DNA of 64,000 bases from Leptolyngbya subtilissima AS-A7 (lineage in GTDB: Bacteria > Cyanobacteriota > Cyanobacteriia > Phormidesmidales > Phormidesmidaceae), in NCBI RefSeq assembly GCF_039962255.1, contig NZ_JAMPKY010000005.1, positions 372,001 through 436,000 of the forward strand, written 5' to 3'. Below are positions 1-64,000 of the stretch, piece after piece. The notes beneath the pieces were generated by a model. The model was not told the origin of the DNA, made no database searches, and saw only the letters and a program-made list of their open reading frames with translations. The number at the start of each line of letters is the position of its first letter. The stretch's first letter is position 1. Both the position numbers and the translations under genes were made by a program.

Positions 1-261
1 CAGCGTGGGGCGCGCGGGGGCTACCTGCTGGCCCGTGATCCGTGGAAGATTACCCTCTATGATGTGGTGAGCTGCATAGAAGGGTTTGAGCCCCAGGCCG
101 ACCCCACCCAGGTGTCTAACACGCCAGAAGCGCAGGTTATTCAAGGCGTGTGGGGAGAGGTGCGCCAAGCCGCCGAGGGAGTGCTGCAAAAGTACACCTT
201 GCAAGACATGGTCGAAAAGCGCAACGCCCAACAGCAAGTCGACATTATGTATTACATCTAG
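1..261 (+). CDS. Rrf2-family transcriptional regulator, C-terminal part (5' end outside window)
   Basis: The reading frame is open from base 1 and ends at 261, so the gene starts before the window. The visible residues begin with QRGARGGYLLAR followed by ITLYDVVSCIEG, which is the wing and following helix typical of Rrf2 winged-helix regulators (IscR, NsrR and CymR group). The tail, ending in DIMYYI, is the usual C-terminal helix. No cysteine cluster is visible in this part except one C in the helix, so a bound Fe-S cluster cannot be judged. It lies 9 nt upstream of cysK in the same direction, which suggests a shared transcript and a role in cysteine or Fe-S control, as for CymR in Bacillus. 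The family call is fairly sure; the effector is unknown. Confidence 0.85.
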   Translation, partial: QRGARGGYLLARDPWKITLYDVVSCIEGFEPQADPTQVSNTPEAQVIQGVWGEVRQAAEGVLQKYTLQDMVEKRNAQQQVDIMYYI

Positions 262-270
262 GCCAGGCCC

Positions 271-1233
271 ATGCGAATTGCCGAAAACGTGACTCAACTC
301 ATTGGCCGCACCCCGTTGGTGCAGCTCAACCGCATTCCTCAAGAGGAAGGCTGTTTGGCCCGGCTCGTGATCAAGCTGGAGGGCATGAACCCCTCCGCCT
401 CGGTCAAAGACCGCATTGGCATCAACATGATTGAAGCCGCTGAAGCCGAAGGGCTGATTACCCCCGGCAAAACCACCCTGGTCGAGCCCACTTCGGGCAA
501 CACCGGCATTGCCTTAGCTATGGCGGCGGCGGCCAAGGGCTACCGCCTGATTCTCACCATGCCTGAAACCATGAGTTCCGAGCGGCGGGCCATGCTGCGG
601 GCCTACGGGGCCGAACTAGAGCTCACCCCCGGCGTAGCCGGAATGTCGGGCTGCATTCAGCGGGCGCAGGATATTCTCGACAGCCTGCCTGATGCCTACA
701 TGCTGCAACAGTTTCGCAACCCGGCTAACCCCGACATTCACCGCCGCACCACCGCAGAAGAAATCTGGGCTGACACCGATGGCCAGGTCGACATCCTAGT
801 GGCTGGGGTGGGTACGGGCGGCACGATTACCGGCGTGGCCGATGTGCTGAAGCAGCGCAAGCCGGGATTCAAGGCGATCGCCGTCGAACCCATCAACAGC
901 CCAGTACTCTCAGGCGGGCGACCCGGCTCCCACAAAATCCAGGGCATTGGGGCGGGTTTCGTCCCTGAAGTACTGAACGTCAGCCTGATTGACGAAGTGG
1001 TGCAGGTGGCCGATGAGGATGCGATCGCCTACGGTCGCCGCCTCGCCCGTGAAGAGGGCCTGCTCTCGGGCATTTCCACTGGAGCCGCCGTCAAGGCCGC
1101 CGTGGAGGTAGGCATGCGCCCCGAAAACGACGGCAAGCTGATTGTGATCATCCAACCCAGCTTTGGCGAGCGCTACCTGAGCACGCCGCTGTTTCAAGAC
1201 CCCGAGCTGATGGCCCCTCTGGTGATGAGCTAG
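271..1233 (+). CDS. cysK: Cysteine synthase A (O-acetylserine sulfhydrylase)
   Basis: This is a PLP enzyme that joins sulfide to O-acetylserine to make cysteine, in the cytosol. At 320 residues it has the normal length of the family. The PLP lysine is K46 in the motif SASVKDR, the substrate loop is TSGNTG at about 74-79, and the phosphate-binding glycine loop is GTGGTITG at about 181-188. The C-terminal ISTGAA motif is also present. The ATG at 271 gives the expected N-terminus ([17 protein letters not shown]). It follows the Rrf2 gene by 9 nt. Together with cysH near 18 kb it belongs to assimilatory sulfur metabolism. A CysM or cystathionine beta-synthase assignment is less likely on length and motifs. 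Confidence 0.95.
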
Positions 1234-1408
1234 TAGTCTGCCAAGCCAAAGGTGATGGGTTAGCGAGGTACAGGGTTCAAGGTTCACGACTAGACTTGAA
1301 CCATACACCATAGACCCTGAACCCTAGCTATTTGAGCCTGTCACAGTTAGCTTACTTAAGTACAGTTTCTCTAAGATTCTGTCAATTAGTCCTGCAACCT
1401 GTAGCCTA
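1234..1408. repeat. Intergenic stretch with direct and inverted GGTTCA copies
   Basis: Between cysK and the nth-like gene, roughly 1265-1330 contains GGGTTCA and AGGTTCA in direct order, followed by TTGAACC and CTGAACC. These could fold into a loose hairpin that ends the cysK transcript. Short repeats of this style are scattered in many cyanobacterial intergenic regions. No clear U-tract terminator is seen. Confidence 0.4.
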
Positions 1409-2077
1409 GTGACTGCCAAGGAATTTGACATCGACCAGGCGATCCCGCTGCTGCGTGAGGCCGTGGCCCCGTTTCCCAAAGCCGCCATGTTTCAACTGGC
1501 GGAAGAGGGGTTCAACACGCTCTACGAGCAGCTCGTCGCCTGCATCATCTCCATTCGCACCTACGACGAGATGAGCGTGCCGGTGGCGCAGCGGTTGTTT
1601 GCTCGGGCGCGATCGCCGGAGCAAATGGTAGGGCTAGAGGTAGAAGAGATTCTGACCCTCATTGACGGGTCTACCTTTGCCGAGAACAAGGCCCCACAAA
1701 TCCACCAAATTTCTCAGCAAATTTTGGATGAATTCGGCGGCGATCTACCTGCTGACCCGGAAGTGCTGATGCAGTTTAACGGGGTGGGGCCGAAGTGTGC
1801 CCACTTAGCGCTGGGGGTGGCGCTGGGTCACCCCTGCATCAGCGTCGATGTGCATGTGCATCGGGTTACTAACCGCTGGGGCTACGTGCAAACCAAATCG
1901 CCCGAAAAGACAATGACGGCTCTGGAAGCCAAACTGCCACAACCCTACTGGGTTGAAATCAATCGGCTGCTGGTGCCCTTTGGCAAACATATCTGCACGG
2001 GCAACCGACCTAAGTGCGGGCGTTGCCCCCTAGCCGATATGTGTGCTCAAGTGGGAGTCGCAGCGGCGACTCCCTAG
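1409..2077 (+). CDS. nth: Endonuclease III-like DNA glycosylase/lyase (HhH-GPD, Fe-S)
   Basis: This 222-residue protein belongs to the endonuclease III family, which removes oxidised pyrimidines and nicks the abasic site. The helix-hairpin-helix and catalytic lysine are in FNGVGPKCAH (K129), and the catalytic aspartate is in SVDVHVHRV (D147). The four cysteines that bind the 4Fe-4S cluster are present at about 196, 203, 206 and 212, with the standard C-x6-C-x2-C-x5-C spacing. The usual LSAQTTD motif in the N-terminal half is replaced by IISIRTYD, so it is a divergent branch and not a textbook Nth. The frame starts with GTG at 1409, which retains the N-terminal helices; no strong ribosome binding site is seen. 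Confidence 0.85.
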   Translation: MTAKEFDIDQAIPLLREAVAPFPKAAMFQLAEEGFNTLYEQLVACIISIRTYDEMSVPVAQRLFARARSPEQMVGLEVEEILTLIDGSTFAENKAPQIHQISQQILDEFGGDLPADPEVLMQFNGVGPKCAHLALGVALGHPCISVDVHVHRVTNRWGYVQTKSPEKTMTALEAKLPQPYWVEINRLLVPFGKHICTGNRPKCGRCPLADMCAQVGVAAATP

Positions 2078-2098
2078 TACTCCCTTAGGAATTCAGGC

Positions 2099-3121
2099 CT
2101 AAAGCGCCTTCACAGCCTCTGGCTGCGTCGCTAAGTATTGCTGAATTGAGGCAGCATCGTCCTGACCCAAGGTGATCTGGTTGTAGGCTGCTTCCAGATT
2201 GCCGGAAAATAGCGCCTGGAACCGGAAGCTGCTGTACTGGGTGGGTAAGGGGGTGGCTAATGCGTCTTCCTTACTGATGCCTACGGCTTTCCAGCCCTCG
2301 GCCAGAGTAACTAGATTGTCCAGGTAGCTCTTGAAGGCAACTAAACCCTCGATATCTGTGACGGCACCATGCCCTGGCAGCAGCGTAGCTGTGGGGTAGT
2401 CAATCGTGAGCTGCTCTAGAGTAGCCTGCCAGGCGCGAATATTACCGTCGGACACGTAGGGAACGCTCTCGTTGAACAGCAAATCGCCCGCGATTAGCAC
2501 GTCGGCATCGGGCACGTAGACGACAACATCGGTGCCGCCAGAGTGGCCTTCAAACTCGCGAATTTGGACACTGCGCTGGTTTTCTGCTGGTTCTTGCTCA
2601 TCGCTCAACCACAGATCCCAGGTGCCGCTGATGCTCACGTCGGGCGGTGTGGGGTTGGGGTCATTCTCGCCGTTGCGAGTAAGCATGAACTCGCGAATCG
2701 GACCACGCCCAAGAATCGGCAGCTGACGGCTAGCAGCAGCTGGATTGCCCCCTGTGTGGTCGAAGTGGTAGTGGGTGTTGACCACGTACCTTACCGGCCG
2801 ATCGGTGAGGGTGGCCACGGTTTCAAACAGCAGGTCGCCTAAAGCTTCAGTTTGAAACGGATCGACCACCAGCACCCCGTCGCTGCCGATGACGATGCCG
2901 CCATTGCAGATTGCCATGCCCGGGTCGGCGGGCGGAAAGTCTACGCTAGCGATCAGCCCATAAACGCCATCGCTCAGTTCCTCTAGGGTGAGCCCGGCTG
3001 ACTCTAAGGTGGCGGGGGTAGGGGTATCTTGGGCCGTAGCACGAGGTTGCAAAGTAATCAGACCCACTGCCGTCAGCGTCACCAGTAGCAGCCCTAATAC
3101 CCATTGCTGTAGCTGTTTCAT
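2099..3121 (-). CDS. Exported metallo-beta-lactamase-fold hydrolase
   Basis: The 340-residue protein begins with a hydrophobic segment (LGLLLVTLTAVGLITL) followed by polar residues, which reads as a Sec signal peptide with cleavage near ATAQ. The mature part has the MBL-fold metal motif THYHFDHTGG (HxHxDH) near residue 117, then GHSGGTD and AGDLLFNES, and a late histidine in LLPGHGAV. It should be a zinc hydrolase acting in the periplasm or at the membrane. The family includes beta-lactamase-like and PQQ-linked hydrolases, and the substrate cannot be told. It is convergent with the nth-like gene, 21 nt away. Confidence 0.85.
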   Translation of the reverse strand: MKQLQQWVLGLLLVTLTAVGLITLQPRATAQDTPTPATLESAGLTLEELSDGVYGLIASVDFPPADPGMAICNGGIVIGSDGVLVVDPFQTEALGDLLFETVATLTDRPVRYVVNTHYHFDHTGGNPAAASRQLPILGRGPIREFMLTRNGENDPNPTPPDVSISGTWDLWLSDEQEPAENQRSVQIREFEGHSGGTDVVVYVPDADVLIAGDLLFNESVPYVSDGNIRAWQATLEQLTIDYPTATLLPGHGAVTDIEGLVAFKSYLDNLVTLAEGWKAVGISKEDALATPLPTQYSSFRFQALFSGNLEAAYNQITLGQDDAASIQQYLATQPEAVKAL

Positions 3122-3303
3122 TGCTTAAAGTCCTGGAAAAATACGATTTGCGGTTTGTCACCCTAAAGTGAACACGTTTCAAACTACAGTTGTTCCACAA
3201 TATCGAACTTTAGAAATTCTGGCTAGGTGGTCAAGCAATGCCATAGGCTAGAGTCACCTTCATCTAGCAGTATCGAATCCTTTCTGAACCCTCTTTTATG
3301 GAA

Positions 3304-4296
3304 TCAGCGCAACCGCACCTCAGCCTGGATGGGCAGATGGTCCGATGCCTGAGCCGCCTCGGCAACGACTTCGGCAGACACCATCTCTAGGGTTTCTGGG
3401 GTGTAGAAGATGTAGTCGAGGACGTACTGGGGCTGGTCAGACGGAAAGGTGAACGACGACGGAGCCGTGGGCAGTGCCGATGCCAGCACCGGGGAGTCGA
3501 GCAGTATGCCAATCGATCGCGGATCGTCGCTCTCATTGCGGTTGAGGCTGCTATTGAAGTCGCCCAACAGTAGAACGGGGTAGTCCTTGGCGTAGCCCTC
3601 AGCTAAATCCCGCACCACCTGGGTTTGGCGGATTCGGGTAGGCGCGTCAAACGCTTCAAGGTGAACGTTGATCACGATTAGGGTTTGGCCGGACACGTCG
3701 ATTTCGGTGACTTGGGCAACGCGATCGAGGTAAAGCGCATTGTAGTAGAACGGATTCGTCGGCACCTTTTCTAGCACTAGGCGCTCGTTGCGGCGAACAG
3801 GATAACGGCTGAGCACGGCCTGCCCGGAGATTACCTGTTTGTAGTGGGCCTGGGGTGGCCAGTAGGGGAAGGGCACGTAGCGTTTGTCCCAGTTGACGGC
3901 GATCGCCCCAAAGGCCATCTCCAGCGCCGCCGAAACCGCATACTGCTGGTTGAGGTTGAACGATCGGTAGGCGTCAAAGTCAATTTCTTGCAGCGCCAGA
4001 ATGTCGGGCTGGAGAGTTTCTAGGGCAGCGATCGCTGTGGCCTGGTTGTCATCAAAGAGCGCTTTGTCGCGCTCGACCGCCTGCTGATTAGTCAACCCCG
4101 ACAGGTAGCCAATGTTGTAGCTGACTACGCTAAGCTGCTCAGGGTTGGCAGTGCCGGGAGGGTCGGCCTCGTAGGTGACCAGGTCGTCGTAGTCTGCCTC
4201 ATTCCAGTTGGGCGAGCTGATGTAGGCGAAGGTGCCCGCCAGGGCCACTACCGGCAGCCCCAAGGCGATCGCCACCCCCAAAATAATGTTTTTCAT
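3304..4296 (-). CDS. Endonuclease/exonuclease/phosphatase (EEP) family protein, exported
   Basis: The 330-residue protein has an N-terminal hydrophobic stretch (IILGVAIALGLPVVALAG) that acts as a signal or membrane anchor. The EEP fold is marked by SYNIGYL, LALQEIDFDAY (metal-binding Glu), HLEAFDAP, LLGDFNSSLNRNESDD and the terminal SDHLPIQAEV. Such proteins hydrolyse phosphodiesters or phosphomonoesters, including DNA, inositol phosphates and sphingomyelin; the substrate is not predictable here. Its start codon lies only 11 nt from the start of the divergent MFS gene, so each promoter must lie inside the other gene or at this tiny gap. Confidence 0.85.
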   Translation of the reverse strand: MKNIILGVAIALGLPVVALAGTFAYISSPNWNEADYDDLVTYEADPPGTANPEQLSVVSYNIGYLSGLTNQQAVERDKALFDDNQATAIAALETLQPDILALQEIDFDAYRSFNLNQQYAVSAALEMAFGAIAVNWDKRYVPFPYWPPQAHYKQVISGQAVLSRYPVRRNERLVLEKVPTNPFYYNALYLDRVAQVTEIDVSGQTLIVINVHLEAFDAPTRIRQTQVVRDLAEGYAKDYPVLLLGDFNSSLNRNESDDPRSIGILLDSPVLASALPTAPSSFTFPSDQPQYVLDYIFYTPETLEMVSAEVVAEAAQASDHLPIQAEVRLR

Positions 4297-4307
4297 GGAC
4301 TAATTTT

Positions 4308-5522
4308 ATGGCCTCAGCTGACCCCTCGCGCCTGCCGCTGCGGTTTTGGATTGCCGCGTTGGTGGCGTTTATTAACGCAGTGGGGTTCACGCTAATTATT
4401 CCGCTCATCTACCCCTATGCGGTGGAGTTTGGCCTCAGCGATTTTCAAGCCAGTTTACTGACTACGGCTTATGCGGCAGCCCAGTTTATTGCCACCCCTA
4501 TTTTGGGGCGGCTCTCCGATCGCATGGGCCGCAAGCCCCTGCTGATTGTCAGCTTGCTGGGCACGGTGGCGGCGAATTTAATGGCGGGGCTGGCCTCAGT
4601 GGCCTGGGTGCTGTTTGCGGCGCGACTGCTCGACGGCATCACGGGCGGCAATACCTCCATCGCCCAAGCGATTGTCAGCGATATCACCACGCCAGAGCAG
4701 CGGGCGCGGGCCTACGGCATTTTTGGGGCGGTGTTTCGGCTGGGGTTTGTAGTGGGGCCACCGCTGAGCTACGTGGCACAGCTGGTGCCGCCGCCGCCGG
4801 GGTTTACCAGCCTAGGCACGGGATTTTTGTTTTCGGCGGCGATCGCCCTATTCGCCACCGCGCTCTGCCTGGTGCTGCTGCCAGAAACACTGGCAACCGG
4901 CTCCAGCAAGTTTCAGTTTTCTTGGCAGGACTTCGGCTTTGGTCGACTGGTCAGATCGGCCACCGATAAACGCTTTGGCCGCATCTTTTGGCTGACCTTC
5001 TTTAGCGGCTTTACCTTTACGATTTTTACCTTTGCGTTTCAGCCCTTCTTTCTTAAGGTGCTGGGGCAAGACGCCCGCAACCTGGCGATCATGTTTGCGG
5101 CGGTGGGGATGATTGGCTTTGTGACTCAGGTATTTGCCCTAGAGCCGCTGCGGCGACGGTTTCGTCTGGTGCAGATTTTGGCGGGGGCATTGGCTGCGCG
5201 GGGAATTTTGTTTTTGCTGATGCCCGCGTTTCCCAACATCGTGGCGTTTGTGGCGATCGCGGTCGTCTTTAGCGCTGTCAACTCGTTCCCCATGCCGCTG
5301 ATCGATGCGCTGCTGTCGCTCAACAGCGGCCCGCGCGAACAGGGAGAAGTGATGGGGCTGAACGCCTCGTACCTGAGCATTTCCAACGCGATCGGCCCGG
5401 CGACAGCGGGGCTGCTGGTCAGCGTTAGCTACAGCTTCCCGTTTTGGATTGCCGGAGCGCTAACGCTGCTGACCGCCTGGTTTGCCATGACGCTATCGGG
5501 GCGCGGTACGGCGAAGGTATAG
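4308..5522 (+). CDS. MFS transporter, drug-efflux (TCR/Tet) type
   Basis: The 404-residue protein has about twelve hydrophobic segments. The major facilitator signature between helices 2 and 3 is visible as GRLSDRMGRKPLL, and a DHA1-like motif C region follows around GAVFRLGFVVGPPL. The compact length and the motif resemble tetracycline/multidrug antiporters of the inner membrane that export small hydrophobic compounds in exchange for protons. The start ATG at 4308 gives a short polar N-terminus before helix 1. It is divergent to the EEP gene with only 11 nt between starts. The substrate is unknown. Confidence 0.9.
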   Translation: MASADPSRLPLRFWIAALVAFINAVGFTLIIPLIYPYAVEFGLSDFQASLLTTAYAAAQFIATPILGRLSDRMGRKPLLIVSLLGTVAANLMAGLASVAWVLFAARLLDGITGGNTSIAQAIVSDITTPEQRARAYGIFGAVFRLGFVVGPPLSYVAQLVPPPPGFTSLGTGFLFSAAIALFATALCLVLLPETLATGSSKFQFSWQDFGFGRLVRSATDKRFGRIFWLTFFSGFTFTIFTFAFQPFFLKVLGQDARNLAIMFAAVGMIGFVTQVFALEPLRRRFRLVQILAGALAARGILFLLMPAFPNIVAFVAIAVVFSAVNSFPMPLIDALLSLNSGPREQGEVMGLNASYLSISNAIGPATAGLLVSVSYSFPFWIAGALTLLTAWFAMTLSGRGTAKV

Positions 5523-5583
5523 AGAGGTTTTCGCCTAAGTCGATCCACTATCCTTAGATCTATTGTCCCTGGAGGAAAACTCG

Positions 5584-5859
5584 GTGACTGCCCGCGAACA
5601 ACTCCTGCTTGAGATCGACAGTGCCCCAGACTTTTTGCTAGAAGAAGTGCTGGATTTTTTACTGTTTGCTAAGACACGGCGGCAACGATCGCCCAATTCA
5701 GACAAATCTGACGGAGCTGCTGACGAACCCCCCAAGCCTATCTGGGCTGCTTTTGAAGAATTTGCCGATTCACTGCCTGAGGCTATGGCTACTACTCTAC
5801 CTGCCGATGGCGCAGCCCAACTAGATCACTATCTCTACGGCTCCCCCAAGAGCGACTAA
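5584..5859 (+). CDS. Probable antitoxin of a PIN-domain toxin-antitoxin pair
   Basis: This is a 91-residue protein starting at GTG 5584, preceded by GGAGG about eight bases upstream; an in-frame TTG at 5563 is less likely. The N-terminal part (EQLLLEIDSAPDFLLEEVLDFLLFAKTR) is an amphipathic helix pair resembling DUF2281-like antitoxins of cyanobacteria. The C-terminal part is acidic and Pro-rich and could wrap the toxin. It is followed after 12 nt by the PIN-domain gene on the same strand, the usual order for type II modules. No classical AbrB or RHH motif is seen, so the assignment rests mainly on context and the helix pattern. Confidence 0.7.
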   Translation: MTAREQLLLEIDSAPDFLLEEVLDFLLFAKTRRQRSPNSDKSDGAADEPPKPIWAAFEEFADSLPEAMATTLPADGAAQLDHYLYGSPKSD

Positions 5860-5871
5860 CCCGAGCTTTAG

Positions 5872-6282
5872 ATGAGAACCTTATTCGCCGATACATTTTA
5901 TTGGGCTGCAATGCTCAACCCCAGGGATCATTGGCATCAAGTGGTCAGGCAATTCAATCAAACGCTAGGGGCAGTAGAGTTAGTCACTACAGATGAAGTG
6001 TTGGCTGAATTCTTGAATTTCTTTTCGAGCTTCGAACCGTTTGTTAAGAAAGGTGCAGTTCAGCGAGCCAGCCTGTTACTGCAAAGTCCCATGGTTCAAG
6101 TCGTTCCCCAAAGCCGGGATACCCTCTTGAGGGGGCTAGATCTCTATGGACAGCGCTTGGATAAAGGCTACAGCTTGACCGACTGCATCTCAATGCAAAC
6201 TATGCAAACCTTAGGCATTAAGGAAGTGCTCAGCCATGATCGGCACTTCGTTCAAGAAGGCTTTACGATTCTCTTTCCCTAA
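5872..6282 (+). CDS. PIN-domain ribonuclease toxin (VapC-like)
   Basis: This 136-residue protein is of PIN-domain size. The acidic residues expected in the active site are D7 (in LFADTFYW), E42/E46 (in TTDEVLAEF), D104 (in GYSLTDCISM) and D123 (in SHDRHFVQEGF). These would bind Mg2+ or Mn2+ for RNA cleavage. The gene follows the antitoxin by 12 nt and the two form a typical type II pair. All the key acids are present, so the toxin looks intact. A hairpin that can serve as a terminator follows 29 nt downstream. Confidence 0.85.
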   Translation: MRTLFADTFYWAAMLNPRDHWHQVVRQFNQTLGAVELVTTDEVLAEFLNFFSSFEPFVKKGAVQRASLLLQSPMVQVVPQSRDTLLRGLDLYGQRLDKGYSLTDCISMQTMQTLGIKEVLSHDRHFVQEGFTILFP

Positions 6283-6310
6283 CCGCCTAAAGGTTCTGTT
6301 TTGAGGGAGA

Positions 6311-6348
6311 GAAACCACCAGAGTTCTATGGTCATCTCTGGTGGTTTC
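6311..6348. terminator. Strong hairpin between PIN gene and convergent large gene
   Basis: A perfect 13-bp stem, GAAACCACCAGAG paired with CTCTGGTGGTTTC, encloses a 12-nt loop. It lies between two convergent genes, so it probably ends transcription in both directions. A T-run is weak on either side. Confidence 0.7.
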
Positions 6349-6392
6349 TAGGTTTAGTGCCTGAACCCTGCGGGATAGGGCAGGCAGTAACT

Positions 6393-9300
6393 TTAGGCGA
6401 CTTCTTCCAGCACTTCAACCCCCGACTCAGCTTCGCCCAGCACGGTGAGGAACTGTAGCGCCATGGCGATGTAGGTGGCGCACTGGGTTGGTGGTAGCTG
6501 GTAGAAGGCCTGCCAGGCAGCGGCTTTGTCAGACTCGTAGGCGGCGATGCGATCGGGCTGGTGGTCGAGCCAGCCGAGGCGTACGGCGTGGCCGATCAGC
6601 ACATCGAGATAGATGTGGTCTTCAAAGTAGAGGTCGGGGTTGACCTTGAAGATTTCGCCCATTTCGCGCAGGGCTTCAAGGTTGACATGGCGGTATTCGG
6701 GAGCCTGGATTTTGTTTAGCAAGTGGGTGATGCGGCGCTCAAAGTTTTGCTCGCCAGGGGTCATTTCGGAGAGAATGCGATCGCTATCCAACCTGTTCTT
6801 GCGGTCAAACTTATTGCCGATCACAATGCCCTTGGAGTGCTTCAGCACCTCCCAGACCTGGGTGTAAAACTCCTCCGAGATGCGGGCGATTTCGCCGTCA
6901 ATCACCCGCTTGCGCCACCAGTCGTGGGAAGTGGGCGCTTCGGCTTCTTCGGCGGCTGGTTCAATGTCGTCGGGCACCACCTGCCAGTTGATGGGGTTGT
7001 GGGGCTTAACGTGCAGCGACTCCCGCCGAAAGATCGCCTGGTTGAGCCCGTCGAACCCGGCCAATACCTGGCGCAGGCGAGTCTTCAGCTCAAAGGGACT
7101 GAGGTCGATGAGTTGACCGTAGGCCTCATCTTGGGTAATGCCGCGCTCGCGGGCTAGCTCGCTGGTAATGAGCAGCAGTAGGTAGCCTACCCGCAGGGTC
7201 ATCAGCCCTTTGAAGAGGGAAGGCTCGGCTTTGATCAGAATGCTGAGGTCGATCAGCACCTCCTGGGTGAGCACGTGGTCGCGCACGTCGTCGCCACAAA
7301 AGGTGCGGATCTTATCGACGATCTCGCTGTGCCCCATGGGCTCACTAATCAGCGATTCTTCGCTGTAGGATTTGCCCACGGAGATTTGCTTTTGGCGCAC
7401 CAGCAGCTCGGTCACCGCATCGGATAGGGTGATGTCGGCTTTCTCTAGCAGACCGGCGGCGCGGCGCAAGATGCCCCACTGCTCTAGCTGGCTGGCCTTG
7501 GCGTAGACTTCATCTAGCAGGTCTGCGACAGTGATCGCGTGGTTGGGGCCGCCAAAGCCCGTGTTAAAGCCGCTGCCGTGCAAATGCTTGAGGGTGCTGA
7601 GCAGCTCAATTTGCTCATAGATGTTGTTTGACTGGCGCAGCTGGGTGAGCAGACTGTCGAGGTCGGTTTCGTTCTCTAGGGTGTATTCTTCGAGCAGTGA
7701 TAGGGGGCCGTCGCGATCGGGCTCAAAGCCCAAGTAGGCCGTCCACAGAGGTGTGTAGCCCACGGAGGTGCTGCCCAGCTGGTAGCCGTTGACGTTTTCA
7801 ACCCGCTCTAGGCTGGTGGTCATCATCAGCTGATGCAGGGGGCCAAGTTTGACGGGGACATGATCGCAGCGATCGTCCTGCAGCTCCTGCATCAGCGCCA
7901 TCAGCGGCGACTCATAGATCGGTTTGTGACCCAGCTCAAACATGGCGTGGGTCAGCAGCAGTGTCACCGTGGGCCGGCCTGGCTCGCGCCAGTGGTCGTA
8001 GATGTAGGCTAGCTCACTGCGAATTTGGGCTACCAGAAAGTGGTAGTCGAGGGTGAGATAAAACCGCTGCTGATCTAAGAACGACGGCAAAAACACCACC
8101 GACTTGCCCTTGATGCGAAAAATTCGCGAGGTGGTCAGGCTGCGCAGCCGCCGCACTGGGCGACCGCTAAGGTCGAGCTTGTCGTTTTTGCCAATTTCGG
8201 CGTAGGTCGACGACAGCTCGGTGGCTGGAAACACCTGCACCGGGTCAATCTCTTCTAGGGTTTGGGTAGGCAGGCCGTAGGTGGCTAGCTCCGTTTGCAG
8301 CGCCTTGTCTTCGGCTAGCAGCGCCACCTGCACCACGGGATAGCGGTGATCGCCCAAGGCGCGGTGCCGCCCGAGGGGGTCAATATCGCTGGGTTTGAGC
8401 AGCCCGTCTTGAAGCAGCTGCCCCAGTAGGTAGAGGCTCTGGGCCCAAACCAGAGGCAGGTTGTCGTTGGGGAGACGGAGCTGGCTGCCGGGCTTCTGGC
8501 GCTCTGCTGCCAGGCTAGCTTCGGGCACATAATATAGCTCAGGCAGTAGGCCATGGCCGTCGCGATCGACGGTGAGAGCCGCCAAGCGCTCTTGGTAGAA
8601 GAGGATTTGGTCGCGATCGCCCTCAAACAGACTGTCTAGCCACAGGTAGGTAAAAAACAGCGGCCACTCGCACTCAATGTGCTCAAACTGCCGCAGTTCC
8701 TCGGGTTCGTAGTGCAGTCGGTTGGTGTCTTCAATCACGGTCTGGTGACCGTCGCGCAGAAACCGCTTGCAGCCGTAGGGGCCTTGAAGTTTGTCAATAA
8801 TTTTTTGCCGAGTTTTTTGGGCCAGCTGCTCATCGTCGATGGCAAAGGCTGGGTAGCCCACTACGCTCAGCAGCGCCGCATCAATTTCCTTAGACCCCGA
8901 CTCACGGGGCAGCAGCGACTCTAGGGTAATGCGGGCGCGGGCAATCTCGTCGGTGAGCACGTGAATAGTTGAGGACTGCCCCCCACGCATGCCAAACAGG
9001 TTAAATCCCCGCAGCGCTTCCAAAGCCGCCTTGGCCATGCCCACAGAGCTGGCGTTGAGCTCAGGCTTGCCGTGGTTCATTTTGTTGCCCCGTTCCCAGA
9101 TGCCGTAGTCGGGGGTACGGTAGGCGCGGCCGATGTAGTAGACCAGGTTCTGCACAAAGTTGACTTCATCCTGGGTGTAGATAATTTGCAGCCCCGAGGC
9201 CGTCATCTGAGCCAGCATGAGCAAAAACACCGAGGTGGCGTCGATTTGCAGATGACCCCACTCGTCGTCTCCCACTACTGGGAGCCCAGTGCCCGTGTCG

Positions 9301-9653
9301 TACTTGGCGTGCAGCGCCTGAAGCGGATCCTGTCGTTCTTTAAAGTGCTCAACTTTTCTAGCCTGGCGCAGCATGGCCGTGAGTAGGCCGCGCATGAGCT
9401 TGACGACGCTCTGCTCTAGCTCCACCGTGCGGCCCCGGTCGTCGTCGAGGTGGCGGTAGGCTAGGCCTACCCCCCACACCGCCAAAATGCTGTAGACGTT
9501 GTCGCGCACCCAGGCATCGGTGTAGTTGCCGTGGACGTTCACTGCCGTGCTGGCAGGCAAGAGGCCGCTAACCGGGTGCTGCCGCGACAAAATCACGGTT
9601 TTGACCTGCTGGTAGTAGCGATCGAGCCGCTCCTGAAGGGAAGCTGAGGACAT
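6393..9653 (-). CDS. Phosphorylase kinase alpha/beta-like (GH15-fold) protein
   Basis: This very long protein (1086 residues) resembles the alpha/beta subunits of eukaryotic phosphorylase kinase, whose N-terminal half has a glucoamylase-like (GH15) alpha/alpha-barrel. The N-terminal part shows LYYQ-type helices, the signature NVHGNYTDAWVRDNVYSI, then WGHLQIDATSVFLLML and a barrel containing LPNDNLPLVWAQSLYLLG. The C-terminal third is helical and lacks a recognisable catalytic site. In bacteria these proteins are uncharacterised; binding of glycogen or oligosaccharides is a reasonable inference from the fold. It stands alone on the minus strand, with the starch/trehalose genes malQ and treS further along the window. 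It is not a protein kinase. Confidence 0.85.
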   Translation of the reverse strand: MSSASLQERLDRYYQQVKTVILSRQHPVSGLLPASTAVNVHGNYTDAWVRDNVYSILAVWGVGLAYRHLDDDRGRTVELEQSVVKLMRGLLTAMLRQARKVEHFKERQDPLQALHAKYDTGTGLPVVGDDEWGHLQIDATSVFLLMLAQMTASGLQIIYTQDEVNFVQNLVYYIGRAYRTPDYGIWERGNKMNHGKPELNASSVGMAKAALEALRGFNLFGMRGGQSSTIHVLTDEIARARITLESLLPRESGSKEIDAALLSVVGYPAFAIDDEQLAQKTRQKIIDKLQGPYGCKRFLRDGHQTVIEDTNRLHYEPEELRQFEHIECEWPLFFTYLWLDSLFEGDRDQILFYQERLAALTVDRDGHGLLPELYYVPEASLAAERQKPGSQLRLPNDNLPLVWAQSLYLLGQLLQDGLLKPSDIDPLGRHRALGDHRYPVVQVALLAEDKALQTELATYGLPTQTLEEIDPVQVFPATELSSTYAEIGKNDKLDLSGRPVRRLRSLTTSRIFRIKGKSVVFLPSFLDQQRFYLTLDYHFLVAQIRSELAYIYDHWREPGRPTVTLLLTHAMFELGHKPIYESPLMALMQELQDDRCDHVPVKLGPLHQLMMTTSLERVENVNGYQLGSTSVGYTPLWTAYLGFEPDRDGPLSLLEEYTLENETDLDSLLTQLRQSNNIYEQIELLSTLKHLHGSGFNTGFGGPNHAITVADLLDEVYAKASQLEQWGILRRAAGLLEKADITLSDAVTELLVRQKQISVGKSYSEESLISEPMGHSEIVDKIRTFCGDDVRDHVLTQEVLIDLSILIKAEPSLFKGLMTLRVGYLLLLITSELARERGITQDEAYGQLIDLSPFELKTRLRQVLAGFDGLNQAIFRRESLHVKPHNPINWQVVPDDIEPAAEEAEAPTSHDWWRKRVIDGEIARISEEFYTQVWEVLKHSKGIVIGNKFDRKNRLDSDRILSEMTPGEQNFERRITHLLNKIQAPEYRHVNLEALREMGEIFKVNPDLYFEDHIYLDVLIGHAVRLGWLDHQPDRIAAYESDKAAAWQAFYQLPPTQCATYIAMALQFLTVLGEAESGVEVLEEVA

Positions 9654-9790
9654 AGACAGTGACGATAAGGAAACGACGGCGGACAGTGAGAGTTAATCGA
9701 GTTTTAACCCACTGTAGGGGCGATCGGTCAAGTAATAGTCATGGAGATTACAGAATTCTGATGATTGAGCATGGTGCATTGCAAGGCAGG

Positions 9791-9866
9791 TGTGGGTTAG
9801 ATGGCGCACTAGCAGAACCCAACAAACCCTAGTCCGTTGTTGGATTTCATTTCGTTTTACCCAACC
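9791..9866. repeat. Dispersed hairpin repeat of the GGGTT/AACCC type
   Basis: The stretch contains TGGGTTAG, AACCCAACA, TTGTTGG and ACCCAACC, which can pair in nested fashion. It is similar in words and layout to the copy at 13467-13544 and to repeats common in cyanobacterial intergenic DNA. It has no coding capacity. Confidence 0.55.
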
Positions 9867-9958
9867 TTAGTGGCTCGGAAACAATCCTTCCTGACAAGCT
9901 CTAGCCCGCACCCCAAATACTTCTCCCAATCTGGGATAGGGACTTTGAAAGGTTTCCG

Positions 9959-9996
9959 GCTCCCCTCTCCTCCCTGGGAGAGGTGCTGGGGAATGT
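9959..9996. repeat. Dispersed CCCCTCTCC...GGGAGAGG hairpin
   Basis: CCCCTCTCC is followed by GGGAGAGG and a second GGGGA run, giving a G/C-rich stem. A clear relative lies at 22834-22871 (CCCCTCTCC, then GGGAGAGGG and AGGGAGAGGG). Both are intergenic. Confidence 0.55.
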
Positions 9997-10064
9997 AGCT
10001 TGCTCCCCATAGGGTGGGCTAGCCGGGACCTTACGATCTACTGAACCTACGATTTGCTTTGCAG

Positions 10065-10973
10065 CTAACCTTTGGGCAGTGTATTTAGCCAGTTTAGCAG
10101 CAGCGGATTGACCACCTCGGGGCGCTCGTCGTGCGGGCAGTGACCAGTGTCGGCAATGCCGTGGAAAGTAACTAGGCTGGGGCGAGCTATATCTTCGGCC
10201 AGCTTACGGTAGACCTCAGCGCCTTTGATCGGCGTCCAGGGATCGTTTTCGCCCCAGAGCACCAGGAGCGGTTGGGCAATCTTGGGCAGCAGTTCCTCGG
10301 GTTTTGGCCCCGGCGGTGCGGTGACAATGGCGGCGAACACCTTCTGCGCTGTGGGCTTGCAGGCGGGGGTGTAGATCATCTCGATCAGTTCGTCGGTGAT
10401 GGCGGCGGAGTTGCGGTACACCTGCTTGAGCGAGTTGCGAATGCGACCCTTGCGGCGCACCTGGTTAAACACCAGTGGCCCAACTCGGGGCGAACTCACC
10501 AGCCAGGTAAAGGCTCCCATCACCCAGTTCAGCGGCGGGTAGAGTTCTTCAGGGCGGTGGTTGAGGCCGCCGGCACAGTTGAGCACAGCCCCGGCCCTGG
10601 CTTTGTCGGGGTGGTTGGCCAGCATCATCAGGGTCAGCAGCCCGCCGATGGAGTTGCCGACGTAAACAGCGGGAGTTTGGATGAATTCAGCCCAGAAGTC
10701 GGCCAGCAGGTCTTGCCAGAGGTCGAGGGTGTAGGGTATTTCGGGTTGATCTGAATCGCCAAACCCCAGCAGATCGATCGCATAAACCCGATGCCCTGCT
10801 GTTGCCAGAGCGGGAATGTTTTTGCGCCAGTGACCAAGGGAGGCCCCAAACCCGTGGATGAGAACAATGGGTGTTCCTTCGCCTGCGACGGTGTAGGCGA
10901 TCGCATAGCCCCGCCAGGTCCAGGTGTGCTTTTCGATTGACGCCAACGAGAGGGAAACCAGTTCGGCAACCAT
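10065..10973 (-). CDS. Alpha/beta-fold hydrolase
   Basis: The 302-residue protein has the alpha/beta-hydrolase layout: the oxyanion motif LIHGFGASLGHW, the nucleophile elbow VGNSIGGLL (Ser), an acid in WGENDPWTP and the catalytic histidine in DTGHCPHDERPEVV. It lacks a signal peptide and should be soluble. The sequence style is close to the cyanobacterial and plastid hydrolases related to pheophytinase and other chlorophyll or lipid esterases, but the sequence alone does not fix the substrate. It is convergent with nothing close by and its start is 62 nt from the end of the next minus-strand gene, so the two could be cotranscribed. Confidence 0.85.
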   Translation of the reverse strand: MVAELVSLSLASIEKHTWTWRGYAIAYTVAGEGTPIVLIHGFGASLGHWRKNIPALATAGHRVYAIDLLGFGDSDQPEIPYTLDLWQDLLADFWAEFIQTPAVYVGNSIGGLLTLMMLANHPDKARAGAVLNCAGGLNHRPEELYPPLNWVMGAFTWLVSSPRVGPLVFNQVRRKGRIRNSLKQVYRNSAAITDELIEMIYTPACKPTAQKVFAAIVTAPPGPKPEELLPKIAQPLLVLWGENDPWTPIKGAEVYRKLAEDIARPSLVTFHGIADTGHCPHDERPEVVNPLLLNWLNTLPKG

Positions 10974-11035
10974 AGTCAGAGATGTAACGAAGTGTGACTG
11001 TACTCATAATACAGCCGTCCTAGGTTTACTGGTTT

Positions 11036-13423
11036 TCATTCAAGTCCCAAAACGTTTTCCTCGTAGCATTTTCTCGATAGCAGCACTTGAATTTGCTTTT
11101 TCTGACAAATGCTAGACAGTACTTGAGTTAGGGCAATTCTCCTGCGTTGTTCTGCTGAGGAGTTGGGGCTCTGCTCTGTCAAATCACTCAAAGTTTGGGC
11201 GTAAAGAGTGGTCAGATGTGGATCTTGCTGGACGGCGGTCTGCTCACCCAGTTCATCTAAAAGCTTCTCAAACCCTACGCAGGCCAATCCATAGATAACG
11301 AACTTAGAGGAGATCGCCTCAGGTTTGTAGGGACGCTGTTGATCAAGGTTATTGAAGTATCCACCGTGGGTATCGATGCGTCCGCCAAAGTAGTCTTTGG
11401 TCAACGAAAAATAATCTCCGATACTCAAAGATTTTTTCCGTTTTGCGTGGCTGAGTACGCCTACGAGTTTTCTATCTGCGTTGGGCTCGATGTAGTCTGT
11501 GCAATCAAAGAAGCTAAACAGCTCACCGATGGGGGTCTCTCCAGGCGCTAAAGCAACACTTCTTTGCCGCTCAGATAGCGGGGTTTTGTCACGGATGTAG
11601 AGGTAGTCGAGGGGAAAACGCCAGGTGATAGAGACCCTGCCCCCAATAGCTAAGGGTTCTCCAGCAGGCTCCTCTTGGTGTTGGTATTTGACAAATTTCC
11701 CGCCTTTAAATATGGCAAGCTGATCACCGCTGACCTTGAGGGGTTCTCCATAGGCTGAGGCCCAGGATTGATCCTCGGCTTTGTCAAGAATTTCTAGTTT
11801 TTCGCCTTTGATTCTGGCGATATGCCCACGCTCAAATATGACGAACTGATCGTCGTCAAAGTCAAATAGTTTGTCACCCTGAACTCGGCAAAGATGATTT
11901 TCTTGAACTGCTTCAAAATACCAGTAGCTATTGGCTTTGTTCTGAAGCGAAACAACTTCTCCACTGGGGAGCTTAACAATCTGCCCCTGCTGCAAACAGT
12001 CGATCTTGCTAGCCTGAAGATTGTAAGGCTCAAGAAAATCGTGCAGCACCTCGTAGAGAGGGGCCGTTTCCCCCTGCTCAGAGTAAGTGAGCATCTCACC
12101 TTGCAGGTTGGCGATCGCACTGCCCTCAACTTTTGCTAGCTGTCCGCCACAGATAGCGCTTTTTACGTGCCCTTGGCTGGTCAGCGTATCCTGTAGTTTA
12201 ACTAATAGCCCATTGGGAAGTCTCGCCAGAATGCCGTAGTCTTCAGACTGTTCTTTTCCCTCTTCTTTTGTCTCTATTCCAGAGCTTCTAACGGTAACAT
12301 TGCCGAGGCGATAGCCGCCGTCTTGAGTTCTCGAAGGATAGCTGAAATAGTTGGCTGCTGTAGAGGCCAAACGCAGTGCCATATCGCCTTCATTACTAAA
12401 CAGATAGGCCTCTTCAAACCGGCGTAGGGAGGACTGAAGAAAGTTAGCCCTTCCAGAGATAATGGTTTCGGCAGGGATATCCGGTGAAACCAGCACCAAA
12501 CGGCTGAGGCAAAACACATTGCCAACAGCGGGCGAGGGTTTTTTCTGAGGGTCGGCTGTGCTCATAGTGCCGACAGATCTTGAGTCGAACACATCCGAAA
12601 GGATTCGCACGGTATTGGTGACCACAAAGCCCCCCATGCTGTGGCCGATAAATGATAGCTTGATGCGGCTTTTGCCCCAGTCTTTTTCTGGCTCGGGGAC
12701 ATCTTTGGTTAGGGTATTGTCAATCTGGCGCATCAGCTCCACAAGATCTGGAGTGCCAAAGTTGTTAGCCCGATAGTTGTCTCGAAAGTAAACAACGAAC
12801 CGCAGTAGGATAATGGTAAATATAGGAGCAAAGAATAAGAGTGCAACAGCCGTTGCTAAGCCAGCAATAATCAAAGATAGGACTGTACCCGGAATCTGAG
12901 CAGCAGTTGAAAAAAGACCAAAAAACCAGGATACTAAGCTAATTAGCAACCCTACAAAGCCCACTAAAAGCAGCAACCCAGGCAAAAAAGGTAACGCGTT
13001 TCTATAGTTTTTTAGCTGTCTGCTTAAAACCTTTAACTTATTCTGCCCTGATTTTGTTAACTCGCTGGGGACAATCTGCTCAGAAGGCCAGCGATAGCCA
13101 ATTAACACGAAGCCTTTAGATCGGCGTGGGTGGTGGAGGGCAATGTGTTCTTGAATGCTGTCAAACCATTCTTTGACAGAGTCTTTGTTGGTGTTGTAGC
13201 CGTGGATCACAACCAGAATTTCTGCATTGCCCCTGTGTTCTTTGAGATATCTGGCCATCTCTTCAACGTAGGATTCGGGGGTTGCAGAGATAGGGGCATT
13301 GGATGAGGTGCTGTAATCGAGGGGGTCGTCTTCGACGTTGTGGGGGGCGGTGCTGGCTACAAAATAACCTGGAAATTTCTCTGAATGCTTAAGTTTTTGA
13401 ATGAAAAGTAACGATGCACTCAT
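11036..13423 (-). CDS. Large alpha/beta hydrolase with membrane segments and repetitive C-terminal tail
   Basis: I do not recognise a described family for the whole 795-residue protein. The N-terminal part has ILVVIHGYNTN (oxyanion-type loop), FVLIGYRWPSE, and later FIGHSMGGFVVTN, the Ser nucleophile elbow of lipase-like or DUF900-type hydrolases. Between them, about residues 140-220, are two or three strongly hydrophobic segments (LPGLLLLVGFVGLLISLV and LSLIIAGLATAVALLFF) that should cross the membrane. After the hydrolase domain, about residues 370-620, comes a run of short beta-hairpin-like units that share a G-x-(L/I)-(V/A)-x(1,2)-x-G pattern (for example LAIFKGGKFVKY, FVIFERGHIARIKG, GQIVKLPSGEVVSLQ). 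The gene looks less GC-rich than its neighbours. A membrane-bound esterase with a carbohydrate- or protein-binding tail is a guess. Confidence 0.7.
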   Translation of the reverse strand: MSASLLFIQKLKHSEKFPGYFVASTAPHNVEDDPLDYSTSSNAPISATPESYVEEMARYLKEHRGNAEILVVIHGYNTNKDSVKEWFDSIQEHIALHHPRRSKGFVLIGYRWPSEQIVPSELTKSGQNKLKVLSRQLKNYRNALPFLPGLLLLVGFVGLLISLVSWFFGLFSTAAQIPGTVLSLIIAGLATAVALLFFAPIFTIILLRFVVYFRDNYRANNFGTPDLVELMRQIDNTLTKDVPEPEKDWGKSRIKLSFIGHSMGGFVVTNTVRILSDVFDSRSVGTMSTADPQKKPSPAVGNVFCLSRLVLVSPDIPAETIISGRANFLQSSLRRFEEAYLFSNEGDMALRLASTAANYFSYPSRTQDGGYRLGNVTVRSSGIETKEEGKEQSEDYGILARLPNGLLVKLQDTLTSQGHVKSAICGGQLAKVEGSAIANLQGEMLTYSEQGETAPLYEVLHDFLEPYNLQASKIDCLQQGQIVKLPSGEVVSLQNKANSYWYFEAVQENHLCRVQGDKLFDFDDDQFVIFERGHIARIKGEKLEILDKAEDQSWASAYGEPLKVSGDQLAIFKGGKFVKYQHQEEPAGEPLAIGGRVSITWRFPLDYLYIRDKTPLSERQRSVALAPGETPIGELFSFFDCTDYIEPNADRKLVGVLSHAKRKKSLSIGDYFSLTKDYFGGRIDTHGGYFNNLDQQRPYKPEAISSKFVIYGLACVGFEKLLDELGEQTAVQQDPHLTTLYAQTLSDLTEQSPNSSAEQRRRIALTQVLSSICQKKQIQVLLSRKCYEENVLGLE

Positions 13424-13466
13424 GGTTAGTTTCTGGCGGCGTTTAGGAGATTTAACGGGGGCAGAG

Positions 13467-13544
13467 GTAGGTTAGGTGAAATGAAGTAAACCCCAACAGT
13501 CACAGAATTTTGTTGGGGTTCTGTTGGCACTTCACTCAACCTAC
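13467..13544. repeat. Hairpin-forming dispersed element (MITE/REP-like)
   Basis: It starts with GTAGGTTAGGTGAA and ends with TTCACTCAACCTAC, which are imperfect inverted repeats. Inside, AACCCCAACA pairs with TGTTGGGGTT across a 14-nt loop. About 78 bp in all, it fits a small non-autonomous palindromic element. It lies just upstream of the 795-residue hydrolase gene. Confidence 0.65.
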
Positions 13545-13880
13545 GTTGAGAGCAGGGTAAGCAGATTGCTCAAGGTTAGCCCCATTTTAGAGTCAGCCGT
13601 CACATAGCCCCATTTATTTCAACGAACTGAGGATTACTGTTGGTAACCGCTGTTGGCCTGCTGGAGAGGGGCGAGCCATAGATACTAGTCTTCAAACCTA
13701 GCCCTACTTGGAGTTAGAGGATATCTATACGACCTTGTCCTGTGCGGCTTGGCGAGATCGAAGTGCCTCTCGCCTCTGCATGAAGATTGTTGATGAGGCT
13801 CGAAGCCGTACTTGGGGTCTACCAATTCGTTAGCAGGCTTGCACTGTCTCTTCAAGTAGGCCAAATAGTGGACCGAATGC

Positions 13881-13913
13881 AAAACCCCTCGGTAGGTTAG
13901 GCCTGCCGAGGGG
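13881..13913 (-). terminator. Rho-independent terminator of the 13941-14297 gene
   Basis: Read on the minus strand, CCCCTCGG-CAGG pairs with CCTA-CCGAGGGG and is followed by TTTTGC. It sits 28 nt past the stop codon of the minus-strand gene, so it ends that transcript. Confidence 0.8.
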
Positions 13914-13940
13914 ATGCTGGAAGTTTAATAGGCAATCGGG

Positions 13941-14297
13941 TCAGGCTACGCTGTCTACCCTGCGGGTGGGGCGCTTGCGATCGCTCTTGCGAGTGCCGCC
14001 CGCCATTTCATACTCATAGCTGTCTTTGCCATACTTAGCCGCCACAGCAATCAGCATGCGTTCTGAAAGCACTCTAATGTCTTTTTCGGTGTCGCGCACG
14101 ACGCTAAGGGCGCGGTCTACAAACGATAGCGATTCGTTATAGGTAGCTAGCTGCGATTGCAGCTTATCTAGCTCTAGCTGATAGTTGTCTAGGGTCAGCC
14201 CGTCGCCCAAGTTTAGGCTGGCGCTGATTGATTTGAGCGCAGCGGCGCGGCGAACGCCCTTTTCGAGCACGGGTGAGCTTCTTTTCTGTCGAGGCAT
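13941..14297 (-). CDS. Conserved cyanobacterial hypothetical protein, coiled-coil, basic tail
   Basis: The chosen start is the ATG at 14297 (MPRQKRSSPV), because GGAGGT lies seven bases upstream; an upstream in-frame ATG at 14312 sits within that ribosome-binding site. The 118-residue product has a basic N-terminus, a long helix with heptad-like spacing (LDNYQLELDKLQSQLATYNESL), and a conserved-looking tail (KYGKDSYEYEMAGGTRKSDRKR) that is highly basic. I recall the tail motif as typical of small cyanobacterial proteins of unknown function, but I cannot name the family. It is likely a soluble, possibly nucleic-acid-binding protein. It ends at a clear terminator, so it is a single-gene transcript. 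Confidence 0.8.
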   Translation of the reverse strand: MPRQKRSSPVLEKGVRRAAALKSISASLNLGDGLTLDNYQLELDKLQSQLATYNESLSFVDRALSVVRDTEKDIRVLSERMLIAVAAKYGKDSYEYEMAGGTRKSDRKRPTRRVDSVA

Positions 14298-14810
14298 GAG
14301 ATGCACCTCCATAGGGTTGGCCCTTTCAAAATGGCACAGTAGCTAATGTCCTGAAACTGATGGTTCTGCGGGAGTTGACATGTGCTTGCTAGGCCAAAAG
14401 GCTCAGTAATTTTGCCGTCATTTTTGAAGAAGAGGGCCAGCATTTCAGCTAATGAGGACGGTGTTTTCTGATAAAAAGAGGACGTTCGTTGAAAATAGGC
14501 AAATGAATTTCATAAATAAGAACCCATTCATAATAAACACTTTCATTTTTGTTTGGGTCATGAAAGTGATCCTTATGAATGAGATGATGAATTCCATAGT
14601 CATCCCCATGAATTCAATCAACAAGAACCTATTCACAATAAACACCGGCATCTTCCTTTAGATCATGCCGATGAACTCTATGAGCGGGGCGATGAATGCG
14701 ATCGACGCCACTGACTAGAGCGAAGCCAAGCTGCTGCGCTAGGGTGATGGTCTTCTATTTTGCAAAAGAAACCCGGTTGTGGGTGACAACTTTCATTGAT
14801 GTTGGGCTGA
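14298..14810. other. A+T-rich intergenic region carrying a tandem repeat
   Basis: The gap between the coiled-coil protein and the FecR lipoprotein is much richer in A+T than its surroundings around 14450-14660. It contains the 105-bp tandem repeat listed separately. Open frames exist on both strands over the repeat but have no ribosome binding site of quality, and the plus frame is stopped in the second repeat. Confidence 0.65.
14503..14712. repeat. Two tandem, diverged 105-bp repeats with conserved hairpins
   Basis: Unit 1 is 14503-14607 and unit 2 is 14608-14712; they align end to end without gaps. Each unit starts with ATGAATT and holds AAGAACC and ATAAACAC. Each also has a 9-bp dyad: CACTTTCAT with ATGAAAGTG (14538-14546 and 14560-14568), and CACCGGCAT with ATGCCGATG (14643-14651 and 14665-14673). 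Three base pairs of the dyad change on both sides, so pairing is kept. The unit is 35 codons long, but the frame is broken by a TAG in unit 2. Unit 2 is richer in G+C than unit 1. Confidence 0.75.
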
Positions 14811-15641
14811 TTATTCCAGAGCATCAACGGTGGCTTCGATCTCAGGTCGCGTCGGTAGCGGGCTGCTAAAGCCGTTGATCAGCGGGCTTTCCTCCAAGCG
14901 CTCCTGCGCTGCGGCCCGATCGAGCGGCTGCACTTGCTGACTTAGCGCTTCGATGTCTCGCTCGCCTGGGTATATAAACAGCTGTTCGCCACTGGTTAAA
15001 ACTACCTCGTTCTCGCCGTCAGCGAGCCGAAAGGCTACCTCTCCTTCCCAGGAAAAGATTTCGACCGGGGCATTGGGATCGTCTTCGATGTTGACAAACA
15101 CTGTGGTGCCCCGAATGCCGGCAATGCCTGCCGGGGTAACGATCTCTATGGGCTCTGCCAATGCGCCTTCAACCCAGGTAATCATTTGTCCGGCGTCGAG
15201 CCGGAGCTGGCTGGGTTGCAGCGTAAGGGCCGCATTGCCGCCGATGCGAAACATCGCTCCATTGACTAAACCCACCTCTGCTAGAGCCTGATCGGCGGTG
15301 CGAATTTGGTCGCCGTAGGCCATGGTCTGGTTGATTTGGGCTGACTCAGGCTCTCCCTGGCCAAGGGTGACCGAGACGGGGTTGGCGACAATGGCTTGAA
15401 TGGTAGCGATTGCCTCAGTCTGCTCCTCCGAGCCGGTTGCCGGTTGTGATTCTTGGGCTGACTCAACCGGTGTCTCAGGGGTGGAGGCGCGATTCCGGAA
15501 CGGATCGCTCTGCGAATCGCATCCCGCTAGGGCCATGCCCCCGGCAATTACAAGGGCAATGGTTAAAGATTGCCCCTTGAGGGCGACGGTTAAAGAGCGG
15601 CCCCGCAGGGCCAACGCGATTCCTCTTAAAACATGTTGCAT
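14811..15641 (-). CDS. FecR-domain lipoprotein
   Basis: Starting at ATG 15641 (MQHVLRGIAL) the product has 276 residues; the frame is open further upstream but this start gives a proper signal. A lipobox GGMALAGC marks signal peptidase II cleavage and a lipid-modified cysteine, so the protein is membrane-anchored in the periplasm. The FecR domain is seen as QTMAYGDQIRTADQALAEVGL, then MFRIGGNAALTL, and VTPAGIAGIRGTTVFVNI, followed by EVVLTSGEQLFIYPG. FecR domains in cyanobacteria are often stand-alone and of unknown role. Two DNA oddities lie in the N-terminal part: a 27-bp tandem duplication in the signal sequence (15561-15614) and a 32-bp palindromic element right after the lipobox (15489-15520). 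Confidence 0.85.
   Translation of the reverse strand: MQHVLRGIALALRGRSLTVALKGQSLTIALVIAGGMALAGCDSQSDPFRNRASTPETPVESAQESQPATGSEEQTEAIATIQAIVANPVSVTLGQGEPESAQINQTMAYGDQIRTADQALAEVGLVNGAMFRIGGNAALTLQPSQLRLDAGQMITWVEGALAEPIEIVTPAGIAGIRGTTVFVNIEDDPNAPVEIFSWEGEVAFRLADGENEVVLTSGEQLFIYPGERDIEALSQQVQPLDRAAAQERLEESPLINGFSSPLPTRPEIEATVDALE
15489..15520. repeat. 32-bp palindromic element, copy A (inside FecR lipoprotein gene)
   Basis: The element begins GCGATTCCGGA and ends with GCGAATCGC, which form an imperfect hairpin stem around ACGGATCGC. It is identical at 31 of 32 bases to copy B at 19828-19859. In this gene it is read on the minus strand as part of the residues CDSQSDPFRNR, just after the lipid-modified cysteine. 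Confidence 0.8.
15561..15614. repeat. 27-bp tandem duplication in a signal-peptide coding region
   Basis: Units 15561-15587 and 15588-15614 both begin GGTTAAAGA and contain GCCCC and GGGC. On the minus strand they encode GRSLTVALK and GQSLTIAL, so nine residues of the signal peptide are duplicated in frame. Confidence 0.65.
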
Positions 15642-15815
15642 AGTTAGGGTGGGGCTAAGTGTGAGAGGGCTAAGTCGTACCTTTAGGTTATTCAGTTTGA
15701 GACGCTGATTTTCCGGCAGGGTGAGGCAGCGAGTCGGTGATATTGTTGGTGCGACCTCGGCCTTTGGCAAAGGCGTCAAAACGGTTGTTGGTCTACTTAT
15801 TGGAGGTTGAACCCC

Positions 15816-16253
15816 GTGGAACTGGTGATTTGGCTATCGGTGGTGCTGGCTGTGCTGGGCTTTGGCATGGGGGTGATGGTGCGGGCTTATCGCCGCCCTC
15901 TAGGCAACAGCGCCCTCTTTCCGGCCCCGGTGATGGAACTATCTATTCCCATTGGTGACGATGCTAGAACTCAATTTGAGGCGGCCTGTGCGGCCTTTGC
16001 TAAGGGCCGTTACCCGGCTGCTATCGACCAGTTCACCGCCGTGATGGTGGCCGAGCCCAACTGTGCCGAAGCCTTCCACAACGGTGGACTGGCCTACGCC
16101 AACATGGGTACCGATGGGCAGGCTGTGCAGGCGTTACTCAAAGCCAGCGAGCTATACGATCGCCAAAGCACCAAGCCCCGACTCGATCTGGTCAAGCAGC
16201 AGCTCGAACAAATCGCCAGCCGCCGGGGCCTCAAACCCAGCACCGCTGCTTAG
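15816..16253 (+). CDS. Membrane-anchored TPR protein
   Basis: The start is GTG 15816, with GGAGG at 15802-15806; the in-frame TTG at 15807 overlaps that site. The 145-residue product has one N-terminal transmembrane segment (LVIWLSVVLAVLGFGMGVMV), then a basic stretch and about two tetratricopeptide-like repeats (FEAACAAFAKGRYPAAIDQFTAV and AEAFHNGGLAYANMGTDGQAVQALLKA). Such small TPR proteins serve as protein-protein adapters on the thylakoid or plasma membrane. It precedes tlyA by 11 nt and so probably shares its transcript. I cannot assign a partner. Confidence 0.8.
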   Translation: MELVIWLSVVLAVLGFGMGVMVRAYRRPLGNSALFPAPVMELSIPIGDDARTQFEAACAAFAKGRYPAAIDQFTAVMVAEPNCAEAFHNGGLAYANMGTDGQAVQALLKASELYDRQSTKPRLDLVKQQLEQIASRRGLKPSTAA

Positions 16254-16264
16254 GGGATTTACCG

Positions 16265-17089
16265 ATGGCTAAACAGCGTCTAGATGCCCTGCTGGTAGAT
16301 CGGGGCTTGTGCGAATCGCGGCAGCAGGCCCAGCGGTTAATTAGAGCTGGGGAGGTGCAGGTGAACCACGCCGTTGTGGATAAGCCGGGCACGGCCTTTG
16401 CCGAGGATGTGGAATTGCTGGTGAAGGCGCGATCGCCCTTTGTCTCGCGCGGTGGCGAGAAGCTGGCCAAAGCCCTAAGTGAGTTCCCAATTGAGCCTAA
16501 GGGAAGGATTGCGCTGGATGGGGGGATTTCGACCGGCGGTTTTACCGACTGTCTGCTGCAAGCCGGGGCCGAGCAGGTCTACGGCATTGATGTGGGCTAC
16601 GGCCAGGTGGCCTGGGCGCTGCGCCAGGATCCGCGTGTAGTGCTGCGCGAGCGCACCAACCTGCGCCACCTTACCCCCGAGCAGCTCTATGGCGAGAATG
16701 ATCCTCGGCCTGACCTGGGGGTGATGGATGTGTCGTTTATTTCGCTGACCAAGGTGCTGCCCGCTTTTTGGGCGCTGCTAGTGCCGCCACGCGAGGTGGT
16801 GCTGCTGGTGAAGCCGCAGTTTGAGGTGGGGCGCGATCGCGTCGGCAAAAAGGGCGTCGTGCGCGACGCTGGGGATCAGGCCGATGCGATCGCCAGCGTG
16901 CTGGCTTCTGCCCAATCCTTGGGCTGGCTATACCAGGGTCTCACTTGGTCGCCCCTGCTCGGCCCCGCTGGCAACATCGAATACCTGCTGTGGCTGAGCC
17001 AGCCACAGACGGAAGAGAGCCGCCCGGTACCTAGCCTCGATGACCTGAAGACCCTGGCGATCAACGCCCGCCTCAGCCTGGAAAATTAG
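16265..17089 (+). CDS. tlyA: TlyA-family rRNA (ribose-2'-O) methyltransferase
   Basis: The 274-residue protein has an N-terminal S4 RNA-binding domain (RLDALLVDRGLCESRQQAQRLIRAGEVQV...KPG) and a C-terminal FtsJ-like methyltransferase domain with the SAM motif ALDGGISTGGFTDCLLQAGA. The later motif DLGVMDVSFISLTKVLP and the lysine in LLVKPQFEVG complete the K-D-K-type site. TlyA methylates 16S and 23S rRNA and is often labelled hemolysin A. The ATG at 16265 sits directly after the TPR gene. Its 3' end overlaps the convergent TetR gene by four bases. Confidence 0.92.
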   Translation: MAKQRLDALLVDRGLCESRQQAQRLIRAGEVQVNHAVVDKPGTAFAEDVELLVKARSPFVSRGGEKLAKALSEFPIEPKGRIALDGGISTGGFTDCLLQAGAEQVYGIDVGYGQVAWALRQDPRVVLRERTNLRHLTPEQLYGENDPRPDLGVMDVSFISLTKVLPAFWALLVPPREVVLLVKPQFEVGRDRVGKKGVVRDAGDQADAIASVLASAQSLGWLYQGLTWSPLLGPAGNIEYLLWLSQPQTEESRPVPSLDDLKTLAINARLSLEN

Positions 17090-17673
17090 CCTTGGGCTGC
17101 GGCCTTAATGAGAGTGGTCGCAGCGGCTTTGGCCTGGCTAGCAGCATTGGGGCAGCCGTGCATCATGGCAACGATGGTGGTTCCCTGGATCAAAATCAGC
17201 AGCTGCTGGGCCAGAGCTTCGGGGTTGGGCAGGTTAGCTTCTTTGACCAGGTTGAGAATGTAGTCGGCGACGGCCTGCTCGTGGGCGAGGGTAATCTGGT
17301 AGCCAGGATGCTCGGCATCGACCAGTTCTACCGCTGAGTTGATGAAGGCGCAGCCGCGAAAGTTGGGTTTCTCAATCCCCTCCCGCAAGACGTCAAAAAT
17401 AGCCAGCAGCGGTGATTCGCCAGAGGCAGCAGCGTGGCGAGCGATCGCGTTTTGGAAGCACTCACGCCAGCTGTGGTGCTGCTCATCGAGCCAAGCGGCG
17501 ATCAGAGCGTCTTTTGATTTGAAGTGGTTGTAGAGCGACATTTTAGCCACCCCCGACTCGGCAATGATGCGATCGATGCCGACGCTGTGGACGCCCTCTT
17601 TGTAGAACAGCTCAGAGGCCGCCGCCATGATGCGATCGCGGGCGCAGGGGCGCGAAGCAGATGAGCGAGCCAT
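17086..17673 (-). CDS. TetR/AcrR-family repressor
   Basis: Starting at ATG 17673 (MARSSASRP), the 195-residue protein has a TetR helix-turn-helix: RIMAAASELFYKEGVHSVGIDRIIAESGVAKMSLYNHFKSKDAL. The C-terminal ligand domain holds a conserved FRGCAFINSAVEL motif, as in a group of repressors that respond to electrophiles or drugs. A palindrome (17685-17704) overlaps the gene's own leader, fitting autoregulation. Related half-sites lie upstream of cysH (17890-17937), so control of cysH is likely. The ligand is not known. Confidence 0.88.
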   Translation of the reverse strand: MARSSASRPCARDRIMAAASELFYKEGVHSVGIDRIIAESGVAKMSLYNHFKSKDALIAAWLDEQHHSWRECFQNAIARHAAASGESPLLAIFDVLREGIEKPNFRGCAFINSAVELVDAEHPGYQITLAHEQAVADYILNLVKEANLPNPEALAQQLLILIQGTTIVAMMHGCPNAASQAKAAATTLIKAAAQG

Positions 17674-17684
17674 GAAGTGCACAA

Positions 17685-17704
17685 TATACAGGTCTGTCTG
17701 TATA
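17685..17704. promoter_or_regulatory. Operator-like palindrome, TetR autoregulation site
   Basis: TATACAG and CTGTATA are perfect inverted repeats separated by GTCTGT. The site begins 12 nt upstream of the TetR start codon. Its reverse strand shares the first nine bases (TATACAGAC) with the two sites upstream of cysH. Confidence 0.7.
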
Positions 17705-17889
17705 ATAACCTGGGTGACAGCTTTTTGCCTAAACGCCGTTACCGGGCCAAGCCTTGTTTGTCTGCCTACAGAATTTCTCCAGCTAGTGCAGCAAGACGGA
17801 TGGGCTGCTTTTGCCCCAAGGCTTTTGGCTACTCTTCTAACAATGTTTAGCCAGGCTCTTAAACAAGAATGTTCTCAGCAGCTTGACAA

Positions 17890-17937
17890 TATACAGACCT
17901 GTCTACATAATCAAAAGTATACAGACCGTTCTACTCA
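17890..17937. promoter_or_regulatory. Two operator-like sites upstream of cysH
   Basis: Direct repeats at 17890-17909 and 17918-17937 both begin TATACAGACC and share the TCTAC part. The first contains the dyad AGAC-CT-GTCT; the second is more degenerate. They start 28 bp apart and lie 50-100 nt upstream of the cysH start. They match the repressor's own operator, so they are candidates for TetR binding. Confidence 0.6.
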
Positions 17938-17987
17938 GGTTGTTTCACCCTGCAACCCGAATCTCAGCCTTTTAAGGAGGCGTTTGC

Positions 17988-18758
17988 ATGACTGCTACCC
18001 TTGCTCTAACTGCCAGCGCAGAACGTTTGACCGCCTTGGCCAAAGGGTTGCGCTCCGTTACTTCCTCGCCAGCCTGGCCCAGTTTGCCAAGCGCAGCGGC
18101 AACTCCTGCGACCTCTGCCGCCATTGTCGAATGGGCCGCCGATGCCTTTGGCTCTGGGCTGGTGATGAGCACTAGCTTTGGTATTCAGGCGGCGGTGATG
18201 CTGCACCTGGTCACTGAGGTTATCCCCAATATTCCTGTTATCTGGGTCGATACGGGCTACCTTCCCGAGGAAACCTACCGCTTTGCTGACCAGCTCACCC
18301 AGCGGCTAAATCTAAACCTCAAGTTCTACCAGTCGCCCCTCAGCCCCGCCCACATGGAGGCCCTCTACGGCAAACTGTGGGCCACAGGCAGCGTTGAGGC
18401 CCTAAATCAGTACGACCAGATTCGCAAGGTCGAACCCATGGGGCGGGCACTGCGGGATCTGGGGGCAACGGCCTGGTTAGCGGGGCTGCGATCGCAGCAA
18501 ACTGACCACCGCAAAACACTCGATGTGGTGGGTCAGCAGCACGGCATTCACAAAATTTTGCCCATTTTGCACTGGAACTCCAAGGATGTTTACGAGTACC
18601 TGCAAGCCCACGATCTGCCCTACCACCCGTTCTTTGACCAGGGCTACGTCACCGTCGGCGATTGGCACTCTAGCCGTCCGCTTATGGCCAGCGATTTGGA
18701 TGAGCGCGACACCCGCTTCCAGGGGCTGAAGCAAGAGTGCGGCATTCACCTGGCGTAG
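17988..18758 (+). CDS. cysH: Phosphoadenylyl-sulfate (PAPS) reductase, thioredoxin type
   Basis: The 256-residue protein reduces PAPS to sulfite in assimilatory sulfate reduction. The PP-loop-like nucleotide motif is [14 protein letters not shown], and [25 protein letters not shown] and [11 protein letters not shown] are the standard family motifs. The catalytic cysteine is in the C-terminal ECGIH motif. The CC pairs that carry a 4Fe-4S cluster in APS reductases are absent, so it is the PAPS, thioredoxin-dependent type. The ATG at 17988 has AAGGAGG about eight bases upstream. Together with cysK it assigns part of the sulfate-to-cysteine pathway to this window. Confidence 0.93.
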
Positions 18759-18863
18759 TGGCGCCTGGTTGGAGATCTAGATTCTTCTAAATTTCAGCAT
18801 CAGTTTGGCTAGAGCAAACGACCGTTTGCCCTAGGAAAGACACTATACCTGGAGCTAACCTCA

Positions 18864-19508
18864 ATGATTGACCTGTACACCTTTACGACTCCCAACGGTC
18901 GCAAGCCCGCTATTCTGCTTGAAGAGTTGGAGATGCCTTACACCATTCACTCGGTCAACATTGGCAAGGGCGAGCAGTTTGCCCCCGAGTTTGTGACCAT
19001 TAGCCCCAACAGCAAAATTCCGGCCATTGTCGATCGCGATACCGACCTGGCGATCTTTGAGTCGGGGGCCATTTTGATTTACCTGGCGGAAAAAGCGGGT
19101 AAGCTGCTGCCTACAGAAACTGGGGAGCGCATCAAGGCGATCGAGTGGCTGATGTTTCAAATGGCGAGTGTTGGCCCCATGTTTGGCCAATTTGGCCACT
19201 TTCGCAACTTTGCTCCAGAAAAGCTGCCCTACGCCATCAACCGCTACGAAAAAGAAACCCTGCGGCTGCTGGGCGTGATGGAAGGGCAGCTAGCTAAAAC
19301 CCCCTTTCTAGCAGGCGACTACTCCATTGCCGATATCGCCACCTATCCCTGGGTAGCGGCGGCTCAAAGCCCCTACATGGAGCTGTCCTTCGATGAGTTT
19401 CCCCATGTGCAGCGCTGGGTTGAGGCGATCGCGGCGCGTCCGGCCGTGAAAGCTGGCATGGATGTGTTGCAGCCAACCTTTGAGAGCCAGTTGGGCGTCG
19501 TGGCCTAA
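18864..19508 (+). CDS. Glutathione S-transferase family protein (Nu/YfcG-like)
   Basis: The 214-residue protein has the thioredoxin-like N-terminal domain with YTFTTPNGRKPAILLEELE, where the TTPNGRK motif fits the Nu class (YfcG, YghU and Ure2-like), then NSKIPAIVDRD and ESGAILIYLA that bind the glutathione gamma-glutamyl part. The C-terminal domain has FLAGDYSIADIATYPWV, the usual N-capping motif. It probably acts as a disulfide-bond reductase or peroxidase with glutathione. It lies about 100 nt after cysH. An inverted GCAAACG/CGTTTGC repeat at 18814-18829 in its leader belongs in part to a dispersed repeat family, and could also be an operator. Confidence 0.9.
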   Translation: MIDLYTFTTPNGRKPAILLEELEMPYTIHSVNIGKGEQFAPEFVTISPNSKIPAIVDRDTDLAIFESGAILIYLAEKAGKLLPTETGERIKAIEWLMFQMASVGPMFGQFGHFRNFAPEKLPYAINRYEKETLRLLGVMEGQLAKTPFLAGDYSIADIATYPWVAAAQSPYMELSFDEFPHVQRWVEAIAARPAVKAGMDVLQPTFESQLGVVA

Positions 19509-19670
19509 GGGGCTTGCTGGCGGACCCCAGAGTGGCTGCCAGCTCTTTTTTAGCCCTGCACCCCACCGGCAAATTGTCAGCTTCGTTTGACATTTCTAAG
19601 CCCAATCTCAGTTCCTGGCTTTAGTTTTTCCTGGTCGCTTGTTCTGATATTCCTTTCTGGAGTTATTTCC

Positions 19671-20438
19671 ATGTATTTTGATATCAACGGCAAAGTAGCT
19701 TTGGTCACGGGTGCCAATCGCGGCATTGGTAAAGCGATCGCAGCCTCTCTCCTGCAGCACGGAGCCACCAAGGTCTACGCCGCGGTGCGGAACCTCGATT
19801 CCGCCGCTCCGCTGGTTGCGACCTATGGCGATTCCGGAACGGATCGCTCCGCGAATCGCGTCATTCCCCTGCGCTTTGACTTAGCCCAGCCCGAGACCAT
19901 TGCCGAGGCCGCCCAAACTGCCACCGATGTAGCGCTAGTGGTCAACAATGCCGGGGTGCTGCGCAATGCCGGGCCGCTGGCTGGAGATGCGATCGCGGCG
20001 CTGCAGTACGAGATTGACATGAACGTGTTTGGCCTGATGCGGATGGCCCAGGCCTTTGCCCCGGTGCTCAAAGCCAACGGTGGTGGTGCTTTTGTGCAGC
20101 TCAACTCAGTAGCCTCGCTCAAGAGCTTTGCTGACTTTGCTACTTATGCGGCATCAAAGGCGGCGGCCTACTCAATCACTTAGGCGCTGCGGGAGGTGCT
20201 GGGCGCTCAGGGCACCGCCGTGGTCAGCGTACACCCCGGCCCCGTTGCCACCGATATGGCCGATAGTGCCGGCTTAGGAGAAATCGCTGAGTCACCGGCT
20301 CTCGTAGGCGAAGGCATTGTCACGGCGCTAAAGGATGGCAAATTTCACCTCTTCCCCGACACCATGGCCAAGCAAGTTGGCGCTGCCTACGCCAGCTTTG
20401 CCACCAACGTGGTCGAGGTCAGACTGGTGGAAGGCTAA
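19671..20438 (+). pseudogene. Short-chain dehydrogenase/reductase interrupted by an in-frame amber codon
   Basis: The gene starts at ATG 19671 ([16 protein letters not shown] upstream). The Rossmann glycine motif is [10 protein letters not shown], the NNAG motif is [10 protein letters not shown], and the catalytic set is NSVASLKSF (Ser) with [12 protein letters not shown] (Tyr and Lys). At 20181-20183 a TAG follows SIT; translation would resume in the same frame with [27 protein letters not shown], the correct continuation. SDRs commonly read SLTQALR here, so the TAG probably replaced a CAG glutamine. A 32-bp palindromic element is inserted in frame at 19828-19859 and adds about eleven residues between GD and RVIPLRFD. 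The active site is upstream of the stop, but the C-terminal fold is lost unless the codon is read through. Confidence 0.85.
19828..19859. repeat. 32-bp palindromic element, copy B (inside the SDR gene)
   Basis: Nearly identical to copy A at 15489-15520 (31 of 32 bases) and in the same plus-strand orientation, though the host gene is on the other strand. Read in the SDR frame it gives [11 protein letters not shown]. Homologous SDRs normally go straight from YGD to RVIPL, so it looks like an insertion. Confidence 0.75.
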
Positions 20439-21400
20439 ATTCGATCGCGATCGTGGGGTTGCCCGTAATCGATCGCTGGCCCAGCAGGCACAATGCCGCT
20501 GGGGTTAAGCTCGGGCAGGCCCGCGTAGTAGAGCTGCTTGACGTGCTCCGCGCTGCACCATTCGGCCACCCCCGGCTGCTGATAAAGCTCGCGGCAGTAG
20601 TCCCACAGGTTGGGATAGTCCACCAGGCGCTTAAGGTTAGTTTTGAACAGCCCGTAGTAGGCCAAATCAAAGCGAAACAAGGTTGTGAACATGCACCAGT
20701 CAGCCAGGGTGATTTGGTCACCCACCAGATAGCGCTGCTGCCCCAGCACCTCCTCCCAGTGATCCAGCGCTTCGAACAGTTCCGTTACCGCGTCATTGTA
20801 GGCCGCCTGGGAAGCCGCAAAGCCGCTGCGATACACGCCGTTGTTGATTGGCTGATAGATAGCATCCATCACCGCGTCAATTTGGGGACGCAGCTCTTCG
20901 GGGTAAAAGTCGCGCTGAGGAAATTCTGCAAACTCGTTGAATGCCGAGTTCAGCATTTGAATGATTTGACGCGATTCGTTGTTGACGATGGTTTGGGTCT
21001 GCGTATCCCACAGGACAGGCACGGTGACGCGTCCGGTGTAGTCGGCCTTAGCGCGGGTGTAGAGTTGCCACAGGTATTCGGCCCCGTAGAGGCTGTCGGG
21101 AATGCTGCCAAAGCGCTCAGAAAATTTCCAGCCCTGGTCACTGATGACCGGGTCAACAATGGAGAGACCGATCGCCCCTTGCAGCCCTTTGAGTGATCGC
21201 AGTAGCACCGTACGGTGCGCCCAGGGACAGCTCAGCGATACATATAAGTGGTAGCGCCCCGGCTCGGCCTTAAAGCCGCTAGAGCCATCCGCCGTGACCC
21301 AGTCGTGAAACAGGGTCGGCATGCGCTGAAATTCGCCCGATTCGCTGCGCTCTGTCCATTCTGTGGACCATTTGCCGTTGATCAATCTGCCGAGTGCCAT
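20435..21400 (-). CDS. Glutathionyl-hydroquinone reductase (YqjG/ECM4 type)
   Basis: The start is ATG 21400 ([15 protein letters not shown]), which has AGGA seven bases upstream; a longer frame to 21478 runs into an AT-rich repeat. The 321-residue product has the Xi-class GST motif [10 protein letters not shown] (catalytic Cys about 58), with [10 protein letters not shown] before it and [16 protein letters not shown] after. The enzyme reduces glutathionyl-hydroquinones with glutathione. The C-terminal helical domain includes [17 protein letters not shown]. It overlaps the 3' end of the SDR by four bases. The GST upstream and the dioxygenase upstream on the same strand make a quinone or aromatic detoxification set plausible. 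Confidence 0.93.
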
Positions 21401-21440
21401 AGGGATGTCCTGGGGTGAGGGGAAAGGTTTGAATTTTGAA

Positions 21441-21494
21441 TTTTGAGTTCTAAGTTGTGGAGTGAATTCAACACTCAAAACTTAGAACTCAAAA
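21441..21494. repeat. Long perfect hairpin between the DODA and GHQR genes
   Basis: A 16-bp perfect stem, TTTTGAGTTCTAAGTT with AACTTAGAACTCAAAA (21441-21456 and 21479-21494), begins directly at the stop codon of the upstream dioxygenase gene. It is rich in A+T and resembles the purS-purQ spacer at 41017-41090. Confidence 0.7.
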
Positions 21495-22292
21495 CTAATT
21501 GAATTGGTAGGCGGCCATGCTGAAGGCTCCGTAGGTGAAGCCGTGGTGAATTTGTTTGCCGGGGCCGCCAGCGCCGAGGGCCACGAACAGGGGCAGCAGG
21601 TGCTCTTCGCTGGGGTGGTTTTTGGCGGCGTAGGGGGTGTGCTGACGGTAGTCGAGCAGGGCTTGGATATCGTTGGCGGCGTTGGTTGAAGACCTACCCG
21701 CCTGGGTAATCGCCTCTGCCAGCCAGTCATCAAAGGCTACGGCCCAAGCGGGCGGTGGGGCATCGTAGTTGCCGTCAAAGGCCCCTAGGTTGTGGGTGGC
21801 GGCACCGCTGGCAAAAATCAGTACGCCTTCATCGCGCAGGGGGGCGAGGGCTTTGCCGAGTTGGTAGTGGTACAGCGGCGTTTCGTGGGGTTGCAAAGAG
21901 AGCTGCACGACGGGGATGGTGGCCTTTGGGGCTGCCAGAAGCAGCGGCGTCCAAACGCCGTGGTCGAAGCCGCGATCGCGATCCACACGAGCCGAGAACC
22001 CAGCTTCATCGAGTCTAGATGCCACCTGCTCTGCCAGTTTTGGATTGCCTGGAGCGGGGTAGTTCAGCTCGTAGAGTGCCTGGGAAAAGCCGCCGAAGTC
22101 GTAGATTGTCTTGGGCTGCTCGGTAGCGCTGACGGTGGGCTGCGCCGTGAGCCAGTGGGCCGAGATCGCTAGAATCGCCTCTGGCTTTGGCAGGGTCTGC
22201 AAGAGCGATCGCAGAAAGTCTTGGGTTGGGCCACTACGCAGAGGTAGGTCGGGTGCCCCATGGGAAACAAACAGACTGGGTAGAGAAGCCAT
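21495..22292 (-). CDS. Class III extradiol ring-cleavage dioxygenase (DODA/YgiD type)
   Basis: This 265-residue protein has the LigB-type signature LPSLFVSHGAPDLPL with the metal histidine, then AILAISAHWLT with a second histidine, and the motif DFGGFSQALYELNYPAPG typical of 4,5-DOPA dioxygenases. GFDHGVWTPLLL and FASGAATHNLGAF carry further ligands and acid-base residues. The enzyme opens catechol rings with oxygen and a metal (zinc or iron). In cyanobacteria the natural substrate is not known. It is followed on the minus strand by a hairpin and then the glutathionyl-hydroquinone reductase. Confidence 0.92.
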   Translation of the reverse strand: MASLPSLFVSHGAPDLPLRSGPTQDFLRSLLQTLPKPEAILAISAHWLTAQPTVSATEQPKTIYDFGGFSQALYELNYPAPGNPKLAEQVASRLDEAGFSARVDRDRGFDHGVWTPLLLAAPKATIPVVQLSLQPHETPLYHYQLGKALAPLRDEGVLIFASGAATHNLGAFDGNYDAPPPAWAVAFDDWLAEAITQAGRSSTNAANDIQALLDYRQHTPYAAKNHPSEEHLLPLFVALGAGGPGKQIHHGFTYGAFSMAAYQFN

Positions 22293-22371
22293 AGTTTTAA
22301 TTTAGATAGTTTTAACTAGAACTATCTGATGTAAGACTAGCACTTCCGTCTTGAAACCGACAAGCCGATGC

Positions 22372-22782
22372 TTAAGGGCTGCTGGTGTCGCTTTCTGCTG
22401 CAAGCTCGTGGAGTAGGGCGATCGCGGCTTCAGCCTGAGCCACGGGCACAAACAGGTGGTCGTGGTAAAAGGCTGAGACGGGGTTGACGCTAATGCCGTG
22501 GCTGGCGAGTTTGGTGGCGATCGCCGCCAAAAACCCCACCGCCTCCAAACTGGAATACACCGAGAGCGTAACCATGGCAAAGGTGGCTGAGTAAGGCAGG
22601 CCCACCGCCTCGGCCTGATGCCGCAACAAGATCAGCGTGGCCCCCTCCTCTTCTCTAAAAAACCCTATGGGGTCGAGGTTGAGACCGCTTGGAGCTGCAA
22701 CGGTACAAAACACATATTCCCCCTCGCGAAGAGTGGGCTGCATAGACGATAACAGCCGCGTGAGGTTGGTTTCGCCGACCAT
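22372..22782 (-). CDS. ACT-domain protein
   Basis: The 136-residue product is a small stand-alone regulator of the CASTOR/ACT_7 group. EYVFCTVAAPSGL, EGATLILLRHQAEAVGL and the second ACT-like half ATFAMVTLSVYSSLEAVGFLAAIATKLASHGISVNPVSAFYHDHLFVP match that pattern, with the usual HDHLFVP motif. Such proteins bind amino acids and may act through protein partners. It stands alone upstream of the dioxygenase (80-nt gap). The ligand is unknown. Confidence 0.85.
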   Translation of the reverse strand: MVGETNLTRLLSSMQPTLREGEYVFCTVAAPSGLNLDPIGFFREEEGATLILLRHQAEAVGLPYSATFAMVTLSVYSSLEAVGFLAAIATKLASHGISVNPVSAFYHDHLFVPVAQAEAAIALLHELAAESDTSSP

Positions 22783-22833
22783 CTGTTGTTACCTGCTGCT
22801 GGTTCTTCCTGAAGAGTAGGGAGCCAAACTCTT

Positions 22834-22871
22834 GTCCCCTCTCCTCTCGGGAGAGGGCTAGGGAGAGGGTC
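22834..22871. repeat. Dispersed CCCCTCTCC hairpin, second copy
   Basis: CCCCTCTCCTCTC pairs with GGGAGAGGG and a following AGGGAGAGGG. It is related to the element at 9959-9996. It is intergenic. Confidence 0.55.
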
Positions 22872-22885
22872 AATTTTGGCAAATC

Positions 22886-23017
22886 ATACGCTATTCAGCA
22901 ACGCCTGAGAATTTGGAAACAATGTTGCCGACGGAATATTGACTCCGCGCTGTCTGGAGTTTTCTGCCCCAGTGGAGAGGACGCAGCCAGCGAAACGCTG
23001 CTGAATAAATAGCGTAG
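22886..23017. repeat. Possible small MITE with inverted ends, about 130 bp
   Basis: The left end ATACGCTATTCAGCAACGC and the right end (reverse strand) CTACGCTATTTATTCAGCAG are inverted repeats with one 4-nt indel. The interior has no coding potential. The element ends 16 nt before the glycosyltransferase start and may contribute its leader. Confidence 0.5.
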
Positions 23018-23032
23018 GGATGCCATGAATGA

Positions 23033-24181
23033 ATGATCAATGCAGACTCGTCGTTAGACCGTGATGCTCAACCTGCTCCGCGAGTTGTGGTCTACACAGA
23101 TTCTTTAGGAATGGGGGGAGCGGAGTTTAGCCTGGGTCATTTGGTGGCAGCGATGTCGGGGGATATTGCCATTACGGTGATGGGGGTCTCGGCTACCGTG
23201 GTCGATGCGATCGCCAGCCAGCGGCCCGGTGCCGAAAAAATTGTCTTACCCCCTACAGGGTTTGCCTCTATCGCCGCCCATCTCGCTACTCTGCATCGGC
23301 TGCGACCCGACATTGTGCATCTCAATCTGTGTACGCCCTGGGCCGGAGCCACGGGGCTGGCGGCGGCCCTGACCCTGCCCCAAGCGCGGGTTGTGCGGGT
23401 CGATCAGCTACCGTTGCGCACCACGGATGCGATCGCCCTATGGCGGACTCGATCGCTGTCGCTGCGGGTCGATGCCCACGTCGCAGTGGGCGAGGCCTCG
23501 GCCCGGCGAATGGAGGATTTCTATGCCCTGGGTCGCAACACGGTCATCTCTGTGCCCAACGGCGTGCCCGACATCGAAGTTGAGCCTGCCCCAGGCCCAG
23601 TCTTAAAAGAGCCCATGCTGGTGGTGGGCAGCGTGGGCCGCTTAGATGCGATGAAGGCCCATGATATTCTGCTGCGCGCGATCGCTCAAGTTGACGATAC
23701 CCACGTGGTCGTGTGGGGCGATGGGGCAGAACGCCAAGCCTTGGAACAGCTGGCTCATGATCTGGGCATTAGCGATCGCGTTTCTCTGCCGGGATGGGTC
23801 GACAACCCCCGCGCCCATTTGCCCAACGTCGATATTTTTGTCTTGCCGTCGCGCTCTGAGGGCTTTCCCTTAGCCATTGTGGAAGCCATGCTGGCGGCCC
23901 GACCCGTGATTGCCACGCGCGTGGGCAGTGTAGCAGAAGCCGTCATTGAGCAGGAAACAGGGCTACTGATTGAGAAAAATGATGTCATGGGGCTAGTCAA
24001 CGCCCTGCGTCGCCTCAAAAATGATGCTGCCCTGTGTGAGCAGATGGGTCAGCGGGGTCGAGCGGTGGCGGTGGCGCAGTTTACGGCTCAGGCGATGGCC
24101 CAGCGCTACGAACAGATTTGGCGACAGCTGCTGGCCTCACCGCGATCGCCCCGGCTACGGGTTCCCCGCCCCCGCGACTGA
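23033..24181 (+). CDS. Glycosyltransferase family 4 (GT-B) protein
   Basis: The 382-residue product has the two Rossmann-like domains of GT-B enzymes. The N-terminal one has DSLGMGGAEFSLGHLV, and the C-terminal one has SVGRLDAMKAHDILLRA, VVWGDGAERQALEQLA, LPGWVDNPRAHLPNVDIFVLPSRSEGFPLAIVEAMLAARPVIATRVG (the EGFPLAIVEA donor-binding motif). It probably moves a sugar from a nucleotide donor to a glycolipid or polysaccharide. It has no signal peptide. Its last 27 bases overlap the convergent histidine kinase gene. The acceptor is unknown. Confidence 0.92.
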   Translation: MINADSSLDRDAQPAPRVVVYTDSLGMGGAEFSLGHLVAAMSGDIAITVMGVSATVVDAIASQRPGAEKIVLPPTGFASIAAHLATLHRLRPDIVHLNLCTPWAGATGLAAALTLPQARVVRVDQLPLRTTDAIALWRTRSLSLRVDAHVAVGEASARRMEDFYALGRNTVISVPNGVPDIEVEPAPGPVLKEPMLVVGSVGRLDAMKAHDILLRAIAQVDDTHVVVWGDGAERQALEQLAHDLGISDRVSLPGWVDNPRAHLPNVDIFVLPSRSEGFPLAIVEAMLAARPVIATRVGSVAEAVIEQETGLLIEKNDVMGLVNALRRLKNDAALCEQMGQRGRAVAVAQFTAQAMAQRYEQIWRQLLASPRSPRLRVPRPRD

Positions 24182-25396
24182 CGGAGCGGGCGGCTCCCCC
24201 TGCTTAAGCCCATGCTGTTCGATTGGGAAGATCACTGTAAAGGTGGAGCCTTGGCCTGATTGTGATGACACCAAAATTTCACCCTGCATCAAATTCACCA
24301 GCTGGGCCACAATGGCTAGGCCCAAGCCTGTGCCTTGTTCGGTATCAGGTGTAGGGCGATGGCTAACCCGGTAGTAGGGTTCAAAAATATGTTTTTGCTC
24401 AGCCTCAGTGATGCCGATGCCGCTGTCGGTGACGGTAATTGACCAGCGGCCATCGCTCAGGGTTTCGGCCGCAATAGAGACATGGCCAGTCTCAGTATAA
24501 CGAATCGCGTTGCTCAGCAGGTTGGTAATGATCTGCTGTAGGCGCAGGGGGTCAGTTTGCACCACTGGGGGAATGCGATCGCACGCCACCTTCAGCTCCA
24601 ACCCCTTGTTGCGCACTAGCGGTTCAATAATCTCGATGACCGACTGAATCAGCTCGTGAGGGTCGATCGTGACGAGCTTGAGCTTAATTTGGCCATCACC
24701 TTTCTGAAGTTGGAGAGTGTCGTTGATCAACCGCAGCAAAAGCCGACCGCTGCGCAATACGCGCTCAATACTTTCTAGATGAGCATAGGAATCTTTGATT
24801 TCGGTCTGCTGCTGCTGGCGCAGAAATAAGTCGGCATAGCCAATAATTGAGGTCAGCGGAGTTTTAAGCTCGTGGGTCAGTTTTGACATGTTGTCGTGGC
24901 TGGCCCGCACTAAACGCGTCAGCTCTTGATTGGTGAGCTGCATTTGAGCTCGGAGCTGGTCTAGCTCCTCCATGCGGGTTTGGGTATAGCTGTCAAAACA
25001 GCGGGCGATCGCCTCGTCAATTACCGCATCAATCAGCCGAATCGCCCACAGCACATCCTTGGGTTCGGCCTGCACCAAATCGGCTTCTAGCTCTGAAAAA
25101 ATCACCGATCGCAGCAGACGATACTCGCGCGCAATTTCTGCCGGTTCAAACCCTTGCTCAGCGCGAATCAGCCCGTGTTCTAGACTGGCATCATCGATAG
25201 TCTCAAAATTTTCTGCCTCGCTGTCGGCCATCATGGCGGCGAGAGATTCGAGCACCCTGGGCAAACTGTCGCGGACCGCATTGAAAGTTAATTCATTGGT
25301 GGCTTCAATTTGCTGATCGTTAAAAACCGCGTTGATCCACAACTCAATAATCGTGTCGCGTTTTTGATTCAAAATGGTGCTGAAATCAATTTTCAC
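24155..25396 (-). CDS. Sensor histidine kinase with RsbRD-like N-terminal sensor
   Basis: This 413-residue cytosolic kinase has no membrane segment. The N-terminal 135 residues form a helical domain (IIELWINAVF, FEPAEIAREYRLLRSVIF) similar to the RsbRD/globin-like sensor of stress regulators. A short coiled coil leads to the HisKA domain with H175 in LTHELKTPL, then the HATPase with N-box IITNLLSNAIRY, G1 DSGIGI, F-box FEPYYR and G2 GTGLGLAI. It should phosphorylate an unlinked response regulator; none is adjacent. It begins 4 nt after malQ on the same strand, so the two are probably cotranscribed. The overlap with the glycosyltransferase is tail to tail. Confidence 0.9.
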   Translation of the reverse strand: MKIDFSTILNQKRDTIIELWINAVFNDQQIEATNELTFNAVRDSLPRVLESLAAMMADSEAENFETIDDASLEHGLIRAEQGFEPAEIAREYRLLRSVIFSELEADLVQAEPKDVLWAIRLIDAVIDEAIARCFDSYTQTRMEELDQLRAQMQLTNQELTRLVRASHDNMSKLTHELKTPLTSIIGYADLFLRQQQQTEIKDSYAHLESIERVLRSGRLLLRLINDTLQLQKGDGQIKLKLVTIDPHELIQSVIEIIEPLVRNKGLELKVACDRIPPVVQTDPLRLQQIITNLLSNAIRYTETGHVSIAAETLSDGRWSITVTDSGIGITEAEQKHIFEPYYRVSHRPTPDTEQGTGLGLAIVAQLVNLMQGEILVSSQSGQGSTFTVIFPIEQHGLKQGEPPAPSVAGAGNP

Positions 25397-25400
25397 AGCA

Positions 25401-26909
25401 TTAGCGACTATAGAGCTGAGTCAGGGTCCGGAGGCGATCGCTCAAAGCATTAGTCAGCAACGCCGAACTGCGGTAGCGCCAGCGCCAGTTGCCGTCGTTG
25501 CGGCTGGGGTCATTCATGCGCGATCGCCCGTCTAAATCCAGCAGGTCTTGCAGCGGAATAATCGCCAGATCGGCCACCGAAGCTAGCGCCGTGCGAATCA
25601 GTAGCCAGTTAATATCTTCGATCGCCTCGGGCGAGCTGTAGCCTGAGTAGCGAGCCACAAACTGTTTCTCGGTGTCGCTGGCCTGCTGCCACCACCCGAT
25701 CGCCGTGTCGTTGTCGTGGGTGCCGGGATAAACCACCGTGTTGCGGGTGTAGTTGTGGGGCAGGTAGGCGTTGTCAGGGTCATCGCCAAAGGCAAACATT
25801 AAAATGCGCATGCCGGGAAAGTCGAAGCGATCGCGCAGCGCCTCAACCTCGGGCGTAATGATGCCCAGGTCTTCCGCCATAATCGGCAGCGTCCCTAGAG
25901 CTTTGCCGAGGGCGGTAAAAAACTTTTCGCCGGGGGCTTCAATCCATTCGCCGTTGATGGCGGTTTCTTCGCCCGCTGGCACTTGCCAATAGGCTTCAAA
26001 GCCGCGAAAGTGGTCGACCCGCACAATATCGACGTACTGCAACGTTACCTGAAAGCGCTTAATCCACCAGGCAAAATTGGTTTTTTCGGCCTTATCCCAG
26101 TTGTAGACCGGGTTGCCCCAGAGCTGGCCGGTCTCGCTGAAATAGTCGGGCGGCACGCCAGCGATAAAGGCGGGTTCAAAGGTGTCGGGGTCGAGCTTAA
26201 ACAGCTCGGGGGCGGCCCAAACGTCGGAGCTGTTGTGGCACACGTAAATTGAAATATCGCCAACAATTTTAATGTTCTTGTCGTTGGCATACTGGCGCAG
26301 ATTCTGCCACTGCTCAAAGAATTTGAACTGCACAAACTGATGGTATTGAATCTGGGCTTTCAGCCTCTCCCGCTGAGCTTGCAGTGCCTCCGGTTCGCGG
26401 CAGGCGATCGCCGGATCCCAAAAATTCCAGCTTTTGCCCTCGTGGGCCTCCAGCAGGGCCATAAACAGCACAAAGTCATCCAGCCAGGAGGCTTGCTCCT
26501 GGCAGAACTGGTCAAACTTGGCCTGCTGCTCGGGCGATCGCGTCGTCAAAAAGCGCTCGTGGGCTTGCTTGAGAAACTGCGTTTTGTGGGCAATCACCTT
26601 CTCAAAATCGACCTTCTCTGGATCGACATCGGTCAGGGGCTCCAGTTCGTCCTCTTTCAGCAAACCTTCGTCGGCCAGCTGATCTAGATTGATCAGCAGC
26701 GGGTTGCCGGCAAAGGTGCTGAAGTTCATGATGTAGGGCGAATGCTCGTAGCCAGTGGGCCCTAGGGGCAAAATTTGCCACAGCGTTTGGCCACTCTTCG
26801 CCAAAAAATCGACAAAGGTATAGGCGGCTGGGCCCAAATCCCCAATGCCGTAGCGGCTGGGAAACGAGGTGGGATGCAGTAAAACGCCACTGGCACGTTG
26901 AAAGCTCAT
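25401..26909 (-). CDS. malQ: 4-alpha-glucanotransferase (amylomaltase)
   Basis: The start is ATG 26909 (MSFQRASGVLLHP), which agrees with the family; an upstream in-frame start adds an unlikely extension. The 502-residue enzyme is the usual size of GH77 proteins. Motifs are PTSFPSRYGIGDLGP, LPLGPTGYEHSPY, KIVGDISIYVCHNSSDVW, VRVDHFRGFEAYW (nucleophile Asp), IMAEDLGIITPEV (acid/base Glu) and VYPGTHDNDTAIGWW. It transfers glucan chains in maltodextrin and glycogen metabolism, in the cytosol. The sensor kinase follows at 4 nt. Confidence 0.95.
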   Translation of the reverse strand: MSFQRASGVLLHPTSFPSRYGIGDLGPAAYTFVDFLAKSGQTLWQILPLGPTGYEHSPYIMNFSTFAGNPLLINLDQLADEGLLKEDELEPLTDVDPEKVDFEKVIAHKTQFLKQAHERFLTTRSPEQQAKFDQFCQEQASWLDDFVLFMALLEAHEGKSWNFWDPAIACREPEALQAQRERLKAQIQYHQFVQFKFFEQWQNLRQYANDKNIKIVGDISIYVCHNSSDVWAAPELFKLDPDTFEPAFIAGVPPDYFSETGQLWGNPVYNWDKAEKTNFAWWIKRFQVTLQYVDIVRVDHFRGFEAYWQVPAGEETAINGEWIEAPGEKFFTALGKALGTLPIMAEDLGIITPEVEALRDRFDFPGMRILMFAFGDDPDNAYLPHNYTRNTVVYPGTHDNDTAIGWWQQASDTEKQFVARYSGYSSPEAIEDINWLLIRTALASVADLAIIPLQDLLDLDGRSRMNDPSRNDGNWRWRYRSSALLTNALSDRLRTLTQLYSR

Positions 26910-27279
26910 AGGGGTTCGGCGATCGCACTTGCAAAAGAGTAATTTAGGCTGCATTGAGCAGCCAAGCTGAAACAGTGTGTTGCCACACCATCAGCAATGC
27001 TATTGATAGAAGCAAATGTCTGTCACACGCATCCTCCTAAGGGGTGGGGGTGGTTGGTTCCCGAATACTTGGATGAGCGCGCATTCTTAGCCTTCTATTT
27101 ACGTTCTTGGCCTTCCTGTGAATTCTGTGAACGTGTCGCTGCGCAGTCTTATGCGCCGCAGCGGGAAATGGTGCTGTGCTCACTCTGTTGAAGATTCAAA
27201 GCTTTCGGCGATCAGTTATAGGTTCAAACCAACGCCATAGCCTGGGGTGCGATCGCGGGATCGCTCTTACTTGGGGACG
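26910..27279. other. Divergent promoter region between malQ and treS
   Basis: About 370 nt with no convincing gene. A 64-codon plus-strand frame at 26997-27191 ends with CEFC and CSLC pairs but has no ribosome binding site. The two carbohydrate genes are divergent here, so common regulation is possible. Confidence 0.55.
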
Positions 27280-30200
27280 ATGACGCTCCTGGCGAATTCC
27301 GCTACCGTGGGGGCGGACATTGCGTTGCTAGCGGGTAGGTTGACCTTGAAGAATGAGCCCCTGTGGTTTAAGAATGCCATCATCTACGAAGTGCCTGTGC
27401 GGGCCTTCGCCGACAGCAACGGCGACGGCATTGGCGACTTTCGCGGCCTGACTGGCAAGCTAGACTACCTTCAAGACCTGGGTGTCACCGCCATTTGGCT
27501 GCTGCCTTTCTTTCCGTCGCCGCTGCGAGACGACGGCTACGACATTGCCGACTATGTGAATGTCAACCCGATCTACGGCACCCTGGACGACTTCAAGGAT
27601 CTGCTCCAGGCGGCGCACCAGCGGGGCATTCGCGTCATTATTGAGCTGATCGTTAACCACACCTCCGACCAGCACCCCTGGTTTCAGCGGGCGCGGCGAT
27701 CGCCCAAGGGCAGCCCCGAGCGCGACTTCTACGTCTGGAGCGATACCTACGAGAAGTATCAGGAAGCGCGGATCATCTTCCAGGATTTTGAAACCTCCAA
27801 CTGGACCTGGGACTCGGTGGCCAACGCCTATTTTTGGCACCGCTTTTATTCCCACCAGCCCGACTTGAACTATGACAACCCGGCGGTGCAGCAGGCCGTC
27901 TTTGACGTCATGGATTTTTGGCTAGAAATGGGCGTTGACGGGCTGCGCATGGATGCTGTGCCCTACCTCTACGAACGCGACGGCACTAACTGCGAAAACC
28001 TGCCCGAAACCCACGCTTTCTTGAAAAAGCTGCGCAAGCACGTCGACGAAAAATTTCCCAACCGCATGCTGTTGGCTGAGGCCAACCAGTGGCCTGAAGA
28101 TGCCGCCGCCTACTATGGCGACGGCGACGAGTGCCACATGAATTTTCACTTTCCCCTAATGCCGCGCCTGTTTATGGCCCTGCGCATGGAGGACAGCTTT
28201 CCGATCGCCGATATTTTGCAGCAGACCCCCGCCATTCCCGACAACTGCCAGTGGGGCCTGTTTCTGCGCAACCACGACGAGCTGACGCTGGAAATGGTCA
28301 CTGATGAAGACCGCGACTTTATGTATCGCGTCTATGCTCAAGACCCCGAAATGCGGGTGAACTTGGGCATTCGGCGGCGGCTGGCACCGCTGCTGGGCAA
28401 CGATCGCCGCCAGATCGAGCTGCTCAACAGCCTGCTGCTGTCGCTGCCGGGCACGCCCGTGCTCTACTACGGCGACGAAATTGGCATGGGCGACAACGTC
28501 TATGTGGGCGATCGCAACGGCGTGCGCACCCCCATGCAGTGGAATTTTGACCGCAACGCCGGCTTTAGCAACGCTAGCCCCCAGCGGCTGTTTTTGCCTC
28601 TGATTGTCGAGGCTGAGTACCACTACGCCACGGTCAACGTTGAGGCCCAGCGGGCCAACCCCAGCTCGCTGCTCAACGCGACCAAGCGGCTGATCTCCAT
28701 GCGCAATCACTTTCGTGCTTTGGGCAGCGGCGATTTTCAAATTCTGCATCCCGACAACCGCAAGGTGCTGGCCTTTACCCGCACCTACGAAGACGAGCGA
28801 ATTTTGGTGGTGGCAAACCTATCTCGCTTTGTGCAAACCGTTGAGCTCGATCTACCGGGGTTGAAGGGGTGGGTGCCGGTCGAAATCTTTGGGCGCACCG
28901 AGTTTCCCCCCATTGATGAGTCGCCCTACTTCTTGAGCATTGGGGCCTACGCGGTCTACTGGTTTATGCTCAAGCCCCAGGTTGTGCCCCTACCCGAGGT
29001 CAAACCCAAGGTAGAGCTGCCGATGCTGCAGCTAGCGGGGGCTTGGCCTACGGCGTTTTCGCAGCTGCAATCGGCTCAGACCCGCGGGTTTACGGCGAGC
29101 TTAGAGATCCTGCTGCCCCAGTATTTGTCTAGCCACCCGTGGTTTGGCGGCAGAACCCGCACAGTGCAGACGGCTCGCATTACTGAAGTCATCGCCATCC
29201 CCTATCGGGATAGACATGCTCAGATGCTGGAGCTACAGGTCGACTACATCCAGGGCAGCCCCCAGACCTACGTGCTGTTTTTGGCGATGGCCGAAGGGGA
29301 GAAGGCGCTCCGTCTGCTCAATGAGGCCCCGCAGTCGGTGGTGGCGCGACTCAATCTGGCCAGCAGCGACAACGTAGCGGTGCTATTTGATGCGATCGCC
29401 GACAAGTCGTTCTTGACCGCCCTGCTTGAAGGCATTGCCCAGCACCGGGTCTATGAAAATGCCGCCGGCAAGCTGGTGGCTGACACCACAGCCCTATTTG
29501 CTGAGCTGAGCAAAGGTGATCCCAACCCATCCCTGGGTGAGGAGCCAACGGGAGACGGCCTGCCCTTTGAAGCTTCGCTGATGAAAGGCTTCCACAACAA
29601 CACGTCGATTGCCTACGCTAAGACCGGCAGCGTCGCCGCCCAAAACCGACTGATTCTCAAGCTCTTTCAAAAAGTTGAAGAGGGTCAGCACCCCGACTTG
29701 GAAGTGCGCCGCTTTTTGGACGAACACCAGCACTTTACCCACATTCCTTCGATCGCGGGCACGCTGACCTACCATCGCCCGGCGGCGGAGCCGATCACCA
29801 TCGGTCTGCTGCAGGAGTTTATCCCCGACACCCGCAGCGGTTGGGACTATACCCTCGACCATTTGCGCGACTACTTCGACCTCGTGGTGATGGATCAATC
29901 GGATATCGCCGAAGCGCCCATGCCCGTCGGGTCGCCCTTGGCAATGGAGCCGGTGGCCGTGGATGAGCCTCCAACCGAGGTCTTTTTCCCGTTGCCCTAC
30001 TGCCCGCTGCCCTCCGTTGATTCTCCGATTCCGGCCTGTAAGGCGATCAACAGCTACCTAGCCAACATGCAGCTGTTGGGGCAGCGCACCGCCGAACTCC
30101 ACCTGGCCCTGGCGGTGGATGCCGACCAGCCCGCCTTTACGCCGGAGCCCTTTACCTCGCTCTATCAGCGATCGGTCTACCAGTACAGCCGCAACCTGAC

Positions 30201-30852
30201 CGGTCAGGTCTTTTTGCTGTTGAAGAATCGCCTGAGTACGCTGCCGCCAGAGACGCGAGCGCTCGCCACCCTGGTCTTAGAGCAGCACGATGCCTGTTTG
30301 CAGCAGTTCCAGTCGGTGTTGAACCACAAAATCACCGCCCTGCGGACTCGCTATCACGGCGACTATCACCTGGAGCAGGTGTTATATACCGGCAAAGACT
30401 TCTACATCATTGACTTTGAAGGTGACCCAGCCCGCAGTCTCAACGAGCGCCGCATGAAGCGATCGCCCCTGCGCGATGTGGCCTGCATGCTGCAGTCGTT
30501 TTACTATGCCGTCAACGTTGCTCTCGACAAGGAAGTCGAGAGCGGCATGGGGCAATCCGACCATCACCATCAAATGGAGCAGTGGGCCGAATTTTGGTAT
30601 CGCTGGGTCAGCAGCACCTTTGTTAAGGCCTACTTGGCTACCGCTACCCGCGATAGCTTTTTGCCCAAGACCCAGCAAGAGCTAGAGGTGCTGCTCAATA
30701 ACTACCTGGTCGAGCAGGCAATCTACAATTTGGGCCGCGAGCTCACCAATCAAACCAACCGGATCAACATTCCCCTACGCCGCATTCTTCATCTTCTGAA
30801 GATCGCCCCCGAGGGCGCTCTGGCTGAGCCTAGAGCCTTGAAGAAGGCCTAA
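27280..30852 (+). CDS. treS: Trehalose synthase fused to a maltokinase-like domain
   Basis: The start is ATG 27280, with GGGG just upstream; a GTG at 27247 is in frame but has no better signal. The first 550 or so residues are a GH13 trehalose synthase: [19 protein letters not shown], the nucleophile motif [25 protein letters not shown] and [14 protein letters not shown]. It interconverts maltose and trehalose. A C-terminal part of about 500 residues resembles a maltokinase (Pep2): [17 protein letters not shown]-like N-lobe, then [10 protein letters not shown] and [28 protein letters not shown]. The fusion would supply maltose-1-phosphate for GlgE or act in trehalose turnover; no glgE is in the window. 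Confidence 0.93.
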
Positions 30853-30860
30853 CTCAAACC

Positions 30861-32366
30861 TCAAACGTTAGAAGCCAGCAAGTTGTCCCTGCGGTGGCTA
30901 TCGTCCCGCAGGAAATTTTCGGCCACCTGCTTTTTGGCCACCAGACCCAGGGTTTGCATCGCCTGCTCAACCTGCTCTGACCAGGGGACCGCCGTATTTA
31001 GCCGAAAGCAGTTGCCGTAGCACTGCCCCGAGGCCGAAAACATGACCCCAGGGGCGATCGCAATCCCTTGGGCCAACGCCTCCTGGTACAGCCGCAGTGA
31101 GTCGAATCCTGACGGCATTTCGAGCCACAGCACATGACCCCCAGTGGGGCGGGTCACGCAGGTCTCGGCGGGAAAGTAGTCGCGAATCGCCTGCTGGATG
31201 TGCACCATTTGGTCTTGGTAGACGCGGCGCAGGTGGCGCAGGTGGCGATCGTAGCCGCCGTTGGCCAAAAAGGCCGCCACCGTGAGCTGAGGTGCGATCG
31301 CCGTATTTTGGTTAAGAATCGACTTCATGTGGGCGATCTTGCCGTGATAGCGGCCCCCTGTGCACCAGCCTATCCGCAGCCCTGGTGACAGAGTTTTGCT
31401 CACCGAAGCACAGTAGAGCACCCGCTTCTCTACGTCAAAGGCTTTGATCGCCTTGGGGCGGGTGCCCTCAAAGCAGAGATCGCCGTAGACATCGTCTTCG
31501 ATCAGCGGCGTGTCGTACTGGTTGAGCAGATCTACCAGGTGCTTTTTCTTGCGGTCATCCATGCAGCTGCCCAGGGGGTTGCTGAAATTCGACACCAGCA
31601 GCACCACCTTGACATCGCCGGTTTGCAGCGCTTCTTCGAGGTGGGGCAGGCTAATACCGTCGCGGGGGTGAGTGGGCAGGGTCAGCGCCTTCAGCCCCAG
31701 ACATTTCAGCGCTTCTAACACAGCGAAATAGGTGGGCGACTCGATCGCCACGGTGTCGCCGGGCTGAGTTAGCGCTTGCAGGCAAAAATAGATTGCCTCG
31801 TTGGCCCCATTGGTAATCACCATCTGGTCAGGGTGTACTGAGCAGCCTGCGTCTAGCATGCGTTTGGCAAACTCGGCCCGCAGCTCGGGGCAGCCCAGGG
31901 GCGTGCCGTAGGAATGGGCCGCATTGGTGTTGTCTCGCAGCACCTTGCCCATCAGCCGATTGAGCTGGGCTAGGGGTAGGTGTTCTAGGGCAGGTAGCGC
32001 CGCCCCCAGCTGAATTAACCCCGGATCGCGCATCAGGCTAATCACCTCAAAGGCCAGGGAGATATCAATATCGGTGGCCTGGCGGGGGGGCGCGGTGGGG
32101 GCGGGCTCCTGGGGCAGTTGCAGCGTAGTCTGTTTAACGTAGTAGCCCGACTGGGGCCGCACTACCACCATGCCCCGGTCTTCTAGCAGGCGGTAGGCTT
32201 CCATCACTGTGGAAGTGCTGACCGACAGCTGGGCGCGCAGTTTTCGCACCGAGGGCAGGCGATCCCCCGGTTTGAGAGTGCCCTCGGTAATCAGCTGCTG
32301 AAGCCGATCGGCCACCTGTTCGTAGAGGATTTGGTGCGGGGCAAGGGTGATGGGGGAGAAGGGCAT
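30861..32366 (-). CDS. MocR-type regulator: GntR HTH fused to a class I aminotransferase domain
   Basis: This 501-residue protein has a GntR winged helix at the N-terminus (LYEQVADRLQQLITEGTLKPGDRLPSVRKLRAQLSVSTSTVMEAYRLLEDRG) linked to an aminotransferase fold. The PLP lysine is in CASVSKTLSPGLRIGW; NGANEAIYFCL, DTVAIESPTYFAVLEAL and EDDVYGDLC are the supporting motifs. MocR regulators sense PLP or amino acids and control PLP, GABA or transport genes. It is convergent with treS (8 nt apart). The leader of the gene contains G-rich low-complexity DNA around 32370-32420. The target genes are unknown. Confidence 0.93.
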   Translation of the reverse strand: MPFSPITLAPHQILYEQVADRLQQLITEGTLKPGDRLPSVRKLRAQLSVSTSTVMEAYRLLEDRGMVVVRPQSGYYVKQTTLQLPQEPAPTAPPRQATDIDISLAFEVISLMRDPGLIQLGAALPALEHLPLAQLNRLMGKVLRDNTNAAHSYGTPLGCPELRAEFAKRMLDAGCSVHPDQMVITNGANEAIYFCLQALTQPGDTVAIESPTYFAVLEALKCLGLKALTLPTHPRDGISLPHLEEALQTGDVKVVLLVSNFSNPLGSCMDDRKKKHLVDLLNQYDTPLIEDDVYGDLCFEGTRPKAIKAFDVEKRVLYCASVSKTLSPGLRIGWCTGGRYHGKIAHMKSILNQNTAIAPQLTVAAFLANGGYDRHLRHLRRVYQDQMVHIQQAIRDYFPAETCVTRPTGGHVLWLEMPSGFDSLRLYQEALAQGIAIAPGVMFSASGQCYGNCFRLNTAVPWSEQVEQAMQTLGLVAKKQVAENFLRDDSHRRDNLLASNV

Positions 32367-32623
32367 GGGGTGGAAGGGTAGGAGAGTAGGGGAGTGGGGA
32401 GATGAAGGAGAGGGAGAATTCTGAAAAGGGGTTGAGTTTTTGGGTGAGTAGGAACAGTTTTGGGGTGAGGCGACCGGAACAGTTGTAGAAAATCAAACTG
32501 TTACCAAGACAATTTACGCTAACTGCCTCTGTTTCGATAGGGGGCGATCGCAGAAACTTTACCTATGCCGAATCGATTCGTGCTGTTCCCGTTGGCCAAT
32601 CGCCTTTCTTAGAGGACAGCTCC

Positions 32624-32920
32624 ATGAAACCCAATAGTTTGTACGCTCAGCTTGAGCTAATTCAAGAGCCGCTTGATCGCCCTATTCGAACCGATTACTC
32701 CATTGCTCGGGCTTGGGCAGAGGCTAAGCGGCGTCTCAGTTTAGTAGGCGGTGCCTTGCTGACCTACCTCTGTGGTTCCGCAGACCTAAGCGTGACCGTG
32801 AAGCGCGATCGCTGGGGCAATACGCTATTTATCGCCTACGACCCAGTCAGCCAGCAGCGCCGTACCTTCAGCTCTGAGCAAGAGCTGCGGGTGTGGGTCG
32901 ACCAGCGCTATTACCAGTAG
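32624..32920 (+). CDS. Small hypothetical protein
   Basis: This 98-residue protein starts at ATG 32624 with GAGGACAG about eight bases upstream. It has a basic central helix (ARAWAEAKRRLSLVGGALLTYLCGS) and a beta-rich tail (SVTVKRDRWGNTLFIAYDPVS...FSSEQELRVWVDQRYYQ). No signal peptide or long membrane segment is evident. I do not recognise the family. The composition and RBS suggest a real gene, probably cyanobacterial. Confidence 0.75.
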   Translation: MKPNSLYAQLELIQEPLDRPIRTDYSIARAWAEAKRRLSLVGGALLTYLCGSADLSVTVKRDRWGNTLFIAYDPVSQQRRTFSSEQELRVWVDQRYYQ

Positions 32921-33145
32921 TGGGTGACATCTTCGATCTTGCGGGGCGGGACAGCCGACTGTCCTGCTCTCGGGATGGGAGCCAGGGAATAGCAAAGGCT
33001 GCGCCCTCAGGGTTTGCGGTGACTACATAGACCTGTGAACTTTGCTCGACGGCACGGGGTATGTGCCAAAGTGAGCGTGCAGATGAGTAGGCTGGACTTG
33101 AGAATTTTCTCAGGACCCGCTTTTCTCAAGGCTTAGGAAACTGCC

Positions 33146-33970
33146 ATGCTAGAGCCACTTCGGACTGATTTTGCGCGACGTTGGCCAAAATTGACCTGGA
33201 AGCTGGGTTACTGGTTTTCTAGCCCCAAAAAAGTCACCCCGGTTCTACTAGTAGTTGTCGCAGTAGTCCTAGTCACCAGTGAACCTGAGTACAGTCAGCG
33301 TATGGCTGTAGCGGGTTTGGCGTTACTGGTCGCCTATGGAGTGGTGATGTCGCCGTTGTTTTCGATCCCAGCAACGGCGCTGCTATCGAGCTTTGTGCCC
33401 CGAGACACTGGGGAGTCGGCTGATGCCATTGTAGTGCTGGCCCGGAACGGCCGCATTCAAGGCGATCGCTACAATACAGCGGTCAATATGTTGGCCGAGG
33501 GGCGATCGCCCAATCTCTTGATCATGGGCCTCTCCCAGGGAGTCACTGTGCTTAAAGCTCTCGATCAGCGCCACCTATCGCCCAACCTCATGCTCAGTGC
33601 CGTCTGCGTCAAAACCACCAAGCAAGAGGCAGAGTCAGCCGCTGTCGCCCTTGGTGCTAGGGGGTTGAAGCGGGTTATTTTGATCACCGATACTCCCCAT
33701 ATGCTGCGGGCTTGGCTGACGTTCAAGGGACTGGGGTTTTCCGTCGTCCCTCACATGGAGCCGCTGCCCATTGGGGTGGCTAGTCGTGAGCGATCGCTGC
33801 TGGCCATTCGCGAATATCTGGGCCTAGTTAGCTATGCTGGCCTAGGGCGTTTTCAAGGGAAGTTGCCCAGGACCCTTCCCCAAGTGGCCAGGGCAATGGC
33901 CGACGACTTACCTGGCGATCGCTGCTTTATGACCGCTGAGCAAATTCGGCAGACGTTCAGGCTCAGCTGA
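33146..33970 (+). CDS. YdcF/DUF218-like membrane-anchored protein
   Basis: The 274-residue product begins with a polar region and two hydrophobic segments (VTPVLLVVVAVVLVTS and MAVAGLALLVAYGVVM). The DUF218-like domain follows: ADAIVVLARNGRIQGDRYNTAVNMLAEGRSPNLLIMG, VCVKTTKQEAESAAVAL, and RVILITDTPHMLRAWLTFKGLGFSVVPHME. This family includes YdcF and ElyC, linked to envelope integrity and to SAM binding in vitro. The exact substrate is unknown. It precedes phzF by 25 nt. Confidence 0.87.
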   Translation: MLEPLRTDFARRWPKLTWKLGYWFSSPKKVTPVLLVVVAVVLVTSEPEYSQRMAVAGLALLVAYGVVMSPLFSIPATALLSSFVPRDTGESADAIVVLARNGRIQGDRYNTAVNMLAEGRSPNLLIMGLSQGVTVLKALDQRHLSPNLMLSAVCVKTTKQEAESAAVALGARGLKRVILITDTPHMLRAWLTFKGLGFSVVPHMEPLPIGVASRERSLLAIREYLGLVSYAGLGRFQGKLPRTLPQVARAMADDLPGDRCFMTAEQIRQTFRLS

Positions 33971-33995
33971 AATTTAAGAAAAAGGGTGGAGCCCG

Positions 33996-34784
33996 ATGAC
34001 CATTTCGCTAACTCAGGTTGATGCCTTTACTGATGCCGCTTTTGGCGGCAACCCAGCGGCGGTGTGCGCCCTACCCGAGGCTCGCCCCGATCGCTGGATG
34101 CAGCAGGTGGCCCAAGAGATGAACCTCTCAGAAACCGCCTTTTTCTACCCCGAGGGCGACGGCTACCGGCTGCGCTGGTTTACCCCCACCGTAGAGGTCG
34201 ACCTGTGCGGCCATGCCACCCTAGCCACCTGCCACGTGCTGTGGAGCGAGGGTCACCTGAGCAACGAACAGCCCGCTACGTTCCATACCCGCAGCGGTGT
34301 GCTCACGGCCCGCCGCCTCGGCGATTGGATTGAGCTCAACTTTCCAGCCAACCCGTCCCACTCCATTGCTGAACCTGACGGTTTGGCAGAGGCCCTAGGC
34401 GCAACCCCCCAAGCCGTCGTTGAAAATTCCTTGGGCTATTTGGTCGAGCTAGAGTCGGTGGCGGTGGTGCGCGATCTGCGACCCGACTTCGTCGCCCTTG
34501 GGCAATTCCCTGTCCACGGCGTGATTGTCACCAGCCGAGGCGAAGCGCCCTACGATTTTGTCTCTCGGTTTTTTGCCCCCGCCCTCGGCATCAACGAAGA
34601 CCCGGTCACCGGAGCTGCCCACTGCTGCCTCGGCCCCTACTGGCGAGAAAAGCTGGGCAAAACCACTTTTCTCGCCCACCAGTCATCGGTCCGGGGTGGC
34701 GTAGTCAAAGTGCAGGATGAAGGCGATCGCATTTGGCTCAGCGGCCAAGCTATCACCGTCTTTAAAGGAGATTTGCTGCACTGA
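33996..34784 (+). CDS. PhzF-family isomerase
   Basis: The 262-residue protein has the family N-terminus (QVDAFTDAAFGGNPAAVCAL), the acid-base glutamate in EMNLSETAFF, the core RWFTPTVEVDLCGHATLATCH and the C-terminal half with GINEDPVTGAAHCCLGPYW. PhzF-like proteins isomerise small aromatic or amino-acid-derived substrates. Outside phenazine producers their role is unclear. It overlaps the GNAT gene by one base (TGATG), so the two are translationally coupled. Confidence 0.92.
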   Translation: MTISLTQVDAFTDAAFGGNPAAVCALPEARPDRWMQQVAQEMNLSETAFFYPEGDGYRLRWFTPTVEVDLCGHATLATCHVLWSEGHLSNEQPATFHTRSGVLTARRLGDWIELNFPANPSHSIAEPDGLAEALGATPQAVVENSLGYLVELESVAVVRDLRPDFVALGQFPVHGVIVTSRGEAPYDFVSRFFAPALGINEDPVTGAAHCCLGPYWREKLGKTTFLAHQSSVRGGVVKVQDEGDRIWLSGQAITVFKGDLLH

Positions 34785-35344
34785 TGCAGATCGAGGTCAC
34801 CACCTGGTATTTGGAAATGCTCGACCCGGCTCAGCTGCGGCCCAAGCTCAGCGAGCATCCCCATCTGGAGATTCGCCAGGCCGAGGTGCCCTGCCCAGAA
34901 TTAAGCCGGTTTCTTTATGCCAGCGTGGGTGGTCAGTGGTACTGGTGCGATCGCCTCTCCTGGAGCCGCGATCACTGGCTCACCTACCTCAACCGCCCCC
35001 AGGTCGAAACTTGGATAGCTTACATCTCGGGTACCCCAGCGGGCTATATCGAGCTAGAAGAACACCCCCAAGGCGACGTCGAAATCACCTGCTTTGGTCT
35101 GCTGCCCCAGTTTATTGGCCAGGGCATTGGAGGGCATCTGCTCACGGTGGGCATACAGCGCGCCTGGAATTGGGGAGCCAACCGTGTATGGGTACATACC
35201 TGTAGCCTCGATGGCCCCTTCGCCTACAAAAACTACGAGTCACGTGGGTTCACCCGCTACGACACCAAAGTTGCGATCGAAGACCTGCCGGATAGTCCCC
35301 CCGGCCCTTGGCCAAACAGCAACACCTCGCTCCGTGCCTCCTGA
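34784..35344 (+). CDS. GNAT-family N-acetyltransferase
   Basis: The 186-residue product has the acetyl-CoA motif A in ITCFGLLPQFIGQGIGGHLLTVGIQRAW (Q-x-x-G-x-G/A) and the beta-strand and helix tail VWVHTCSLDGPFAYKNYESRGF, which are standard GNAT features. The N-terminal part contains SWSRDHWLTYLNRPQVETWIAYISGTPAGYIELEEHP. It would acetylate an amine; the acceptor is unknown. Its start codon overlaps the stop of phzF, so it is in the same operon. Confidence 0.9.
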   Translation: MQIEVTTWYLEMLDPAQLRPKLSEHPHLEIRQAEVPCPELSRFLYASVGGQWYWCDRLSWSRDHWLTYLNRPQVETWIAYISGTPAGYIELEEHPQGDVEITCFGLLPQFIGQGIGGHLLTVGIQRAWNWGANRVWVHTCSLDGPFAYKNYESRGFTRYDTKVAIEDLPDSPPGPWPNSNTSLRAS

Positions 35345-35476
35345 GCGCTACTTCATCGCTTTCTCAGGACGTTGTGCGTTGACGCTCATCGAACAGCATC
35401 GTGCGGAGTTGCGCCTTAAAAATGCGTCCACGCAAATTGTCAGCGCTCAGAAGCTCCTTGACAAAGCAAGATTCTT

Positions 35477-35812
35477 TTAATGACGTAGCTTTGGCGCAGG
35501 CCGACCGCTCTTTAAAGCGCCCGGCATCACCAGCTTTAGCGGAGCGAGATAATATTTTGGGGACGGCTGATGACTATATATCGAGAATCTTCTGCTGCTG
35601 GTCAAGAAATACCTCAGATCTTTGCCGTAGCCTCGCTGCTCAATTAGCCTCTCCAGGTCTAATTCATAGGCAGCTAAAAACGATTTCCTGAGCTGGCGGC
35701 TACTCATCCAAGGTGAACCTGTGCGCTCTAACTCAGCCACAAAAAGATCTTCGATGGCCTCCAATACCTGATTCATTGAAGAAAACGTTGACAAACTTTG
35801 CTGAGATACCAT
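35477..35812 (-). CDS. Small hypothetical protein, possible winged-helix (LOTUS-like)
   Basis: This 111-residue protein has no signal or membrane segment. The centre (SSRQLRKSFLAAYELDLERLIEQRGYGKDLRYFLTSSRRFSIYSHQ) has the pattern of a small winged helix and faintly resembles OST-HTH/LOTUS domains, which bind RNA. The C-terminus is basic and Pro-rich. No strong ribosome binding site precedes the ATG at 35812. I do not know the function and the domain call is tentative. The coding strand runs against the phzF operon. Confidence 0.65.
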   Translation of the reverse strand: MVSQQSLSTFSSMNQVLEAIEDLFVAELERTGSPWMSSRQLRKSFLAAYELDLERLIEQRGYGKDLRYFLTSSRRFSIYSHQPSPKYYLAPLKLVMPGALKSGRPAPKLRH

Positions 35813-36123
35813 AGTTGCTCGACTGCCTGTAGCGACAAATAATCATCTCCGTAACTACAGGCCTGCTTCGTGCTATTTCATACCTGAGGCCGTGCGGGTT
35901 TCCCTACGGCGAGGGCGGAATTATGACGGCAATCTCCACTATTCTGCGTTCCCCATAGCATTCGTTCAGATAACGCTCAGTGTTGTTTAGATCACAGCAC
36001 CAGAAAATCCTCTGCTCCTACACTAGGTAAAGCCTTGGGTTTGAACAGCCCAAAATGAATGGATTTAGGCCCATCGGGCGTTTTCGATTTTTGCTCTTGT
36101 ACTCTCGCTCTTTTGCTATGGCG
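35813..36123. other. Intergenic region, nothing recognised
   Basis: About 310 nt between two minus-strand genes. I see no gene, no RNA and no strong hairpin. It should carry the promoter of the small hypothetical protein and the end of the TetR-fusion transcript. Confidence 0.5.
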
Positions 36124-37428
36124 CTAGTCTTTGGCCCCAGCGCTAGTCTCACCAGGCTTTTCGGGGCTAGCTGGGGCTGAACCAGGCTGTTGATCGAGGC
36201 GCAGGGCCTGGGCCAAGGCCGATCGCGCCTGGGCTTTTTGCACCAGCGGGTCGAGCTGCTCTACCGATAGCCCACTTAACAGGCTGAGTTCTTGGCGGTT
36301 TAGCCCCCTCAGCAGCATCTCAACGCACCAGGTGGCACGGGCCTGCTCAACGCCAATTGGTTCGCCAGTGGGCGACATGATGCCGGTTGTTACCTCGGCC
36401 CATAGCTGCCGCACCCTCAAGGGCGTAATCGGCTGATCGTCTGGCCCTAAAAACATGGCCGATGAAGCATCGCTACGGCTTTTGAGCCAGCGGGTAAGCG
36501 GGTTTTTGATGTAGGTGCCGTAGCGCCGACCCATGATCCACTGATTGAGGGGCACCTGTCGATGCTGAGGACCAACCAGCAAAATATGCTGGCTGCTGTC
36601 GTAAAGGGCGCTAGTGCGGCTGAGCAGCGGCACCTCTGCTGCCGCTACCCCGGCCCCCAGCAGCACATAGATCAGGGCATGGGTCTGGTTGCCAGCCTTA
36701 CGGGCCGCTTGCATAATTTCATGGACTAGGGGGGCGGGTAGGTCGCTCCAGCTCTCTGTATTGGGGGGAGTAAGGCCAGGCTGGGCTGGACCAATAGTGG
36801 CCCCATCGGTCTGGGGGTGCAGGCTGAGCAACCAGCTAACGACACTATCGATAAAAGCGCTCCGGCTGGGCCACAGACCGTGGAATTCTGCGCTGCCGTC
36901 ACCGGCACCACTAGTGGTGCCGTCGATCGCAGCATAGCCCAGCAGCAGCGCCATCACTAGCCCTGCCACTTCCTCAGGAGGGAGGCCGACGGCTTCCCCC
37001 GGAGCCAGATGCGCTTCCAGGTACTCAGCAATGAAGTTGCGAATGGTTTGCAGGCCCCGCCCCATGGCCTGGCTATTGTCTGCGGAAAACTGCCCGGCTT
37101 CACCAATTACCGATCGCACCAGCTCGGAGAGCTGATCGAGGGTAGCCAAGCACTGGCCCAAAAACTCTCTCAAAGCCTGGTCGATAGGATCTTGGGCTAA
37201 AGCCGCCAGATCAAAACTATGGTCTGGGCCAGACAACACCTCAGCCTCAGTCATGACCGCTGCAAGCAAGCCATGCTTGCTACCAAACTGGCGAAACAGC
37301 GTGACCTCGTTAACTCCAGCTAAATCAGCCACCTGCCGGGTAGTAGTAGTGCCTACTCCCTGGTTAGAAAATAGCTGAAACGCCGCATCCACTAGACGCT
37401 GTCGAGCTGATCTGCGCTGATCTGCCAT
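36124..37428 (-). CDS. TetR regulator fused to a tyrosine-recombinase-like domain
   Basis: The N-terminal 50 or so residues are a TetR helix-turn-helix (ARQRLVDAAFQLFSNQGVGTTTTRQVADLAGVNEVTLFRQFGSKHGLL), followed by a helical TetR-type core up to about 200. From about residue 225 the sequence changes: LVHEIMQAARKAGNQTHALIYVLLGAGVAAAEVPLL, then PLNQWIMGRRYGTYIKNPLTRWL, and TPLRVRQLWAEVTTG followed by ARATWCVEMLLRGLNRQELSLLSGLS. This matches the catalytic core of a tyrosine recombinase, but the first Arg (in the usual TGLRISEL) and the His of HDLRH are missing. It is therefore likely a non-catalytic DNA-binding or dimerising part. It is divergent from the desaturase, with a palindromic operator between them. 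Confidence 0.8.
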   Translation of the reverse strand: MADQRRSARQRLVDAAFQLFSNQGVGTTTTRQVADLAGVNEVTLFRQFGSKHGLLAAVMTEAEVLSGPDHSFDLAALAQDPIDQALREFLGQCLATLDQLSELVRSVIGEAGQFSADNSQAMGRGLQTIRNFIAEYLEAHLAPGEAVGLPPEEVAGLVMALLLGYAAIDGTTSGAGDGSAEFHGLWPSRSAFIDSVVSWLLSLHPQTDGATIGPAQPGLTPPNTESWSDLPAPLVHEIMQAARKAGNQTHALIYVLLGAGVAAAEVPLLSRTSALYDSSQHILLVGPQHRQVPLNQWIMGRRYGTYIKNPLTRWLKSRSDASSAMFLGPDDQPITPLRVRQLWAEVTTGIMSPTGEPIGVEQARATWCVEMLLRGLNRQELSLLSGLSVEQLDPLVQKAQARSALAQALRLDQQPGSAPASPEKPGETSAGAKD

Positions 37429-37440
37429 GGCAAAAAGAAA

Positions 37441-37456
37441 GCAACACTTGCATTTT
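37441..37456. promoter_or_regulatory. Half-site related to the 37481 operator
   Basis: ACACTTGCATTTT at 37444-37456 repeats the right half (ACACTTGCAAA) of the perfect palindrome 37481-37501. It lies just upstream of the TetR-fusion start codon. It may be a second binding site. Confidence 0.45.
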
Positions 37457-37480
37457 ACCAGAGAAGTTTGTTAGGATTGA

Positions 37481-37501
37481 TTTGCAAGCGACACTTGCAA
37501 A
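37481..37501. promoter_or_regulatory. Perfect operator palindrome between the TetR fusion and desaturase
   Basis: TTTGCAAG and CTTGCAAA are perfect 8-bp inverted repeats with a 5-bp spacer (CGACA). The site lies in the 183-nt intergenic region of the divergent genes, about 53 nt from the regulator start and 110 nt from the desaturase start. This is the expected form of a TetR-type operator. Confidence 0.75.
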
Positions 37502-37611
37502 AGACTCCAGCCGGTCCCTTAGGGGTGCAAAGGAGTCGGGCAAGGACTTCCCTTCGGTCGGGCTAACAGACTGGTCGAGGGTTTAACCCTAAAAGAAGAA
37601 AAGGACATGCT

Positions 37612-38469
37612 ATGACAACACTACTGAAACAAGCCCCAGAGAAACGGGGAATCAAAGGCTTAGATTGGACACTGGTTGGCTTTTTAACTGCCATTCACGG
37701 CGTTGCCCTGCTGGCCCCGTGGTTCTTTTCGTGGTCGGCCTTAGGGGTGATGGTGGCGCTGCACTGGTTGTTTGGCAGCATCGGCATTTGTTTGGGCTAT
37801 CACCGACTGCTCACCCATCGCAGTTTGCAGGTGCCCCAGTGGTTAGAGTACGTCATTGCAACCATTGGCGCAATGGCGCTTCAGGGTGGCCCAATCTTTT
37901 GGGTGGCGGGGCATCGTCAGCATCACCTCTACACCGAGGATGCTGAAAAGGATCCCTATGCCGCCAGTCGTGGGTTTTGGTGGAGCCACATGTTGTGGAT
38001 GGTGTACCGCAATCCGGCAGTCTTTAATGGCCAGATTTACCGTCGCTATGCTCCAGATATTGCCCGTGACCCTTACTATCGCTGGCTCGATCGCAACTTT
38101 TTACTGTTGCAAGTGCCGGTTGCGATCGCCCTCTTTGCCCTTGGCGGTTGGTCTTTTGTAATCTACGGCGGCTTTCTCAGAATTGCACTTCTATGGCACT
38201 CGACCTGGCTGATCAACTCGGCAACCCACATGTGGGGCAAGCGCCGCTTTCATATTGAAGACAGCTCGGGCAATCTATGGTGGACAGCGCTGCTCACCTA
38301 CGGCGAAGGTTGGCACAATAACCACCACGCGTTTCCTAACGTGGCCCCGGCTGGCTGGCGCTGGTGGGAAGTCGATGTCACCTGGTATGCCATTCTGTTG
38401 TTAGAAAAGCTGGGTTTAGCTCGTCGCGTGGTGCGCCCCCCGGCAGAGGCTGTAGCTCAGGGGCGATAA
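37612..38469 (+). CDS. desC: Membrane acyl-lipid/acyl-CoA desaturase (delta-9 type)
   Basis: The 285-residue protein has the three histidine boxes of membrane desaturases: HRLLTH at 64-69, HRQHH at 101-105 and HNNHH at 235-239. Four hydrophobic segments (for example LTAIHGVALLAPWFF and VALHWLFGSIGICLGYH) place it in the membrane with the di-iron site on the cytosolic face. It introduces the first double bond into saturated fatty acids of membrane lipids. The length and box spacing agree with cyanobacterial DesC. It is divergent from the TetR fusion, whose operator lies in its promoter, so the two are likely a regulator-target pair. AAAGGACA precedes the ATG. Confidence 0.92.
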   Translation: MTTLLKQAPEKRGIKGLDWTLVGFLTAIHGVALLAPWFFSWSALGVMVALHWLFGSIGICLGYHRLLTHRSLQVPQWLEYVIATIGAMALQGGPIFWVAGHRQHHLYTEDAEKDPYAASRGFWWSHMLWMVYRNPAVFNGQIYRRYAPDIARDPYYRWLDRNFLLLQVPVAIALFALGGWSFVIYGGFLRIALLWHSTWLINSATHMWGKRRFHIEDSSGNLWWTALLTYGEGWHNNHHAFPNVAPAGWRWWEVDVTWYAILLLEKLGLARRVVRPPAEAVAQGR

Positions 38470-38615
38470 GTCAGCGGTTTACAAGTAACACGAATGAAAT
38501 GTCAGCGTCTGGGGTTTACTTAAGCCCTAGGCGCTGAACAGTACTTGCACTCGGATGATTGTTTTTGTTGGTTTTTGTGCAACCTAGTTTTTGTACGAGC
38601 TTATATCCATCAAGA

Positions 38616-39299
38616 ATGATGTCTGAAGACAATCAAGGCGTTGATTTAAGTGTCAATGAAATAAACAGAGTTTTGCTTATTGACTTGGAAAACTGCCCCG
38701 ATCAGATTCATCAGCTAAAAGACAATCTAGAGAAATTTTCAAAAGTTGTAATTTGCTACGCTAAGACTGGAGCCAAAATCCCTCTTGACTGGCTAATTCC
38801 ATTAAGTGCAACGGTAAGCTCAAGCAAGCTGAAAATTTTTAAGATGACAAATAGCGGCAAAAATGCAGCAGACTTTGGCATATGCTTTTTCGCTGGAGTT
38901 TTGATGCAAGAGTTGCCAAAAGAGACACATTTCTCGATTGTGTCTAATGACACTGATTTAGACCACGTTGTGAATTTGCTGAAAAGTCAAGGCCGCTCGG
39001 CAGAGCGCATAGGCATGAAAAAAGAAGGAAAGGAAGTCACTAGGACTGAGTCTGAAACCGTGGATTCAGTTTTGATATCTCCGGTTGAAACATATTGCAA
39101 ACACCTTATAACCTACAGTAAAAATAGGCCTGCAAAGAAAGATACTCTGCTGAATGGTATTAAAAACAAATTCAAGGAATCTCCTAAATCAGCGGCGGAA
39201 GTATTTAGGCTCTTGACGGTTCAAGGCGCAGTAACCCTTGTTGAAAATAAGGTTTCCTATAACAACAAGAAGATTCAAGAGTTGGCAAACCAGTCTTAA
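38616..39299 (+). CDS. NYN/PIN-like domain protein with C-terminal winged helix, A+T-rich
   Basis: The likely start is ATG 38616 (or 38619). The 227-residue product has an NYN-like nuclease core: VLLIDLENCP with the first Asp and Asn, ICYAKTGAKIPLDW, SGKNAADFGICFFAG and FSIVSNDTDLDHVVNLLKSQGRSAERIG with the SNDTDLD acid pair. All four acidic positions needed for a metal site are present. The tail (YCKHLITYSKNRPAKKDTLLNGIKNKF...LLTVQGAVTLVENKVSY) looks like a small winged helix. The gene is markedly more A+T-rich than its neighbours and has atypical codon use, which suggests recent transfer. It stands alone; the function could be RNA processing or defence. Confidence 0.8.
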   Translation: MMSEDNQGVDLSVNEINRVLLIDLENCPDQIHQLKDNLEKFSKVVICYAKTGAKIPLDWLIPLSATVSSSKLKIFKMTNSGKNAADFGICFFAGVLMQELPKETHFSIVSNDTDLDHVVNLLKSQGRSAERIGMKKEGKEVTRTESETVDSVLISPVETYCKHLITYSKNRPAKKDTLLNGIKNKFKESPKSAAEVFRLLTVQGAVTLVENKVSYNNKKIQELANQS

Positions 39300-39341
39300 C
39301 TGGCTAACTAATGAGGTATTGATAACGGGTTGCTAAAGCCT

Positions 39342-39641
39342 TCATGAATCTTGATCAGGTGGATGAAAGCGGGGGTGGAGGCGATCGCGCACCAGTTCTC
39401 CCTTCTCCAAATGCTCTTCGACAATTCTCGGCACATCTCCAGGGGTGACCCGGCAGTACCAGGTATTGCCGGGCATCACTTTAACCGTAGGTCCAGCGCT
39501 GCACTGGCCCATGCAGTCGCTCTCGGCCACTAAAATGTTGGGGCTTTGGTGCTGCTGAAACGCCGCCAGTACCGCCGCCGAACCGCCGCGATCGCACGAG
39601 CGATGCCGACACACCTGCACTAGCCAACGCTTAGAAACCAC
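39342..39641 (-). CDS. Thioredoxin-like [2Fe-2S] ferredoxin
   Basis: This 99-residue protein resembles the thioredoxin-like ferredoxins of cyanobacteria. Cysteines are in VQVCRHRSCDRGG (C11 and C16) and SDCMGQCSAGPTVKVMP (C43 and C47), which are the usual 2Fe-2S ligands. It has no signal peptide. The frame begins with GTG at 39641; no better ATG is available. It may pass electrons in the cytosol; partners are unknown. The tail (LHPRFHPPDQDS) is Pro-rich. Confidence 0.85.
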   Translation of the reverse strand: MVSKRWLVQVCRHRSCDRGGSAAVLAAFQQHQSPNILVAESDCMGQCSAGPTVKVMPGNTWYCRVTPGDVPRIVEEHLEKGELVRDRLHPRFHPPDQDS

Positions 39642-39746
39642 AGATCGATCTTCCTCTCAACGGTCATCCTACCCGTGAAGCCGTTATCCCAATGCCCGCC
39701 CTGATATTTATAGAATGCTCCGTCCCGCAGGCTTCGACCAAGTGAG

Positions 39747-40064
39747 TTAGAGGCTGGTCTTTGAACACGGGCCGTAAGCGGCTAACAGTTCGTTCACCCA
39801 GAGCGCATCGATCGCACCCTGGAGCTGCCGCTGCTGCTGGCGCAGCGTCTGGGGGCTGAGACAGGGCTGCAAGCGCGCCACTAGGTCATCGGCTTCGTCA
39901 ATCAAAAAGTTGAGCAACGGCTCTGCTTCAGCCTGCTGCAAAATCTCACCCATGCGCTCTGCGGCGGCCTGATCAAGGGTAGGGAGCAGCGCTAGCTGGC
40001 AATATTCATAGACCGTGGGGCGGTAGGCTAGGGCGCTACTGAGCCATTCGTCAGAGTCTGACAT
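39747..40064 (-). CDS. Small conserved hypothetical helical protein
   Basis: The 105-residue, mostly acidic and helical protein (MSDSDEWLSSALAYRPTVYEYCQLALLPTLDQ...) has no signal, membrane segment or known catalytic motif. The pattern suggests an all-alpha protein of about five helices. I do not recognise the family. The ATG at 40064 is preceded by AGGAGACCCCC at 8-10 nt, a good ribosome binding site. Confidence 0.7.
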   Translation of the reverse strand: MSDSDEWLSSALAYRPTVYEYCQLALLPTLDQAAAERMGEILQQAEAEPLLNFLIDEADDLVARLQPCLSPQTLRQQQRQLQGAIDALWVNELLAAYGPCSKTSL

Positions 40065-40296
40065 GGGGGTCTCCTACAGCCATTAACCCAAACCGATTAG
40101 GCTCAAGGTTTAATCGAACAACACAGCAACGGGTTAACACGGCAACCCACAAACCAACCAACGGCCCATGACGATACCCAGACCAAGGTTGGTTCCTTGA
40201 GGGTTAAGTGTACCCAGCTGCACCGCCGTGACAAGGGTTTTGGTGAAGTTTATGCCCCGGGAGGCAGATCTTGTTAAAGGAATGACGAAGCTTAAC

Positions 40297-40992
40297 TTAG
40301 GCGGCCACTAGCGATCGCACTAACCCTTCAAACAGCGGCAGCCCGTCTACCCCGCCCAGCACAGCATCAGCGGCCCGCTCGGGGTGAGGCATCAGGCCCA
40401 GCACATTGCCCTGTCGGTTACAAATACCCGCAATGTTTCCTAGCGAGCCGTTGAGGTTGGATTCCTCATCCACAGACCCATCGATGCCGCTGTAGCGAAA
40501 CACGATTTGCTTATTGGCCTCTAGCTCGGCTAGGGTGGCCTCGTCGGCGTAGTAGCAGCCCTCCCCATGGGCAATGGGCAGGGTGATCACTTGGCCCGCA
40601 GAATAATTCGACGTCCACAGCAGGTCGGTGCGCTCGACTTTAAGGGGCACGCGATCGCAGATAAACCGCATATCTCGATTGCGCACCAATGCCCCTGGCA
40701 GCAGCCCCACCTCGGTCAAAATCTGGAACCCATTGCAAATGCCCAGTACCGGCTTGCCTGCTTTGGCGTGCTCTACCGTAGCCTGCATAGCGGGCGAAAA
40801 GCGGGCGATCGCTCCACACCGCAGATAATCTCCATAGCTAAAGCCTCCGGGCACCACCACGATATCCACATCGCTTAGGTTACTGTCTTCGTGCCAGACC
40901 ATGCGAGTGGGCTGCCCAAGAATGTCACGGGTGACGTAGGCCACGTCGCGATCGCAGTTGGCCCCAGGGAAAACGATGACGGCGAATTTCAT
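40297..40992 (-). CDS. purQ: Phosphoribosylformylglycinamidine synthase glutaminase subunit
   Basis: The 231-residue protein supplies ammonia from glutamine to the PurL subunit in purine synthesis. The start ATG 40992 gives the family N-terminus [19 protein letters not shown]. The nucleophile is C86 in VLGICNGFQ, and the catalytic His and Glu are in LMPHPERA. The oxyanion loop is [15 protein letters not shown]. It follows purS on the minus strand with a repeat-bearing spacer of about 100 nt. purL is not in the window. Confidence 0.95.
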
Positions 40993-41016
40993 GGAGAAGG
41001 GAGAGGTAAGGGGGAA

Positions 41017-41090
41017 GTTTTGAATCTTGAATTTTGGGTGTTGAATGAGTTGCCTGAACTCAAAACTAAACACTCAAAACTCAAAGCTTT
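41017..41090. repeat. AT-rich intercistronic hairpin between purS and purQ
   Basis: TTGAATTTTGGGTGTT on one side pairs imperfectly with AAACACTCAAAACTC on the other. It has the same words (GAATTTTG, ACTCAAAAC) as the hairpin at 21428-21494. Both lie between two genes of one presumed operon. Confidence 0.55.
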
Positions 41091-41402
41091 TTACGCTGTC
41101 GCTAGGGTTTGCAGCTCAAAGCGGTAGTTTTCAATCACCGGGTTAGCCAAGAGCTGATCGCACATGCGATCGAGTTGCTGCCTGGCGGCGGCGTCATTCT
41201 CAGCATCGAGGGTCAGCTCAATGTATTTGCCAATGCGAATCGGGCCGACGTTGTCGTAACCCATGTGGGCCAGGCCAGACTGCACTGCGGTGCCCGCCGG
41301 GTCGAGCACCGAGGGGCGCAGGGTGACATAGATGCGAGCGCTGTAGTGAGGCAAGGCTGACTCCGGTGGCGGGGAAAATCCACAATAGTTTGTACCCCTC
41401 AT
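41091..41402 (-). CDS. purS: Phosphoribosylformylglycinamidine synthase subunit PurS
   Basis: This small subunit bridges PurL and PurQ in the three-part FGAM synthase. The core ARIYVTLRPSVLDPAGTAVQSGLAHMGYDNVGPIRIGKYIEL is the family signature. The annotated frame runs to ATG 41402 (103 residues), which is longer than the usual 80-90. A TTG at 41354 with GGAG six bases upstream would give 87 residues and may be the true start. It is upstream of purQ on the minus strand and divergent to a Fur-family gene. Confidence 0.9.
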   Translation of the reverse strand: MRGTNYCGFSPPPESALPHYSARIYVTLRPSVLDPAGTAVQSGLAHMGYDNVGPIRIGKYIELTLDAENDAAARQQLDRMCDQLLANPVIENYRFELQTLATA

Positions 41403-41409
41403 CCTACCG

Positions 41410-41425
41410 TATCAACCGATTGATA
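41410..41425. promoter_or_regulatory. Dyad in the purS/fur intergenic region
   Basis: TATCAA and TTGATA are inverted repeats with a 4-nt spacer (CCGA), in the 50-nt gap between divergent start codons. It could bind the Fur-family protein, though it does not fit a well-formed TGATAATNATTATCA Zur box. Confidence 0.35.
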
Positions 41426-41452
41426 AAATTGAGTCAGTACAAGTGAGCCAGC

Positions 41453-41860
41453 ATGGTACGACGCACCCGCAGCCAAGAGAAAGTTTTGACCGTTCTAAAG
41501 GGTTTGAGTAAGCCAATTTCGGCCCAAGCTCTCTACGTCGAAATGCGGCAGGACGGCAACACTACGGGGCTTGCCACGGTCTACCGAGCGCTGGATGCTC
41601 TCAAGCTGGAGGGGGCGGTGCAGATGCGCACCCTGCCCTCGGGCGAAGCGCTCTACAGCCTGCCCCAAGAAGACCGCCACCACCTCACCTGCCTCCAGTG
41701 CGGCAACACTATCGCCATTGACCAGTGCCCCGTCCACGACCTGGAAAAACAGCTGCACAAGGCCCACGAATTCAAAATCTTCTACCACACCCTGGAGTTC
41801 TTCGGCCTCTGTCCCCGCTGCCAAGGCAGTCTGTCCAGCGCCGAAGCTTCAGTTTCTTAA
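41453..41860 (+). CDS. Fur-family regulator, probably Zur/FurB
   Basis: This 135-residue protein has the winged helix of the Fur family (ISAQALYVEMRQDGNTTGLATVYRALDALKLEGAVQMRTLPSGEALYSL). The structural zinc site is C80-x2-C83 (HHLTCLQCG) and C120-x2-C123 (GLCPRCQG), with another Cys at 92. The motif HHLTCLQCG-T-I--DQCPVHDLE and FKIFYHTLEFFGLC is close to cyanobacterial FurB/Zur as I recall it. It would repress zinc uptake when zinc is bound. A PerR or Fur role is not excluded. Confidence 0.85.
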   Translation: MVRRTRSQEKVLTVLKGLSKPISAQALYVEMRQDGNTTGLATVYRALDALKLEGAVQMRTLPSGEALYSLPQEDRHHLTCLQCGNTIAIDQCPVHDLEKQLHKAHEFKIFYHTLEFFGLCPRCQGSLSSAEASVS

Positions 41861-42152
41861 AGTTCAAGGCTACGGATTGGATTCCTGTTGCCATCGGTAA
41901 ACCCGCCCGCGGTAACGGGGCAATAGATGACTCCCTAGGGCAAACCAACTAAACGTTCTGCCCTGTAGGCAGGGATGGCACCGATCGGTAGATAGTGCCA
42001 GCGAGAGGGGCGAGCGCAACTACTACCGATGATTGATGGCGAAGCCAGCCAAGAGAACAATAATCAAAGCTTGAAGGCAGCGGCTATGCGGATTTACTCT
42101 ACTCCAGTCCAATGCCGGTAGCCCAGTCCTTGTGCTCCTAGGCCGCTTATCC

Positions 42153-43562
42153 ATGGTCAAGTTTAAATCTTACTTTGAGCGTCACTATCCCAACCTAGAG
42201 CGCGTTATCGCCATCATTGCTTTAGTCAACTTGGCGCTAGTCTTTTTTGATCTCACCTATCTCAATTTGCGGCCGGTTTATAGGCAGTATTTGTCCCCTG
42301 TTACACAGGTCTATGACCCCGTTAAAGGCATTAAGGCACATCCTCTAACCGAGCGTTATTTGACCCAGGTTGAACAGCTCAAAAGCCAGCTTGATCAAAC
42401 TGGACTGCGATCGCTCCCCACTCAAAATTCGCTATCAGACTTGCAGAATCTCAGTCAGCAGCTGTCAACAGAGCGCGCCTTTGCTGAGCCCCATGGCGAC
42501 CTTGCCCTAGTTGCCATTCAGCAAGCTCTGCGATCGAGAACAGCTCAGCTTTCAGCCCAGGATGCTTTTAGCCAATTTTGGAGTGCAGACTATCTCGAAC
42601 AGGCGAATTGGCAAACGGAGCTTGAGTTTTGGGATAGGCAAATTCAACCATTTTTTCAGGGCAACTATTATCGCACCGTCAACCGGTGGGGTGCGCCAAC
42701 CGATTATTTTTGGCTGATTGATTTGCCGTTTGTTCTAATTTTTGGGGTAGACATTCTGGCGCGCATTAGTGCTACCCGGCGGCGCAACCCGGATCTAACT
42801 TGGATAGAGGCTGGCCTGCGGCGATGGTACGATCTGTTTTTGCTGCTGCCATTTTGGCGCGGGTGGCGAGCTTTGCCTGTGGCCCTGCGCTTGTACCAGG
42901 TGGATTTGCTAGCACTAGAAGCGGTGCAAGCTGAGGCCCAGCGGGATGTAATTGTCACAGTTGGGGCTGACATTGCCGGTATTGCCGGCATTGAGATCAT
43001 CGAGCAGCTTCAAGATTCAATCCGACAAGGGGAGCTGCTGAATTGGATAGCCCTAATTGACCCAGTGGCTGACTCTGAAAACTCAGTTGATCTGGTAGCT
43101 GAGGAAGAGATCACGGCGATCGCTAGCCGCCTCTACCAAGTTGGGGTAGACAACATCTTGCCCCAGGTTCAACCCGACATTGAGGAGCTGGTGCAGCACA
43201 GCATTGCCAGAACGCTAGAGCAGATGCCAGGATACCCCCAGCTCAACTATTTACCGGGCTTAGAGCAGGTATCTGTGCAGATGATTAAGCACCTGTCTCA
43301 TTCGGTGGCTCAGGGCCTTTACCGCAGTGTTGCGGGGAGCTTGTTAGACGCTAGAGGCGCAGAAATTACCGCTCGCCTACAGCACAATCTACGAGAGGCG
43401 CTCGCCAGTGAATTGAGTCAATACAACACCCGCAAAGAGATTGAATCGAGGTTAGTCAGCGCCTTAGACAAGTTCAAAATCAAATATGTGAAGGCTCTGG
43501 CAGAGGCGGGTGGCGAAACGCTGGCTAACCACACAGAGCTATTGCGCAAGCAGCTCAGCTAA
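42153..43562 (+). CDS. Conserved hypothetical membrane protein
   Basis: The start chosen is ATG 42153 (MVKFKSYFERHYPNLE); a start at 42132 is in frame. The 469-residue product has one N-terminal hydrophobic helix (VIAIIALVNLALVFFDLTYL), then a charged region of about 150 residues, and two more hydrophobic stretches (FWLIDLPFVLIFGVDILARI and WYDLFLLLPFWRGWRAL). The C-terminal half is helical and charged. The central part resembles the voltage-sensor or ion-channel-like region in some cyanobacterial proteins, but no channel signature is seen. I do not recognise the family. Confidence 0.75.
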   Translation: MVKFKSYFERHYPNLERVIAIIALVNLALVFFDLTYLNLRPVYRQYLSPVTQVYDPVKGIKAHPLTERYLTQVEQLKSQLDQTGLRSLPTQNSLSDLQNLSQQLSTERAFAEPHGDLALVAIQQALRSRTAQLSAQDAFSQFWSADYLEQANWQTELEFWDRQIQPFFQGNYYRTVNRWGAPTDYFWLIDLPFVLIFGVDILARISATRRRNPDLTWIEAGLRRWYDLFLLLPFWRGWRALPVALRLYQVDLLALEAVQAEAQRDVIVTVGADIAGIAGIEIIEQLQDSIRQGELLNWIALIDPVADSENSVDLVAEEEITAIASRLYQVGVDNILPQVQPDIEELVQHSIARTLEQMPGYPQLNYLPGLEQVSVQMIKHLSHSVAQGLYRSVAGSLLDARGAEITARLQHNLREALASELSQYNTRKEIESRLVSALDKFKIKYVKALAEAGGETLANHTELLRKQLS

Positions 43563-43900
43563 CATTGCTGCTCTCATAAGCCTTTGCATTCAAGCAGCCT
43601 ATCTTTGATCCCCTAACCTATTCCCTCCCAGGTAGGAGGGTAAATAGGTCAAAGAACCTTAAACTTTTAAATATTGTTTAGCCGCGAGCTGACCCACCTA
43701 GAGCTGGTCAGGCTTGAAGTGGTGCCAGCTTAATTTTGAGGCTGTTTATTGCAAAAATAGGTTGAATGGCAGTGCCTCAACGACAGCTTTAATCCGGTTA
43801 TCAAAAGACACTAGTTGAAGGGTCTGGTTTAGTTAACTCTTAACTTCTATTCTTCTGAAGACTTTTGGTAGCGATGACTTGCAGAGATTAAACAAAAATT
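43563..43900. other. Intergenic region with one hairpin
   Basis: At 43617-43648 CCTATT-CCTCC pairs with GGAGG-AATAGG, a probable terminator of the preceding gene. I see nothing else, and the rest is A+T-rich leader DNA of the next gene. Confidence 0.5.
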
Positions 43901-45019
43901 ATGCAAAGAGTACTAATTATCGGCGGCTGTGGACGAATTGGTGGCAGTATTGCTAAAGACATTTTGGCTCACACTGATGCTGAAGTGACTATTACCGGGC
44001 GCAACCCCCAACTGGGTACCGCAGCTTTAGAAAGACTGGGTTCCAAAGTGCAGTTTCAGCTGTTGGATCTGACGAATCAACCGGAGGTGGAAACAGCGGT
44101 CGCTAAGGCAGATCTGGTCATCCATTCGGCTGGCCCTTTTCACTACCGAGATGTTGGTGTTTTGCGCGCCTGTATTGATCAGGGAGTCGGCTACACCGAC
44201 GTTAGCGATGAACGCAGTTTTACCCGCAAAGCCCTAGCCTTGCACGCTGAGGCCGAGGCTGCCGGGGTGACAGCCGTCATCAATACTGGGGTATTTCCTG
44301 GTATCTCAAACAGCATGGTGCGCCAAGGGGTCGAAGCCTTAGACAAAGCGACCTCGATTCAACTGAGCTACATCGTTGCTGGCTCTGGTGGTGCTGGCGT
44401 GACGGTGATGCGAACTACTTTTATTGGTCTGCAACGCCCCTTCGAGGCCTGGCTGAACGGTATCTGGCAATCGGTGAAACCTTACTCAGGTCGAGAAACT
44501 TTGGAGTTCCCGGCTCCCTACGGCAAGGCCAATGTCTACTGGTATGACATGCCTGAGTCGATTACTCTACAGGAAACCTTTCCGGTAGATAATGTAATTA
44601 CAAAGTTTGGCGTAGTGCCCGACTTTTATAACCACGCTACTTGGGCAATGGCCAACTGGCTGCCACCAGTGGTGTTGCGCAATCGGCAAACGGTAGAGTT
44701 TTTAGCCCATGTCAGTCATTCTATGACCAGTGTGACCGATCGCTTTAGCGGTACCGGGGTAGCTATGCGCTGTGACATCAAGGGGCAGCAAGGGGGGCAG
44801 GATGCTCACTATGTCAGCACCTTTGCCCATGAGAGCGCTGCGATCGCTACTGGCCTGGGCACGGGCAGTATTGCAGAGCTGATGCTAACCGGCAAGCTCG
44901 AATGCCCTGGGGTGCACCCCGTGGAGCAAGCGCTGCCCACAGATTTATTCAAAGCAACGATGGATTCTCGCCAGCTAGAGATTCGTGAAACCATGAGCCA
45001 AGTCGAGGTGACTGCTTAA
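43901..45019 (+). CDS. Saccharopine dehydrogenase-like NAD(P)-binding protein
   Basis: The 372-residue product has an N-terminal Rossmann fold with VLIIGGCGRIGGSIAKDI, the usual GxGxxG-like turn, then VTITGRNPQLG and DLVIHSAGPFHYRDVGVLRACIDQGVGYTDVSDE, the motif of the Lys9/saccharopine reductase family. The C-terminal part is unlike true lysine-pathway enzymes and belongs to the wider family that also includes lipid-associated oxidoreductases. No signal peptide is present. The substrate is unknown; most of the family in cyanobacteria is uncharacterised. Confidence 0.85.
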   Translation: MQRVLIIGGCGRIGGSIAKDILAHTDAEVTITGRNPQLGTAALERLGSKVQFQLLDLTNQPEVETAVAKADLVIHSAGPFHYRDVGVLRACIDQGVGYTDVSDERSFTRKALALHAEAEAAGVTAVINTGVFPGISNSMVRQGVEALDKATSIQLSYIVAGSGGAGVTVMRTTFIGLQRPFEAWLNGIWQSVKPYSGRETLEFPAPYGKANVYWYDMPESITLQETFPVDNVITKFGVVPDFYNHATWAMANWLPPVVLRNRQTVEFLAHVSHSMTSVTDRFSGTGVAMRCDIKGQQGGQDAHYVSTFAHESAAIATGLGTGSIAELMLTGKLECPGVHPVEQALPTDLFKATMDSRQLEIRETMSQVEVTA

Positions 45020-45431
45020 CTTGCTCAAGAGCAAAAATAGAAGGGCGAAAAACTAAAAAATGCTCAATAGGCTTGGATTGGGATATCTTGCGCTGTCCTG
45101 ATCCAGGCTTCGTCTGCTATATAAATCACACTTTTGGGCTGGATGCGATCGCATAACCTATTGAGTCAAGGCTCTAGGTATCGATACGCCAATTTTTGGC
45201 GCCGAATCTTAGGAATTTGTGTTTTAGTGCTCATTGAGCAAGCACTTAGGAGAGCCCCTTTCTAGCTATTCCTAGGCTTGGGCAAGAAGTACCTCGGAAG
45301 ATTTTTTTAATCTATCTACCTGTAGATCGTCAAACCATCTCATCCTTGGGGTTGAGGTTGGTATTACGGTGAAAAAATTATTGTTTGGTTAAGTAACAAA
45401 TTTTTTCTTATTCCCGAAAAAGGGGATTGTT
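45020..45431. other. Intergenic region, A+T-rich, nothing firm
   Basis: Some inverted words occur (CTCAATAGG near 45063 and CCTATTGAG near 45158; TGCTCA-TTG-AGCA near 45230), but I cannot define an element. No open frame or RNA is recognised. Confidence 0.45.
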
Positions 45432-46349
45432 ATGTATCGGCCAGAAAAAGTACAGGCTTACTTGACCTCCATCAGTGAAAGCCGTTCTCCCGTGGAAGAC
45501 GCTTTAAAGCGCAACATTTTTAAGTATGGTTTGTGGTTGCTAGGAATTCCGGCGATCATTTATGGAGCAGTTGATCGGGGTGTGGCAGCTTTCTCCGGTC
45601 CTGTCTTCGATGCGACTGACATCTCCTACTGCTTAATAGGACTAGTTATTTTGCTGGGATGGGTTTGCATTGGTTTGGCCGAAGATCATCCCGACGGGAC
45701 CATCCTAAAGGCAGATCAGTCAATTGATTCTGCGATCGCCCCAGCCTCAGAATACATTGCTCAACAGACTTATCGGCTGCCGTTTCCCTACCTCTGTCAG
45801 GTTTACCATCTGCTCAACGTTCAACATTTAGAAGACATCCATCGCTTCAGCCTAGGAAATTTGAAGGTCATTAAAGTCAGCGATTTCCAAGCAACCCAAG
45901 AGGGCGGCAAAATTCGTTTCGAAACGATGCTAGATTCCCCTTTTAACGTTCTTCGCATGTGGCGAAACCCAGTGGTTGAAGTGGATCTGACGATTCACTC
46001 ACCTCATCAAATTGAGCTAAAAGTGCCAACTTACGGCCAAAAGTTTATTCGAGTTTTATTTAATGTGTTGCCTCTCAATGACCAAGAGCATCACCTGTCA
46101 ATTCAATTGTTTAGCAACTTAGCATGGCCGAAGGAATTGCTGAAAGCCATATTAATTGTGGCTTCTAGTCTTACCCTTCTCGAGGACCTGCCCTACCTGA
46201 ACCACTTGGCCAGACGTAACTATGACCGACTGTTTAGCCAAACTTCTGAAAAACGACGGTCGAGTCAGGCTATGCAGCTCTTTCATCGCTATGCCGATCT
46301 CTACAATGGCTCTTGGAAATATCGGCAAATGCAGCTGCTAGATAATTAA
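45432..46349 (+). CDS. Hypothetical membrane-associated protein
   Basis: The 305-residue product has two N-terminal hydrophobic segments (YGLWLLGIPAIIYGAVD and ISYCLIGLVILLGWVCIGL). The long soluble part contains HLEDIHRFSLGNLKVIKVSDF and a later hydrophobic ILIVASSLTLLEDLPYL. The protein is most likely in the membrane with its larger domain in the cytosol. GGGGATTGTT precedes the ATG, with GGGG as a possible ribosome binding site. No family is recognised. Confidence 0.75.
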   Translation: MYRPEKVQAYLTSISESRSPVEDALKRNIFKYGLWLLGIPAIIYGAVDRGVAAFSGPVFDATDISYCLIGLVILLGWVCIGLAEDHPDGTILKADQSIDSAIAPASEYIAQQTYRLPFPYLCQVYHLLNVQHLEDIHRFSLGNLKVIKVSDFQATQEGGKIRFETMLDSPFNVLRMWRNPVVEVDLTIHSPHQIELKVPTYGQKFIRVLFNVLPLNDQEHHLSIQLFSNLAWPKELLKAILIVASSLTLLEDLPYLNHLARRNYDRLFSQTSEKRRSSQAMQLFHRYADLYNGSWKYRQMQLLDN

Positions 46350-46449
46350 TAGCTCACCAATAGGGAAAGTCATTCTTCAGACAGTTGCAGTTGACTAAAA
46401 GTGGCGCAAATTTAGAGGTAGACGAACCTTAGTGGGCTTGGAGGTAAAA

Positions 46450-46884
46450 ATGCCCTGGACTTACGACGAATTCCCAACCTCCATGAAGAATCTGACTGCT
46501 GAGGTGCGGCGAAAGGCGATTGATATTGCCAATGCTCTTTTAGACGATGGGTATGAGGAAGGTCGGGCGATCGCGATTGCCACTGCTCAATCAGAAAAGT
46601 GGGCTAAACGCCGTCACAAGCAAATCGCTAAGAAAAATACCGGTGGCACCACAGGTCAGGCCGTTGCTGCCGATGATGAAAAAGATAATGGAGAATCCAT
46701 TCACGTCTTTGCTGATCCGGAAGAGTCAGGGTGGATTGCGACCCAGGGCCAAAAACGGATTGCCCAGGGCAGCAAAAAGACTGATGTAGTCGACAAAGCA
46801 AAAGAGAAGGCCAAGGCTCAAAGGACGGAACTCTGTATTCACAACAAGCAGGGCGATCTTGTTGAAGAACACGACTATTCATAA
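46450..46884 (+). CDS. DUF2188/YdaT-like stress-type protein
   Basis: The start ATG 46450 has GGAGGT five bases upstream, which decides against the in-frame GTG at 46432. The first part (MPWTYDEFPTSMKNLTAEVRRKAIDIANALL...YEEGRAIAIATAQSEKWAKRR) resembles YdaT-type small proteins of Bacillus general stress. The second part (IHVFADPEESGWIATQGQKRIAQGSKKTDVVDKAKEKAKAQRTELCIHNKQGDLVEEHDY) is a DUF2188 domain. The fusion of the two is short (144 residues) and has no signal. It may be induced under stress; no regulatory site is seen. Confidence 0.85.
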   Translation: MPWTYDEFPTSMKNLTAEVRRKAIDIANALLDDGYEEGRAIAIATAQSEKWAKRRHKQIAKKNTGGTTGQAVAADDEKDNGESIHVFADPEESGWIATQGQKRIAQGSKKTDVVDKAKEKAKAQRTELCIHNKQGDLVEEHDYS

Positions 46885-47397
46885 GAGCGCTAGATCCCTG
46901 CTTAGATAAAACCCAAATCTCTTTCTTTTCAAGACTTTTCTGAAAACCTTAGAAATGTCGGTCAGTTTCGCATGATGTGAGTGTACTGGCTCAGCGTAGA
47001 CTGTGTGGTCATGAGGATGGTCAGCGCTAGTTTCCTGAAAATTCTTCAGCTTCAAGCGGCCACCCTTCAAAAAAAGCTGCTTGGAAGATGCTAATAGCTT
47101 GTAAAGCCTTAATCTGCTGCCGGTACGATGCAGGAGCACTGGCACTTGCTTTAAAAGCGCTGCTGGAAGCGAGCCTACTTAATGCGCGCGTTTAGTGAAG
47201 TAGGGTTGTCTAGACGGTTGTTGAGTCACTTCCAAACTAGCTCGGCGAGTTGCGCTGGATAGCGTAAACGGTGGCCGAAGCGACGTTAGAAGGGGGCTTT
47301 CACCCGGTAGGATACTACAGGATATTTAACGCTTCAGCGCGTGCGCCCTCAATGGCGAGGTTGCAAGGTCTATGGAATTACCAACGGAGTAGTCGTT
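46885..47397. other. Intergenic region upstream of enolase
   Basis: About 510 nt without a convincing gene; a minus-strand open frame of 88 codons at 46879-47145 has no supporting features. The part just upstream of the enolase start holds its promoter and the GGAG ribosome binding site. Confidence 0.5.
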
Positions 47398-48696
47398 ATG
47401 GTCGCAATTACATCGGTTCACGGTAGGCAGATTCTAGATTCGCGGGGCAACCCCACGGTTGAAGTCGATGTAGTGCTAGAAGGTGGGGCTAAGGGGCGTG
47501 CTGGCGTGCCTTCTGGAGCATCCACCGGTATTCGCGAAGCCCTAGAACTGCGGGATGACGACAAAGTCGTCTACGGTGGTAAAGGGGTGCTCAAGGCCGT
47601 AGCCAACGTCAACGACACCATTGCCCCAGCCATCCTCGGCATGGATGCGATGGATCTCGCCGCCGTAGATCACAAAATGCTGGCTTTAGACGGCACTGAC
47701 AACAAGGGTACTCTGGGCGCTAACGCCATTTTGGGCGTATCGATGGCGGTGGCTCGGGCTGCTGCCGTTGCTGCCGATATTCCCCTATACGTGCATCTAG
47801 GTGGACCCGATTCGGTGCTGCTGCCGGTGCCCTGCTTCAACATCATCAACGGCGGTGCCCATGCCGACAACAGCGTCGATTTTCAAGAATTCATGATTGC
47901 TCCGGTGGGTGCGCCGACTTTTTCTGAGGCGCTGCGCTACGGGGCCGAGGTCTACCACGCGCTCAAGTCGGTGCTGAAAGCGGCGGGCTATAGCACCGCT
48001 ATCGGCGACGAGGGCGGTTTTGCCCCTAACCTCAAGAGCAATGTGGAAGCGATCGAAGTCATTCTCAAGGGCATTGAGAAAGCCGGTCTGCGGCCTGGGG
48101 ATGACATTGCGATCGCCCTTGACCCGGCCGTCAGCGAGCTGTACCAAGAAGACGGCAGCTATCTGTTCTACAAATCCGACAACAGCCGCAAGTCTACCGC
48201 CGACATGATTGACCTGTGGGAAAGCTGGGTCAATCAGTTTCCCATTGTGTCGATCGAAGACGGCCTCGGCGAGCAAGACTGGGCAGGTTGGCAGGCCATG
48301 ACCCAGCGATTAGGCGATCGCATTCAGCTGGTCGGCGACGATGCCTTTGTAACTAACCCTGCCATCATTGCCCAGGCGATCAAAGACGGCGTTGGCAACT
48401 CGACCCTGGTCAAGGTCAATCAAATTGGCTCGATTACTGAAACCCTTGAAGCGATCAAAATGTCCCACGAGGCGGGCTACACCTGCATGGTCAGCCACCG
48501 CTCCGGCGAAACCCCCGACGACTTCATCGCCGACCTGGTGGTGGGCGCGATGACCGGCCAGATCAAGTCCGGTGCCCCCTGCCGAGGCGAACGCCTATCG
48601 AAGTACAACCAGTTGCTGCGCATCGAAGAAGAACTGGGTGCTAAGGGCCAATATGCCGGGCTCAACACCTTCAAGCGCAAAACTCTGACTGCCTAG
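47398..48696 (+). CDS. eno: Enolase
   Basis: The start is ATG 47398, with GGAG nine bases upstream; the frame is open to 47341 but the family starts here ([25 protein letters not shown]). At 432 residues it is normal length. The enzyme converts 2-phosphoglycerate to phosphoenolpyruvate. Metal and catalytic residues are in [37 protein letters not shown] and the HRSGET loop. It probably also takes part in the RNA degradosome-like assembly, as in other bacteria. A strong terminator follows. Confidence 0.97.
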
Positions 48697-48747
48697 GGAT
48701 CACAACCTCCCATCCCTCTCACGCAAAAGAGGGATGCCTGAACTCAG

Positions 48748-48775
48748 ACTGCCGTAGCCCTGCTGCGGCAGTTTT
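48748..48775 (+). terminator. Rho-independent terminator after enolase
   Basis: ACTGCCG pairs with CGGCAGT and is followed by TTTTT. A second hairpin (CATCCCTC with GAGGGATG) precedes it at about 48711-48736. Confidence 0.85.
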
Positions 48776-48781
48776 TGTCTG

Positions 48782-48807
48782 TAGGGGCTGAGCATGCTCA
48801 GCCCCTA
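48782..48807. repeat. 26-bp perfect palindrome of the TAGGGGC family
   Basis: TAGGGGC and GCCCCTA enclose TGAGCATGCTCA, itself a perfect palindrome. Other members are 55476-55500 and 57308-57335, with the same outer arms and a different self-complementary core. Confidence 0.75.
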
Positions 48808-48842
48808 TCACAGAGTTCACCAAACAGCGTTCGGTAGGAACC

Positions 48843-48872
48843 AAAAAAATCCCGGCTTGACCCAGCCGGGAT
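48843..48872 (-). terminator. Rho-independent terminator of the small membrane protein gene
   Basis: On the minus strand AATCCCGGCT pairs with AGCCGGGATT and a run of seven T follows. It lies 33 nt past the stop codon of the gene at 48905-49111, which supports that gene as real. Confidence 0.85.
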
Positions 48873-48904
48873 TACCATGCCTTCCTAATCCGAACATCGA
48901 ACTC

Positions 48905-49111
48905 CTACGGATCGCTGGGCCTAAAGTTATCTGGCAGTTCACACTGCCCAGTCGGTCCCACAACTCTGATATAGCCTCCCCCGTCCTGCAATTCCATCTC
49001 AAACTCCCCCTGAAATTCAGACAGCACTAGCGCCACCAGCGCCCCGACTAATACAAACCCCGCCGCCGCTGCCACCCCTTTCAACCCCTGCTGAAACGAT
49101 TCGCTCAACAT
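48905..49111 (-). CDS. Small membrane protein (68 residues)
   Basis: The product has one transmembrane helix (GVAAAAGFVLVGALVALVLSE) near the N-terminus and a polar C-terminal tail (FEMELQDGGGYIRVVGPTGQCELPDNFRPSD). The gene has a G-rich ribosome-binding stretch (GAGGGGGCGGGG) just before its ATG and its own terminator at 48843-48872. I do not recognise it. It may be a stress-type small membrane protein, but that is only a guess. Confidence 0.7.
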   Translation of the reverse strand: MLSESFQQGLKGVAAAAGFVLVGALVALVLSEFQGEFEMELQDGGGYIRVVGPTGQCELPDNFRPSDP

Positions 49112-49204
49112 CCCCGCCCCCTCGGCAATGCCTAAACAACCCTCTAGTGCTTAGTAAGCGTTAGCGAGCAACTGAGACAGCAAGCTGGGTACGGTTATCC
49201 CCGC

Positions 49205-51307
49205 TTAGGGCTGCAAATATTGTCGAAAAAATTCGATTTGCAGCTGTGCGGCTAGAGACTGATGGCCCGACCCATAGAGGCTGTGCCCCACCCCCTGAAA
49301 CTCATAGAGGGTAACGGGCACCTCCGCCCGCTCAATCACATCGTGGAAGTTGCGGGCTACATCGACCTGCAAAAAATCTTCGGCCCCATGAAACAACAGC
49401 GTGGGGGTGCGAATTGATGCCGCATTGTAGAGGGGCGACGTCTGCAGGTAGGCGCTAGGAGCTTCCATCGGCGTTTGTCCTACCAAGTACGACAGCAGCG
49501 ACGAGTAGCCCAGCTGCCACTCTGTCAGCGTGTCGAGCAGTGAGCACTGGGGGTTGGCCGCCGCCGCCAGCTGAGGATACTGGCTGGTGAACTGAGCTGT
49601 GTAGTAGCCCCCGTAGGAGCAGCCCGTGATCCCCACCTGGTTAGCGGTCGTCCACCCCTGCTGAATCATCTGGCGCACAATCTCAGCTCCCTCTTGGAGG
49701 TCGAGCTGCCCAAAGTTTTGGTTGTCGGCCAGAGCGCGGTAAAACTCGGGGCCAAAGCCCTCGCGCCCTGACAGGGGCACCACCAGCACCGCCAGGCCAA
49801 AGTTGGGCAGCAGGTTCAGCGGCATTTCGACCTCGGTGGCAAACTCGTTCGCCATCGAGAAGCCCGGCCCCCCCTGCTGCCAAACTACAATCGGCACTCC
49901 TTGGGGCGGGAAGGCGCTGCCCGCGGGTTGAATCAGAAAGCCTTGGCGCTCCCCCTGAGTAGTGGTAAAGCTTACCGGATCCATCCGCACTCGGTTACTG
50001 CTGACAACGGCCTCGTTGATGGTGGTGAGCGATCGCGGCTCCGACTCGCCATCGGTTGTGAGCGCAAACAGCTCGGGCGGCTGCGTCACCGATGAAAAGC
50101 CGTATACCACAGTGTCGCCATTCTCACTAGCAACAATCGACGCCGAATCCACGGAGCCTGGCGGCAGCGGCAGGGGAGTAAGGGTTCGCTGGCCTAGGTC
50201 GTAGACATGCAGGTGGCGGTTGATGCCCTCAGTGCCCCAAAACAGCAGGCGATCGCCGCCTAAAAACTGCCCCCCTGTTTCCGTTGGCCCCCGCAGAGCG
50301 TCAGCCTCGATCGTATCTAGCACCGTCCCAGCTAGGTCATAGACCTCAAAGTAGGCTGACTCAGGAAACACGTAGGATGGATATTCCCGACCCGCCACCG
50401 CGCTGGGCCGATAGCGCTTGAGCAGCAGCCGTTGGCCATCGGGACTGAGGCTGGCCCCAGCAAAGGGGTCGCCACCACGAGCTGGAGCGGTTAGCTCTAG
50501 ACGTAGCGGTTCAGATTGGGTGAAGTCAAACACTCGCACGGTGCTGTGCTGGTGAAAGGGGTTATCTACCGGATCCAGGCGGCCCAGGGCGTCTTGCACT
50601 ACGGGCTTGGCCAGGCTAGGGGTGTTGGGAGTGCGATCGTACAGGCGGCGTTCCTCCCCCGACGACATCACCAGGGCCACTTGATCACCGCTCTCTGACC
50701 AGGCCAAGGGCTGAATCTGCAACCCCTCGGGCAGTTTGGCTACCTCCACTCGACGCAGCGACGGCAAAAACACCACATAGATGGTGTCCTCGTCTTCGCC
50801 GTAGACCCGCAGGGCAAACTTCGAAAAGTCGGGGGCCATGCCCAAGATTTCACCCTCTTCGGGCTGGGTGGGATAAACCTGGGTGCGCGATGCAATCTCT
50901 GTCACCCGGTTGACGCTGATGATTTCCCAGGGGCCGTAGGGATCCTGCTGCACAAACCGCAGAGTGTCGTTGCTGATCCAGCGCAGGGGCAGGTCAGGGC
51001 TGACCATGTCATACTCCAAGGCGAGGGCATCGCTCAGCGTCCCGGTGCGCAAGTTGAGAAAGTGCAAACTGCGATCTTCTGTAAAGATGCGGCTGCTGAC
51101 AGCCACCACCAGGGTAGAGCCGTCGGGGCTTAGGGTGCTGAGTACCTCAATCTGCCGCACCCCGAGCAGGGCATCGAGCCGAGTTTGTTCAGCCTCGGAT
51201 AGGGGCGGTACCTCAAATCCTTCAAGCTCTACGGAGATGATCTCTGCTTGGCCTGGAACTGCCGCTATCACAGCCGCGAGGGTGGCTAGGGCGAGCGATC
51301 GCAGCAT
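49205..51307 (-). CDS. Exported prolyl oligopeptidase-family (S9) peptidase
   Basis: The start chosen is ATG 51307 (MLRSLALATLAAVIAAVPGQAE), which gives a clean Sec signal; a GTG at 51379 would add 24 residues. The 700-residue product has an N-terminal beta-propeller-like region and a C-terminal alpha/beta hydrolase. The catalytic Ser is in GITGCSYGGYY, the acid in LLFHGAEDFLQVD and the His in GVGHSLYGSG. It would cleave short peptides in the periplasm. It is not a typical prolyl oligopeptidase because the propeller words are diverged. Confidence 0.9.
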   Translation of the reverse strand: MLRSLALATLAAVIAAVPGQAEIISVELEGFEVPPLSEAEQTRLDALLGVRQIEVLSTLSPDGSTLVVAVSSRIFTEDRSLHFLNLRTGTLSDALALEYDMVSPDLPLRWISNDTLRFVQQDPYGPWEIISVNRVTEIASRTQVYPTQPEEGEILGMAPDFSKFALRVYGEDEDTIYVVFLPSLRRVEVAKLPEGLQIQPLAWSESGDQVALVMSSGEERRLYDRTPNTPSLAKPVVQDALGRLDPVDNPFHQHSTVRVFDFTQSEPLRLELTAPARGGDPFAGASLSPDGQRLLLKRYRPSAVAGREYPSYVFPESAYFEVYDLAGTVLDTIEADALRGPTETGGQFLGGDRLLFWGTEGINRHLHVYDLGQRTLTPLPLPPGSVDSASIVASENGDTVVYGFSSVTQPPELFALTTDGESEPRSLTTINEAVVSSNRVRMDPVSFTTTQGERQGFLIQPAGSAFPPQGVPIVVWQQGGPGFSMANEFATEVEMPLNLLPNFGLAVLVVPLSGREGFGPEFYRALADNQNFGQLDLQEGAEIVRQMIQQGWTTANQVGITGCSYGGYYTAQFTSQYPQLAAAANPQCSLLDTLTEWQLGYSSLLSYLVGQTPMEAPSAYLQTSPLYNAASIRTPTLLFHGAEDFLQVDVARNFHDVIERAEVPVTLYEFQGVGHSLYGSGHQSLAAQLQIEFFRQYLQP

Positions 51308-51500
51308 TGCGGCCCTAAGAGAACAGCGGCGACTTAACCCACTGCCCCAACCACCAAAATTACGCCAGGAATTCGCCACCGTGGCCCTGTAATTAAAGAC
51401 AAGTCATCATAGCGCCATCCCCATACCTGGCGGGTGATCTAACCAGAGTTTGTTAACAACCCTGCCACCCCTCTCGCCGAGAGCAGCCCAGCGAGCTACC

Positions 51501-53942
51501 GTGAAAGAAATTCACCCCCTACCGCCCGTGACCCAGGTCGTGACCCAGGAATTTCAGCTTTCGATTACCCCCCTGGGGCCAGACACCTACCTGCTGCGCA
51601 CCGAAGTCGTGGCTCCTGGGGTACCCCTGGCCGAAGCTCAGGTCACCTGGCCTTTAGCAACCTGGCTGTCCCAGGCCGAGGCGTTGTTTCAGGATCCACT
51701 ACAGGCCCTGCTCGCTGCCCCTACTGCCCCCGTCTCCACCTCTGACCCTTGGACACAACTTGGTCAAACCCTCCACCAGGGCCTGTTTCAGGGACGCATT
51801 CGCGATAGCTGGGTCGCCGCTCAAGGCGTGGCTCAAAACCGACGGCAACCTCTGCGGCTGCGCTTGGGGTTCAAAGACAGTCGGGTGCAGCGCCTCCCCT
51901 GGGAACTGCTTTACGACGACGATCGCCCCCTAGCCACCGGCCTCGATGTCACCCTGTGCCGCTATTACCAAGCCCAAACGGTAACCGACCTGGCGGCTAT
52001 GGTCCCCCTCTCCCCCGCCAGCGACCCTATCCGCTTACTGGTGATTATCTCGGCTCCCAGCGACCAGGAGCGCCTAGCCCTGCGCCAGGAGGTACAAAGT
52101 TTAATCGACAGTCTTCAAGCAACTCGGCTAGGCTACCTAACTTTAGAACTGACGATTTTAGAACAGCCGGGACGGCCTGAGCTGGCCCAGGCGCTAGAGC
52201 AGGGCAAGTTCCAAATTCTCCACTACGCAGGCCACAGCGAGGCCGGCGATACTGGCGGCGATCTGTTTCTAGTCAATCGTCAGACTGGTCTGACGGAAAG
52301 GCTCAGCGGCGAAGACCTCGCAGGCCTGCTAGTCAACAACGGCGTTCGCCTAGCGGTGTTTAACTCCTGTCGCGGGGCCTACACTCCCCAAGATGATGCT
52401 CAGGCCGGCTGGCGTGACCAAAACCTGGTGCAGGCCCTAGTCAACCGAGGGGTTCCCGGCGTCATCGCTATGGCCGATCGCATCCCCGACGATGTGGCCC
52501 TCACCTTTACTCAGCTGCTTTACCGCAACCTGCACCAGGGCCACCCCATCGACCTCTGCCTCAGCCGAGTACGCCAGGGGCTGATGTCGGCCTACGGATC
52601 AGATCAGCCCTTTTGGATGCTGCCTCTGCTTTACCTGCGCCCCGACTTCGACGGCTACCTTTACGCCCATGACAGCGCCGCTGCCTCAGAAAGCGGTTTT
52701 GGCGATGATGATCTAGCCGAGGCCGCCCTGCTGCTGCCTGACTACAGCACTGACCCCGAAATCTCTAGTTTGGCGGAGGAGGTCTTTACTCAGCAGGCTA
52801 GGGATGTCGCCACCGACAGCGCTGTCCCACCCCTCTACGACTGGCTGCAAGATCTAGAGCAGCCCGAGCCTTCCGATCCCGCTGTGACCAACTTGGTACA
52901 GCGGTTATCTCAACCCCAACCTTCAAATAATGGCAGCGGACCGGGCTCCGATCGCCCCCTAATCGCCGACCCCGCCGAAAGCCTGCTGCCCCAGACCCAG
53001 CCCAGCCCGACGCCGCTGTACCCCCTACCTCCAGACCCGAATGCTACTTCAACCGCAGGAGTGCCACCGCTGACTTGGGCGCTGCCTCGGCGCTGGTCGG
53101 TGTCTCCTAACCTGCTGGTGTGGGGTAGCTTGGGCCTAGCGGGGTTAGGGGCAGTGCTGGGGCTAGCCACCATCACCCTAACCACCGTCAACCGCCCCAC
53201 GGTGAGCGACCCGGTTGAGCCACCGGTGGCTAGTGACGCTGGCGGAACCTCGTCAACTGCCAGCCCGGTGCTGCTGTCAGGGGCGCTAAATGCGCTCGCC
53301 CTAGGGCGTACTGACACCGCTCGCATTTTGATCGAGCAGTTACTCGATCGCAACGACCTGACCACTGCTGAGTCAGCGGTGAGCGCCATAGCTGAGTCAC
53401 AACTGCTCGACCCAGACCTTGCCTATGTGCGAGGGCGATTGGCCTGGCAGCAAATGGTCGCTGGCAGTGCCGCCGACACCTCCCCCAGCGATGCCCTACG
53501 CGCTTGGAATCAGGCCACCGAGGGTCGCCCCGACTTTCTTGAGGCGTGGGTGGCGCTGGGGTTTGCCCACATGGCTATGGATGACTACGACCAGGCCACA
53601 ACAGCCTGGCAACGGGCGATCGACATTGACCAGCGCCAGCGGCGCGACATTAACCCCGACGATCCCCAGGTGGCCGTTCCCGTAACGGTCAACGCCTATG
53701 CGGGGCTGGCTCTTGCTTACCACAAGAACAGCGAGCTGGCCATCGCGGCCGAAGAGCAGGCCCAGCTCCGGCAGCAGGCCCAATCTTATTTCGCTCAGAC
53801 CCTGGCTCTCGACTCCACTATGGTTAATCCCAATGCCTTATCCCTCAACTGGCGCTGGTCGCCGGCTCTGATTGGCAGTTGGCAAACCACTGTCAGCCAG
53901 CTGGCCGTTAGCAGCGGCAACGCAGTAGAGACCAATAACTGA
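51501..53942 (+). CDS. CHAT-domain (caspase-like) protein with a transmembrane helix and TPR tail
   Basis: The start taken is GTG 51501 (VKEIHPLPPVTQ), though TTG 51450 is in frame. The CHAT protease-like core has the His in ILHYAGHSEAG (about residue 245) and the Cys in LAVFNSCRGA (about 290); both catalytic residues are present. The region FKDSRVQRLPWELLYDDD is the usual lead motif. A polar, Pro-rich linker leads to one hydrophobic helix (WGSLGLAGLGAVLGLATITL) and a TPR-like C-terminal part (DPDLAYVRGRLAWQQM...PDFLEAWVALGFAHMAMDDYDQATTAWQRAI). Such proteins in cyanobacteria may act in signalling or programmed death. It has no adjacent partner. Confidence 0.9.
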   Translation: MKEIHPLPPVTQVVTQEFQLSITPLGPDTYLLRTEVVAPGVPLAEAQVTWPLATWLSQAEALFQDPLQALLAAPTAPVSTSDPWTQLGQTLHQGLFQGRIRDSWVAAQGVAQNRRQPLRLRLGFKDSRVQRLPWELLYDDDRPLATGLDVTLCRYYQAQTVTDLAAMVPLSPASDPIRLLVIISAPSDQERLALRQEVQSLIDSLQATRLGYLTLELTILEQPGRPELAQALEQGKFQILHYAGHSEAGDTGGDLFLVNRQTGLTERLSGEDLAGLLVNNGVRLAVFNSCRGAYTPQDDAQAGWRDQNLVQALVNRGVPGVIAMADRIPDDVALTFTQLLYRNLHQGHPIDLCLSRVRQGLMSAYGSDQPFWMLPLLYLRPDFDGYLYAHDSAAASESGFGDDDLAEAALLLPDYSTDPEISSLAEEVFTQQARDVATDSAVPPLYDWLQDLEQPEPSDPAVTNLVQRLSQPQPSNNGSGPGSDRPLIADPAESLLPQTQPSPTPLYPLPPDPNATSTAGVPPLTWALPRRWSVSPNLLVWGSLGLAGLGAVLGLATITLTTVNRPTVSDPVEPPVASDAGGTSSTASPVLLSGALNALALGRTDTARILIEQLLDRNDLTTAESAVSAIAESQLLDPDLAYVRGRLAWQQMVAGSAADTSPSDALRAWNQATEGRPDFLEAWVALGFAHMAMDDYDQATTAWQRAIDIDQRQRRDINPDDPQVAVPVTVNAYAGLALAYHKNSELAIAAEEQAQLRQQAQSYFAQTLALDSTMVNPNALSLNWRWSPALIGSWQTTVSQLAVSSGNAVETNN

Positions 53943-53998
53943 GCTTTTCTCACCGGCTAAAGCGGGTGTTAGCATGATTAGACTACTGAGAATCATTT

Positions 53999-55303
53999 AT
54001 GCCCAGCACTCTCGCGATTCTGGCCCATCCCACTCAGGCTACCGCCGTCCTGGATTGGCTCTCAAAGCATGAGGGGGTGTTGACCCACTTTCAAATTATG
54101 GCCCCGGCAGAAATGGCCCAAGGCATTGAGCAGGGTTGGGATCTACAAAAAATAGAGCTAGTTGCCCTCAAAGAATCTAACCAGGGGGGCGATATTGAGC
54201 TAGCTGCCCACATTCTTGCCGGGGAGGTGGCAGGGGTAATTTTCTTCACTGACCCGGAGGCGCTTGCCTTCGCCTTTCCCAGTTTTTCCCTGGTGCTGCG
54301 GGCCTGCCAACTCCAAGGCATTCCCGCTGCCCTCAACGCCATGTCGGCCACCCTGCTGCTGCGGGGCATTGCCGAAAGCCAGATTGCCTACCTGATCTTT
54401 AATCCGGTAGCCGGCCAAGGTAACCCCAATACCGATCTTGCCCTGATCAAAGAAGTGCTCGAGCCTCAGATCCTGGTCAACGTGATCATGACGAAACCCG
54501 AGCTTGATCCGGCGGAGCAGGCCCAAGAGGTGATTGCCCACATTCAGTCCAAGACTGAGCACGACATGGGCCGCAGCCTGATTATTGCCTCCGGTGGCGA
54601 TGGTACGGTGTCGGCAGTCGCCGGAGCCACCATCGGGACGGGTATTCCCCTGGGCGTGATTCCGCGGGGTACCGCCAACGCGTTTTCAGTGGGCTTGGGC
54701 ATTCCCACTAACTTGCGCGCTGCCTGCGAAACGATTTTGGCAGGCAACACCCACGTGATTGATGCCGCCCGCTGCAACGACATTCCTATGATCCTGCTGG
54801 CTGGGTTAGGTTTCGAGGCCGGCATGGTCGATGGGGCCAGCCGCCAGCTCAAAAACGAGCTGGGTAACTTGGCCTACGTGCTCTCGGGGGTGCGACAACT
54901 GGCCGCCGCTGAACCCTTTACCGCCACCCTCGAAATTGACGGTGAGGTGACGACGGTGGTTACTACCGCTATTACTGTCGCTAACGTAGCTCCGCCGACC
55001 TCTGTGCTGGCTCAGGGTTTAGGGGAGGTGATCCCTGACGACGGCCTGCTAGAGATTACCATTGCCACCAGCACGACCCGGCTGCAGGGCATTAATGCTC
55101 TGGCGTCTCTAGTTGCAGCCGCGGCCTGGGGTAACCCAACCCAACGGGACGACATTACCTGCCTACGGGCTCGCCGCATTAAGGTAAGTACCGACCCGCC
55201 GCAAAAGCTGGTGGTCGATGGCGAGATTTTAGAAGTCAACCCAGTATTGTTTGAGTGCCTACCCGACGCGCTTACGGTATTTGCGCCCCTCCAAACGCTC
55301 TAG
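53999..55303 (+). CDS. Methylglyoxal synthase-like domain fused to a diacylglycerol-kinase-like domain
   Basis: The first 120 residues resemble methylglyoxal synthase (TLAILAHPTQATAVLDWLSKHE, then SNQGGDIELAAHIL, FFTDPEALAFAFPSF and GIPAALNAMSATLLL). The catalytic Asp of the GGD motif is present, but the histidine and the second acid of the usual PHDPD motif are not (AFAFPSF). From about residue 130 a lipid kinase of the YegS/DAGK type follows: LIFNPVAGQGN, IASGGDGTVSAVAGATIGTGIPLGVIPRGTANAFSVGLGIP, and VDGEILE near the end. This fusion is known in cyanobacteria. The kinase part keeps the nucleotide-binding GGDGT motif. The N-terminal domain is probably not catalytic. Confidence 0.85.
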   Translation: MPSTLAILAHPTQATAVLDWLSKHEGVLTHFQIMAPAEMAQGIEQGWDLQKIELVALKESNQGGDIELAAHILAGEVAGVIFFTDPEALAFAFPSFSLVLRACQLQGIPAALNAMSATLLLRGIAESQIAYLIFNPVAGQGNPNTDLALIKEVLEPQILVNVIMTKPELDPAEQAQEVIAHIQSKTEHDMGRSLIIASGGDGTVSAVAGATIGTGIPLGVIPRGTANAFSVGLGIPTNLRAACETILAGNTHVIDAARCNDIPMILLAGLGFEAGMVDGASRQLKNELGNLAYVLSGVRQLAAAEPFTATLEIDGEVTTVVTTAITVANVAPPTSVLAQGLGEVIPDDGLLEITIATSTTRLQGINALASLVAAAAWGNPTQRDDITCLRARRIKVSTDPPQKLVVDGEILEVNPVLFECLPDALTVFAPLQTL

Positions 55304-55475
55304 CCGATTCCAAAGGCATGGCGACAACGGGTAGCTCAAGGGGCTGACCGTGAACTCATGGAGGCTGGCACCAAGGCGATGACCGCGTACTAAGCACAAA
55401 CCCCAATTTATAAAAGGCGCTCTGGAGGTGCGATCGCCTACTGCAAACGGCCGTTGGGTCAGAACAGATTCGACG

Positions 55476-55500
55476 TAGGGGCATTAGTACAATGCCCCTA
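55476..55500. repeat. TAGGGGC-family palindrome, second copy
   Basis: TAGGGGCATT and AATGCCCCTA are inverted repeats around AGTAC. It shares the outer arms TAGGGGC/GCCCCTA with the elements at 48782-48807 and, with one base changed in the right arm, 57308-57335. Confidence 0.7.
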
Positions 55501-55620
55501 TCGAAGATTTCGCCTGTCAACGTGCCTAACTAAACCAAGCCGCTGCAACGCCTTGATCTCTTCGCTAAAGCGCACTACGAGATGTCTTAGCAGCTGAGAA
55601 AGTCTAAATAGAGTTTAGGG

Positions 55621-55779
55621 TTAGGGGCTGGGATGCCGCTCAGGCCGATACTCCCGCAGCCAGCAGCGTTCTAGGTAGCGCACTTGGTGCAAATACCAAA
55701 ACCGCCAAGGATTGAGGACGGTTTTGTAGTTGCGACAAAAAACTGGTTGGTGAAGATAGGGCAGGATGGGAAACCGCAT
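55621..55779 (-). CDS. Possible short protein (52 residues), Trp/Tyr/Arg-rich
   Basis: The frame starts with ATG 55779 and ends with TAA at 55621. The product begins MRFPILPYLHQPVFCRNYKT and continues NPWRFWYLHQVRYLERCWLREY. It is rich in aromatic and basic residues, with a helix-like amphipathic pattern. It has no clear ribosome binding site, so I am not sure it is made. The composition is unlike random intergenic translation. Confidence 0.4.
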   Translation of the reverse strand: MRFPILPYLHQPVFCRNYKTVLNPWRFWYLHQVRYLERCWLREYRPERHPSP

Positions 55780-55961
55780 TGTTCTAAATAGGATGATCAA
55801 TAGTGACGAAGCTGGACTAGCATTCGCTCAAGGTCTTGTTTCAAGGGCAACACAGCAGTCAGCCGGGGCTGCTTCCTCAGTATAGGCAGATGAAAAAAGA
55901 GACCCAACATTGGGTCTCTCAGATGGAAAGATAATTAATAATCGAACACAGAATTTAGAGA

Positions 55962-56362
55962 TGGAGCTGACGGGAGTCGAACCCGTGTCCGCTTTGAGTA
56001 TTAACACACCACTCATTCACAGGCTTAGCCCGTCTAATCCTCAGGGCCGGAACCGCCACTTATCCCGGACGGCGGGATTCTCTGGCTAAGTCTTAGTCAA
56101 TGAATCCACCAGAGGAGAATCATTGAAGCATCCGTTGGGGTTTGTTCATAGCTCTTAACGGAGTCAAACTATGAACGCTCGCTAACTAAGTTAGAACTAA
56201 ACTAGGTTTAGGTTAAGCGGCAACAGGTGCAGCTTTACGAGCAAAAGGAACGATGTTGTTCGCATTTACGTTTGTTTTGAGCCTTGATTTACGAGAGTAG
56301 ACTCACTCTCGGCCTGTATCACAGCGTGACTTTCGTCAAAACGTCGAAACCGTTACAGCCCC
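55962..56362 (-). ncRNA. ssrA: tmRNA (SsrA)
   Basis: The 5' end GGGGCTGTAACGGTTTCGAC (from 56362) pairs with the 3' end CAGCTCC (to 55963), giving the 7-bp acceptor stem, and the T-loop GGGTTCGACTC is present near the 3' end. The tag frame at 56263-56213 reads ANNIVPFARKAAPVAA followed by TAA, the cyanobacterial tag. CCA is not encoded. The molecule is one-piece and of normal length, about 400 nt. It rescues stalled ribosomes and marks proteins for degradation with SmpB. Confidence 0.97.
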
Positions 56363-56777
56363 ACGATATTGCTTACCTAACCATTATAGATCATTGATTT
56401 GGATGATCGGTATTTCCCCTGTTCCCTAAATGGGGTCAGGGGCACGGAATATCGGCTAAGCGGCTTTGTGAAGGCGACCGCGCCGTGAAGACCCTACCCT
56501 CAACGTCTCTCTGGGGCAGAAAGCCAACGATTCTCACTCTAACCTTGAGCCCACTGCAACCTTGATTAGAAATCCCTTATGCCGCCAATAATCTTTCGTA
56601 AACTCGATGGTGTAGTCATCAAAGTATAATATTTGCTTAACGGTTCTGTTTCTGGTGGGGGTTGCCCATTGGCAGCATGCGCCGAAGCAGGCTCTAGATT
56701 TTAATCACATCTCATAGTCATAATCAGCATTTTGCCCCATGGGCAGCTGTTTGCAGCAATAAGGACTTCTTACCCCT
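56363..56777. other. Intergenic region between tmRNA and the repeat protein
   Basis: About 415 nt without a gene. It contains the promoter of ssrA at its left end and, near 56624-56632, an A+T-rich TATAAT-like word that may be a promoter for the plus-strand gene. Confidence 0.45.
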
Positions 56778-57212
56778 ATGACCACGACCAACGACTCTAG
56801 CAACGGTAGTGCCGATACCCCCGAAAAAGAACCAGCCCGCGCCACCCGGGGCCGCACTAAGCGTGCTGCTGCTGGTGGCGGCATTGTCAAAGCCAGCCCT
56901 GAGAACGGCGATGTTTTGGTGCTGGCCGACAGCACTCGGGTTGTAGAGACCGATACGCTGCCCAACCATCGCCCTATTGGCTTGGACACCTTTGAGATTG
57001 TGGGCACCCTCGGCCCCAGTCACTCCATAGGTCGCCCGATCGGCGCTAACACCTTTGAAATTTTCACTACCGACACCCTGCCGGGCCACCGCCCAGTGGC
57101 CGTAAGCACCCTGCACATTGCTGATATTCACACGCTGCCCGGCGATCGCCCCATTGCCGACAATGACGATGTGGATCCTCACCCTTCTATTTTGATGGGC
57201 TATCTAGACTAA
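56778..57212 (+). CDS. LPxxRPI repeat protein, hypothetical
   Basis: The 144-residue product has a basic, disordered N-terminus (ARATRGRTKRAAAGGGIVKA) and then four imperfect repeats of about 20 residues: TDTLPNHRPIGLDTFEIVGT, PSHSIGRPIGANTFEIFT, TDTLPGHRPVAVSTLHIAD and IHTLPGDRPIADND. Each keeps RP followed by a small hydrophobic residue; three keep the LP as well. The pattern suggests short beta-turn units, perhaps a small beta-helix. I recall similar proteins in many cyanobacteria but none with a known function. AGGACTT precedes the start. There are no cysteines and no membrane segment. Confidence 0.8.
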   Translation: MTTTNDSSNGSADTPEKEPARATRGRTKRAAAGGGIVKASPENGDVLVLADSTRVVETDTLPNHRPIGLDTFEIVGTLGPSHSIGRPIGANTFEIFTTDTLPGHRPVAVSTLHIADIHTLPGDRPIADNDDVDPHPSILMGYLD

Positions 57213-57307
57213 CTAAACGTCGGACTGCTAGTGCCCGAACGGGTTGAGCTAAAGGAAATCCGGAGCGTTGCTAGATACTGGTATGAATCAAAACTCCAAC
57301 GTCTCTT

Positions 57308-57335
57308 GTAGGGGCAAACGGCCGTTTACCCCTAC
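57308..57335. repeat. TAGGGGC-family palindrome, third copy
   Basis: GTAGGGGCAAAC and GTTTACCCCTAC are inverted repeats around GGCC. The core AAACGGCCGTTT is itself palindromic. The A in the right arm breaks the perfect GCCCC. Confidence 0.75.
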
Positions 57336-57392
57336 CCGCATTCATGCTTCGGTTCAGCGACACCAAATCTGGGTTTCCTAAATCCTTTCAAC

Positions 57393-57423
57393 AAAAAAGC
57401 TCCTCATTTAGAGGAGCTTTTTT
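57393..57423. terminator. Bidirectional terminator before rpmA
   Basis: AAAAAAGCTCCTC pairs with GAGGAGCTTTTTT, a strong stem with T-runs on both strands. It lies between the LPxxRPI gene and the convergent rplU-rpmA operon. Confidence 0.88.
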
Positions 57424-57480
57424 GTTTGTGAAACTGTCTGAATTGAATCAGCAGTTACCTAGTCTTCAATCATCTCAAAG

Positions 57481-57750
57481 CTATACAGCGGGTACGGCAG
57501 CGGGATAAACGCTAACTTTCTTGCCGTTCTTGCCGCGACGCTCGAAGGTAACAACACCGTCTACTAGGGCAAACAGCGTGTCGTCACCGCCGCGACCCAC
57601 GTTGTTGCCGGGGTGAATTTTGGTACCCCGCTGACGAATCAAAATGTTGCCAGCGATCACGGCTTCGCCACCATAGCGCTTGACGCCAAGGCGCTTAGCG
57701 TTTGAGTCGCGCCCGTTGCGAGTACTACCTGTACCTTTCTTGTGAGCCAT
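57481..57750 (-). CDS. rpmA: 50S ribosomal protein L27
   Basis: The 89-residue protein has the typical N-terminus [29 protein letters not shown], with KxGxGSTxNGRDS, then [31 protein letters not shown]27 reaches the peptidyl-transferase centre of the 50S subunit. It follows rplU on the minus strand after 53 nt. Confidence 0.97.
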
Positions 57751-57803
57751 GGGTGTATTCCTTCAACCTACCTACTGTTTAATTTAGCGTGAGTTGGGGA
57801 GGC

Positions 57804-58190
57804 TTAGCTTTCGGCTTCGGCCTCGACCGCCGCCTGCGCAGGAGCGGCAGCAGATTCGCCAGCGATCGCCTTGCCGTTCATCTCGATGGAGTTAATCATG
57901 ACTCGGGTGAGATCTTGGCGGTGGCCCTGCTTTTTGCGGGTTTTCTTCTTGGGCTGCATCTTGTAGACGATCACCTTGCGGCCTCGCAGATGGCTGACCA
58001 CGCTGCCTACGACGGTTGCCCCTTCGACTACAGGCTGACCCACCACAGATTCGCCATCGTTGTTGATAAACAGCACCCGTTCTAGAGTGACTTGGTCATC
58101 AACATCTAGGGCCAGGCGGTCTACGTCATAGAAGCGACCCGGCTCTACCCGCAGCTGCTTTCCGCTGGTTTCAACAATTGCGTACGTCAT
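57804..58190 (-). CDS. rplU: 50S ribosomal protein L21
   Basis: The 128-residue protein begins [25 protein letters not shown] and has the family words [44 protein letters not shown]. The C-terminal extension ([26 protein letters not shown]) is acidic and Ala-rich, as in other cyanobacteria. L21 binds 23S rRNA. It leads the rplU-rpmA operon. The 240-nt leader contains a GGCTCCGCTACGGGAGGCGT repeat. Confidence 0.96.
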
Positions 58191-58429
58191 TCTTTTACCT
58201 CATAACCGCCGTACAGGTGCCAACGACCCCAAGACTGGGGCTCCGCTACGGGAGGCGTTAGCCTTAGGAACCTGATCCGAGCGCATAAACACAGTCTTTC
58301 ATTATTACGAGGCAGTTCCAGCTCTGTCAAGGGGTAAGACAGCTGTCTAGGGCTGCGATCGCGGTGAATTTTGGTTTGCCTATCAGCTGTGCTGCATAGA
58401 TAGCTAGAGAATGCTGCCATTTCATCCTG

Positions 58430-59497
58430 ATGGGCGACGGGCCGGCCTGGAAAACGAATTGGGATGTTGAGGCACGCGGGTTTATGGATATTTGGCTATT
58501 GGCGGCTCAGCTGGCGTTGGGCGGCGGGGTACCGCCCTTAGAGATCGAAGAGATAGAGGCACCTCTACAGAGAGGTATCGCAAACGCGGCCCTACCCTCC
58601 CTGGCTGGCCCAAACTTGTGCTTCCCTGCGACCACCCCCAATAACATTGAGGCCTGCCCCGCGAAGGGGGGCGGCATGGCGACGGTAGCCCCCGCGCAGC
58701 CACCTCGGTCGATGAGTGCTGCTGCCGCTCGCTGGCCCAGCCCCGAGCAGGTTATGACCCCTGGCCGCCGTCCCACCCTTCCCCAGGTAGACCCTCAAGC
58801 GCGCCCCGTTACCGGAGCGCAGTTGTACCAATTTCGCACCGCTGCCCTCCAGGCTGGAGAACTCTACGCCCAGGTGGCCCCCTACCGCTACATAAACCGG
58901 TGGCAGCGGGCGTTTGTCTCCCCGACCCACGGTGACTGGCAGCGGCTGCTGGCAGCAGAGGCGGCAGCTATGGCTCGCCACCAAGGGCAAGCTCCGCTAA
59001 CCGTGATGGTCGGCGATTCGCTGGCACTGTGGCTGCCGATAGACGAGCTGTCCGCTGACCAACTGTGGCTGAACCAAAGCATTTCGGGGGAGACTACGAC
59101 CCACATGCTGGAGCGGCTACACTATTTCGCCGATACACAGCCCCAAACCATTCACCTAATGGCAGGTATTAACGATCTGAAGAACGGGGTACCTGAGGCT
59201 CAAGTGGTTGACAATCTCTATCGAATGATGGTCCGTTTGCAGCAGCAGCACCCCCAGTCGCGGTTGGTGGTATATTCCATTTTGCCGACGCGGCTGCGGG
59301 AAGTGTCGAGCGATCGCATTCAGCGAGTCAACCAGCGTCTGGCAGCCTTGGCGGTTCACCAGGGGGCTACCTATGTGGATTTGTACACTACTTTCAGCGA
59401 TCGCCAGGGGCTACTGCGGGTAGACCTCACTACCGATGGGCTGCACCTAAGTTCCCAGGGCTATACCCTGTGGCAGGCAGCGCTAGTTAGCTATTAA
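58430..59497 (+). CDS. SGNH/GDSL-type hydrolase
   Basis: The 355-residue frame starts at ATG 58430; ATG 58484 (MDIWLLAAQLALGG) is an alternative. The SGNH motifs are block I VMVGDSLALW (Ser), block II NQSISGETT (Gly), block III MAGINDL (Asn) and block V TTDGLHLSSQGY (Asp and His). These esterases act on lipids or acetylated sugars. The N-terminal 150 residues are Pro- and Ala-rich and may be a linker or signal. It is divergent from rplU. Confidence 0.88.
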   Translation: MGDGPAWKTNWDVEARGFMDIWLLAAQLALGGGVPPLEIEEIEAPLQRGIANAALPSLAGPNLCFPATTPNNIEACPAKGGGMATVAPAQPPRSMSAAAARWPSPEQVMTPGRRPTLPQVDPQARPVTGAQLYQFRTAALQAGELYAQVAPYRYINRWQRAFVSPTHGDWQRLLAAEAAAMARHQGQAPLTVMVGDSLALWLPIDELSADQLWLNQSISGETTTHMLERLHYFADTQPQTIHLMAGINDLKNGVPEAQVVDNLYRMMVRLQQQHPQSRLVVYSILPTRLREVSSDRIQRVNQRLAALAVHQGATYVDLYTTFSDRQGLLRVDLTTDGLHLSSQGYTLWQAALVSY

Positions 59498-59613
59498 TTG
59501 GCGTCATATTTGGCGGCAACTCAGGTGAAACGCCGTCAGGATATGGCATCGTTGTGGGTCGATGGCGCGCCATAATAGGATCAACAATTGCCCTTTGCCA
59601 GAGCGAATCACCT

Positions 59614-60663
59614 GTGCCTAAGCGAGCTGCCAAACCCAAGCTGGGACGACTGGAAAAACTCGATCCTACCGATTATTGGCAGACCCAGGCCGATTTTCAG
59701 CAGTGGCTCACCGAGGCAGAAACCCTAGACCTGCTGGGTGAAGCGGCCGGGCTGAGCTTAGACTCGCCAGAGAGCGATCCCCCTCCTGAGCTGGGCTATG
59801 CCTTGCTGACCGAGACCGACACTGGGTCGCTGGTTTTGGTGGCAGCTCACCTAGAGGAGCCTGACTTGAGCGCTCTGGGCCAGCTGCTAGCTTGGGCCGC
59901 TACTGAGAATGCCGCCACGGTGATCTGGGTCGCCCCCGACTTTTCTGAGACAGCGGCGCTAACCCTTGACTGGCTTGACCAAAGCAGTGAGGTCATGTTT
60001 TTAGGAATGACCGTGGAGCTTTGGCGGATTGGCAGGGCCGCTATGGCCGCCAACTTTATGCCGGTGTGCGGAGCGGTGGACGACAGTGAAACCGATCCAG
60101 AAGCCGAGAACGTTGAAGACGTTTCCCCTAAGGAGCCAGAGCCGGAGCCGCTGACGCCTTTACAGCAGCAGAATTTAGAGTTTTGGAGCGGATTGTGCGA
60201 TCGCATGGATCGCCAGGGCAGTTTGGTTAAGCCCGGTTCGCCTACCCCCGAAGCCACTATGGGCTTTGCCATTGCTCGCGCTGGGTTTCGCCTCAACGCC
60301 ATTCTCGATCGCGATCACGGCAGCCTCTACACTGAGCTGCTGCTTTCAGGAATTGACGCCCAGCCCCACTTTCACCTGCTGGCCGAGGAGCGCGAGGCCA
60401 TCGCCGACGAAATGGGCCTGCCCCTGATTTGGGATGGCACCGGCGATCAGGCCTGCATGGTGGCCAGCACCTTAGCAGAGGTGACTTTGGACGATCGCGA
60501 CCGCTGGCCCGAGTACCAAGCCTGGTTCTGCGACTGCCTAGAGCGGTTCTACGAAGCCTTCTTTGACCGCATCAAGCGACTCGATGCCAACGGCTATCAG
60601 CCCTTGCCCAAGCGGGCGGCTGTGACAGATACGCTGGTTTTGCCGGCGCGGCCTCGGGGGTAG
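59614..60663 (+). CDS. DUF4268-type protein with a degenerate nuclease-like N-terminus
   Basis: The likely start is GTG 59614 (VPKRAAKPKLGRLEKLDP), as in related proteins; GTG 59554 is also in frame. The N-terminal region (ALLTETDTGSLVLVAAHLEEPDLSALGQLLAWAAT...VIWVAPDFSETAALTLDWLDQ) matches the nuclease-like domain of DUF4268 proteins, but the D and ENQ residues expected at the active site are replaced. The C-terminal DUF4268 part has QNLEFWSGLCDRMDRQGS and DGTGDQACMVASTLAEVTLDDRDRWPEYQAWFCDCLERFYEAF. The middle linker is acidic. The role is unknown. Confidence 0.8.
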   Translation: MPKRAAKPKLGRLEKLDPTDYWQTQADFQQWLTEAETLDLLGEAAGLSLDSPESDPPPELGYALLTETDTGSLVLVAAHLEEPDLSALGQLLAWAATENAATVIWVAPDFSETAALTLDWLDQSSEVMFLGMTVELWRIGRAAMAANFMPVCGAVDDSETDPEAENVEDVSPKEPEPEPLTPLQQQNLEFWSGLCDRMDRQGSLVKPGSPTPEATMGFAIARAGFRLNAILDRDHGSLYTELLLSGIDAQPHFHLLAEEREAIADEMGLPLIWDGTGDQACMVASTLAEVTLDDRDRWPEYQAWFCDCLERFYEAFFDRIKRLDANGYQPLPKRAAVTDTLVLPARPRG

Positions 60664-60702
60664 GGGAGTGGATGGGTAGATGGGTGGATGGGTGAGGGGC
60701 GC
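60664..60702. repeat. GATGGGTG low-complexity stretch
   Basis: GGATGGGTAGATGGGTGGATGGGTGAGG lies directly before the YchJ gene and provides its GAGGGG ribosome binding site. Confidence 0.5.
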
Positions 60703-61182
60703 ATGGGGATAGGGGCTACGGAACGGTGTCCTTGCGGCGGTGAGGAGAGTTTTGGGGATTGTTGTCAGCCCTATTTACTTGGCAAGGCGGAGGCGCCGAC
60801 GGCGGAGGCGCTGATGCGATCGCGCTATACGGCCTATCACCAGGGCGACATTGACTATCTAATCGCCACCCACCACCCGACCCAGCGGTACGGAGGCCAG
60901 CGGGCGGCGATCGGGCAGAGCGTGGCGACTACCACTTGGCTGGGGCTGCGAGTGATCGCCACTGAGGCTGGGCAGGCCGCTAACAGCAAAGGCGTTGTTG
61001 AGTTCATTGCCTACTACGCAGACCCTCGGCCGGGTCAGGTGCATGAGCGATCGCGCTTTGTGCGGCAAAAACAGCGCTGGTTTTATCTGGACGGGGATGC
61101 TCTGCCTCCGGTGGAGCCTAAACGCAGCGACCCTTGCTGGTGCGGCAGCGGTCAAAAGTACAAAGCCTGCCACGGTCGCTGA
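60703..61182 (+). CDS. YchJ/UPF0225-family protein with SEC-C motif
   Basis: The start ATG 60703 has GAGGGG just upstream; 60688 is also in frame. The 159-residue protein has the N-terminal Cys cluster CPCGGEESFGDCC and the C-terminal SEC-C zinc motif DPCWCGSGQKYKACHG. The middle is an NTF2-like domain (ALMRSRYTAYHQGDIDYLIATHHPTQR). YchJ proteins are common and of unknown function. Confidence 0.9.
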   Translation: MGIGATERCPCGGEESFGDCCQPYLLGKAEAPTAEALMRSRYTAYHQGDIDYLIATHHPTQRYGGQRAAIGQSVATTTWLGLRVIATEAGQAANSKGVVEFIAYYADPRPGQVHERSRFVRQKQRWFYLDGDALPPVEPKRSDPCWCGSGQKYKACHGR

Positions 61183-61290
61183 AAGAAATTTGAAGAATTA
61201 CCGGAAACTTGAGCCATCCTCTGCGGCGACATTCCATACTCATGGCAATCCTGTCCTGGAATTTCGTCAGGATGCACTTAGGCCGCAGCT

Positions 61291-62217
61291 ATGACCGACA
61301 CCCTTCAACCCGCTGAGCTAACCGCTGCACTGACGCCAGAGGCCATTGTGCGAGTGCAAGAGGGAGTGGCTACGTCGCAGAATCCAGCGGTGCGCCAGTG
61401 CATTGCGATCGATTTGGCCGAGCTGAGTGCGATCGCCCAGGGCACCGCCGATCGGCGCGTGAGCGGTGGCATTCGTCGCTGGGTTATGCGCCGCTTTATC
61501 AAAGCTTGCTTTCGGGTGCGCATCGAAAATCCAGAGCATATTCCTACCGAGCCCAATGTGCTGACGGCTAATCACCTCAGTCATTTAGACCCGTTCCTGC
61601 TGCTGGCTTTTTGCCCCTCTACCCCCTACTACTACATCCTGGGCGATGCCCGCACCCTCTACAACAAGCGCTGGAAGCGCTGGCTGATTGGTTGGGCGGG
61701 GGGCGTAATTCCTCTAGAGCGCTGGTGGAAGGAAGAAATGGCTGTGATGGCCGCCGCCGACAACGGACGGGACGATCTCAAGCCTCTAGCGGCGGCGATT
61801 CGCGATCACGTGCCCAACGGCAGCTCAATTCAGCAAATGCGGCAGATCGATCAGGCGGTGCAGGCCTTGCTGGCCCGAGGCGACGGCGTCATGCTCTTTC
61901 CCGAAGGTCGTTTGGGAGAACGGGAGGGGCACATGCATGCCCTACGGCGCGGCACTGTGCTCTACGCTATGCGCTCTGGGGTACCTATTTACCCGGTGGC
62001 GATTATTGGCACCAAAATTCTCTACTTTCGCAAACAAATTACCCTGCGTTTTGGCCCAGCCGTGCATGTTCCTCACCAGGCTCGACCCAAGCGCGTCGCC
62101 ATCGATGCCGCTCTGGCCGAGTTAGAACAAGCCTTTCAGGCCCTATTGCCGTCCCATTACCAAGAGCCCCAAGGGCCGCAGCCGCTGCGCCACTGGCTGA
62201 GCCATCTGTTCTGGTAG
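61291..62217 (+). CDS. 1-acyl-glycerol-3-phosphate acyltransferase-like (PlsC) protein
   Basis: The 308-residue product has the acyltransferase boxes TANHLSHLDPFLLL (H-x4-D) and VMLFPEGRLGEREGHMHALRRGTVLYAM (FPEGR). The N-terminal extension of about 60 residues is unusual. It transfers an acyl chain to a lysophospholipid, in the membrane. The basic C-terminus (RPKRVAIDAALAELE) is typical of the long forms. The substrate could also be a non-lipid acceptor. Confidence 0.88.
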   Translation: MTDTLQPAELTAALTPEAIVRVQEGVATSQNPAVRQCIAIDLAELSAIAQGTADRRVSGGIRRWVMRRFIKACFRVRIENPEHIPTEPNVLTANHLSHLDPFLLLAFCPSTPYYYILGDARTLYNKRWKRWLIGWAGGVIPLERWWKEEMAVMAAADNGRDDLKPLAAAIRDHVPNGSSIQQMRQIDQAVQALLARGDGVMLFPEGRLGEREGHMHALRRGTVLYAMRSGVPIYPVAIIGTKILYFRKQITLRFGPAVHVPHQARPKRVAIDAALAELEQAFQALLPSHYQEPQGPQPLRHWLSHLFW

Positions 62218-62326
62218 CTATTCGCCCTGGGGAGTCAAACGGAATTCGCGCAGCGTAGATTGACAATAAAACCCGCAGTGCCAGTCTACAAAGCAGTTAC
62301 GATTTGCTCTGGACAAAATATTGGGA

Positions 62327-62398
<72 letters not shown>

Positions 62399-62411
62399 AA
62401 GTTGTCGTGGA

Positions 62412-62493
62412 TGGGCCGGGCTGGATTTGAACCAGCGTAGGCGTAGCCAGCGGATTTACAGTCCGCCCCCATTAACCACTCGGGCACCGACCC
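62412..62493 (-). tRNA. tRNA-Tyr (GTA)
   Basis: A class II tRNA with acceptor GGGTCGG/CCGGCCC, anticodon stem GCGGA/TCCGC, loop CTGTAAA (anticodon GTA), a long variable arm and T-arm GCTGGTTCAAATCCAGC. CCA is not encoded. It is 13 nt upstream of tRNA-Thr on the same strand and probably cotranscribed. Confidence 0.95.
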
Positions 62494-62582
62494 GCTCTAT
62501 CCACGATTTATAATCCTAGCATGGAAGGGGAATTACTTTTGGTCAACTTAAAAAAGTTCTGCCTATTTTTTTTGGAATACGT

Positions 62583-62963
62583 TTATCGGGCGTAGACAAA
62601 CCAGGCTAAAGCCCAGCCCAGCAAGAGTCCCAGTCCGCCAAACCGCACCGCTTGCCAGAATGGTTCTTGCAGATGCTGCCACGATACAACTCGGCTGGCC
62701 AGCTCCATTTCAAAACTATCGGCGGCTTCCTGCAAATTCGTGACTTCCTGAGCTGAGTGCTGAGCATCCTCCTCCGCCCCGCCCGCCTGAATCTGCTGAA
62801 GCTGTAGCAAATTTGAGACCCCGACCTTAAGCTGGTGTAGGCGTGCTTCTAGCCCCTCTAGCTGATGCATAAGCTCCGTAAGAGAACGGGGCGCTTCGTC
62901 GGCACTGCTGCCTATGGTGCCGCGCTGGCTGTGATATCGCTTTCGCCGGTAGCCTGGTTTCAT
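62583..62963 (-). CDS. Small coiled-coil protein with C-terminal transmembrane helix
   Basis: The 126-residue product has a basic N-terminus (MKPGYRRKRYHSQRG), a helical centre with heptad spacing (LTELMHQLEGLEARLHQLKVGVSNLLQLQQIQAG) and a single C-terminal hydrophobic helix (FGGLGLLLGWALAWFVYA). It is likely tail-anchored in the membrane. I do not recognise the family. Confidence 0.75.
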   Translation of the reverse strand: MKPGYRRKRYHSQRGTIGSSADEAPRSLTELMHQLEGLEARLHQLKVGVSNLLQLQQIQAGGAEEDAQHSAQEVTNLQEAADSFEMELASRVVSWQHLQEPFWQAVRFGGLGLLLGWALAWFVYAR

Positions 62964-63053
62964 TGTGCAGAATAGAGAAATAGGGATGTTTCCCCAGCAG
63001 GGCTGCTAGGGCAGGGTACATCTTCTAGTTAACCCCAACTGGTTTCAGTAACT

Positions 63054-63383
63054 ATGGCTTTTTCGTTTGATCCGTCAATGACGCCCCAGGCGATCGCCCG
63101 GGCTGCTAAACCGGCTGCTGAGCTAACCGACCTGGAGTTAGCTCAAATACTGGCGGAGCGCCTAGCCGTTAAGCCTGCCGATTGGCACCGCCTCAACCGC
63201 GATCGCCGCGTGCGTGCCAGCGAACAGCTAGCGGCAGCGCTAGTGTTTTTGCTCAAGCAGAATTCTGAGGAAGCTTTGGTACGAGTTGAGCAGGCTGCCG
63301 GCTGGTTGAACCGCAGTCTGCAAGCGCCCCCCTGCCCTAGCCACGGCGATCGCAAAACTCGTCTAGCCGAGCACGGCGACTAA
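63054..63383 (+). CDS. DUF6439-like cyanobacterial hypothetical protein
   Basis: The 109-residue protein has LTDLELAQILAERLAVKPADWHRLNRDRRVRASEQLAAALVFLLKQNSEEALVRVEQAAGWLNRSL, a helical pattern that I recall from the small cyanobacterial DUF6439 group. No function is known. The start ATG 63054 lacks a clear Shine-Dalgarno, as in many cyanobacterial genes. It lies divergent to the coiled-coil gene. Confidence 0.8.
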   Translation: MAFSFDPSMTPQAIARAAKPAAELTDLELAQILAERLAVKPADWHRLNRDRRVRASEQLAAALVFLLKQNSEEALVRVEQAAGWLNRSLQAPPCPSHGDRKTRLAEHGD

Positions 63384-63444
63384 CCACCCAAGTTTGGCCG
63401 AGGAAGGCAAATCAGCTGTTTACAATACTGCTTAGCGAAATGAG

Positions 63445-63894
63445 TTAGCGAATAAGCGGTAGCCGACGAGGCTGCCGCACCACTTTGCCCAAGTGCAACT
63501 CTCGGCCCTCGTTGTGCCAAATCACCTGATCAAATATTTGGTAGAGAATATAGAGACCGCGACCGCATTCTCCGGGGTTAGAGGTGCAGTTGTCATCAAC
63601 GGCTTCATCGCAGCTACAGGGATGGCTAAACCCGCCCCCTTGGTCAGTGATCACCCACCATAGATGAGACGCTGATGTAGTATATTTAACCGAAATGCAT
63701 TTAGCCGGATCAAGGCGATTGCCGTGCTTAGCAGCGTTGACAAGGGCTTCTTGCAAGCCTAGCCGCACCTCGGCTTGCCAGGTCGCAGGAACATCTCTCA
63801 GCAAGAGTTCTAGAACTGGCTGCAAATATAGGGTAGACACGAAACTCAGGGTGTCCCACTTTTGCTGCTGTGCAGATGGAGAAGTTGCTATCAC
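63445..63894 (-). CDS. RsbW-like anti-sigma factor / serine kinase (HATPase)
   Basis: This 149-residue protein has the GHKL ATPase fold of anti-sigma kinases: N-box VRLGLQEALVNAAKHGNRLDP, G1 WVITDQGGGF and G2 CGRGLYILYQIFDQV. It would phosphorylate an anti-anti-sigma protein or bind a sigma factor. The insertion with three cysteines (HPCSCDEAVDDNCTSNPGEC) between the G1 and G2 boxes is notable. No STAS partner is within the window. It is convergent with the DUF6439-like gene. Confidence 0.9.
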   Translation of the reverse strand: MIATSPSAQQQKWDTLSFVSTLYLQPVLELLLRDVPATWQAEVRLGLQEALVNAAKHGNRLDPAKCISVKYTTSASHLWWVITDQGGGFSHPCSCDEAVDDNCTSNPGECGRGLYILYQIFDQVIWHNEGRELHLGKVVRQPRRLPLIR

Positions 63895-64000
63895 TCAGGC
63901 CATCTCCAATGTCTTGAGTTGAATAATGGTTGAAGTCTCTGACTCGCGGTTCAGAGATTAATCAATAAAAACGAATGTGTAACAAGCGATAAAATATTTA
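63895..64000. other. Right-hand end of the window, promoter region
   Basis: The last 106 bases hold the leader of the anti-sigma kinase gene. No gene is seen. Confidence 0.4.

Follow-up and report, generated by a model that had tools for sequence, protein, structure and literature searches.

A probable TetR-family desaturase regulator of cyanobacteria with a repurposed tyrosine-recombinase-like domain and twin predicted operators

A TetR-family regulator fused to a tyrosine-recombinase-like domain lies divergently to a fatty acid desaturase gene in a 64,000-nucleotide stretch of the Leptolyngbya subtilissima AS-A7 genome (contig NZ_JAMPKY010000005.1, positions 372,001 to 436,000; hereafter the window), and it probably represses both the desC2-type desaturase gene and its own gene from twin operators, with the catalytically dead recombinase domain serving as an accessory module. 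Sequence comparison and structure prediction support the domain assignments, the loss of the catalytic set, purifying selection, the pairing with the desaturase and the two conserved sites; the DNA binding, repression, ligand, promoter position and role of the recombinase-like domain described below are what we infer. The parts of the locus are listed in Table 1. Directly downstream of the desaturase gene, a PIN7/NYN-type nuclease-like protein is encoded from a TTG start (38559-39299, forward strand; Pfam PIN7, 9.7e-21).

Table 1. Coordinates of the regulator-desaturase locus (positions within the window)
Feature	Position	Strand	Basis
TetR regulator fused to tyrosine-recombinase-like domain, 434 aa	36124..37428	-	ORF; TetR_N; single-frame in 79/80 relatives
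TetR helix-turn-helix, residues 1-60	37249..37428	-	Pfam TetR_N, residues 12-58, E 9.1e-13
TetR ligand-binding/dimerisation domain, residues 61-205, acidic, more variable	36814..37248	-	Sub-threshold TetR_C_7; model matches FadR, DesT, KstR
Tyrosine-recombinase-like catalytic domain without catalytic set, residues 226-414 (predicted)	36187..36753	-	Profile and fold matches
Basic family-specific conserved segment RQVPxNQWIMGKRYGSYxxNPLTxWLKxRxD, residues 290-320	36469..36561	-	Most invariant block of the domain
Predicted distal operator, perfect inverted repeat TTTGCAAG-N5-CTTGCAAA	37481..37501	.	Conserved in relatives
Predicted proximal operator AGAAAGCAACACTTGCA, centre 47 bp from distal operator	37436..37452	.	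Conserved in relatives
Inter-operator stretch with short conserved motif TTGYTAR, candidate promoter region	37453..37480	.	Consensus of 57 and 75 intergenic cores; promoter role putative
Fatty acid desaturase, 285 aa, DesC2-type (sn-2 specific delta-9) histidine boxes	37612..38469	+	Pfam FA_desaturase 4.3e-20; H-box 3

A pattern scan of 84,980 species genomes retrieved 316 relatives of the regulator, and statements about loci rest on the best 80 of these. Both halves of the regulator lie in a single reading frame at 79 of the 80 loci, isolates included, and a homologue of the window's desaturase lies divergently beside it at all 80, so that the homologue search finds both the fusion and its neighbour conserved. 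All of the best 80 are titled cyanobacterial with the exception of one contig labelled Candidatus Gracilibacteria (L110), which carries a cyanobacterial regulator-desaturase pair and is probably mis-binned, and the fusion was found across many cyanobacterial families. Nodosilinea nodulosa PCC 7104 (L054) and Chlorogloeopsis fritschii PCC 6912 (L089) are among the strains with the regulator-desaturase pair. An even sample of 386 genomes of the phylum contained the recombinase-like domain at E<=2.4e-44 in 41 genomes, each time inside an open frame whose length (399-496 aa) suits the fusion, while the other seven matches were weak and lay within Xer-like recombinases of another class; at most eight first-look candidates were scored per genome, and absences in this sample are therefore weak. 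The TetR part reached E<=1e-30 in 196 of 388 genomes of the class. Seven of the 25 genomes of the window's own genus have weak TetR matches only, which indicates that the TetR-desaturase system is dispensable.

The regulator also occurs on a plasmid. A plasmid search matched 62 records, one of which (from Gloeothece citriformis) covers at least 80% of the query; among the 20 plasmid matches listed, the other 19 match the TetR half only. The G. citriformis PCC 7424 plasmid pP742403 (L151) bears both regulator and desaturase, the former annotated simply as a TetR/AcrR regulator, near a gene for an orange-carotenoid-protein N-terminal domain and an ssl1498-family light-harvesting-like gene, and the region is possibly a mobile membrane/photoprotection cassette.

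The initial annotation recognized a TetR helix-turn-helix at the N-terminus of the regulator and a desaturase as its divergent neighbour, and both identifications hold. The TetR_N match scores 48.2 bits against a Pfam cut-off of 24. Conservation and residue counts refer to 64 aligned proteins, i.e., the window protein and 63 of the 80 named loci, the 17 loci that failed a strict motif having been left out. The commonest residue of each column has an average share of 0.79 in the helix-turn-helix and of 0.58 in the more variable ligand domain, whose net charge is -15 in the window protein. Residues ~5-205 of the full-length model (pLDDT of the TetR part 52-91 by block of ten) align to TetR structures with Z scores of 14-15.6, which points to an all-helical TetR ligand-binding/dimerisation domain. 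FadR, DesT and KstR are among the top fold matches of this model, a likeness that is common to many TetR proteins because TetR folds match widely.

The C-terminal half was recognized through its relatives. Searches of Pfam, NCBIfam and the PDB with the window sequence alone returned nothing convincing for this half, and the window protein by itself has no match to the Pfam family Phage_integrase. A profile of 23 relatives matched the archaeal XerC-like recombinase 4a8e in the PDB (E 2.2e-6) and the Tn1549 integrase (E 0.0086), and five of 23 members matched the PHROGs integrase phrog_1 (best 4.2e-7). For the structure model and the member searches, the window protein was aligned with 54 of the 63 motif-passing loci, near copies being excluded. 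Phage_integrase was found in 45 of these 55 members at a lax limit of E<=10 (best 5.1e-12); when ten chosen full-length relatives were compared with the curated cut-off of this family, six passed, two fell just short and two had no match. The AlphaFold2 model of the domain built from the 55 sequences has a mean pLDDT of 94.6 and a pTM of 0.91, and all 38 of its Foldseek matches in the PDB at E<=0.001 are tyrosine recombinases (best XerA, 3.1e-7). VIA-align superimposes XerA with a Z score of 20.0 (rmsd 3.3 over 175 residues) and includes among its matches the phage repressors MrpR/YopR (Z 11.7) and SroF of phi3T (Z 13.1), the latter a repressor by its PDB title. A viral structure library gave 44 matches at E<=0.001, the named ones being integrases, recombinases and DNA_BRE_C/recombinase-domain proteins. 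Profile-profile comparison with hhalign gave a probability of 92% over 128 columns against seven Xer-like proteins of another class of the phylum (picked because the domain profile had matched them) and 80% over 141 columns against a mixed set including two integrases from the window's genome, versus 9% over 12 columns against a TetR control. Residues ~226-414 are thus predicted, from sequence and model alike, to adopt the catalytic-domain fold of Xer-type tyrosine recombinases, as the initial annotation had proposed, although the domain is slightly longer than the limits first given (about residues 225-400).

Compared with Xer-type recombinases (XerA, the archaeal XerC-like protein and the Xer-like proteins of another class), with which it shares fold and sequence similarity, the domain stands behind a TetR part, lacks the active-site set and contains a conserved insert of ~9 residues after the RxVP strand. 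No core-binding domain is found in the window protein, and TetR occupies its place there and in 79 of 80 relatives. The hairpin region WIMGKRYG (residues 297-304), which is unaligned in 4a8e, is family-specific and among the most invariant parts, and a variable linker of ~20 residues precedes the domain. The domain has no match in 50,697 phage records searched with tblastn. Several other identities were set aside as chance matches beside the fold result: RecC (E 0.021), the carbamoyl-phosphate synthetase oligomerisation domain (11 of 55 members, best 0.0019), Sigma70_r4_2 (2 of 55, best 1.9e-4) and a Toxofilin-like match (1 of 23, 0.0044). Among the sequences met in the analysis, the nearest active-enzyme relatives are a well-conserved set of Xer-like recombinases (L305-L311), whose active sites look intact and which come from seven genomes of a single family belonging to another class of the phylum. 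Elsewhere in the window's genome, two tyrosine recombinase genes with overlapping open frames lie head to tail (L031/L032, C2:228088-229879), an arrangement known from Tn554-like elements.

The catalytic positions, assigned by sequence alignment to Xer proteins and not by structural geometry, demonstrate the extent to which the active site has been dismantled. Arg I (position 262) is Arg in one of the 64 aligned proteins and Ala in the window; His II (361) is His in none and Glu in 47, as in the window; position 364 (Arg II) holds Arg in 24 proteins and Gln in 40; at position 387 (His III), 25 proteins have Trp, 23 Leu and 13 Cys, with Leu in the window; and the nucleophile position (395) is occupied by Tyr in 39, by Leu in 22 and by Phe in 3, with Leu in the window's genus. 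The catalytic Lys region is unconserved, and the complete R-K-H-R-H/W-Y set occurs in none of the 64 proteins. The initial statement that the key Arg and His are missing is accordingly right for Arg I, His II and His III and wrong for Arg II, since Arg364 of the QARATW motif is present in the window's genus and is the sole residue of the set kept by the window protein. Active enzymes such as Cre use Trp at the His III position. The MrpR paper likewise lists H/W there, in the portion available (PMC10516654). Residual strand cutting, which would place an enzyme at the locus, could draw on the Tyr, Arg II and Trp still found in 39, 24 and 25 proteins, respectively, but it is highly improbable in view of the absence of a complete set from every aligned protein, the near-complete loss of Arg I, the complete loss of His II, the unconserved Lys region and the replacement of Tyr by Leu in the window's genus. 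The domain is best regarded, from its residues, as catalytically dead.

Loss of catalysis has not been accompanied by loss of constraint. The dN/dS of the domain is 0.045-0.12 against six close relatives (dS is saturated against a seventh), and the commonest residue of each column averages a share of 0.69, versus the 0.58 of the TetR ligand domain. The segment at residues 290-320 carries a net charge of +4 to +6 in the 64 proteins (mean +5.7), although over its full length the domain is almost neutral (mean +2.4). The domain had been described as decayed, a term that does not suit a region that appears dead in catalysis yet repurposed and under purifying selection. The reading frame is broken between the TetR and recombinase-like parts in L082, L221, L222 and L225, through either sequencing error or real splitting, and these cases could be taken to mean that the tail arose from faulty assembly or gene calling, or that it is a passenger in decay; the single frame at 79 of 80 loci, isolates among them, together with the low dN/dS and the column conservation, refutes both readings, whose probability is negligible.

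The partner gene is equally constant in type. H-box 3 of the window's desaturase, YGEGWHNNHHX2PX5GX2WWE, equals the motif of clade delta9-1 as given in the accessible part of PMC2593844, and the DesC2-type H-box 3 occurs in 76 of 80 relatives; H-box 1 of the window enzyme ends in HRS, versus HKSF in the table of that paper. Chi et al. (2008, PMC2593844) presume that clade delta9-1 acts on the sn-2 position, as Nostoc DesC2 does, and the split between DesC1 and DesC2 is described in the available text of PMC4390868. The histidine boxes therefore predict a DesC2-type sn-2 delta-9 acyl-lipid desaturase. The window's genome encodes two further desaturase homologues, one with a clade-2 (DesC1-type) box.

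The perfect palindrome between the two genes lies exactly where the initial annotation placed it. As evidence by itself it is unremarkable, the window containing six exact 8-5-8 inverted repeats versus 1.1 +/- 1.0 in a first-order random model (40 runs); it is taken as real because it is conserved in relatives. A second, proximal site, with one arm imperfect in the window's genus, had been missed, and both conserved palindromes near the target gene are predicted to be operators. Allowing up to two mismatches, two or more sites are present in 174 of 182 distinct divergent tetR-desaturase intergenic regions, and in 148 of these 174 regions the centres of the two sites closest to tetR are separated by 46-48 bp, with spacing varying in some families (42 in f55, 51-52 in f23). 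These site counts refer to distinct intergenic sequences in divergent arrangement, six non-divergent loci being left out. A strict pattern of the operator pair, which is blind to spacings over 51 and misses most of the window's genus (imperfect proximal arm), matched 121 of 388 genomes of the class, compared with one of 388 for a reversed-pattern control; the sole match in the window's genus (G023) combines the distal site with a chance site upstream. At all 30 loci fetched by the operator-pair pattern alone, the pair lies between tetR and desaturase. In family f13 (G045, G441), where tetR and desaturase stand in tandem, the pair follows the tetR stop and precedes the desaturase, so that the desaturase looks like the constant target. 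The 5.66 Mb genome of the window's strain contains one exact operator and five sites with one mismatch, versus two sites for the reversed control, and a genome-wide regulon in this genome was discarded, as the exact operator occurs only at the tetR-desaturase locus. Neither a sigma-70 consensus promoter nor a terminator was found; the TTGYTAR motif reads towards the desaturase.

Versions of the regulator that consist of the TetR part only adjoin the same desaturase in seven f5 genomes, in G056 (a single-contig genome) and in G561. The recognition region of these proteins is nearly unchanged and their operator is the same, which points to recognition of the operator by the TetR part alone and weakens the initial claim of two DNA-binding modules. 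Two sites are found in 168 of 169 distinct divergent regions with the recombinase-like domain (a class that includes a few broken-frame copies), the exception being G539 with one operator, whereas seven of nine TetR-only genomes, six of the seven being of one genus, have a single operator; of the others, G056 has a pair spaced 47 bp apart and G480 a weak second site. Genomes with two sites and no visible domain in which the region is cut by contig ends (G558, G589, G031) or which are uncertain (G488) were excluded from the TetR-only class. The association of the domain with a second operator fits a bridging role and is confounded by descent, and the two are not strictly tied, since G056 has two operators without the domain and G539 has the domain with one. 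Strict spacing was likewise rejected as proof of recombinase-driven assembly, given the spacing of 47 in TetR-only G056 and the variation between families. In a tree built on the TetR part from 38 fused and 8 unfused proteins plus 4 outgroup rows (15 fused rows and 1 outgroup row being absent), TetR-only rows fall in three separate places and the deep order is unresolved; early fusion and loss of the domain in f5 are both compatible with it.

In the preferred reading, TetR dimers would bind two copies of ATGCAAGT-NNN-ACTTGCAT through the helix-turn-helix. These operators would lie on either side of the shared promoter region or overlap with it, and the dimers would come off when the TetR pocket takes up a ligand reflecting lipid status (a fatty acid or an acyl carrier), as in DesT, MadR and FadR. 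A lipid-status repressor of the desaturase and of itself is suggested by the divergent pairing, the twin sites in the shared start region and the TetR likeness to FadR, DesT and KstR. The acyl carrier generally attributed to cyanobacteria is acyl-ACP and not acyl-CoA, and the ligand may therefore be another one. Repression is assumed here; the TetR regulator may instead act as an activator. The recombinase-like module would most likely serve to link or stabilize the two TetR dimers at the twin operators, either through protein-protein contact of the recombinase kind or through additional contact with DNA. A spacing of 47 bp corresponds to ~4.5 turns, which would put two plain dimers on opposite faces of the helix, and domains on a variable linker of ~20 residues could join them. 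A more elaborate form, in which two TetR dimers place four dead recombinase domains side by side to form a recombinase-like tetramer, a non-cutting synapse that wraps or loops the shared promoter, would be in line with the unequal operator counts of fused and TetR-only versions and with a spacing of 46-47 bp that sets two plain dimers about half a turn apart; it is considered quite unlikely, and if true, repression would rely on that part of a recombination machinery which serves assembly.

The domain could instead recognize a DNA sequence of its own, between the operators or next to them, and so form a second DNA-binding module comparable to MrpR. MrpR/YopR provides an example of a dead recombinase fold acting as a repressor (PMC10516654, available part) and, with SroF, is among the fold matches; the basic invariant segment at 290-320 and the TTGYTAR motif conserved between the operators also count in favour of this explanation. 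Against it, the protein has no core-binding domain to complete the recombinase DNA clamp and has lost Arg I, Lys and His II; the motif between the operators is short and could belong to a promoter, and the operator persists in TetR-only relatives. The dismantled DNA-phosphate pocket and the near-neutral charge of the domain also speak against tight DNA binding, and this explanation seems rather unlikely. The high invariance of the WIMGKRYG hairpin, together with the photoprotection-type genes adjoining the Gloeothece plasmid copy, would also suit a protein-protein or ligand-sensing module without a DNA role (e.g., one receiving a signal from lipid or photosynthetic metabolism), an unlikely alternative to the joining of TetR dimers.

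Known systems resemble the regulator in one half or the other. DesT (P. aeruginosa), MadR (mycobacteria) and FadR (B. subtilis) have the TetR fold in common with it; DesT and MadR are not known to have more than the TetR parts, whereas the window regulator has an added recombinase-like domain and a cyanobacterial DesC2-type enzyme as its partner. DesT and MadR control desaturase genes and answer to acyl-CoA, as described in the accessible portion of PMC8872791. MrpR, the master repressor of prophage SPbeta, has a tyrosine recombinase fold that has lost its catalytic residues and acts as a transcription repressor (PMC10516654, in the part available); it belongs to a phage, has a core-binding domain of its own and lacks a TetR part, whereas in the window protein the domain is fused to TetR and encoded next to a metabolic gene. 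The open-access literature, as far as searched, yielded no description of the fusion, and PMC11448079, in its accessible part, is unrelated to it.

To our knowledge, the control of the ratio of saturated to unsaturated membrane fatty acids in cyanobacteria, beyond temperature sensing, is poorly resolved. The present locus appears to supply a desaturase regulator of the TetR family that has gained a repurposed recombinase domain, a conserved fusion that appears undescribed in the open-access literature, and the regulator, its target enzyme and its binding sites are predicted jointly across many cyanobacterial families. Natural deletions of the domain (G056, G561 and the f5 family) and tandem rearrangements of the genes (f13) offer ready controls. 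The locus would also be a case in which a recombinase domain was taken up by a regulator of bacterial metabolism and not by a phage regulator, and because the partner is the DesC2-type enzyme and not the DesC1-type copy of the genome, the regulator may be a dedicated switch for the sn-2 position.
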